From positions 1 to 33,604 of the forward strand of contig JABIZD010000170.1 in the NCBI GenBank assembly GCA_018666555.1: a stretch of 33,604 nucleotides of DNA. Reading direction: 5' to 3'. The notes beneath the pieces are model-generated. The model saw only the letters and a list, made by a program, of their open reading frames with translations. It was not told where the DNA came from and ran no database searches. The stretch is from Gammaproteobacteria bacterium. Lineage in GTDB: Bacteria; Pseudomonadota; Gammaproteobacteria; Pseudomonadales; Azotimanducaceae. A program made the translations under genes and the position numbers. How positions within the stretch are numbered: the first letter of the stretch is position 1; each line of letters starts with the position of its first letter. Shown in pieces: positions 1 through 33,604 of the stretch.

Positions 1-1
1 C

Positions 2-865
2 GCATCACCTCTCGGCCGGACAGATCGGGCCCAAGCCTGTATAGCTGTGCTGACACCGGAACATTTTTTCCTGATTGATTCCGGCGCCGGATCGACAGAT
101 AACCTCGGTGCAGGTCGGCTGCCGATGGTGCGTCTTGACGGGCTCCTGCTAACACACTTTCATTCTGACCACATCGCAGAATTGTATGAGGTGAACCTAG
201 CCTCATGGATTCAGGGAAGGCCTGTACCATTGAAAGTGATCGGCCCCGTCGGAGTCGATCGCATTGTTGATTCGGTCAACCAAGGCTATGCCATGGATCG
301 TGACTATCGAACATCACATCATGGCGAGGCAATGCTACCGACTCAGCTCGGGGTACTTCAAGCAGAAACGGTAACTGAAGGCATCATCCTGGAACAAGGT
401 CATATGACGATTACCCTGTATACCGGCAGTCATGCACCGATTGACCCAGCCGTAGGTTATCGCTTTGACTATAAAGGCAGAAGCGTAGTTATCTCGGGCG
501 ATAGCCTGGTCACAGATGAAACCCGGCGTATAGCCGACGGAGCTGATCTGCTGCTGCACGATGCGCTGTCTGAACCGATTGTTTCGACGCTTTCTGAATC
601 AGCGAGTGAGGCAGGTTTGAGCCGCGTGTCCAAGATTATGGCAGACGTGATGGATTATCATGCTTCGACGACATCGCTAATTGAGCTGTCAGATCAGATA
701 GATGTTGGGGTTATCGCTTTATATCACCTTGTCCCTGCACCCGTGAACTGGTTCGTAGAGAAGATTTTCGAACGTGGCCTACCTGCCAACTATGTGATCA
801 CCGATGACGGCATGTGGTTTGATCTACCACTGCAATCGGACGAAATTATCATCACCTCACCCTAA
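2..865 (+). CDS. MBL-fold metallo-hydrolase, 5' end cut off by the window
   Basis: This is a zinc-dependent hydrolase of the metallo-beta-lactamase fold, RNase Z-like branch. The frame is open from base 2. The first GTG at 47 is unlikely to be the true start, because the upstream codons read ASPLGRTDRAQACIAVL, which resembles the family's usual N-terminal strand (GTGSP...RAGPxxxV). The metal-binding motif HFHSDH is encoded at 155-172. A later SGDS with LLLHDA supplies further metal ligands, and DYHAST and YHLVP fit the C-terminal histidine region. The gene ends at a TAA inside a GC-rich hairpin. The fold is clear but the substrate is not: phosphodiesterase, arylsulfatase-like and lactonase activities all occur in this branch. 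Only the start is missing. Confidence 0.85.
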   Translation, partial: ASPLGRTDRAQACIAVLTPEHFFLIDSGAGSTDNLGAGRLPMVRLDGLLLTHFHSDHIAELYEVNLASWIQGRPVPLKVIGPVGVDRIVDSVNQGYAMDRDYRTSHHGEAMLPTQLGVLQAETVTEGIILEQGHMTITLYTGSHAPIDPAVGYRFDYKGRSVVISGDSLVTDETRRIADGADLLLHDALSEPIVSTLSESASEAGLSRVSKIMADVMDYHASTTSLIELSDQIDVGVIALYHLVPAPVNWFVEKIFERGLPANYVITDDGMWFDLPLQSDEIIITSP

Positions 866-875
866 TGGGGTGAGG
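855..875 (+). terminator. Hairpin over the stop codon of the MBL hydrolase
   Basis: Perfect 8-bp arms CCTCACCC and GGGTGAGG flank a 5-nt loop that contains the TAA stop. No T-run follows on the plus strand, so this may be a weak or Rho-assisted terminator, or a 3'-end stabilising hairpin, rather than a classical intrinsic terminator. Confidence 0.4.
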
Positions 876-991
876 GTGTAGAGGAACAGAATATCCTCAG
901 GTTGTGACCCCGTCGCCGGGAACGTTATTCAGTAGCCTATGTCCCAACCAGTTTAGGTGTTCATTTGAAATTGTTTTAGGAGTAACCATAG

Positions 992-1654
992 ATGGGTGAA
1001 AATCTCGAAATCGAGGTATTCTGGTCCTTTCGTAGTCCCTGGTCGTATCTGGCGACAAAACGTCTTCGTGACTGGCAGGAGAATTATCAACTGACGGTGA
1101 GATTCAGGCCGGTCTATCCGATTGCGGTACGCACTCCAGAATTTTTTCATAATGTGCAGCCGCAGTGGTTCTCTTACTTCAGGACAGATGTGTTCCGGGT
1201 TGCGGAGTTTTTACAAAGGCCGTTTGTCTGGCCTAACCCGGACCCTGTCGTTCAAACTATTGATGCCGATGGGCTGCGACAAACCGGTAATGAACAGCCC
1301 TTTATCTCTCGTCTAACCAGCCTGGGTATTCTCGCAGAGGAGCAAGGCAAAGGTATTGAATTTGCCGATGAGGTATCGATGCTTATTTGGGGCGGCACGC
1401 CTAATTGGCATCAAGGTGACTTGCTAGCCCAGGCGACGGCTAGGGCTGGCCTGAACCTTTTGGCTATGGAGGGGCGTCTTGATGCCGAAGCAGACCGCCT
1501 TGAAGCAGCCATTCAGAATAACCAGTTGGCTCATGATAAAGCCGGGCACTGGGGTGTTCCTACCTGCGTCTACCAGGGAGAACCGTTTTTTGGCCAGGAT
1601 CGTCTTGATGTGCTGCTGTGGCGATTAGACAAGGATGGTTTGAATACGGATTAG
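992..1654 (+). CDS. DsbA-family / 2-hydroxychromene-2-carboxylate isomerase-like protein
   Basis: The 220-residue protein has the DsbA-like thioredoxin fold of the GST-kappa/NahD isomerase group. The N-terminal strand and helix read FWSFRSPWSYLA (about residues 9-20), where the Ser occupies the glutathione-contact position of NahD. The C-terminus carries the family's cis-Pro segment WGVPTCVYQGEPFFGQDRLD. The middle is the all-helical insertion typical of the family. A good ribosome site, AGGAG at 978-982, precedes the ATG at 992. The family catalyses glutathione-dependent isomerisation in aromatic degradation, but many members have no known substrate. The surrounding GST and dehalogenase genes make glutathione-linked detoxification a reasonable inference. 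Confidence 0.8.
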   Translation: MGENLEIEVFWSFRSPWSYLATKRLRDWQENYQLTVRFRPVYPIAVRTPEFFHNVQPQWFSYFRTDVFRVAEFLQRPFVWPNPDPVVQTIDADGLRQTGNEQPFISRLTSLGILAEEQGKGIEFADEVSMLIWGGTPNWHQGDLLAQATARAGLNLLAMEGRLDAEADRLEAAIQNNQLAHDKAGHWGVPTCVYQGEPFFGQDRLDVLLWRLDKDGLNTD

Positions 1655-1765
1655 AACATCAAGGCCAGGGAATTTCCGGAAACCCAATTAGCTAGTCGCT
1701 TTCTTGTTTTGCAAATGGCTGGGTCGTATTAAAATGCAATCTGTCAGTTAAGCCAACTGGTTTGG

Positions 1766-2827
1766 TTAAGTGCTGCGAATCAGGTCAATAATAGCTTGTG
1801 ATACTTGTTCCGGCTCATTCTCCTGCACGAAATGCCCGCCGCCTTTGATGGTGGTATGCGGCAATCCCTTTGTACCTGGTACGCGCTCGATAAATTGTAT
1901 CGCCATCCCAGCGGTAACCGGGTCGTTATCGGCAAACGCGCAGAGAAAAGGTTTCTCGAAGTGGTCAAAAAATGCCCAAGCTTTGCGTTGTTCTTCCATA
2001 GACGGTGAAGTTGGTAATGTGGGTACCTGGCTTGGCATAGCTCGAGGGCCCATTTTAAAACTGGCATCGGGAAAAGGCGCATCATAGGCCTTGGCGAGCT
2101 GCGTAGGTAGGGGCGAGCGTATACCGGCGGCATGAAGCATGAATTTGAATGCTCTGGTCAGGTTTGAGCGTTGTTCCATGGTCATCGACATCATAAAACC
2201 AATCGGCATATCTGCGCTTTCCCAGCAGAACTTCTGCCAGTAAGCGAATTTGGTTGCCTGGTTACCTGCCATTTGAGACAACGCACGTTGCATCTGTGCA
2301 AGGCTGGGCGTTGGCGAATTAGCCCGAAAATCTTCCACCTCTTTGATTACTTCGGCGGATATATCTGGATTGTAGGGCAAGCCGGTATTTGCAATTACCA
2401 CACGATTGAAACGATGAGCGTGATTGACCACTAGGCGCAGCCCAATCAGTCCGCCCCAATCCTGGCCGAAGAACGTGATGTCGGAAAAATCGTTTTTCTC
2501 CAGCCATTTCCCCATCCACTCAACCTGAACTTCATAGGTATAATCTTCAAGTGCTGCTGGCTTATCGGATTTTCCATAGCCTGGCAGATCGGGTGCGATA
2601 ACGCGCATGCCGGCTTGTGTCAGGTAAGGAATCATCTTGCGGTACAGGTAACTCCACACGGGTTGGCCGTGCATACAAAGGACTATCGGGCCGTCTGCAG
2701 GCCCTTCATCGAGATGGTGTATGCGTAGATCGCTGCCGTCTTGGGTTTGAATTGCAGTGTAGTGAGGAGCAAAAGGGTAGTCAGCTAAATCAGTAAACCG
2801 TTCCTCAGGTGTTCGAAGTATCAACAT
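1766..2827 (-). CDS. Haloalkane dehalogenase-type alpha/beta hydrolase (copy 1)
   Basis: The 353-residue alpha/beta hydrolase resembles subfamily I haloalkane dehalogenases, which replace a carbon-bound halogen with hydroxyl through an Asp ester intermediate. The oxyanion motif HGQP is at residues 53-56. The nucleophile elbow GQDWGG puts Asp123 as nucleophile, with the neighbouring Trp124 as a likely halide-binding residue. The acid is probably Asp302 (or Asp300) in FADNDP, and the base is His332 in GGHFVQE. AGGAGA lies upstream of the ATG. The gene follows the membrane-anchored protein upstream by 5 bases, so the two are probably co-transcribed. Epoxide hydrolases share the fold, but the Asp-Trp elbow favours dehalogenase. 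Substrate unknown. Confidence 0.85.
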   Translation of the reverse strand: MLILRTPEERFTDLADYPFAPHYTAIQTQDGSDLRIHHLDEGPADGPIVLCMHGQPVWSYLYRKMIPYLTQAGMRVIAPDLPGYGKSDKPAALEDYTYEVQVEWMGKWLEKNDFSDITFFGQDWGGLIGLRLVVNHAHRFNRVVIANTGLPYNPDISAEVIKEVEDFRANSPTPSLAQMQRALSQMAGNQATKFAYWQKFCWESADMPIGFMMSMTMEQRSNLTRAFKFMLHAAGIRSPLPTQLAKAYDAPFPDASFKMGPRAMPSQVPTLPTSPSMEEQRKAWAFFDHFEKPFLCAFADNDPVTAGMAIQFIERVPGTKGLPHTTIKGGGHFVQENEPEQVSQAIIDLIRST

Positions 2828-2832
2828 ATTGG

Positions 2833-3588
2833 TTATCTCTCCTTGCTAGGATGATCAGTTTTATCGGGAAAAAATGTGATGAACCGACCACGGGGTTTCG
2901 GTGTCTTGTGGATGTCTGGTAGCTCACAGATTCGATCCATTCGAGTTACGCTGCCATCGGCGTATTCCCATACTAATTGATCAGCATCCATATAGCGCCG
3001 TACTACCACTGGGCCCCAGCCGAAAACGTGGAAGTCCAGTACACCATTATTCCAGTTCATACTGGCAGAGGTTCTGGGGCAAAACTGCCTGCTACCAATA
3101 GTGAATAGAACTCCACCCTCAGTATCATTGGTATTCAGACCGGCCGTGCTGTTGGGGCCGCTATCGTGAATAACACCGCTGCTGGTGACAATCGTGCGTG
3201 AGCCGCATTGCTCGACACGTTCCAGATGGCCGACGTGGCCGGTTACACCGATCCAGAGTCCTCGAATATCTGCCGCTCCCTCAGGCAAAGGCTCCGTGCA
3301 TGACCTTAAAACAGGTAGTGGGAAGTGATCATAGCTGCATCCTGGCGTGTTGCCTTTGGCGATATCGGCGGCCAATTTTCCTCGTCCATCGAGGACGGGT
3401 AGTTGGCAGTAATTAATCGTGCTGCCATCTCCTGTGAGCGTTTGCGGGTCAGTCGTTAAGGGTGGCCGTGGTGAAAAAAAGGCAAAACAGAATACCGCAA
3501 TCAACAGAAGCGTCAGTGCTGCGAGGATACGCAGGAGAACTTTGACCATGCTGGGTCGGCTTCGCATTTCTGTTGGTGTGGAATTCAT
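2833..3588 (-). CDS. Membrane-anchored protein of unknown function
   Basis: I do not recognise this 251-residue protein. Residues about 15-41 form one strongly hydrophobic segment preceded by Arg and Lys, so it is probably an N-terminal anchor with the rest in the periplasm. The exported part has several Cys (in YCQLP, GCSYD, SCTEP, EQCGS, FCPRT and ICELP), enough for disulfides. It also has many Gly, Trp and short strand-like stretches such as GLWIGVTGHVGH and DFHVFGWGPVVVRRY, suggesting a beta-rich domain. Two internal Met codons (residues 8 and 14) are alternative starts because no clear ribosome site precedes the first ATG. It appears to be the first gene of a two-gene unit with the downstream dehalogenase. 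Confidence 0.7.
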   Translation of the reverse strand: MNSTPTEMRSRPSMVKVLLRILAALTLLLIAVFCFAFFSPRPPLTTDPQTLTGDGSTINYCQLPVLDGRGKLAADIAKGNTPGCSYDHFPLPVLRSCTEPLPEGAADIRGLWIGVTGHVGHLERVEQCGSRTIVTSSGVIHDSGPNSTAGLNTNDTEGGVLFTIGSRQFCPRTSASMNWNNGVLDFHVFGWGPVVVRRYMDADQLVWEYADGSVTRMDRICELPDIHKTPKPRGRFITFFPDKTDHPSKER

Positions 3589-3612
3589 GAGCCCAAAAGT
3601 AGCAGATTGCAG

Positions 3613-3634
3613 AAATTAATGTAAGGCATTATTA
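3613..3634. promoter_or_regulatory. Inverted-repeat motif (copy 1) in a divergent promoter region
   Basis: The 22-bp stretch reads AAATTAATGTA, two bases, then GCATTATTA. It contains the inverted repeat TAATG-N5-CATTA. A second copy at 10696-10717 matches at 20 of 22 positions and also precedes a GST gene. Here it overlaps TATAAT (3633-3638), a likely -10 element for the rightward GST. A TATAAT also reads leftward at 3636-3631, so the site could control both the GST and the divergent membrane protein/dehalogenase unit. The binding protein is unknown. Confidence 0.5.
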
Positions 3635-3663
3635 TAATCTAGTTTTGCAATGAGAATACAACT

Positions 3664-4701
3664 ATGCCTCTAACTCAACCCCTGCGCCTGAAAGGTGCAC
3701 CTGGTTCGCCCTATACTCGCAAGATGCTGGCTTATATGCGCTATCGCCATATTAGTTATGAATTGCTTATCGGCAATCAGTCTGCTGAAAAGATGGGCTT
3801 GCCTACGCCAAAGGTTGACCTGTTGCCAACCTTTTATCTACCGAATGATCAAGGGGAAGTTGAGGCTGTTGTTGATTCTACACCACTGATTCGCCGCTTT
3901 GAGAGGGCCTTCTCAGGAAGAGAAGCGCTGCCGATGGACCCGGTACTAGGATTTATTAACTACCTAATCGAGGACTATGCTGACGAATGGTTGACCAAAT
4001 CGATGTTTCACTATCGCTGGTACTATGCTGCAGACATCAAGAAGGCTGGGGATATTCTGCCGCTCTGGCGAGGTCTGCAGATGGACGATGACCAGCATTT
4101 AAAGGCTGCTGAGTTCGTCGCAGGAAGGCAGATTTCTCGACTCTATGTAGTTGGTTCCAATGATCTGACAGCGCCGGTGATTGAGGCCAGCTATGTTCGT
4201 TTCCTGGGTATCATGAACCGCCTGATTATGCGCCAGCCGTATCTGTTTGGAGATCGACCTGCTTCTGCTGACTTTGGCATCTATGCTCAATTGACCCAGT
4301 TGGCGAAGTTCGATCCGACACCTATGTCGATCTGCTTAAACCAGGCTCCACGAGTGTTCGCCTGGACAGATGTTGTTGATGATCTCAGTGGTCAGATCTG
4401 TGCTGAAGACGGCTGGATGTCCAGGGATAGGATAAAAGAGGGTTTGGCTGATCTACTCGCTGAAATTGGTAAAGTTTATGCTCCAGCGTTGCTTGCCAAT
4501 GCTCATGCGCTGCAGTCAGGTGAGAAGCAAATGGAAACCACGATTGATGGCAAACCCTGGCAACAGCCAACGTTTGCTTACCAGGGCCGTTGTCTGCAAT
4601 GGATCAATGCGGAGTATCGGAAACTAGGCTCTGATGAGCAATCCTGGGTTGACGATATCCTGGCAGGGACAGGCTGCGAATTTCTGTTGGTGTCTAGCTA
4701 G
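3664..4701 (+). CDS. Long glutathione S-transferase family protein (paralogue 1)
   Basis: The N-terminal thioredoxin-like GST domain (about residues 5-85) opens with LRLKGAPGSPYTRKML, where Ser/Tyr lie at the usual glutathione-activating position. Helices containing HYRWYYA and a C-terminal GST domain with PYLFGDRPASADFGIYAQL follow. At 345 residues it is well over the usual 200-240, with about 100 extra residues after the C-terminal domain. The protein from 13248 has the same layout and shares HYRW, the PYL-G-x-P-DFG segment and a DPxPxSI stretch, so the two are paralogues. The gene is preceded by the shared inverted-repeat motif and is divergent from the dehalogenase unit. A cytosolic glutathione-dependent activity is likely; the substrate is unknown. 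Confidence 0.8.
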   Translation: MPLTQPLRLKGAPGSPYTRKMLAYMRYRHISYELLIGNQSAEKMGLPTPKVDLLPTFYLPNDQGEVEAVVDSTPLIRRFERAFSGREALPMDPVLGFINYLIEDYADEWLTKSMFHYRWYYAADIKKAGDILPLWRGLQMDDDQHLKAAEFVAGRQISRLYVVGSNDLTAPVIEASYVRFLGIMNRLIMRQPYLFGDRPASADFGIYAQLTQLAKFDPTPMSICLNQAPRVFAWTDVVDDLSGQICAEDGWMSRDRIKEGLADLLAEIGKVYAPALLANAHALQSGEKQMETTIDGKPWQQPTFAYQGRCLQWINAEYRKLGSDEQSWVDDILAGTGCEFLLVSS

Positions 4702-4789
4702 TTTCTTGGTGTAAAGCATTGCTAGAGCCTACGGCGTTCGAGCGTGCTTAGAGACAGCTGTTTTTACGCGTCGGGGTTACCTGGGAAGA

Positions 4790-6484
4790 ATGAGTAGAAG
4801 AAAGGGGAAAGGGCACATGCTACAAAAAGGATTTTTGATACTCATTGGACTTGTTGTCCTCGGATGTTCGGTCGTATGGTTTAACCGAATTGACTTGATG
4901 CTGGCGGTGGTCAAGTATCAAAGCGATCGAGAATACGATATTGGGCCGAAACGTCAGATTGCCTGGCAGAGAGGTCCCGAAGAGGTTATCGGTAATGACC
5001 GCCTACCCAATATAATTTTCATCCTCGCCGATGATCTAGGCTACAACGATATATCAACCTTTGGTGGTGGTGTAGCAGACGGTCGGGTCAAGACGCCGAG
5101 CATCGATCAACTGGCAGCCGAAGGTGCTGTGTTTGAACAATCCTATGCCGGTAACGCGACCTGTGCTCCTTCTAGGGCCATGCTGATGACAGGGCGGTAC
5201 CCGACGCGAACCGGGTTTGAATTCACGCCGACTCCTTCTGGTATGGGACCGATGGTCTCGATGATCAGCGATAGTATCGATAACGGTTTGCCGAGTGGCC
5301 GGTTCAACGAAGCAGTTTCAGAACATGCGCCGTCATATGCTGAGCAGGGTTTGCCTTCCTCGGAAGTCACCATCGCCGAGGTGCTAAAAGCAAAAGGTTA
5401 TTACACGGCACATATAGGTAAATGGCATCTTGGCCGAGGTGATGGTTTTAAACCTAATGATCAGGGTTTTGATGACAGCTTGCTGATGGCAAGTGGGCTG
5501 TTTCTACCCGAAAATGACCCGAATGTAATTAATGCCAAACTTGATTTTGATCCCATCGACCAGTTCCTGTGGGCGCGACTAAATTATGCTGCTTCGTTTA
5601 ATAATGGGGGTAGCGAACGCTTTGAGCCTAATGGTTACCTGACGGATTACTACACAGATGAGTCGATTAAGGTCATCAAAACGAATAAAAACCGGCCTTT
5701 TTTCCTGTACCTGGCGCATTGGGGGGTTCATACCCCTTTGCAGGCGACTCGAGAGGATTATGAAGCCGTAGGTGATATCAAACCGCATCGACTTCGAGTT
5801 TATGCTGCTATGGTGCGCGCATTAGATCGCAGTATTGGCAGGATAAACCAAACTTTGATTGATGAGGGCCTCGCTGATAATACGATTGTGGTATTTTCCA
5901 GTGATAATGGTGGTCCGGGTTATGTTGGATTGCCTGACATTAATGCACCCTACCGTGGTTGGAAAATCAGTTTTTTCGAGGGTGGTGTTCGAGTACCGAT
6001 GTTTATCAAATGGCCAGAGCGGATTGCACCGGGAACCACTGTCGATAAGCCCGTTGCACACATTGATGTCATGCCAACCCTGGCTGCTGCTGCCGGTGCT
6101 GCCTTGCCTGGCGATGTGGAGATTGATGGAGTGGATATTCTGCCGCTGGCGACGGGTGATGCTGTTGGCCAGTGGCGTCGGCAGACACTTTTCTGGCAGA
6201 GCGGATACTACCGGGTCGTCAGGCATGGCGACTGGAAGCTTCAAGTCTCAAAAAGCCCGGACAAACAGTGGCTCTATAACCTGGCCGAAGACCCGACAGA
6301 GCAGGATAACCTCGCTGCTAGCCACTCGGAAAAGCGTCAGGAACTGATGGCCTTACTAGAGGCTCATCAGGCATCGGCGCGAGAGCCGCTTTACCCTTAT
6401 GTTGCCGAGATGGCGGTGGCTATCGATAAAACATTGGCTGATTACTTTGAATCTGGCGACGAATATATACATTGGCCGAACTGA
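4790..6484 (+). CDS. Arylsulfatase (S1-type sulfatase), membrane-anchored
   Basis: Hydrolyses sulfate esters using a formylglycine made from Cys. The metal-binding start NIIFILADDLGYNDIS (about residues 74-89) is followed by the maturation motif CAPSR within NATCAPSRAMLMTGRYPTRTGFE. The helper motif HIGKWHLG and a later FSSDNGGPGY metal-site segment are also present. Residues about 10-30 form one hydrophobic stretch, so the enzyme is probably tethered to the inner membrane facing the periplasm. An alternative ATG at 4817 has the better-placed purine-rich ribosome site (AAGGGG at 4802), so the protein may start nine residues later. The Cys-type site needs a maturase (FGE or anSME), and none is visible here. 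The substrate may be an aryl or sugar sulfate. Confidence 0.9.
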   Translation: MSRRKGKGHMLQKGFLILIGLVVLGCSVVWFNRIDLMLAVVKYQSDREYDIGPKRQIAWQRGPEEVIGNDRLPNIIFILADDLGYNDISTFGGGVADGRVKTPSIDQLAAEGAVFEQSYAGNATCAPSRAMLMTGRYPTRTGFEFTPTPSGMGPMVSMISDSIDNGLPSGRFNEAVSEHAPSYAEQGLPSSEVTIAEVLKAKGYYTAHIGKWHLGRGDGFKPNDQGFDDSLLMASGLFLPENDPNVINAKLDFDPIDQFLWARLNYAASFNNGGSERFEPNGYLTDYYTDESIKVIKTNKNRPFFLYLAHWGVHTPLQATREDYEAVGDIKPHRLRVYAAMVRALDRSIGRINQTLIDEGLADNTIVVFSSDNGGPGYVGLPDINAPYRGWKISFFEGGVRVPMFIKWPERIAPGTTVDKPVAHIDVMPTLAAAAGAALPGDVEIDGVDILPLATGDAVGQWRRQTLFWQSGYYRVVRHGDWKLQVSKSPDKQWLYNLAEDPTEQDNLAASHSEKRQELMALLEAHQASAREPLYPYVAEMAVAIDKTLADYFESGDEYIHWPN

Positions 6485-6612
6485 CAAGCAATACAGCGTC
6501 TTAACAAGCTGATATCAGAAGCGAGCTGTCCTGGGAGAAGTTAAATCCCATCGAAAAAGCCAGGGTGCAGCGGATTGGGCCAGGTAATAGCTATGGCAGC
6601 TGGCCAGCTGAG

Positions 6613-7458
6613 TCAACCCAGTTTGCTGAGTACCTGACAACGCTTCATTAACCGGCGCGCACTCTGGTTAAAATCATCGCGGCGATGTAGCACCCGGCGG
6701 TTATCCCAGATGATCAGATCGAAGGGCTGCCATTGTTGCTGCCAGACGTTTTCGGGTAAAGCGGCATAAGACCAGATCTCATCCAATAGTGCTTCGCTAT
6801 CGTCGAGTTCAAGTCCTGGTATGTAGGCCCATTCCCGGCGCCCCAAGTACAGCGCCTGTTTGCCAGTTTCAGGGTGGGCGGTAATGACGGGGTGCACTGA
6901 GCCAGGTGCGTCCCGAGGATCATCGAAGGCTTCAAAGCCGGGACGAAGTTTCCCAACACTGGTATGTGCAGCATTATGCTTGATGGACAGACCGCGTAGA
7001 CGAGCCAAGAGATCATCCGGGATTGCCATAAGAGCAGCATTTTGGTCAGCAAAATAAGTATCGCCACCTTTTTCAGGTATCTCGATGCCTAATAGAACGC
7101 TGGCCGGTGGCGGGTTATCGATGTAGGTCATATCGGAATGCCAACTGGCTTCGGCATTGCCGAGCCCGCCAATGGGTTTACCATCCTTGAGAATATTTGA
7201 GAGCTGGGTGACATAACGATTTTTGATCTTGGCCCGTTCTGATTCTGGCAGGCGGCCCATGGGAATTTCTTCCAGAGGACCAAATCGGGAGCTGAAGGCT
7301 TGCAGTTCATCTTCATTGATATGTTGCCTGCGTATGCGCAGTACGCCGTAGGTGAGCCAGGCTTCATAGACTCGATTGAACTCATCATTAGTGATTGACC
7401 TGACGTCGATGTCTGAAACCTCGGCTGCAAAGTTCAAACTTATGGGGTTGATATTCAT
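6613..7458 (-). CDS. TauD/TfdA-family Fe(II)/2-oxoglutarate dioxygenase
   Basis: The 281-residue cytosolic enzyme couples 2-oxoglutarate decarboxylation to substrate hydroxylation. The iron facial triad is visible: His107 and Asp109 in WHSDMTYI, and His258 in WDNRRVLHRRDDF. Arg268/Arg269 about 11 residues later is the expected 2-oxoglutarate anchor. GGDTYFADQ is also typical of the TauD branch. GGAAG lies just upstream of the ATG. The gene follows the selenoprotein by 25 bases on the same strand, so they are probably one transcript. Family members cleave taurine, alkyl sulfates or 2,4-D ethers. The sequence alone does not choose, although the nearby YeiH exporter would fit sulfite or sulfate release. 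Confidence 0.88.
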   Translation of the reverse strand: MNINPISLNFAAEVSDIDVRSITNDEFNRVYEAWLTYGVLRIRRQHINEDELQAFSSRFGPLEEIPMGRLPESERAKIKNRYVTQLSNILKDGKPIGGLGNAEASWHSDMTYIDNPPPASVLLGIEIPEKGGDTYFADQNAALMAIPDDLLARLRGLSIKHNAAHTSVGKLRPGFEAFDDPRDAPGSVHPVITAHPETGKQALYLGRREWAYIPGLELDDSEALLDEIWSYAALPENVWQQQWQPFDLIIWDNRRVLHRRDDFNQSARRLMKRCQVLSKLG

Positions 7459-7483
7459 GATAGCTTCCGGTGGTTTGAGTCGC

Positions 7484-8665
7484 TCATGTCAAAACTGTTC
7501 TTGGAACAATGATCCTGCTCATGTAGGACAGTTCGGCGTGAGCTGTAAACATTTTATTGAATTTGAGGATCGCAGTTCCCAGGGCGGTCTCGTGCCAGAA
7601 TAGCCTCTCTAACTGTTCCTGGTTGTAACGACCTGGTTGAGCAGTCAGGGCCTCCAGATAGAAAACCTTGGCATCTTCAATAGCGCTTTTGAACCATTTG
7701 AGTTCAGCGATGGGCAGGGTTTCATTGTCGAGCAGGGTACCGAGTTTCTCAATATTCTCAGTCATGGAATATCCGGACACGCCAACCAGGGAGCGGCCGG
7801 CTCGTCTGCGTTTACCCAGATCATGCCAGGGTACCAGGGTTTGCAATTCGGCACGCAACGCGGCATTCCAGGAATCGTTGTCTTCAGTGGGTTTGCTGAA
7901 GGACACCGGACAGGCGGGTGCATCATTAAGCCCTGCTGGCGGTGCATCCTCTGGAAAATCAGCCAGAACAGGACCGCTTGGAGCCCGTAACAGCTTCAGG
8001 GCCGCGTCAATCACGCGATGTTGAAATGCGGCATCGTCAGGTTTACCGAGAGGGCGACCGAGGGGAAAGCTTACCCAGAGTGTACGCGGAGGTTGCATAC
8101 TTTCAGCGTTCTCTCGCACCAGGCTGATACCTGTGGTCATAATGCCTTCTTTTTCGAGATAAAAGGAGAGCGCGCACACGGCGCGCGTGCAGTTGGGTCA
8201 CACAGGCGTTAAAAAAACGGCATCAACCTTATCTTGTTTTAATAGCCCTGCAACCTGCGATGCTGAGGTTACATAGGCTTCAGGGTTCAAACCGGCGCCC
8301 ATAAAACTATAGTGAATCTCAGCCAGGGAACCAATCTTGCCATCCGCTTCGAGTTCCCGAAATCGATCTATGGGAAAAACCAGGTTGACGTCTTCGGTGA
8401 ACCCGACCTTGTCGAAGTTGACTGAGCTGTGCGACATAACAAGGTTGTCGGCATCTTCACTTCCTGAAATCGGTCTGAAGGTGGAATCAATGAATTCAAA
8501 ACCAGGGGCATCACGGAAATGTAGTCCTGCCGTGGTAATTAAGGCTATGCGCAGTTCAGCGATTTCTCTATTAAGGTGGGTCCATACCATTGGGCCTAGT
8601 GGCGGCTGGACTTTTGACATAAGATGCTCGCGTTCGTACTTGGGGAGATCAATAAGTCTTACCAT
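7484..8665 (-). CDS. GrdB-like selenoprotein (reductase selenoprotein B family), UGA read as selenocysteine
   Basis: One 393-codon gene with an in-frame TGA at 8200-8198 (codon 156). Upstream of it (155 codons) the frame ends in DAVFLTPV. After the TGA the same frame continues without a break as PNCTRAVCALSFYLEKEGI and then 237 residues in all. Both halves match one family, glycine/sarcosine/betaine reductase selenoprotein B-like proteins: SHSSVNFDKVGFTEDVNLVFPIDR in front, and FPLGRPLGKPDDAAFQ and GPVLADFPEDAP behind. With Sec156 and Cys159 the active site is a UxxC redox pair. A SECIS-like hairpin follows the TGA. The only upstream start for the back half is a GTG inside that hairpin, which argues against two genes. 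No GrdA or GrdC partners are nearby, so this is a stand-alone homologue of unknown substrate, apparently co-transcribed with the TauD-type dioxygenase. Confidence 0.88.
8170..8186 (-). promoter_or_regulatory. Bacterial SECIS-like hairpin for selenocysteine insertion
   Basis: Counting the U of UGA as 1, bases 15-20 (GCGCGC) pair with 26-31 (GCGCGC). The loop is CGUGU, with G22 and U23 near its apex. In E. coli fdhF the critical loop GU is at 23-24, so stem position, loop size and GU placement nearly coincide. An alternative 6-bp stem (bases 11-16 with 22-27) is also possible. The element lies inside the coding sequence, as bacterial SECIS elements do. Confidence 0.75.
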
Positions 8666-8878
8666 GGTGCGTTATATCTGTATGGCACAGCTAATGTTGA
8701 GTTGCTTAGATTTCTGCCGCAGAGCCAGTCTTGAAAAGCAGACCATCTGTTTAACCTTCCCAGTAGTAGACAGGCAAGGGACAGGCGGTGCCGGGTGGTG
8801 GTAGTCCTCCCTGAATTGGTTTTCATCCTGACTGGTTTAGTGATGACCATAGAATAATATTGACACAGCAGGAAACAA

Positions 8879-8897
8879 ATGTCACTATTAGTGACAT
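8879..8897. promoter_or_regulatory. Perfect 19-bp palindrome, probable TetR operator
   Basis: ATGTCACTATTAGTGACAT is a perfect inverted repeat about a central T. It lies between the selenoprotein (leftward) and the TetR gene (rightward) and overlaps the -35 hexamer of the TetR promoter, the usual arrangement for an autorepressing TetR protein. A related half-site, TTAGTGTCAT, follows at 8925-8934. Confidence 0.7.
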
Positions 8898-8920
8898 AAT
8901 AAGCAGCGATTAAATATAAT
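8891..8920 (+). promoter_or_regulatory. Sigma-70-type promoter of the TetR-yeiH unit
   Basis: A -35 element GTGACA (8891-8896) and a perfect -10 TATAAT (8915-8920) are separated by 18 bases. Transcription would begin about 8927, only about a dozen bases before the ATG at 8939, leaving almost no leader and no clear Shine-Dalgarno sequence. The -35 element is part of the palindromic operator. Confidence 0.65.
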
Positions 8921-8938
8921 GCAGTTAGTGTCATCCTA

Positions 8939-9535
8939 ATGAGTGAAGTCAGAGCACTAAAATTAGACGGGCGGGTGGAACGCACTGCAGCGACACACGA
9001 AAAAATTCTCAGCATCACTCGTGAATTGATTCTGACGGGAAACATAGACCCTACCGCGCGCGAAATTGCTGAAGCAACAGCCATCACCACCAGAACGCTG
9101 TTTCGGCATTTTTCCGACATGGAGTCCCTGCACCGCAGCTTAATCGAAGATGCAGGAACAAAAGCTGCGGCTGTCATGGATGACCCCTTTCCCGATCAAA
9201 CAGCAAGCAGTTGGCGAGACCAGATGCAGATCGTTATTACAAGGCGTGTTCGGGTATTCGAGTCACTGCTGCCGCTTTATATTTCAACCATCTGGAGCCG
9301 GCACCGCGCATCGACTTCAGGATCTCAAAGGGATAGTGGCATAAAACGGCGAAGAAAAAGACTGATGGAAGTGCTACCCAGGGGAATAACACAGGATCAG
9401 ATATTATTTGAAGTGATTGATGGCGTACTCGGTATCGAATATTGGATTAGCTTGCGTCGAGATCAGAGACTCAGTGTCTCCAAGGCAACCAGAGTGCTAA
9501 GGCTCGCAGTGGAAAGGCTCACGGCACATGGGTAA
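8939..9535 (+). CDS. TetR/AcrR-family transcriptional regulator
   Basis: The 198-residue protein has a TetR-type DNA-binding helix-turn-helix at about residues 18-62. It contains REIAEATAITTRTLFRHFSDMESLHRSLIEDA, with the characteristic TLFRHF recognition helix. The remaining residues form the helical ligand and dimer domain, which does not reveal the ligand. A strong promoter with an embedded palindrome precedes it, so autorepression is likely. The divergent selenoprotein/dioxygenase unit shares the intergenic region and may be a second target. Its end overlaps the start of the exporter gene by 8 bases, so the regulator and exporter are translated from one message. Confidence 0.88.
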   Translation: MSEVRALKLDGRVERTAATHEKILSITRELILTGNIDPTAREIAEATAITTRTLFRHFSDMESLHRSLIEDAGTKAAAVMDDPFPDQTASSWRDQMQIVITRRVRVFESLLPLYISTIWSRHRASTSGSQRDSGIKRRRKRLMEVLPRGITQDQILFEVIDGVLGIEYWISLRRDQRLSVSKATRVLRLAVERLTAHG

Positions 9536-10547
9536 GTCACTGAGAGAAATACGTTTGCCTGATTTGCAAGCGCATTTTCAGCGTTTATTGCCAGGATTGA
9601 TGGTCGCATTTACGGTTGGCTTTGCCGCCAGTTTCCTTGGTGAGCACTATAGTGCGCCATCGTTATTGTTCGCTCTCCTGCTTGGCCTTTCACTCGGGTT
9701 TATCTATGAGGATGGGCGGTCCACGCAAGGCATTGATTTTTGTGCCAGAACTATCCTGAGGCTTGCTGTCGCCCTGTTGGGTTTTCGAATTGCCTTGACG
9801 GACCTTTTGGTATTGGGCTGGCAGGTGCTGGCACTTATCCTGGTCGGCGTAACCTTGACCATTTTCTTTGGTGTGATGATTACCCGTGTGGCAGGAATGA
9901 ATAAACAATTCGGTCTTCTATCCAGTGGTGCGGTTGCAATATGTGGTGCATCAGCGGCGCTGGCTATTTCGGCGGTACTGCCAAATGACAAGACCAAGGA
10001 GCGAGATACGGCATTTGTGGTCGTCGGTGTGACAACGCTTTCCACACTGGTTATGATCATTTATCCGATTGTCAGTACATCTATTGGATTATCAGATACT
10101 GCCGCTGGCGTCTTTATCGGTGCCACCATTCATGACGTTGCTCAAGTGGTTGGTGCCGGTTATTCGGTATCAGAAACAACCGGTGATGTTGCGACGGTTA
10201 CCAAGCTAATAAGAGTTTCATTGCTGTTGCCGGTAGTGCTAATCGTCGGACTGGTTTATCGAAAATCAAAACTAGAAATGCAAGAGAAACCGCCACTGCT
10301 GCCAGGATTTCTTGTGGTATTTCTTGTTTTTTCCTGTGCTAACAGCTTCATCGATTTACCTGAATTGTTATTAAGTAGTGCCAATGTGATGTCTCAGTAC
10401 TGTCTTATTGCTGCTATTGCTGCCGTCGGACTGAAGTCAAACCTGAAAAGCCTGGTGGCCGTGGGTTGGCGGCCGGTAGCGTTGATGAGTTTGGAAACCA
10501 TCTGGCTGGCCGGTCTTACACTGGCTGGATTGTCTATGCTGGATTAA
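9528..10547 (+). CDS. YeiH/UPF0324-family membrane protein, putative sulfate exporter
   Basis: The 339-residue inner-membrane protein has about ten hydrophobic segments. Conserved family stretches are visible: LRLAVALLGFRIAL, GAVAICGASAALAISAVL, and GATIHDVAQVVGAGYSVSE, all of which match UPF0324 (YeiH). Relatives are annotated as putative sulfate or sulfite exporters and have been linked to sulfonate breakdown. That role is known for only a few members, so the substrate here is inferred. It overlaps the TetR gene by 8 bases, implying the regulator controls export. A TauD-type dioxygenase and a sulfatase nearby could supply sulfite or sulfate. Confidence 0.88.
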   Translation: MGKSLREIRLPDLQAHFQRLLPGLMVAFTVGFAASFLGEHYSAPSLLFALLLGLSLGFIYEDGRSTQGIDFCARTILRLAVALLGFRIALTDLLVLGWQVLALILVGVTLTIFFGVMITRVAGMNKQFGLLSSGAVAICGASAALAISAVLPNDKTKERDTAFVVVGVTTLSTLVMIIYPIVSTSIGLSDTAAGVFIGATIHDVAQVVGAGYSVSETTGDVATVTKLIRVSLLLPVVLIVGLVYRKSKLEMQEKPPLLPGFLVVFLVFSCANSFIDLPELLLSSANVMSQYCLIAAIAAVGLKSNLKSLVAVGWRPVALMSLETIWLAGLTLAGLSMLD

Positions 10548-10577
10548 AACCGAAGAGCATAGTCTAAAGGACTTTTT

Positions 10578-10709
10578 ATGAAGCTTAAGCATTATTTAGG
10601 TACCTGCGCGTGGCGGGCTGCCGCGTTTAAATTAACAGGAATGTTTGTTAGTCATTGGACTCAGCCAAGCAATCGGTTCTGTCAGCTTGATTCACAAATT
10701 AATGTATAG
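10578..10709 (+). CDS. Possible 43-residue small protein
   Basis: A short frame starts at an ATG preceded at good spacing by AAAGG (10566-10570) and lies 30 bases after the exporter gene. The product is basic and partly hydrophobic, with no recognisable domain. Its 3' end runs into the inverted-repeat motif upstream of the GST. The ribosome site is the only positive evidence; it may equally be chance. Confidence 0.22.
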   Translation: MKLKHYLGTCAWRAAAFKLTGMFVSHWTQPSNRFCQLDSQINV

Positions 10710-10717
10710 CATTATTA
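10696..10717. promoter_or_regulatory. Inverted-repeat motif (copy 2) upstream of the GST/dehalogenase unit
   Basis: This 22-bp copy matches the one at 3613-3634 at 20 positions and keeps TAATG-N5-CATTA (10700-10714). It lies about 60 bases before the split GST gene. Overlapping its right side, 10715-10729 reads TTAGTGTCAGTCCTA, close to TTAGTGTCATCCTA just before the TetR start (8925-8938). The region may therefore be bound by that TetR protein as well. Confidence 0.45.
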
Positions 10718-10774
10718 GTGTCAGTCCTAGCGCCGGTTTCGTTTAGTAGAAACTCACCAACACGGAGAAAGACT

Positions 10775-11466
10775 ATGGCCGGTCTGATTGTTTACGGTAC
10801 GCCCGTATCCCCATTTGTGCGGAAAGTTGAAGCCTTGCTAAGACATCAGAATGCTGCCTATGAGTTTAAAACATTAATATAATGGCCATGCCTGACTGGT
10901 ATGCGGAGATCAGCCCGGCAGGTAGGATTCCTGTGCTACGGGACAAGGCTATTGGAACTGAAGGGGTGGCGGGCACCATCGCAGATTCGTCAGCGATCTG
11001 TGCCTACCTGGAAAAGAAACTCTCTGCTGGTCTTTATGCAGATTCAGTATTTGATACCGGCCGAGCGGTGTGGCTGGAAGAATATGCTGACACGGAACTG
11101 GCGCAGCCGCTAGGCATGAAACTGTTTAGACCCATTATGTTTCCGCGGTTTGCCGGCAAGGAATCGGATCTCGAGACTGCACGACATATCTATCAGGAAG
11201 AGTTACCCAGACATTTTGATTACCTTGAAGATGCGCTCGCTGGTAATGAGTTTTTTGTTGGCAATCAATATTCGATTGCAGATATCGCAATTGCTGCTCA
11301 GTTCACCCAGTTGGATCTGGTTGTGGGTTTGCCGAATGCGATCCGTTGGCCGGCACTGGCCAGACATACCCAAGCTACCAAGCAGCGACCAGGATTTGTC
11401 GATAACCTGGCCGCCTGTTCGAAGATGCTGGGCCGGGTGATTCCGGAAAAAGTAGATTTGTCGTGA
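10775..11466 (+). pseudogene. Glutathione S-transferase split by a one-base frameshift
   Basis: The first 35 codons (10775-10882) encode a GST N-terminus with TPVSPFVRKVEALL, then stop at TAA (10880-10882). The rest continues in another frame from 10882, MAMPDWYAEISPAGRIPVLRD, through a complete GST C-terminal domain ending at 11466. Adding one A near 10876 would restore KTLNIMAMPDW, so a single-base deletion or a sequencing error is the simplest reading. The stop and the next ATG share a base (TAATG), so coupled reinitiation could still yield two pieces. An AGGAG-like GGAGA precedes the first ATG. Its end overlaps the dehalogenase start by 4 bases. Without the break it would be a normal-length GST of about 230 residues. 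Confidence 0.8.
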
Positions 11467-12500
11467 GTTACACCGTTTTTACGACAGAAGATGGGCGTGA
11501 TTTTGTCCGCACTCCAGATGAATGCTTCGATAACCTGCCTGACTTCCCTTATCTGCCGCATTATGTGGAAATTGATGGCTTGCGTATGCACTATGTGGAT
11601 GAAGGTCCCAAAGATGCTGAGGTGGTACTGTTGTTACACGGCCAGCCGGATTGGTCCTATCTGTATCGAAAAATGATCCCAGGCATTGTCCAGGCAGGGT
11701 ATCGTGTTATAGTGCCCGATATGATTGGCATGGGGCGCTCGGATAAGCCCACAGATATTCATACCCATACTGTTTATGGGCACGCTGCCTGGTGGCTTGA
11801 ATTGATCAACCAACTGGCGCTTCAGAACATTACCCTGTTTGGCCAGGACTGGGGCGGGTTTACCGGTCTGCAGGTGGTTGCGCATCACCCGGAATACTTC
11901 CGCCGAGTCCTAATCTCAAATAGCGGTCTATTCCTCATGCCTGAGCCGATTTTGAATGTCCCTCAGGGGATCAATCGTCAAGACTATCCGGTTGACCCGG
12001 ATGCGGAGATCCGGACCTTCGATGATTTTGTGGCTAACTGTGCAGCCAAGGGCCTTATCAAGGAAGACATGTCTGAATTTTTTCAGGCCTGGATGCTTTA
12101 TGCATTGACGGGCCCGGAATTAAAGGCCAGCGATAATTTGCGCAGAGACTTCGGTGGAATTGAACTGACAGATGATGAGGCGCGAGCCTATGATGCGCCG
12201 TTCCCTGATGAGGTATTCATGACCGGGATCAGAACGCTACCCAGTATGGGGTCGATGATCGATACTGATAAGAGTCTGGCTGCCTGGGAGGCCCTTAAAC
12301 AATTTGAAAAGCCATTTTTGACCGTGTTTGGCGAGTACGACCTGTTGGTAGGTTCGAAGAAGACGCAGGATGCATTGATTAATAATGTGCCCGGTGCAAA
12401 AGGTCTGCCTCATGACCGGATCCCGGCGGGGCACTTCATTCAGGAAACTCAGGGCGAAGAGTTGGCGAGGCGCCTGGTTAATTTTATGACTTCTGTATGA
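11463..12500 (+). CDS. Haloalkane dehalogenase-type alpha/beta hydrolase (copy 2)
   Basis: The 345-residue paralogue of the enzyme at 2827-1766 shares the N-terminal FxxLPDFPYLPHY segment and HGQPDWSYLYRKMIP. The oxyanion motif HGQP is at residues 59-62. The nucleophile is Asp129 in GQDWGG, with Trp130 beside it for halide binding. The acid is probably Asp293 in GEYDLL, and the base His324 in AGHFIQE. The GTG start overlaps the GST stop (GTGA), so translation is coupled to the GST. Pairing with glutathione transferases supports a role in handling halogenated or epoxide compounds. The true substrate cannot be read from sequence. Confidence 0.87.
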   Translation: MSYTVFTTEDGRDFVRTPDECFDNLPDFPYLPHYVEIDGLRMHYVDEGPKDAEVVLLLHGQPDWSYLYRKMIPGIVQAGYRVIVPDMIGMGRSDKPTDIHTHTVYGHAAWWLELINQLALQNITLFGQDWGGFTGLQVVAHHPEYFRRVLISNSGLFLMPEPILNVPQGINRQDYPVDPDAEIRTFDDFVANCAAKGLIKEDMSEFFQAWMLYALTGPELKASDNLRRDFGGIELTDDEARAYDAPFPDEVFMTGIRTLPSMGSMIDTDKSLAAWEALKQFEKPFLTVFGEYDLLVGSKKTQDALINNVPGAKGLPHDRIPAGHFIQETQGEELARRLVNFMTSV

Positions 12501-12571
12501 GCTAAAGGTAGTCTCAGCAGATCGCATCGCTGGTTTTGAAAAATGATATGAATATCAGGCAGGAAATCCCC

Positions 12572-13201
12572 ATGAAAAGACTTCACTTTTGGTTAATTGC
12601 GGCAGTTTTGTATGTTGCTTTCTTCAGTTGGTATACCAGTTTTGAAGGCCCAATGCGCGAGGATGAAATTAACAAAGTGTTACAACGGGTTGAGCAGAAT
12701 GGACGTTCAGAACAGTCTTTAGAGATACTAGAGCATTTTATGCGGACCGACACAGGCAATGACTTTATTATGGTCAACCTGCTGGACATGAATGAGTCGC
12801 CGCCTGAATTACCGGCCACTGGGCCAGGAGCCGATGCCATGCAATTAATTAATCATTATATGGAGCACATGTATCCAGCCCAGTTTAGACGCGCCAGCCA
12901 TCCAGTATTTTTTGGCAGGGCAGTGGCGGATGCCATGGATATTTCAGGAGTAGAAGGCGCTAACCATTGGGATCAGGGCGCGTTGTTTCGATACCGAAGT
13001 CGACGAGACATCATTGCCATTGCAACTAATCCAGCCTTTGATGAAAGACATGACTATAAAATGGCGGCCTTAACCAAGACAATTGCATTTCCGGTTGAGC
13101 CGGTACTTCATCCAGGGGATGCCAGGATAATCGTCGGCCTGCTGGTATTTTCAATTTTTTCATTGCTGGATCTGTTTATTTACAGACCAAGATCGCCGTG
13201 A
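12572..13201 (+). CDS. Bitopic membrane protein with a DUF1330-like alpha/beta domain
   Basis: The 209-residue product starts at ATG 12572, where AGGAAA (12561-12566) gives a sensible ribosome site; a longer reading from 12536 lacks one. A hydrophobic helix (about residues 4-20) is followed by a soluble part and a second helix near the C-terminus (IIVGLLVFSIFSLLDLFIY). The middle, from FIMVNLLDMNE through FFGRAVADAM to DQGALFRYRSRRDIIAIATNPAFDERHDYKMAALTKTIAFPV, resembles the dimeric alpha/beta-barrel (DUF1330/EthD-like) fold. The family match is by eye only. It sits within the GST-dehalogenase unit, so a related role is likely but unproven. Confidence 0.72.
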   Translation: MKRLHFWLIAAVLYVAFFSWYTSFEGPMREDEINKVLQRVEQNGRSEQSLEILEHFMRTDTGNDFIMVNLLDMNESPPELPATGPGADAMQLINHYMEHMYPAQFRRASHPVFFGRAVADAMDISGVEGANHWDQGALFRYRSRRDIIAIATNPAFDERHDYKMAALTKTIAFPVEPVLHPGDARIIVGLLVFSIFSLLDLFIYRPRSP

Positions 13202-13247
13202 TAGATAGCCCCCGAGGAATGACCCATTTTTAAATGAGATTGACAAA

Positions 13248-14366
13248 ATGAGTAACATAACCCTCTATGGTAGTTCTCTTTCTCTGTATACGGGTAGGGC
13301 TCGCAGTTATCTGATAAAAGCTGGCCTCGATTATAGGGAGGTCACGCCTGTTACCCCAAACTATCGTGACAACATAGTTGCCAGAGCGGGTGGACGCAGG
13401 GGCGTACCTACTATCGAAACTGCAGACGGTGAGGTCATCAGAGATGGTGTTGCCATCGTCGATTATTTTGAGCAAAACAGTGGGCACTTGTATTCACCGA
13501 AGACGCCCAGGCAGAAAATACTGAGCCTGCTATTTGATGTCATCGGTGCCGAAGGGTTACTTCGACCCGCGATGCATTATCGCTGGAATTTCCCGGAGCA
13601 TAATCTAGAGTTCCTGGCATTCCATTTTCAATCCATGGTGCCGCGGGGACCCAATCGAATTGAGCAGGCTGAGAAAGGAGCTAACGCGATGCGAGCAGCC
13701 TGTGCTGCATTCGGTGCGGTACCTGACACCTTTGAACTCGTAGAAACGCTCTATCTTGAATTACTGAAAAAATTAAACCACCACTTTTCTGACTACCCGT
13801 ACCTGTTGGGTGGTAAGCCTTGTGTGGGTGACTTTGGGATGATAGCGCCCTTTTTTGGTCATCTTGGTCGTGACCCTATGCCTCTGTCGATTATGCAGAC
13901 CCGAGCAGTTCGCCTGTTTAGATGGGTTGAAAGAATGAACCGACCAGAACCAGACGTAGGTGAATTCGAAACACAGGATGGCCAGTATCTGCCTTCTGAC
14001 GAAATTCCTGGTTCATTAATTGACGTACTCAAACATCTCGCAATCGATTTCATTCCTGAAACAATTGCAGCGTCGGATTGTATTAATGACTGGATTGATC
14101 AGCAGAAAGATCTCGCTCCCGGCACTGAAGTCATGCGCGGCGTAGGCATCGGTAGCTTTGAGGCCCGTGGTGTAAGGGTTAATGCCTTGGCACAACCTTT
14201 CCGGTTTTACCTGCTCAAACGGTTGCAGGACTACTACACGCAATTGGATAAGAAAGCACAAGTATCTGTCTCAGACATGCTTGCCTCATGCGATATGCTG
14301 GATGTCCTGGATATTAAATTATCGCGCGGTATTGAGCGTCATAACAACCTTGAGGTGTGGCGATAA
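13248..14366 (+). CDS. Long glutathione S-transferase family protein (paralogue 2)
   Basis: The 372-residue protein has an N-terminal GST thioredoxin-like domain (MSNITLYGSSLSLYTGRARSYL, and GGRRGVPTIETADG carrying the cis-Pro near residue 54). A helical domain contains AMHYRWNF and PYLLGGKPCVGDFGMIAPF, and there is a C-terminal extension of about 120 residues. It shares this architecture with the GST at 3664-4701, including the HYRW element. It is the last gene of the GST-dehalogenase-membrane protein unit, 46 bases after its neighbour. The extension contains GVGIGSFEARGVRVNALAQPFRFYLLKRLQDYY, with no domain I recognise. Substrate unknown. Confidence 0.8.
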   Translation: MSNITLYGSSLSLYTGRARSYLIKAGLDYREVTPVTPNYRDNIVARAGGRRGVPTIETADGEVIRDGVAIVDYFEQNSGHLYSPKTPRQKILSLLFDVIGAEGLLRPAMHYRWNFPEHNLEFLAFHFQSMVPRGPNRIEQAEKGANAMRAACAAFGAVPDTFELVETLYLELLKKLNHHFSDYPYLLGGKPCVGDFGMIAPFFGHLGRDPMPLSIMQTRAVRLFRWVERMNRPEPDVGEFETQDGQYLPSDEIPGSLIDVLKHLAIDFIPETIAASDCINDWIDQQKDLAPGTEVMRGVGIGSFEARGVRVNALAQPFRFYLLKRLQDYYTQLDKKAQVSVSDMLASCDMLDVLDIKLSRGIERHNNLEVWR

Positions 14367-14525
14367 TGGGTAGGCTCACCATAACCAATGGCCATTAGTG
14401 ACCTATCAACAGGGTTGGTTGCAGGCACACGAATTGATCCTCTGGGCGACTGATTATACCTTGCTCACTATCCGAACCTGAATCCTATAGCCTGTCGTTC
14501 AAAGTCCGTATAGTCGTAGGTTGTT

Positions 14526-15044
14526 TTGTACGAGATTGCATTGATATCGGCGTTGTTGGGTTTTAAACCCGCAGCTAAGTTGAATCTTTCTAATCGTCTT
14601 TTTGTTGTATTAATTTTTGTATTGTCAGGTTCTGGTACTACATCTGCTAATACAGATTCTCCACCCATACTAATTGCGCCTTTGTCTGATTGGGAAGTGA
14701 CAGGCTATGCTCTCAGTTTCACATGGCAAAGGCAGTCGTTTCTCCCATAAGAGGAATCCTCATCACAGGCCTGGTCAGTAAATTCCTATCAGCCCCAGGT
14801 CTCAAGCACGGCCGACTTCTCCGTCCTCACCATAGACGAAATCCAAATCGCTCCAGGTCAAGATCGGAGTCGGATTGAACCTGGTGATGGGAATGATGAA
14901 GAAGCCCTCGAAATAATGGAAATGCTCTAGTACTGGACCGAAATCGTCCATATGCCAAAAGTGCTGCTACCTGCAGGGCAATGGGTTTGGCGGGTACGCT
15001 GAGTCAGCTATCCGGAACCGCAATTCCCCACAGCTATTTGTTAG
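14526..15044 (+). pseudogene. Decayed secreted protein with Ig/Fn3-like N-terminal domain
   Basis: One frame reads through 14526-15044 with three internal stops: TAA 14748, TAG 14928 and TGA 15000. It keeps recognisable content throughout. A signal-peptide-like stretch (LFVVLIFVLSGSGTTSA) is followed by PPILIAPLSDWEVTGYALSFTW, then VSSTADFSVLTIDEIQI and LLPAGQWVWRVR. This order (P-x-L..P, FxW, VSTxxDFS, LPAGxWxWRVR) is what Ig/Fn3-like N-terminal modules of secreted polysaccharide-acting proteins show. The family assignment is an inference, but the mix of all three stop codons argues for decay rather than recoding. This accounts for most of the 740-base gap between the GST and dgkA. Confidence 0.5.
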
Positions 15045-15107
15045 GCTCAATTGATACTGAAAATCAGAGTCTTTGGCTGCATTCGAACGCTGAGGCGGGA
15101 ATGAGTA

Positions 15108-15476
15108 TTACAGGTAAATATCTCCGAGAATGGTAACCCAGCTTAGACCTGTGATGACAATGGCGATAAACACCGCAGCCGAACCCATATCCTTGGCTCT
15201 CCCGGAAAGTTCATGCAGTTCCCCGCCAAAGCGATCAACCACAGCCTCGATGGCGCTGTTGACCAATTCAGCGAGCAGGAGCAATAGCAATGGTACCACC
15301 AGGAGTAGAAATTCCACCCCATCCCGCGCCAGCCAGATGGCCAGTGGCAGTCCGATTACGGCGATGGTGACCTCCTGACGAAAGGCAGCCTCGTGTCGCC
15401 AGGCTGCTTTGATACCAAGCCAGGAGTATCTTGTTGCTGAAATCATGCGGGCCAGGCCCTTTTCACCAGGTTTCAT
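15108..15476 (-). CDS. dgkA: Diacylglycerol kinase (DgkA family)
   Basis: The small inner-membrane enzyme phosphorylates diacylglycerol to phosphatidic acid, recycling lipid released during membrane-derived glucan synthesis. The length (122 residues) and three hydrophobic segments fit DgkA. The conserved catalytic segment reads ELVNSAIEAVVDR (Glu70, Asn73, Glu77, Asp81), followed by RAKDMGSAAV. Glu29 and Glu35 in WRHEAAFRQE match the N-terminal amphipathic helix residues. It stands alone between a decayed gene and an unassigned stretch. Confidence 0.93.
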   Translation of the reverse strand: MKPGEKGLARMISATRYSWLGIKAAWRHEAAFRQEVTIAVIGLPLAIWLARDGVEFLLLVVPLLLLLLAELVNSAIEAVVDRFGGELHELSGRAKDMGSAAVFIAIVITGLSWVTILGDIYL

Positions 15477-15925
15477 GTCTGTGTTACCTCTTGCTCAAAT
15501 CTGTTTTCTAGCGTTGAGTGTGCGAGTTTATCTCAGACACGGTCTTATTTTGGAAAGTTTTTGTTGGTGAGTGGTCTGCTTGGTTTACCAGACTCATACA
15601 ACAAGGGCAGCAATTGGCTTGTGTTAACAGGCAGTTACCAGAGGTTTGGAAGCCGTTATCTGATTTTTTTTCAGGGCTGATCTTCAGTATCCTGGCGAGG
15701 GAGAACCAGTTTTAAGAACTTGCCTGGGTCGAGTAGGGATTCATTTTACTGAACTAGCGTTGCGCCATTGCCTGTTAGTCACCTTTCTCTGTCGAGAGGA
15801 TGTGGCAGGTCACTGCATTTGACTACCAGCTGAGTATTTGGTTCGAGAAGGGTGGTTGCACCAATGAATGCGCCGGGAATCCAGTGAAGGCCAGGATTAG
15901 TTGGCCATCACTGCAAAGAGCCAGA
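15477..15925. other. Unassigned intergenic stretch
   Basis: No convincing gene is seen on either strand. The longest frame (15518-15715, 65 codons) has no ribosome site and no family resemblance. I found no strong hairpin, repeat or RNA signature. Confidence 0.5.
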
Positions 15926-16411
15926 TTATTTGGTCGCTGATAAATGGGTATGCACTATTTTCCAGTCGCCTTTGATCTTAAATAACACCATCGTCCCGGT
16001 CTGGTAAAATGAAGTCATTGCGCCTTGTCCGGCGCGAACACTTTCCACGCTGTTGGTGGTATTGATGACTCTGTAGAAACTGCTAACCGCTGAGTTGCCA
16101 TTAACCCGAACCATGATGTCCTCGACGGTGGCAATTCTCTCGACGTCAGGGCGAGCTTTCTTGAGGACATTGTTACCTGCTGTTTGTATGGCCATGGACT
16201 TAGCATTATTAGTGTATCTCATGCCGCTGGCGATATAGGTGCGATCACTGGCCATGAGTTTGGCCTGTTCGGTTAAATCAAGGGTTTCTGAGTTGATATA
16301 TTTATGGATGACTGCTTTAACATCGGCAACGTCGTCGGCGTTGGCAATGGCGGCAGTAAAAAGAGCCAATAGGATCAAGAAATTGAAGGTATATTTTTTG
16401 TTGGTACGCAT
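15926..16411 (-). CDS. Secreted SnoaL/NTF2-like (DUF4440-type) protein
   Basis: A 161-residue protein with a clear signal peptide (MRTNKKYTFNFLILLALFTAAIANA, cleavage near residue 25) and one NTF2-like domain. Visible features are VKAVIHKYINSETLDLTEQAKLMASDRTYIA near the start, then the paired strands NGNSAVSSFYRVINTT, MTSFYQTGTMVLFKIKGDWKIVHTHLSA at the end; the closing DWKIVHTHLS is characteristic. AAGGAAG precedes the ATG. Such proteins form a cone-shaped pocket and act as binders or small enzymes; the ligand here is unknown. It is probably periplasmic and monocistronic. Confidence 0.82.
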   Translation of the reverse strand: MRTNKKYTFNFLILLALFTAAIANADDVADVKAVIHKYINSETLDLTEQAKLMASDRTYIASGMRYTNNAKSMAIQTAGNNVLKKARPDVERIATVEDIMVRVNGNSAVSSFYRVINTTNSVESVRAGQGAMTSFYQTGTMVLFKIKGDWKIVHTHLSATK

Positions 16412-16660
16412 AATTTCTTCCTTTATTGTTATGATTTTTTACTATTGAGAAATTATTATACTCAAGGATCACTAAAACATAACCATCAGGGAAATAATTT
16501 TCTGCAGTGGGTCTGTTAAGTATGCGATAGAGCACCCAGGCAGCCGGCCTCGCAGGATATTGAGGTCATGGAAATAGGGCGTTAGCCAATCGCTTGAAAG
16601 AAAGGCTGTGCCTGTTTAATGCTTCGGTCGATGTAATCTTGTCGGCAAGACAGGGTCGGT

Positions 16661-16801
16661 TTAGAGTTCAACCCTGATACCGGCGGTAATCCTGAGTTCC
16701 TCCCTATACTCGTTGCCGGAAAGTTTATTAACGCTGATAAATCCAGTCCAACCATTGGGAAAGCCGCTCACGGGGATGCCGACTAAAATCAACTTCCGTT
16801 G
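16661..16801 (-). pseudogene. Possible C-terminal remnant of an outer-membrane beta-barrel
   Basis: A 46-codon frame with no start reads GWTGFISVNKLSGNEYREE then LRITAGIRVEL before TAA at 16663-16661. Alternating hydrophobic strands and a final TAGIRVEL look like the last hairpin and beta-signal of an autotransporter or related barrel. An in-frame TGA at 16804-16802 bounds it, right where the beta-hydroxylase region begins. The length is short enough for chance, so confidence is low. The rest of 16412-16845 shows nothing I can assign. Confidence 0.3.
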
Positions 16802-16845
16802 TCAGCAACATTAATAGCGTTACCATTGATCTGATTTTCAAAATA

Positions 16846-17436
16846 GTGAAAAATCACAGTGTGAATATTAAACAAGCACAGCGGTTTCTGGGTAAGGTGA
16901 ATGTGCAGCCCCTGAAAGAAGCCATCATTGCACTGGAACCCCGGGCCTGGCAGGAACAGTTAATTCGTCAACAAAGTTATGAAGTGCACAAAGACACCGA
17001 ATCAATCGTACTGTTGTTTTGCGATGAAGCCTGGCCGGAAGGAGATGTTCATCGTGAATCTGGCTGGGAGCATCTGGCGGTTGCCGCGATGCCACTCGTT
17101 AATGAGATAATTGAGACCTATTATACCAAAGGTGGCATTGTAATCAGGGCCATGGCTGCCAGGTTAGTTGCGGGTGGGCGCATTAACCCGCATATTGATG
17201 CTCTTAAATCCTTTCATATGAGTCATCGTATCCACGTACCAATCACCTCTAATCCAGCGGTGCGGTTTATGATTGAGGGTAAGCCATACCCGTTCGAAGT
17301 AGGTAAAGCCTATGAAATCAATAATCAGAAAAAGCATAGTGTCCTAAATATGGGAAAAGAAGATCGAATTTCCTTTATTTTTGACTATGTGCCACCTGAT
17401 AAAAACAAACCACCTATGTCCAGTGCTTACGAATGA
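16846..17436 (+). CDS. Aspartyl/asparaginyl beta-hydroxylase domain protein
   Basis: A 196-residue Fe(II)/2-oxoglutarate oxygenase of the Asp/Asn beta-hydroxylase family. Iron ligands are His116 and Asp118 in INPHIDAL and His164 in NNQKKHSVLNMG; Arg174 in EDRISFIFDY is the likely 2-oxoglutarate contact. HRIHVPI between them is also a family hallmark. It starts at a GTG with no good ribosome site; a second GTG at 16861 is equally possible. Its last bases overlap the TPR-sulfotransferase start (ATGA), so the two proteins are translated together. The substrate may be an Asp/Asn side chain of a protein or a small molecule. No signal peptide, so it is cytosolic. Confidence 0.87.
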   Translation: MKNHSVNIKQAQRFLGKVNVQPLKEAIIALEPRAWQEQLIRQQSYEVHKDTESIVLLFCDEAWPEGDVHRESGWEHLAVAAMPLVNEIIETYYTKGGIVIRAMAARLVAGGRINPHIDALKSFHMSHRIHVPITSNPAVRFMIEGKPYPFEVGKAYEINNQKKHSVLNMGKEDRISFIFDYVPPDKNKPPMSSAYE

Positions 17437-19451
17437 GTGAATTGACGAATAGCAAGGATAAAAGCATCGCACAAGCCATTGGTTTTATGCGCGCGAATCG
17501 CCCGCTGCGAACAGAAGAGTTGTGCCGTGATTATTTAAGGCAGAACCCCGGCTGTACTGAACATCTTCGTTTGCTCGGTCACGCCTTGATGAAACAGAAG
17601 CGGCTGGCAGAGGCCGAGGAAAACTTGCGTTTCGCCCTATCATTGTCGCCTGACTACCCTCAGTTGCACGAAGACCTGGGCAGCGTGCTGGCCATGCAAT
17701 CACGGTTTGATGATGCGATACCGGAGCTCGAGCACGCGATCCGACTTCAACCTGCTTTGCCCCTGGCTCGAAAAAAATTAGGACAGGCTCTGGCAGCAGC
17801 GGGGCGAGGTAAGGAAGCTGACGAAGAAATCCAATCCTATATTGATAGTGACCCTGCTAGAAAAGCGATTATAGAGGCGGCAGAACTACTCAATAATGAG
17901 CAGACCGAAGAAGCGATGCAAGCCTTCCAGGCCATACTGAAAAGTAACCCTGAAGATGTTAATGCCATGCGATATCTGGCTCGAGCTTATAGGCAAGCCA
18001 GCAAGAATCTGCAGGATGCTGAGGCACTATTGCGTAATGCGACCCAGCTGGCGCCAAGTTTTGTTGCAGCCTGGTTTGACTTGGCATCGCTCTTAAACCT
18101 TCGAGACAAAAAGATGGAGTCTATTGCTGCTTATCAGAAGGTAGTTCAGTTGGATCCGGAAAACGCCGCTGGCTGGGGAGGTCTGGGCAGCGCTTATGCC
18201 GTCGCTATGTATCCTGAAAAAAGTGCTGAAGCTTATGCTAAATCGATACAACTCAAACCGGATGTCCCAAATGTATTAATGGGCCAAGCGCATGTCCTTA
18301 AAACCCTGGGGGATCAGGCTGCGGCTCTGCTGGCCTATCGCGCCGCAATCAAAATAAAACCAGATTTCGGCGAAGTTTACTGGAGCATGGCAAACCTAAA
18401 AATTTTCCACTTTGAGGACCAGGAATTAACTGCCATGTTGCAGCAGTTGGAACAGGATAATCTCTCGGAAAGTGAAGAAATCCATTTCCGGTTTGCCCTC
18501 GGTAAAGCCTTTGAGGACAAGAAGGATTATGACCAGGCATGGCACTTCTACCACACAGGTAATCAGAAACAGCGGGCGATGGTTGATCATTTTCCCCTGG
18601 AAATGGAAATTCGCCAGCAGCAGTTGAGAGAGGTTTTTAGTGAGCGTTTTATGCGAGAAAGACCTGATGTTGGTCACGATGCCGGCGACCCAATTCTTAT
18701 CGTCGGCTTGCCTCGTTCCGGTTCAACGCTAATTGAACAGATTCTAGCCAGTCATAGCCAGGTGGAGGGAACATCTGAGTTGCCTGTGCTGGGTAAAATT
18801 GCTGAGTCGATAGGCCAACACCGAATAGACGGGGTGCAGTATCCGCTGGCAGCCAGGGAATTGCGGAACCGGGACTGGCGAGCCTATGGATTACAATATA
18901 TTGAGGAAACCCGGCGACATAGGGTCACTAACAAACCTTTTTTTACGGATAAACTACCCAATAACTTCCCACAGATAGGTCTGCTAAACCTTATATTGCC
19001 GAATGCGAAAATAATTAATGCTCGCCGTCACCCGCTTGATAGTTGTCTGGGGAATTACAAGCAATTATTTAGCAGAGGGCAAAATTTCACCTACGATATG
19101 CTCGATCTTGCACATTACTATCAACAATACCATACCATGATGAAGCACTGGCATGAGGTGCTCCCAGGCAAGGTTCTGGATGTGCATTATGAAGATACAG
19201 TGTACGACCTTGAAGGGCAGGTACGTCGGATTCTGGATTATTGTGGCTTACCGTTCGAACAGAGCTGTATCGACTTTCACCAGACGGATCGAGCTGTTAA
19301 GACAGCGAGTTCCGAACAGGTCAGGCAACCTATATACAAAGAGGCGTTGGGTACCTGGCGGCTGTATGAAAAGCACCTTGATCTATGGCATGAACAGCTT
19401 GATGATATTGTCGGAGAATTGCCAATGATCACGAGAAATGCAGGGTTATAA
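17433..19451 (+). CDS. TPR-repeat sulfotransferase
   Basis: A 672-residue cytosolic protein. Residues about 20-345 are tandem tetratricopeptide repeats (for example LRLLGHALMKQKRLAEAEENLRFALSLSPDYP, and AAYQKVVQLDPENAAGWGGLGSAY). The C-terminal half is a PAPS-dependent sulfotransferase. Its 5'-phosphosulfate loop is GLPRSGST at residues 425-432, followed by TSELPVL, and a 3'-phosphate segment is present as INARRHPLDSCLGNYKQLF. The layout matches TPR-sulfotransferase family proteins related to tyrosylprotein sulfotransferases, in which the TPR part would hold a protein or peptide substrate. It overlaps the beta-hydroxylase by 4 bases and converges on the receptor/DUF4915 pair with a 15-base gap. 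The substrate is not known. Confidence 0.9.
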   Translation: MSELTNSKDKSIAQAIGFMRANRPLRTEELCRDYLRQNPGCTEHLRLLGHALMKQKRLAEAEENLRFALSLSPDYPQLHEDLGSVLAMQSRFDDAIPELEHAIRLQPALPLARKKLGQALAAAGRGKEADEEIQSYIDSDPARKAIIEAAELLNNEQTEEAMQAFQAILKSNPEDVNAMRYLARAYRQASKNLQDAEALLRNATQLAPSFVAAWFDLASLLNLRDKKMESIAAYQKVVQLDPENAAGWGGLGSAYAVAMYPEKSAEAYAKSIQLKPDVPNVLMGQAHVLKTLGDQAAALLAYRAAIKIKPDFGEVYWSMANLKIFHFEDQELTAMLQQLEQDNLSESEEIHFRFALGKAFEDKKDYDQAWHFYHTGNQKQRAMVDHFPLEMEIRQQQLREVFSERFMRERPDVGHDAGDPILIVGLPRSGSTLIEQILASHSQVEGTSELPVLGKIAESIGQHRIDGVQYPLAARELRNRDWRAYGLQYIEETRRHRVTNKPFFTDKLPNNFPQIGLLNLILPNAKIINARRHPLDSCLGNYKQLFSRGQNFTYDMLDLAHYYQQYHTMMKHWHEVLPGKVLDVHYEDTVYDLEGQVRRILDYCGLPFEQSCIDFHQTDRAVKTASSEQVRQPIYKEALGTWRLYEKHLDLWHEQLDDIVGELPMITRNAGL

Positions 19452-19466
19452 TGCCTGCAGGGCGCT

Positions 19467-20393
19467 TTACTCGTACGGCCAAACTTCCAGGCCATGAATT
19501 GCATTGCGAACATCCGAGCTCAATCGCACTGAAGCCAGGGTTTTATTTGCTGCTAGATCATATAGGGTAACAGTCGAAGGCGAGGCACCTCCGGCGACGA
19601 TGGTATCTGAAACCAGGCACAAGCCTCTTGCAAAACCAGGCCTTGCCAGTTGCTGGTCCAGTGCTTCGATATGAGTGAGATCGCTGATTTTGAATTCCGG
19701 AACAGCCATGGCGCGATCCTCTTCCCCCTCTCCACGGCCCGCATAACGGAGCACGTTCTGTTCTGTGTCGTTGAACAAGACACCGTCTCGAAACGGCATT
19801 GCATTGTGGGATCCTGGTGGCAATTCCACCGCCATATTGATTACCTTGCCATTGAAATGCAACATACCTCCGGTTCTTAAACCCGATAAGTACAAGCCAT
19901 TTTCATTACAGGCAACATTATTAATATGTAGTCTATTGAGCATCATCGGGCCGTTGTCACTTAGCGGATCGAAGCTCACGGGATTAAATTTAATCCCGGC
20001 TGATTGAATATTCATGCCCCAGTTGAAGCCGGGTTTATCCAGGTCAAATGCTAAAATGCTGTCGTAACCCGTAGAGGTTAAAAATAGACTGCGGTTAAAT
20101 ACAGCAATTTCATGGCAGTGTTTTAGGTAGGGATTGCGCCAGGAGTCAATTAGTTCAAAATCAGAGGTGTAGGCAAATAGTTCGTCGCTGGCGGCAATAA
20201 AAACGCGGTCCCGGTCGAAGGCAATACCTCTTAAGCCACGGTCCCAGCCGCGTCCCTGCCAGTCAATGCCGGAAGTATTCCAATCAATGACCTGGTCGAT
20301 TTCCTGGGTGGTGAAATCGATCAGAAACACGCCACCATGACTTTGTCCCTGTTGTGCTCCGCGCACCACAGAACTGGCAACTAGTTTAACCAT
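19467..20393 (-). CDS. DUF4915 / TIGR03032-like beta-propeller protein
   Basis: The 308-residue protein has repeated short strands consistent with a beta-propeller: GGVFLIDFTTQEIDQVIDW, GLRGIAFDRDRVFIAASDELFAYTSDF, HCHEIAVFNRSLFLTSTGYDSILAFDL, and HINNVACNENGLYLSGLRTGGMLHFNGK. HCHEIAV and HINNVA are shared with the DUF4915 group, whose genes often sit beside sulfotransferases. No signal peptide is seen, so a cytosolic location is likely. It follows the TonB-dependent receptor by 27 bases on the same strand and is probably co-transcribed. Function unknown. The family call is by eye. Confidence 0.72.
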   Translation of the reverse strand: MVKLVASSVVRGAQQGQSHGGVFLIDFTTQEIDQVIDWNTSGIDWQGRGWDRGLRGIAFDRDRVFIAASDELFAYTSDFELIDSWRNPYLKHCHEIAVFNRSLFLTSTGYDSILAFDLDKPGFNWGMNIQSAGIKFNPVSFDPLSDNGPMMLNRLHINNVACNENGLYLSGLRTGGMLHFNGKVINMAVELPPGSHNAMPFRDGVLFNDTEQNVLRYAGRGEGEEDRAMAVPEFKISDLTHIEALDQQLARPGFARGLCLVSDTIVAGGASPSTVTLYDLAANKTLASVRLSSDVRNAIHGLEVWPYE

Positions 20394-20420
20394 TCAGGCA
20401 CTTCCTGCTAAGAGGCTGCG

Positions 20421-22799
20421 TTATTCCCCAAAGGTTTTTCTTACCACCAACCAGGTGGTTCGCGGTTGCGCTAGATTACGGACGTTTCGTTGTCTATTGC
20501 TACCAAATAAATCCGCATAGTTATTAGAATCTGTATTTACGAAGCTATAGGTTGTTTGATCGAAAACGTTGTCGATTTGTAGTGATACGTCCCAACCGTT
20601 TCCGAGGTCATCAAGTCCGATAGACAGATTGCTATTGCTATGAGACGGGGAAAGCCCGTTGGTATCATTCGCTATGATGTTTGAGGTCCGGTTCCACGAT
20701 TCACTTTGATAGCTGATTCCGTAATAGACCCAAAGATCACCTCCGGCCACATTAGGTTGATTGTAGGATATCCCCAGATACCCTTTTCGATCGGGGGAAT
20801 TAGGCATTTTCATGCCATTACGATAAACGTCACCACCTGGCGACTCATATTGCTCAGTAAATTTCGCATCGGTAAAGATGGCGCTGCCACTGATATTTAG
20901 ATTGTCAGAAATCTGGTATTTCACATCCAGCTCTAGACCAGAGGATTGAGCATCTCCTGCATTGACTGTGCCGCCTACCCACCAGGGGCCCACGCCACCC
21001 CAGTGCGCGATTTGCATGTCACTCCATTTCATTTGGAAGTACTGAGCGTTAACCTGCATACGGTTCTGCATCCAACTGCTCTTCAGGCCAACCTCGTAAT
21101 TGTCCATGAAATCAGCATCAAAACTCGAGGGTACCTCTCCAGTTGCAACTGCGCGAGGTGAATTAGGGCCGCCTATCCGGAAACCCTGGCTGAACAGGGC
21201 ATACACCATTTTGTCGTCGTCAATATCGTAACTGGCGCTAAATTTATAGAGGATGTCATCGCTTTTACCCTGGCTCTGTATAGAACCGTTGGCTGACATT
21301 CCGCCTCCGCTAAAGGGGGGTAGCCCCTCTGGAAAAGCGTCCCGGTTGTAGGTCTGCCGCTTAAACTCAGACCAGCGCATGCCGGCAGTCAATGTTAACT
21401 TATCAGTAACATCGTAGGCGACTTCGCCAAAAACGGCGGTTTGTTCAACTGACCGTTTAAAGGTATCGGAGTAACCCACTGTAGTATCAATCGGGCAGTC
21501 TACAAAGTCATAGTAATTGGCATAGTAGCAGGCCCAGTAATTAGCATAGTAAGCTGCATCAGTCGACATATAGTCAGGGTAACCAGCACCGTAATACCAT
21601 TCGTCGTAGACATCCTCCCAGTAAGCGCCTGCCATCCAAAGTAATTTGCTATCACCTTTTGATACCAGGCGAATCTCAGCAGCATCGCGCTGTTGTTCCT
21701 GGTCATTAAATATATTTGAACGCGTGTAGTCGGTGTCATAAAGGCCATAGCCATAGTAAGCATCTTTGTACTGTGAGTAGGCATGGTTATCCCACAGATA
21801 AACGATGTCTCGGCCGTAATGGGTCACCGTAGCCGATAGATCTGCAAAGCCAAGGTCACCTTTGAGCGTAAAGGCAGAAGAATACCAGTCGTCATCCCTC
21901 ATCTCATCGACAAAGCGAGTGATTTTGTAGTCTCCCAAGTCAGGATCAGTATCCCAGCTACCTTCTAGCTCACTGTTTTCGGTAACATGACTCATCAGAG
22001 CTGACCAATCATCCGATATATTCCACAGCACTGCGATGCGCCCACCGGTTACATCATAGGTATTGAAATCTTCATCGACTATATCTGCATTATCATAGCT
22101 ACCGCTGAAACTGCTGCCCAGAACATTATCAACATAGCCTCCATCGCTCGAAGAATAGCCCACTACTCGCATACTCAGGACGTCATCGACCAGCGGTATA
22201 TTCAGGTGGCCGTTGACATCAAAGCTCACATCGCCACCTGAAATTGTGCCGGCAGAAGTTTCAATGGCGCCATAATAGCCGTTGTGATCAGGTTTATTCG
22301 TGATCATACGCAGTGTGCCGGACTGTGAGGTGGAACCGAAAAGGGTACCCTGCGGTCCTGGTAAGGCTTCAACTCGTTCCAGGTCGATGGCTCTAACGCT
22401 GACCTGTTGTGAGCTTGTTGTCATGGGCTGCTCATCAAGGTACAGGGCAACTGTGCTATCAACGTACCAGGTGTAGGCATCCTGGGTGATACCTCGCATG
22501 ACGAGATCATTTTGTCCTGGTCTTTCGGCGGTTAAGACAACGCTGGGCAGCACTTTGACATAGTCTGCCATGCTCTTGATACCCATTTTTTCAATGTCTT
22601 CATTGGATATGGCGATGATTGACTGGCCTACATCCTGTAGATTCAATTCACGCTTGGTGGCCGTGACGATAATTTCTTCGAGGTTATACTGTTCCGATTC
22701 TTCAGCCAGAAGCATCGGAATATTAAGTGCGGGTGCCGATATACCTGAGGCCACAGCGACAGCGACTAAAGTATTGGGTTTTTTTAATCGATGCTGCAT
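20421..22799 (-). CDS. TonB-dependent receptor with a Tyr-rich extracellular segment
   Basis: A 792-residue outer-membrane active importer. Residues 1-32 form a signal peptide. The TonB box region EEIIVTATKRE is followed by a plug domain (SMADYVKVLPSVVL, LVMRGI, VALYLDEQP, ERVEALPGPQGTLFGSTSQSGTLRMITNKP), then barrel strands. It resembles the large carbohydrate/aromatic-importing group rather than classic siderophore receptors, but the substrate is not readable. GGAG precedes the ATG. Residues 393-430 hold 13 Tyr and several Asp/Glu in 38 positions, followed by two Cys nearby; residues about 343-362 are also Tyr/Asp-rich. It lies convergent to a sulfotransferase and an Asp/Asn hydroxylase. 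Confidence 0.93.
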   Translation of the reverse strand: MQHRLKKPNTLVAVAVASGISAPALNIPMLLAEESEQYNLEEIIVTATKRELNLQDVGQSIIAISNEDIEKMGIKSMADYVKVLPSVVLTAERPGQNDLVMRGITQDAYTWYVDSTVALYLDEQPMTTSSQQVSVRAIDLERVEALPGPQGTLFGSTSQSGTLRMITNKPDHNGYYGAIETSAGTISGGDVSFDVNGHLNIPLVDDVLSMRVVGYSSSDGGYVDNVLGSSFSGSYDNADIVDEDFNTYDVTGGRIAVLWNISDDWSALMSHVTENSELEGSWDTDPDLGDYKITRFVDEMRDDDWYSSAFTLKGDLGFADLSATVTHYGRDIVYLWDNHAYSQYKDAYYGYGLYDTDYTRSNIFNDQEQQRDAAEIRLVSKGDSKLLWMAGAYWEDVYDEWYYGAGYPDYMSTDAAYYANYWACYYANYYDFVDCPIDTTVGYSDTFKRSVEQTAVFGEVAYDVTDKLTLTAGMRWSEFKRQTYNRDAFPEGLPPFSGGGMSANGSIQSQGKSDDILYKFSASYDIDDDKMVYALFSQGFRIGGPNSPRAVATGEVPSSFDADFMDNYEVGLKSSWMQNRMQVNAQYFQMKWSDMQIAHWGGVGPWWVGGTVNAGDAQSSGLELDVKYQISDNLNISGSAIFTDAKFTEQYESPGGDVYRNGMKMPNSPDRKGYLGISYNQPNVAGGDLWVYYGISYQSESWNRTSNIIANDTNGLSPSHSNSNLSIGLDDLGNGWDVSLQIDNVFDQTTYSFVNTDSNNYADLFGSNRQRNVRNLAQPRTTWLVVRKTFGE

Positions 22800-22900
22800 C
22801 GTTAAACTCCGATTCTGACTGAGAGAAGATGTTTAAAATTACCTACACTTAAATATCACTATTTAGAGGCAAAAAGCAAGTCAGCTTGTTTCTTTTTTTA

Positions 22901-22949
22901 ATAACGAAGCGCGCAGTTGAGCCGGTTTTGCATTCACATGCTTCGTTAT
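22901..22949. repeat. Inverted repeat upstream of the TonB-dependent receptor
   Basis: ATAACGAAGC (22901-22910) and GCTTCGTTAT (22940-22949) are perfect 10-bp arms around a 29-base loop, about 100 bases upstream of the receptor start. The T-run lies on the wrong side for a terminator in either direction. It may be a regulatory hairpin or operator pair; no known riboswitch pattern was recognised. Apart from this, 22800-23077 shows no gene. Confidence 0.4.
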
Positions 22950-23077
22950 CGTGTGGGATATGGATTGAGCTGGTGTGATGTTAAGTAGTTTGATTTCTGT
23001 CACCGGGCACTGAAAAATTTTTAACGGATTGCAAGGTTCCGCTTTTTCGCAGTCCCGTGCTTTGCTATAAACACTCC

Positions 23078-23695
23078 ATGAAAGAACCAGTCATCAAAAA
23101 GGATGGATTTCACGAGTATTACTATAAGAATGAATACTCGCACCAAATTAAATGGCGAGGCCAATTTAAAAATGGAGTAAAGGATGGGGTGGTAGAGATT
23201 TTCCACTGGAAACATGGCCATCTGGTCAGAAGGGAGCACTGGAAGAAAGGGGTGGAAGAAGGTACCTGGGAACAATTTGACCAGGACTCAGGACGTCTTA
23301 CCAGTACAGCAAGTTTCCTCAACGGTAAACAATACGAGGCCAAATGGTTTGATGACAAGGGCCAGTTAGAAATCAGAGGACAATTCGCAGATGACCAGCA
23401 ACATGGTGATTGGGAATATTTTGATAGCGATGGCCGTTTAGCCTATCGGGGGTTATTCAAGCATGGCAGGGAGCACGGTCTTTGGCAGGGATACCACCAG
23501 AATCAGCAATTGCTATATTCAGGGCTGATGAAAGCGGGCAACGCCGAAGGGAAGTTTGATTGGTTTCACGACAATGGCCAGTTACAACGTTCGGGCACTT
23601 ATAAAAATGGCCAGCTCGAAGGCGAGTGGCAATACTATGATCGACAAGGCAGCCTGGTTGACACAAAACGTTACCGACTGGGTAAACTTGTATGA
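23078..23695 (+). CDS. MORN / YwqK-like repeat protein
   Basis: About 205 residues of repeats of roughly 23 residues with the pattern G-(D/E)-W-x-Y-(F/Y)-x-x-x-G-x-L-x-x-x-G-x-(Y/F)-K-x-G. Examples are GDWEYFDSDGRLAYRGLFKHG, GKFDWFHDNGQLQRSGTYKNG and GEWQYYDRQGSLVDTKRY. This is the MORN-variant/YwqK-antitoxin repeat fold, which makes an elongated beta-sheet. ATG 23078 is chosen over an upstream GTG (23057) because the extra residues add nothing to the repeats; neither has a strong ribosome site. No signal peptide. No toxin partner is visible beside it, so an antitoxin function is doubtful and a scaffold or binding role is as likely. Confidence 0.8.
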   Translation: MKEPVIKKDGFHEYYYKNEYSHQIKWRGQFKNGVKDGVVEIFHWKHGHLVRREHWKKGVEEGTWEQFDQDSGRLTSTASFLNGKQYEAKWFDDKGQLEIRGQFADDQQHGDWEYFDSDGRLAYRGLFKHGREHGLWQGYHQNQQLLYSGLMKAGNAEGKFDWFHDNGQLQRSGTYKNGQLEGEWQYYDRQGSLVDTKRYRLGKLV

Positions 23696-23740
23696 TCGTT
23701 CACGTCGGTCAGGTGTCTGTAAGCAGAATAGCAGTATAGA

Positions 23741-25048
23741 TCAGGCCAGTTTTAAGAGATCTCTGTCATGGCGGTCAAAATTAACAAATCGCAGCAGCAG
23801 TAGCATAAGGCCGAGCATGAGGCCTGAAAATAGCATCATGCCACTATAATCGGTCAACTTGCTCAGTGGTACCAGTAGCCCTGATCCCATGGAATAGGTG
23901 AGGTTCGCTAGAGCCATATAGACGGCGAACTGCGATGCAGCGACGCGCTGCAGACACAGTCGCATAAACAGAGCAATCAAGGCAACGGTGACAATCTGGG
24001 TGGCAATAGCATTAACGAGGATGAAGGATTCAAATAGGCTGAACGTCCCCCACATATTGTCGAAATAACTCATGGCCAGGAAGGTGAAGAGGCGAAACAG
24101 GACGATCCATTTTAAGATTCGAAGCGAACCGATGCGATCAATGAAGGGGCCCAGGATAACGCCTGTAATTGCTGCGATGACACCAGTCACAGCGATCCAG
24201 TTTGAATAGTCGAGAGGTGGCCAGCCAAGTTCCTGGACAGTGAGGACTGGGCTTGCCGCTACCAGAAGTCCTGAGGTCATGCGGTTTAATGCCTCGATTA
24301 GAACCAATAAAATACTCATCGGGAGAAGCAAAGCTTGAAACATGCGGGTCAGGATTGATTTCCAACTCGCTGCAGCTAGAGACAGACTACCGCTGGTTGC
24401 TATGCCCTGGGTCCAGGGCAGGATGCGTTCACCAGGTCGTTCTCGCAGGCATAGTGGTATCAGTAGAATCAGGAATACGCAGAGCCCCATAAGAGAGGCT
24501 GCAAGGATTAGTCCAGAGTTCATCAAGGCCCAACTACTGACAGCACCGGCCAGGCTGATACCTGTCATTTGCCCACCATACATGAAGGCATTGCCTTGGG
24601 CGCGTTCATCCTCCCTGAGCAGATCAATTGCCATTCCATCGACTGCGACATCCTGTAGAGCACCAAATATATTGCTCAGAAACCCCAGTGCAGCGAGCAA
24701 CCAATATTCGGAAGCAGGTTCTGGATTGAGGAAACAGAGTACGAGAAAACTGAGCAGCAGGCCTGTCTGTGCCAATAGAATCCATGGTCTTCGCCTACCC
24801 ATGGGCAGAAACGAGAACTTGTCCATGACAGGACCGGCAAATAACTTAAAGCTCCAGGGGATGAAGACAAAGGCGATGAAGCCGCCAATTTCCGCTGCTG
24901 ACATACCCAGGGATGCCATATAGGCAGGTAGGGCAACCTGGTAAATTCCAATCGGGAGCCCCTGTCCCGCATAGAGAAATGCAAGGCAGATCAACCTCAA
25001 CCACTTGGAATCGTCAAGCGAGGGGAAACGAGGTAGTATTGCTGACAT
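23741..25048 (-). CDS. AmpG-like major facilitator superfamily transporter
   Basis: A 435-residue inner-membrane protein with about 12 hydrophobic segments. MFS loop signatures include GPVMDKFSFLPMGRRRPWILLAQ between the second and third helices and FGALQDVAVDGMAIDLLREDERAQGNAFMYGGQ, which matches the AmpG/SLC33-like PAT group closely. Members move muropeptides, acetyl-CoA or other solutes. Here the substrate is not evident and the neighbours (MORN protein and a small membrane protein) give no hint. The ATG at 25048 has no strong ribosome site. Confidence 0.85.
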   Translation of the reverse strand: MSAILPRFPSLDDSKWLRLICLAFLYAGQGLPIGIYQVALPAYMASLGMSAAEIGGFIAFVFIPWSFKLFAGPVMDKFSFLPMGRRRPWILLAQTGLLLSFLVLCFLNPEPASEYWLLAALGFLSNIFGALQDVAVDGMAIDLLREDERAQGNAFMYGGQMTGISLAGAVSSWALMNSGLILAASLMGLCVFLILLIPLCLRERPGERILPWTQGIATSGSLSLAAASWKSILTRMFQALLLPMSILLVLIEALNRMTSGLLVAASPVLTVQELGWPPLDYSNWIAVTGVIAAITGVILGPFIDRIGSLRILKWIVLFRLFTFLAMSYFDNMWGTFSLFESFILVNAIATQIVTVALIALFMRLCLQRVAASQFAVYMALANLTYSMGSGLLVPLSKLTDYSGMMLFSGLMLGLMLLLLRFVNFDRHDRDLLKLA

Positions 25049-25256
25049 GTTTAAAGCCCGTGTGTCACCGGGTCAAGCATCCATGCCAGGGCAAAGATGT
25101 CAAATGCATCGGCTTGCTGGCGACTTGGAGGGTTTGAAGTGAACGGGCAAGTGTCATTGGATGTGGGCGGGTCAGAGGTCAGATATTCATAAGGGCTGAC
25201 GCAAACATCTGTGTTAGGTTGCCTACCGAGCCTAATGGCGAGTGAAAGGGAACGTT

Positions 25257-25619
25257 TTGTCAGAACCTCAGGGAAAAACACCGACTATTGGTTGGGATGT
25301 CATTGTTCATAGTTGTGCAGGTATTCTCAGCCTGGTGCTTGGCGCATTCATGTTTTTTGATGGATTCTCCTGGGCCATACATGGCTTCTCAGCCATGATG
25401 TTGATGTCTTTTGGTAGTGCATTATTGATTAGTTTGCTAACCCATAGTTGGGTGCAGGGACATTTCCTGGCTATGTTTCCGGTGATCGGAGTTGCATTAG
25501 GGTACTGGGGTTATGAGTGGGGCTTTAGTTTAGCTTACGGGTTAATTTGGATCGCTTTTCTGCACTTCTTATGGCGAGGCTACCAACAGGGTGCTGCATC
25601 AAAAACCGAATCTGGTTAG
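25257..25619 (+). CDS. Small multi-pass membrane protein of unknown function
   Basis: Four hydrophobic segments run from VIVHSCAGILSLVLGAFMFF through FSAMMLMSFGSALLISLL and FLAMFPVIGVALGYWGY to FSLAYGLIWIAFLHFLW. I do not recognise a family. The start is uncertain. A TTG at 25257 is well spaced from AAAGGGA (25245-25251), whereas a GTG at 25242 would add five residues and has no such site. It is divergent from the MFS gene, about 200 bases away. Confidence 0.55.
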   Translation: MSEPQGKTPTIGWDVIVHSCAGILSLVLGAFMFFDGFSWAIHGFSAMMLMSFGSALLISLLTHSWVQGHFLAMFPVIGVALGYWGYEWGFSLAYGLIWIAFLHFLWRGYQQGAASKTESG

Positions 25620-25664
25620 ACTCGCGTTTCTGTATAAGCTTCTATTGATCCTATTTGCATTGCT

Positions 25665-25700
25665 CTGATAACCGCACTGATAACCGCACTGATAACCGCA
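25665..25700. repeat. Three perfect 12-bp tandem repeats
   Basis: CTGATAACCGCA occurs three times in a row, followed by a degenerate partial copy (CTGGTGATCGCT). It lies in the 226-base gap after the small membrane protein. No coding sense is apparent; the copy number is likely to vary between strains. Confidence 0.85.
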
Positions 25701-25733
25701 CTGGTGATCGCTGGCTAGCTCAGGCTACATCGT

Positions 25734-25775
25734 GTTTCTGATGATAGGTTTCTGATGATGGGTTTATGATGATAG
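25734..25775. repeat. Three near-perfect 14-bp tandem repeats
   Basis: GTTTCTGATGATAG, GTTTCTGATGATGG and GTTTATGATGATAG follow one another, differing by one or two bases. They share CTGAT with the 12-bp array just upstream but are a separate unit. Confidence 0.85.
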
Positions 25776-25786
25776 AACGCGATGAA

Positions 25787-25825
25787 ATACCCAGCGAGGC
25801 ATAGTATTACCCGCTCGCTGGGTAT
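25787..25825 (-). terminator. Hairpin downstream of the secreted duplicated-domain gene
   Basis: Perfect 12-bp arms ATACCCAGCGAG and CTCGCTGGGTAT flank a 15-base loop, 20 bases beyond the stop of the leftward gene at 25846. The strong stem suits transcript termination or 3'-end protection. No long T-run follows, so it is not a textbook intrinsic terminator. Confidence 0.55.
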
Positions 25826-25845
25826 GTAGGGCGTTAGCTGGCGGG

Positions 25846-26538
25846 CTAGTCCATGATTTTGATTAGAAGCTCATCGGAATGCTCAAGAATGTCGAGTTTT
25901 GCGTCCATGAGCTCGTCGCTAAGGATTTTATTGACAGCGTTATATTTCTTGCCGAAGTCCGTATAGTCCTTAAATCCACAAGACATATAGTGTCCTAAAT
26001 CTGATCCCCAGGCGTGGTGATACAGATTACACTCGCCAAAAGCACGACTGAACACATCAAACAGTTGATCCGCTCTTGCCTGGCGGTCGGCTAAACTCAG
26101 GTAAGGGCCAAAGCGCCAGGTCATATAGGCAACTCGGTCCGGAGAAGCCTTTAAATTCCGTTGCTGAACCTCAAGTATGTTGTCGCTATGAGTGGCAAAA
26201 TTCTGCGCACCAGTGCCGGTTCCTGCGGCTTCGGCTTTCTTCATAATGGCTCCGAATTGATCGAAGTCATTAAAGTAGCAGAACGTATAAAAAGCTCGTT
26301 GAGAACCGTATTCGTGTTTGTAAAGACCGCAGTTATTGAAGCCAAGGGCTTCCTGGCCCTTCTGGTAGGTAACGAGTTCAGCCTCAAGCGTGTCAGGATC
26401 CTGGCCATAGGCAATTTCATAAATAGAATGCAGGACATAATGATTACTATCTGCTACGACTTCCTCATGATGATTAGCCCAGCTTTGCCAACTCCAACTC
26501 AGAACTGCGAATACCACACTCAGCTTAAATAGCTTCAT
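25846..26538 (-). CDS. Secreted protein with two duplicated ferredoxin-like domains
   Basis: The 230-residue protein has a signal peptide (cleavage near Ala21). Two copies of one domain lie exactly 100 residues apart: C70-GLYKHEYGS and C170-NLYHHAWGS, continuing to FCYFNDFDQFG (86-96) and SCGFKDYTDFG (186-196). In a 27-position gap-free comparison 12 residues are identical, including both Cys pairs (70/87 and 170/187). The pattern suggests a tandem dimeric alpha/beta-barrel-like fold. AGGAG precedes the ATG. It is monocistronic, with hairpin and repeats after it. Function unknown. Confidence 0.78.
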   Translation of the reverse strand: MKLFKLSVVFAVLSWSWQSWANHHEEVVADSNHYVLHSIYEIAYGQDPDTLEAELVTYQKGQEALGFNNCGLYKHEYGSQRAFYTFCYFNDFDQFGAIMKKAEAAGTGTGAQNFATHSDNILEVQQRNLKASPDRVAYMTWRFGPYLSLADRQARADQLFDVFSRAFGECNLYHHAWGSDLGHYMSCGFKDYTDFGKKYNAVNKILSDELMDAKLDILEHSDELLIKIMD

Positions 26539-26801
26539 TTTGTATCTCCTTTAGTTGTTATAACTCTCAAGGTAACTTGCTTAGGTCATTCAGCCAAGGT
26601 TTGTTCGATTTTGGTTAGAAGTTTTATTGGTTTAAAGAATGGAGCCGCGGTATCAGATGCGAGCTGGTGTAAGTCTGCGCCAATTCTTGAGTCTTGAGTA
26701 CCAGAGATAAAAGGCTTTTCTGCTGATTCAAGGGTTTGTGTAGCTCGATTTGGGTAGTCTGAGATTTGCTACGCCTGTGTGGTTTCGATATTGCTCATCT
26801 C

Positions 26802-26823
26802 AGCGTTGAATGATAACAACGCT
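26802..26823. repeat. Inverted repeat upstream of uxuA
   Basis: AGCGTTG and CAACGCT are perfect 7-bp arms around the 8-base loop AATGATAA, about 100 bases upstream of the uxuA operator. It may be a regulator site or a small hairpin. Apart from this and the operator, 26539-26953 shows no gene. Confidence 0.4.
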
Positions 26824-26876
26824 TGCCATACTGAGATTCATCTGATCAGGAGGCCTTATCCGATGGTTTCCCATGT

Positions 26877-26882
26877 TATAGT
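26877..26882 (+). promoter_or_regulatory. Likely -10 element of the uxuA operon
   Basis: TATAGT lies about 75 bases before the uxuA ATG and just upstream of the FadR-type palindrome. No good -35 is seen at the standard distance, so an activator or a weak promoter is possible. Confidence 0.4.
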
Positions 26883-26902
26883 AGGCGTGAAACCTCTTGG
26901 AT

Positions 26903-26919
26903 AATTGGTCTGACCAGTT
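26903..26919. promoter_or_regulatory. FadR/UxuR-type operator before uxuA
   Basis: AATTGGTCTGACCAGTT is a near-perfect 17-bp palindrome. It has the TGGTC-N-GACCA core of FadR-subfamily GntR regulators and differs from the E. coli FadR consensus as I recall it (AACTGGTCNGACCAGTT) at one base. It lies downstream of the likely -10, which suits repression. It also lies inside the longer reading of uxuA from 26897, which supports the later ATG start. The FCD-type GntR protein encoded at 31707-31009 is the obvious candidate binder. Confidence 0.75.
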
Positions 26920-26953
26920 TACCATAAAATCTCTCGACTATGAGCAACGAGTA

Positions 26954-28141
26954 ATGCAAGAGACATGGCGATGGTTTGGCCCGGCTGACACCGTGACCCT
27001 ACAACAAATACGCCAGGCTGGTGCCAGTGGCGTCGTCACTGCTCTTGATCATATCAAAACGGGGGATATCTGGCCGCTTGAAGAAATCAAAACCCGGCAA
27101 ACGTTACTGACTCAAAACGGGCTCGAATGGACTGTAGTAGAAAGTGTGCCCGTTCATCAGGATATAAAACTCAGAAACGGGAACTACCAGGCTTATATAA
27201 ACAACTATCGGCAAAGCCTTATTAACCTTGGGGAAAGGGGGATAAAACGAGTCTGCTATAACTTTATGCCGGTGGTCGACTGGACTCGTACAAACCTGAA
27301 CTTTGAACTTGAAAATTCATCTAGCGCGCTACGATTTGAAATGTCAGATTTTATCGCCTACGACATCCATATTTTAGAGAGAGTCGATGCTGCATCTGAC
27401 TACAGCCAGGCCCAAGTCGGTAAAGCAGCAGAGCGTTACGCAGGTATGGGCGATGAAGAAAAGATGCTTCTGGAATCCAATATCATAGCCGGTTTACCGG
27501 GCGGCGAAGGCTCTTATGACCGGCAGGGCATTAAGGCGGCAATCGAAGCATTCCGCGGGATCGGTACCGCTGGACTCAGGCGCAATCTGCAGTTATTCCT
27601 TGCAGACGTCATTCCAGCAGCGGAGGAAGCCGGCGTCGTCCTCGCAATCCATCCTGATGACCCACCTTTCTCTCTTTTTGGATTGCCCAGAGTGGTTTCA
27701 ACAGCCCAGGATGCCAGGGCGATTATCGAATCGATACCCAGTACCAGTAACGGCTTGACGCTGTGTGCCGGTTCCTATGGGGCAAGATCAGACAATGACC
27801 TTGTGGCCATGGTTAATGAATTCGGCCCCAGTATTCATTTTGTGCACCTTCGTAACATCCATCGGGAATCGGACGGCTCCTTTTATGAAACAGAGCATTT
27901 AGAGGGTGACAATGACATTGTCGGTATCATCAGTGCTCTGTTGAATCAGGAATCAGCTCGTCGGCTGAATAATAGTCCTCTGGCCGAGATTCCAATGCGC
28001 CCTGACCACGGACATGCCATAGGTGATGAGAAAAACGATCCCACTGTCCGTCCGGGGTACTCGTTTTCGGGTCGCCTCAAGGGTCTGGCTGAATTGCGTG
28101 GTGTTATCCATACTATAACGACATTGGCGCGGCGAGGTTAA
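26954..28141 (+). CDS. uxuA: Mannonate dehydratase
   Basis: Dehydrates D-mannonate to 2-keto-3-deoxy-D-gluconate. The ATG at 26954 gives MQETWRWFGPADTVTLQQIRQAGASGVVTAL, which lines up with the E. coli UxuA start MEQTWRWYGPNDPVSL. A TTG 57 bases earlier would add 19 residues unrelated to the family and would cross the operator. Family segments are obvious: VVESVPVHQDIK, CYNFMPVVDWTRT, NIIAGLPGGEGSYD, LAIHPDDPP, CAGSYGARSDNDL, IHFVHLRN and PMRPDHGHAIGD, covering the TIM-barrel metal site. About 395 residues, full length. First gene of uxuA-uxaC-uxuB, 9 bases before uxaC. Confidence 0.95.
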   Translation: MQETWRWFGPADTVTLQQIRQAGASGVVTALDHIKTGDIWPLEEIKTRQTLLTQNGLEWTVVESVPVHQDIKLRNGNYQAYINNYRQSLINLGERGIKRVCYNFMPVVDWTRTNLNFELENSSSALRFEMSDFIAYDIHILERVDAASDYSQAQVGKAAERYAGMGDEEKMLLESNIIAGLPGGEGSYDRQGIKAAIEAFRGIGTAGLRRNLQLFLADVIPAAEEAGVVLAIHPDDPPFSLFGLPRVVSTAQDARAIIESIPSTSNGLTLCAGSYGARSDNDLVAMVNEFGPSIHFVHLRNIHRESDGSFYETEHLEGDNDIVGIISALLNQESARRLNNSPLAEIPMRPDHGHAIGDEKNDPTVRPGYSFSGRLKGLAELRGVIHTITTLARRG

Positions 28142-28150
28142 CCTAGACCG

Positions 28151-29554
28151 ATGCTCCATCCTGATCGCCTGTTACCTTCTGATCCTACCACGCGTGATAT
28201 TGCACGAAACTTATATGCGCAGGTAAAAAATCTGCCGATTATCAGCCCGCATGGCCATACTGATCCTGCCTGGTTTGCCGATAACCAACCGTTCGGAAAT
28301 CCAACTGATCTGCTCATAACACCTGATCACTATATTTTTCGAATGCTGTTTAGCCAAGGTATTTCGCTGCAACAATTGGGTATTCCGCCAGTGGGAAGGG
28401 AAGCTCAGACTCATACGGACCCGAAACAAGTCTGGCAGATTTTCGCCTCGCACTACCATCTCTTCAGGGGCACACCGTCACAACTCTGGCTGGATCATGT
28501 ATTTGCGGAAATATTTGAACTACCGGAGCAACTGAATGCGGACACGGCTAATGCTTACTACGACCGTATTGATGCGCTTTTGCAAACACAGGACTTTCTG
28601 CCGCGTCGTTTGTTTGAACGGTTCAACATTGAACTACTGGCAACGACTGAATCCCCCTTGGATGACCTTAAGCATCACAATGTAATATTAGAGAGTGACT
28701 GGACGGGCAGAGTCATTACCACCTTCAGGCCGGATCCTGTATTGGATCCGGAGTTCGAGGGTTTTAAGGCCAATTTATCGACTCTGGCCTCTATCACGGG
28801 AAAAGACACCTCCTCCTATTCGCAATATCTGGAAGCATTAAGCGTTCGCAGGGCTTTCTTTAAAGCCCACGGTGCTACTGCATCTGATCATGGTCATCCG
28901 ACGGCCGGTACCGCAAATCTTTCCAGATCAGAATCCGAAGCGCTCTTTGAGAAGATTTTTAGAAGTGAATTTTCAGCAGCAGAGGCTGAATTATTTCGCC
29001 GCCAGATGCTGACTGAGATGGCCGCTATGAGCCTGGAAGACGGCTTAGTGATGCAGATCCACCCCGGGTCCTATCGTAATCACAATAGTCATCTCTTTGA
29101 AACATTTGGTCGGGATAAGGGGGCCGATATTCCTGTGCAGACCGAGTATGTCAAGGCGCTAAAACCCCTGTTGGACCGGTTCGGCAATGAACCCGATCTC
29201 TCGGTTATTCTATTCACCTTGGACGAAACGGCTTACAGCCGTGAGTTGGCGCCATTAGCCGGGCACTATCCGATACTCAAACTCGGGCCGGCCTGGTGGT
29301 TTCATGACAGCCCGGAGGGTATGCGTCGAATACGGCAACAGACCATAGAAACTGCCGGGTTTTATAATACGGTTGGTTTCAATGATGATACGCGGGCATT
29401 TCTTTCCATCCCGGCTCGGCACGATATGTCTCGGCGAATAGACTGTGGTTTTCTCGCTGGACTGGTTGCCGAACATCGAATGGATGAACAAGAGGCATGC
29501 GAGGTGGCTGAGCAGTTGGCTTACGGTCTTGTCAAACGCGCCTACAATCTCTAG
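28151..29554 (+). CDS. uxaC: Glucuronate isomerase
   Basis: Interconverts D-glucuronate with D-fructuronate (and galacturonate with tagaturonate). At 467 residues it is of normal length. The amidohydrolase-like metal site starts with ISPHGHTDP (His34, His36), compared with DYHCHLPP in E. coli. Other family stretches include ATTESPLDDLKHHN, TTFRPDPV, QIHPGSYRNHN, LDETAYSRELAPLAGHYP, GPAWWFHDSPEGMRR and FNDDTRAFLSIPARHDMSRR. It is rather divergent in the N-terminal third. It sits second in the uronate operon, and its TAG overlaps the GTG start of uxuB by one base. Confidence 0.93.
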   Translation: MLHPDRLLPSDPTTRDIARNLYAQVKNLPIISPHGHTDPAWFADNQPFGNPTDLLITPDHYIFRMLFSQGISLQQLGIPPVGREAQTHTDPKQVWQIFASHYHLFRGTPSQLWLDHVFAEIFELPEQLNADTANAYYDRIDALLQTQDFLPRRLFERFNIELLATTESPLDDLKHHNVILESDWTGRVITTFRPDPVLDPEFEGFKANLSTLASITGKDTSSYSQYLEALSVRRAFFKAHGATASDHGHPTAGTANLSRSESEALFEKIFRSEFSAAEAELFRRQMLTEMAAMSLEDGLVMQIHPGSYRNHNSHLFETFGRDKGADIPVQTEYVKALKPLLDRFGNEPDLSVILFTLDETAYSRELAPLAGHYPILKLGPAWWFHDSPEGMRRIRQQTIETAGFYNTVGFNDDTRAFLSIPARHDMSRRIDCGFLAGLVAEHRMDEQEACEVAEQLAYGLVKRAYNL

Positions 29555-31002
29555 TGCAAAGCCGACTGACTGAAAGCAGCTTACAGCGACTCGACTTTGC
29601 TCGAAGGCCTGTGTACTCCCGTGGCGATATCAGCCCTGGTATTCTCCACATCGGTTTTGGCGGGTTTCACCGCGCCCACCAGGCAGTCTATACCGAGGAT
29701 ATTTTGGATTCCGGCGATCACCGCTGGGGAATTATTGGCGCCAGCCTGCGCAGTACGACCATGCGAAGTCGGCTCGCACCGCAGGATTTTCTCTACACCC
29801 TCTGTACCAGGCATGCTGATCATAATGAGTACCGAGTGATTGGTGGAATAAAAGATGTGCTTACGCTATCGCAACATCAGCAACAACTCCTTGAACTGAT
29901 TGCATCACCCAAGATTCAAATCATCACGCTAACGATTACCGAGAAAGGTTACTGCCTGACATCAGGTGGAGAACTTGACGAAGCACATCCTGACATTCAA
30001 AAAGATCTTGGTAATCCGTATTTTCCAATCTCCGCACCAGGACTGCTAGCCAGAGGCCTAAAGTATAGAATGGAGGCAGGCTCTGGCCCGATTAGCATCA
30101 TTAGCTGCGATAACCTATCACGCAATGGTCGCAGTACACGCCAAGCCGTCACCGGAGTCGCCGGTTTGTTCAGTGCTGAAAATGCGAGCTGGATAAGAGA
30201 CCACGTGAGCTTTCCAGACACGATGGTGGATCGGATTGTGCCGGCGACCAGCGAATTAGACAGCGTCGGCTTCGAGAGAGAAACTGGTATGGAGGATAGC
30301 GGCCTGGTGATATGCGAACCCTTTAGCCAATGGGTGATTGAAAGTAATATCGCCGGTGAACGACCGGAGTGGGAGCGCGTCGGCGTGCAATTTGTAGATG
30401 ACGTTGCAGTCTACGAAGAGATCAAATTGCGGTTATTAAATGCTAGCCACTCAGCGTTGGCTTATCTTGGCCTGCTCGCAGGTTATGAGTATATCCACGA
30501 GGCCATGGCAGATCCCTTATTAGCGCGATTCACGGAATACCTGATGGAAAAAGAGATAAGTCCGTTGATTCAACCGCCGATAGGGTTTGATCTAAAGCAA
30601 TATACTCAAAGCATTCTCAAGCGGTTTGCTAACCCTGCGATCCAATACCGCACAGCTCAGGTGGCAAATGATGGTTCGCTAAAACTGCAGCAACGTATCT
30701 ATCCGACCCTCACTGAATATTTGCAAATGAGCGTCGGCGCGCCTGGCCTGGTATTAGTCGTTGCTGCGTGGCTGCATTGCCTGACCACACCCGCATACGC
30801 TTCCTTATTTAGCGATCCAGGTGGTGAATACATCAGGAGTTACTCCGGAGACAACCTTCCCCAATTACTGACTTCTGAATCAGAAACGCTGGGTATGATC
30901 TGGGGAGATGAGGCGTTTAAGGGGCAGATCAGGGCGGTAGCGGACGACCTGAAGCGGAATAATATTCACCCTATGCTACAGCGGGCGATGGGCAGCGACT
31001 AG
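29554..31002 (+). CDS. uxuB: Fructuronate reductase (mannitol dehydrogenase family)
   Basis: NAD-dependent reduction of D-fructuronate to D-mannonate, completing glucuronate to mannonate within this operon. The 482-residue protein has the N-terminal nucleotide-binding motif GFGGFHRAH (residues 34-42). It keeps RNGRSTRQAV and the polyol-dehydrogenase catalytic region EEIKLRLLNASHSALAYLG, which carries the Lys and the Asn/His residues. The GTG start overlaps the uxaC stop (TAGTG), so translation is coupled. Other members of the family act on mannitol or tagaturonate, but the partners uxuA and uxaC favour UxuB. Confidence 0.9.
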   Translation: MQSRLTESSLQRLDFARRPVYSRGDISPGILHIGFGGFHRAHQAVYTEDILDSGDHRWGIIGASLRSTTMRSRLAPQDFLYTLCTRHADHNEYRVIGGIKDVLTLSQHQQQLLELIASPKIQIITLTITEKGYCLTSGGELDEAHPDIQKDLGNPYFPISAPGLLARGLKYRMEAGSGPISIISCDNLSRNGRSTRQAVTGVAGLFSAENASWIRDHVSFPDTMVDRIVPATSELDSVGFERETGMEDSGLVICEPFSQWVIESNIAGERPEWERVGVQFVDDVAVYEEIKLRLLNASHSALAYLGLLAGYEYIHEAMADPLLARFTEYLMEKEISPLIQPPIGFDLKQYTQSILKRFANPAIQYRTAQVANDGSLKLQQRIYPTLTEYLQMSVGAPGLVLVVAAWLHCLTTPAYASLFSDPGGEYIRSYSGDNLPQLLTSESETLGMIWGDEAFKGQIRAVADDLKRNNIHPMLQRAMGSD

Positions 31003-31008
31003 GCGTTA

Positions 31009-31707
31009 TTAGCTAGAAAAGTGTTGGGCTGCAGACGTTGTAGATGCCTCGATATGCTTCAACATGGCTTTTCTCGCGGCCTTCGGATTTCTGTTTTTCA
31101 GCGCTTTGAAGATGGCTTCGTGTTCGTCCAGCACAGGATAAACCCCTTCCTCGATAATCAGGCGATGAAAGCCCCGACTCAATCCGCTTTGACCGCGTAG
31201 CGCCCACAGCCACGCAACTGTCCTTGTAATAGGGGTATTTTCAGTGGCTTCTGCGATTAACTTGTGGAACTGACGGTCATAGGCTTCCATTTCTTGGGTT
31301 CCAGCCGTTCGGCGCATCTCATCGTATATTTCGCGAAGCTGTTGCAGTTGATCATCACTGATTCGTTCTGCTGCCAATGCACAGACTTCAGGCTCAATCA
31401 GTAAGCGCATCTCCAGAATCTCAAACGGGCCGATTCCTTCGTCGGTAACCACAGCCGGTTGCTGCAGGTTTTGATCTGCGACGTAGATGCCTGAACCGGT
31501 TTTGACTTCAATGAGTCCAGAAACTTCAAGTGCTACCATGGCTTCCCGGATGGACGGGCGACTGACCTTAAGCATTTCTGCAAGATCTCGCTCCGATGGC
31601 AGTTTGTCACCAGGGCTGACATCGCCGCTCAAAACGAGGTCGGCAATGCGTCTCGCGACTCGAACATAGAGGCGCTCCTGACTAGCAATCGGTTCAAGAT
31701 TAACCAC
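31009..31707 (-). CDS. GntR-family regulator with FCD domain (UxuR/ExuR-like)
   Basis: The 232-residue protein has an N-terminal winged helix (about residues 12-76): LPSERDLAEMLKVSRPSIREAMVALEVSGLIEVKTGSGIYVAD. An all-helical FCD ligand domain follows (from EMRLLIEPEVCALAAERI to the end), the type that senses organic acids such as uronates in UxuR, ExuR and FadR. It is convergent with uxuB, with 6 bases between them. A matching TGGTC-N-GACCA operator lies upstream of uxuA. Repression of the uronate operon, relieved by a pathway sugar acid, is a well-founded inference. Confidence 0.88.
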   Translation of the reverse strand: MVNLEPIASQERLYVRVARRIADLVLSGDVSPGDKLPSERDLAEMLKVSRPSIREAMVALEVSGLIEVKTGSGIYVADQNLQQPAVVTDEGIGPFEILEMRLLIEPEVCALAAERISDDQLQQLREIYDEMRRTAGTQEMEAYDRQFHKLIAEATENTPITRTVAWLWALRGQSGLSRGFHRLIIEEGVYPVLDEHEAIFKALKNRNPKAARKAMLKHIEASTTSAAQHFSS

Positions 31708-31940
31708 GTCTATCCTTCTCAGTTATTAATTGTCTGGCCTTACTATCTGCTATTGTCTAGCCCGTAGACCTGTGTTGCTTGCATAAGGTCGGTAACCAAA
31801 CCTGTTTCTGTACTACTGCAGGTGGAGGATTATCTGTCCAAAGGATGAGCAATCTGTACTACTAAAGTGATCTCTCTCCCACTCCACAATGAGGTGAATA
31901 TCAGAGGCTGGCTCTGTTGACATGACTTGTTCGATCATTC

Positions 31941-33251
31941 TCACGGCCAGCCCAATGCCACCCCTGTACTGTATAGGACACTCGAAATCACGACCACGAC
32001 ACACAGTATCATCGCGCTATTGTATACCAATGCTCTGTTGCCAGTCGGCATATCGTTACCAAGATAATCGCTCCGATTATTTAATATCAACCAGCCGACA
32101 TAGGCAATGGGTAGGAGTAGCCCGCAAAATGCAGAAGTCGGCAAAATAACGTAAGGCCCCATACTGGACCAGAGAAACACGCCCAGCACAGCAGGCGTGG
32201 GAATCAGGCAAGCCAGTCGATAGGCGGTTGAATCTTCCTCGAGATTAAACATCTCCATGGCAGCTGCACCGCAGGTGAGCATGTGCATGACCAGGGACCC
32301 TGCAGCCATGCCAAGAACGCCCAATGGAAAGATGAGTCGACCAACCAGGTCGCCCATGCCGGCTTGCGCGAACATGGCGCCAGCCTGTGCGGGTGCAAGC
32401 CGGTTTTGAATTGTGCTTTCGCCATCAAAAAGACAGGCTGCAGCGGCAATTGAAATCAGACTGGTAATAACCAGATACGGAAGCACCAGTCCGAGCACGA
32501 TATCATATCGCGCCAGTTCTTTTTCTTGTGGTCCCCAGCCGCGGCGCAGGACGGTGTATCCATAAACAAAAGTCATGTTGATGCCGACTGCTGTGCCCAG
32601 CGCTGCCATCATAGTCGTCACGCCAATCCCGGTGTCAGGCAGTGAATGAGGAACAAAACCCCACAGTACATCAGACCAGTTAATTGAACCATTTAGGGCC
32701 GCACTGATCACAACCCAGGCAAAACTGGCAGCGACCAGGGCACTGAGTATTTTAATGCCGTTCTCAAACAGGCGAACACCGTGACTGCCTTGCCCATAGT
32801 TCCACACCGTCGTTGCGCAACCGATCCATACCATTACTGCCAGCGCAAACAAATAGACCTGCCTGCCAGTAGCTTCAGCTTCATCCTTTAAGGAAAAGCT
32901 GAATGTCACCTCTATAGCTTCCTCCAGCATTCCGGCCGCCAGAGGGTAATGGGAAAACCCCCAGACGATGCTTGAACCCAGTGCGGCGATAGCCCACAGC
33001 CACGCCAGGCTCGGCGAAAGATGTTGTTTCATGGCAACGAACGGTCTTTGACCCGTAGAAAGAGTCTGGTGCGCCAGCGCAAACAACATGATGCAGCCGA
33101 TAATCATTGCCACGGGTTGTATCCAAAGAAATTCGAAGCCAAACAGGGCACCGATGGATAGGGAGGTGATGGCTGAGCCTCCGCCCAGTGTCATGGCACC
33201 CTGAAGCCAGCCGGGGCCGCCACTTTTAACGAGGTGATAGATTGAGGTCAT
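31941..33251 (-). CDS. Nramp-fold transporter lacking the canonical metal-site motifs
   Basis: The 436-residue inner-membrane protein has about 11 hydrophobic segments. The opening GPGWLQGAMTLGGGSAITSLSIGALFGF is Nramp-like. Canonical members have DPGN in helix 1, and here the site reads LGGGSA with no Asp or Asn. In helix 6 the MPHN motif is replaced by LGTAVGINMTFVYGYTVLRRGW. Without those ligands Mn or Fe transport is unlikely, and another solute is probable. Its start overlaps the upstream oxidoreductase stop (ATGA), so the two are coupled. Its position next to the uronate genes suggests sugar-acid or related metabolism, but this is inference. A 233-base gap separates it from the GntR gene. 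Confidence 0.82.
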   Translation of the reverse strand: MTSIYHLVKSGGPGWLQGAMTLGGGSAITSLSIGALFGFEFLWIQPVAMIIGCIMLFALAHQTLSTGQRPFVAMKQHLSPSLAWLWAIAALGSSIVWGFSHYPLAAGMLEEAIEVTFSFSLKDEAEATGRQVYLFALAVMVWIGCATTVWNYGQGSHGVRLFENGIKILSALVAASFAWVVISAALNGSINWSDVLWGFVPHSLPDTGIGVTTMMAALGTAVGINMTFVYGYTVLRRGWGPQEKELARYDIVLGLVLPYLVITSLISIAAAACLFDGESTIQNRLAPAQAGAMFAQAGMGDLVGRLIFPLGVLGMAAGSLVMHMLTCGAAAMEMFNLEEDSTAYRLACLIPTPAVLGVFLWSSMGPYVILPTSAFCGLLLPIAYVGWLILNNRSDYLGNDMPTGNRALVYNSAMILCVVVVISSVLYSTGVALGWP

Positions 33252-33604
33252 CGGTAAGACTTCTCCATATCAATTTCCACTATAAGGTCCTTTGGTTTGC
33301 GAAGAGAGGCGCCTGCTATTTTTTCCTGCAGTCTGACTTCGTATTCATTTACATCAATCGGCAATCTAACAGTCTCGTTTTTCCAGGCAGACAGTAAAAT
33401 TCCATTTGCTAGCTGTAAAGAACCAAGTCCTTGTTCAGCTGGCGTCAGCAACTCACTGCCAGCTTGCAGCGAATCAACAAAATTCTGTAATACCGCAGCG
33501 TGTGGGCTGGATTCATCGGTGATTTCAATGACCTCTCCCTTAAAGGCTGGCATACCGAACATCTCATGAGTGGATTGACAATGTGTTCGAACGTTTTCGC
33601 CGGC
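33248..33604 (-). CDS. Gfo/Idh/MocA-family oxidoreductase, C-terminal part, cut by the window edge
   Basis: The frame stays open from base 33604 to the TGA at 33250-33248 (118 codons). The C-terminus carries the family's closing segment HAAVLQNFVDSLQAGSELLTPAEQGLGSLQLANGILLSAWKNETVRLPID, in which LTPAEQGLGSLQLANGILLSAW matches the alpha/beta domain of NAD(P)-dependent sugar oxidoreductases. The Rossmann domain lies outside the window, so cofactor and substrate are unknown. It overlaps the Nramp-fold gene by 4 bases and must be its translational partner. Confidence 0.8.
   Translation of the reverse strand, partial: AGENVRTHCQSTHEMFGMPAFKGEVIEITDESSPHAAVLQNFVDSLQAGSELLTPAEQGLGSLQLANGILLSAWKNETVRLPIDVNEYEVRLQEKIAGASLRKPKDLIVEIDMEKSYR

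Follow-up and report, generated by a model that had tools for sequence, protein, structure and literature searches.

The window, a stretch of 33,604 nucleotides from a gammaproteobacterial genome, carries two minus-strand reading frames in the same phase with a single TGA between them, which raises the questions of whether this TGA is read as selenocysteine (Sec) and what the resulting protein would do. An earlier note on this DNA had read the two frames as one gene, and the sequence, the frame, the position of the TGA and the product length are all as it claimed: when TGA 8200-8198 is taken as sense, minus-strand positions 8665-7484 form a single protein of 393 residues (7484..8665; long type of the PrdB/GrdB superfamily) that ends at a terminal TGA (7484-7486). 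Without readthrough the locus yields frames of 155 and 231 residues, and gene callers that stop at UGA cut the gene in two, as had been predicted. Reading the internal TGA (8198..8200, minus strand) as Sec156 produces a UPNC motif, confirming the proposed UxxC pair of U156 and the presumed resolving Cys159. Homologs span both halves as a single protein, in agreement with the assignment of both to one family; the Pfam GRDB model (PF07355; 42.8 bits, gathering score 22) matches residues 33-153 only, and the downstream frame alone has no Pfam match.

The TGA is aligned across relatives. A single-protein scan of GTDB genomes returned two metagenome-assembled genomes labelled Enhydrobacter aerosaccus and one Dehalococcoidia genome of the same kind, whose proteins are 38-46% identical to the window protein and have the TGA in the corresponding alignment column. 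When 299 genomes of the phylum were searched with the single sequence, two gave a match, the window genome (G000) and G289; a profile search within the order matched 18 of 293 genomes. In the alignment at position 156 that the earlier note had suggested, 33 of the 35 superfamily sequences, the window included, place TGA at the motif; one homolog (L023) has Cys, and one sequence (L043) ends before the site. Within the same bacterial family, 92 of 206 genomes match the long type at E <= 1e-50, a count in which at least two genomes, G477 and G653, show a short-type match only and G732 a partial match only; the matches listed in that search carry TGA, save two that end before the site, and a few contain further stops. 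From this search (60 fetched regions), the window, L001-L003 and L057-L060 we assembled 68 long-type regions that represent 55 genomes, and every one of them has UPxC with TGA. The recurrence of the TGA in 54 other genomes excludes the sequencing error that the note had raised as a concern. One long-type copy, L129 (G757 C2:772180-773391), has an in-frame TAG besides the TGA and looks broken. The window genome holds five TGA-containing genes of the PrdB/GrdB type (on contigs C29, C60, C173, C182 and C23), and the four beyond the window gene (C60, C173, C182 and C23; L061-L064) are all of the short type. In the C60 paralog (L024) the motif is UPLD and the second Cys is missing, so that not every member of the superfamily has the UxxC pair.

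Substitution patterns extend this picture beyond the codon itself. Against L102, the closest of five relatives compared (85% identity before the TGA, 79% after), dN is 0.11 and dS 1.01 over the 155 codons before the TGA, and dN is 0.13 and dS 0.65 over the 237 codons after it; in the four other pairs dS is saturated before the TGA, and in two of them (L057, L058) also after it. Judged by these rates, the part of the gene after the TGA is under purifying selection.

A SECIS-like hairpin with GU at positions 22-23, which the earlier note had described, indeed follows the TGA (8170..8186, minus strand; nt 15-31, where the T of TGA is nt 1) and has the sequence GCGCGC-CGUGU-GCGCGC, with a CGUGU loop that supplies G22 and U23. 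We scored the stem as six pairs (nt 15-20 with 26-31) in 33 sequences, leaving out the truncated L043 and the Cys homolog L023, and found 97.0% of 198 cells paired, changes on both sides in all six stem pairs (55 such cells), a covariation score that none of 500 shuffles reached, and G22 in every stem (33/33), whereas slid versions of the stem pair at 9-43% (at most 42.9%). Across the 68 long-type regions 375 of 408 cells are paired, with all six pairs in 43 regions and G22 in 65, and the weakest pairs are the outer two. The two strands of the window together hold 1350 TGAs, of which a single one, that of Sec156, is followed by the combination of six pairs and G22, and the same test at the terminal TGA of the gene found no such hairpin. 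Part of the pairing appears to follow from coding constraint, because the Cys homolog L023 keeps five of the six pairs, but has A at position 22, and the hairpin by itself does not settle the matter. Folding of single sequences gives weak z-scores (0.3 to -3.7; window copy -1.7), and the Rfam model SECIS_1, which we take to be of the eukaryotic type, gave no match in the genome, but its control was equally silent.

The window genome (4.17 Mb in 217 contigs, 97.6% complete) encodes the full set of Sec genes that the earlier note had named for checking: selA and selB lie side by side (C152:44153-47382) and score above cut-off, as does selD, within a 733-residue frame (C128:5181-6080, L025), and one tRNA-Sec (selC), above cut-off, has the anticodon UCA. 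A frame of this length would be compatible with an Ndh-SelD fusion of the kind noted in PMC2398784. That the locus encodes a genuine selenoprotein is, on the sequence evidence, virtually certain.

The GrdB-like label that the earlier note gave this protein stands at the level of the superfamily, but the nearest family is PrdB. The best NCBIfam match is PrdB TIGR04483 (123.5 bits against a cut-off of 300; homologous over residues 13-227), and the GrdB-type models score 52-60 bits, with residues 33-228 matching their C-terminal half; these matches identify the window protein as a PrdB/GrdB-superfamily selenoprotein, nearest PrdB. In a tree of 34 sequences, from which the truncated L043 was left out, the eight long proteins group together (93/89), and both the short paralogs and the GrdB pair of G502, which belongs to the order of the window genome, fall outside. 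The long clade carries a C-terminal extension of about 155 residues, largely absent from the short paralogs (7487..7960, minus strand; from about residue 236 on), which is mostly helical in the predicted structure and gave no match in a Pfam search. Far from the UxxC motif, residues such as T45, A46, H49, P98, R101, P192-R194, W197, D211 and Q215 are invariant in the eight aligned long proteins. The AlphaFold model, built from four sequences, is weak (mean pLDDT 62.7) and places Sec156 in its better part (blocks 71-85), after a strand (149-153) and ahead of a helix (157-172); a Foldseek search with this model returned nothing at E <= 0.001, and a PDB sequence search with the selenoprotein returned only two chance matches (E 0.79 and 0.95). 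Because the model is weak and Foldseek found no match, the predicted active-site geometry is without structural support.

A TauD/TfdA-type Fe(II)/2-oxoglutarate dioxygenase gene (6613..7458, minus strand) begins 25 nt after the selenoprotein stop; its product matches PF02668 over the full length (190.2 bits), has its HxD metal motif as HSD within WHSDMTY and scores below the taurine dioxygenase cut-off (136 against 313 bits), and among solved proteins it comes closest to RdpA variants, a putative 2,4-D dioxygenase and TauD. A divergent TetR-family regulator gene (8939..9535, plus strand) lies on the other side. Both neighbours had been claimed from the window alone, and both recur beyond it: in a tree of 67 long-type rows, from which L129 was left out for its in-frame TAG, the window subclade comprises 28 rows, 25 of which have the TauD-type gene directly downstream on the same strand and 11 of which have the TetR gene. 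The 24 relative dioxygenases are 53-83% identical to the window copy, some being cut by contig ends, and at L110 the intergenic gap is distorted because the selenoprotein end was placed too far downstream. Every one of the 22 proteins in the dioxygenase cluster has the HxD motif, including three whose genes do not adjoin the selenoprotein gene. The subclade rows without the dioxygenase (L114, L117 and L121) form one branch with a common upstream gene, PNPOx-like in L114, and in the sister rows L126 and L127 the place directly upstream is taken by an MFS-type gene. Relatives of the TetR protein occur in 10 of the 67 fetched regions besides the window, all inside the subclade and so kept in part of it, lying divergently upstream in four and the window and downstream of TauD in six.

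Comparison with control regions sets TauD and TetR apart from the other neighbours. Using tblastn with the window proteins against the 67 long-type regions other than the window and 20 controls, we obtained TauD matches in 25/67 against 0/20 and TetR matches in 10/67 against 0/20. The controls were a small set, chosen by coordinate in genomes that had yielded long-type regions as well, and for some of these genomes the long-type copies that we fetched lack TauD. The window TauD protein gave no tblastn match in the L129 region and matched one of eight short-type regions. Outside the subclade the dioxygenase query matched L142 only, in a distant and upstream position. A different PF02668 gene was found by Pfam outside the subclade (L059:8756-9907), and a second PF02668 gene occurs at L057 and L058 within it; TauD-type genes as a class are thus not rare here, and the conserved part is the close, adjacent one. 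We consider it very likely that the selenoprotein and the dioxygenase are functionally paired in the window subclade, and since long-type relatives outside it have no such gene next door, the dioxygenase is not obligatory for the selenoenzyme.

The remaining neighbours do not allow a substrate to be read, because GST (6/67 regions against 1/20 controls), haloalkane dehalogenase (6/67 against 0/20) and sulfatase (7/67 against 2/20) matches are not clearly enriched in the tblastn comparison, and we dropped a halogen- or sulfur-specific role based on them. Around the locus the window contains a haloalkane dehalogenase gene (above the PRK00870 cut-off), a related alpha/beta hydrolase gene and three GST-type genes (1766-2827, 3664-4701 and 10882-14366), and an Asp/Asn-hydroxylase-like gene that overlaps the start of a TPR-sulfotransferase gene (16846-19451). 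In G529 (L060:3047-8008), two GST-type genes and a gene for an alpha/beta hydrolase related to the window haloalkane dehalogenase come after the long-type selenoprotein gene, on its strand. Two genomes have a short-type PrdB-like selenoprotein gene close to an O-acetylhomoserine sulfhydrylase-like gene (L062:3711-5021 and L068:7862-9157; 88% identical), a hint of a sulfur role; among 46 loci searched, most of them short, no such neighbour was found elsewhere, bar shorter copies of L062 and L068.

Two of the classical reductase partner types were sought across whole genomes. Neither PF09338 (GrdE/PrdA type), which presumably covers PrdA, nor PF04723 (GrdA) was found in the window genome or in G331, G457 and G529, and the positive control G502 returned two of each. 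That genome holds, at C1:2602727-2656787 (L044, L051, L069, L070, L181 and L182), two GrdB-like genes with UGTC, two PF09338 genes and two GrdA genes. The earlier remark that no GrdA lies at hand thus extends to the whole genome, and the expectation that the reaction is not classical glycine reduction gains from the missing GrdA and GrdE/PrdA-type subunits and from the conserved dioxygenase coupling. That the gene lies beside the dioxygenase gene in close relatives suggests a pathway not yet described, as opposed to anaerobic amino-acid reduction of the classical kind.

The explanation that we prefer overall, and consider probable, is a stand-alone Sec oxidoreductase of the long clade that works in one pathway with the dioxygenase. 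UGA codon 156 would be decoded as Sec in the cell by SelA, SelB, SelD and tRNA-Sec, aided by the downstream stem-loop, to give a PrdB/GrdB-type oxidoreductase that would stand alone in a genome where neither GrdA nor the pyruvoyl-forming partner (GrdE/PrdA type) was found. The selenoprotein and dioxygenase genes are probably co-transcribed, would act in one pathway, and are probably controlled by the neighbouring TetR protein. In glycine and D-proline reductases, Sec chemistry breaks the alpha C-N bond of a substrate amine that a carbonyl (pyruvoyl) group has activated. Since the pyruvoyl subunit was not found here, the substrate probably needs no Schiff base, the step described in PMC10838667. 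The Sec156 selenolate might attack a carbon that bears a leaving group (amine, thiol, halide or similar) beside a carbonyl, forming a seleno-ether that Cys159 would resolve into product and a selenenyl-sulfide, which cellular thiols would re-reduce; the dioxygenase would perform an oxidative step on the precursor or product in the same compound series. We propose a reductive removal of a leaving group because PMC10838667 proposes one for fluoroacetate, with a GrdB-like selenoprotein acting on the C-F bond. Reductive carbon-heteroatom cleavage by Sec156 and Cys159 is a tentative proposal that we hold to be quite possible; somewhat more speculative is a catabolic module in which the selenoenzyme strips a heteroatom without the pyruvoyl/GrdA apparatus and the TauD-type dioxygenase carries out the paired oxidation.

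Three other readings of the locus have to be set against this one. The two frames of ordinary gene calling are what a pseudogene or a sequencing error with a chance stop codon would give, yet the aligned TGAs of all 68 long-type regions and the purifying selection after the TGA rule this candidate out, and the sel machinery is complete; the probability of this reading is negligible. A component of D-proline reductase or another classical Stickland reductase would be in keeping with the ranking of the NCBIfam matches, PrdB first and the GrdB-type models after it, and with the proline reductase label given to marine relatives (PMC1088965; PMC2398784). That reading fails on several counts: the PrdB score is far below cut-off, the partner subunits were not found in a search whose control worked, the protein has an extra C-terminal part and its gene is coupled to that of an oxygen-dependent enzyme. 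D-proline reductase function makes little sense without the partner subunit and beside such an enzyme. We rejected D-proline and glycine reductase on the subunits not found and the PrdB score, are confident that the protein is neither, and regard a Stickland role as highly improbable.

The third reading accepts a genuine selenoprotein but makes it a thioredoxin-like thiol/selenol redox protein with UxxC, which would keep the dioxygenase, or some other partner, active by recycling or protecting it and would cleave no substrate bond. UPNC is a dithiol-type redox motif, the pyruvoyl partner was not found, and 2-oxoglutarate dioxygenases are open to oxidative inactivation, all of which this reading would accommodate; invariant residues far from the motif, which suggest a substrate pocket in the long proteins, and the long-type relatives outside the subclade, most of which have the selenoprotein without this dioxygenase, count against it, and we think it rather unlikely. 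If the catabolic module proposed above is correct, it would represent a reductive-oxidative selenium pathway in oxygen-using bacteria and would show what some of the marine proteins that carry the proline reductase label actually do. The conserved selenoprotein-dioxygenase pair provides a testable handle on the function of PrdB-labelled proteins.

PrdB-like UxxC selenoproteins from the sea have been known since 2005, with 42 PrdB-labelled genes in the Sargasso Sea (PMC1088965) and 235 sequences in the GOS data, which rank among the most abundant selenoproteins of seawater surveys (PMC2398784); PrdB is also listed in the reviews PMC13188914 and PMC9312934. In the open-licence PMC literature, as far as its accessible text goes, we found no description of the long clade or of a selenoprotein-TauD pair, and the long form and the pairing, found in no paper of that literature, are apparently new to this extent.

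Set beside known systems, the window protein is closest to PrdB, the Sec subunit of D-proline reductase (TIGR04483; PF07355 superfamily), with which it shares homology over residues 13-227 and the UxxC motif as given in PMC13188914; it differs in reaching only 123.5 of 300 bits, in its additional C-terminal residues (about 155), and in being paired with a dioxygenase gene in a genome where no PF09338 (PrdA-type) partner was found. The marine PrdB-labelled proteins, as described, share its family label and motif (PMC1088965; PMC2398784); the descriptions consulted give neither a gene partner nor a long form. With GrdB of glycine, sarcosine and betaine reductases it has a Sec active site in common, and its residues 33-228 match the C-terminal half of the GrdB models, but its motif is UPxC where the G502 GrdB pair has UGTC, and no GrdA or GrdE-type subunit was found in its genome. 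Its partner protein resembles the TauD/TfdA/RdpA dioxygenases in its full-length PF02668 match and HxD motif, and differs from taurine dioxygenase in scoring below the cut-off (136/313 bits). In proposed chemistry the closest parallel is the FarB/FarE fluoroacetate reductase of Synergistota, a GrdB-like selenoprotein for which carbon-halogen cleavage by Sec attack has been proposed, the link of farACEB to C-F reduction resting on transcriptomics and comparative genomics (PMC10838667). According to that account, farACEB of these anaerobes also encodes FarE, a transporter and a radical SAM protein, whereas the window has a TauD-type gene instead.
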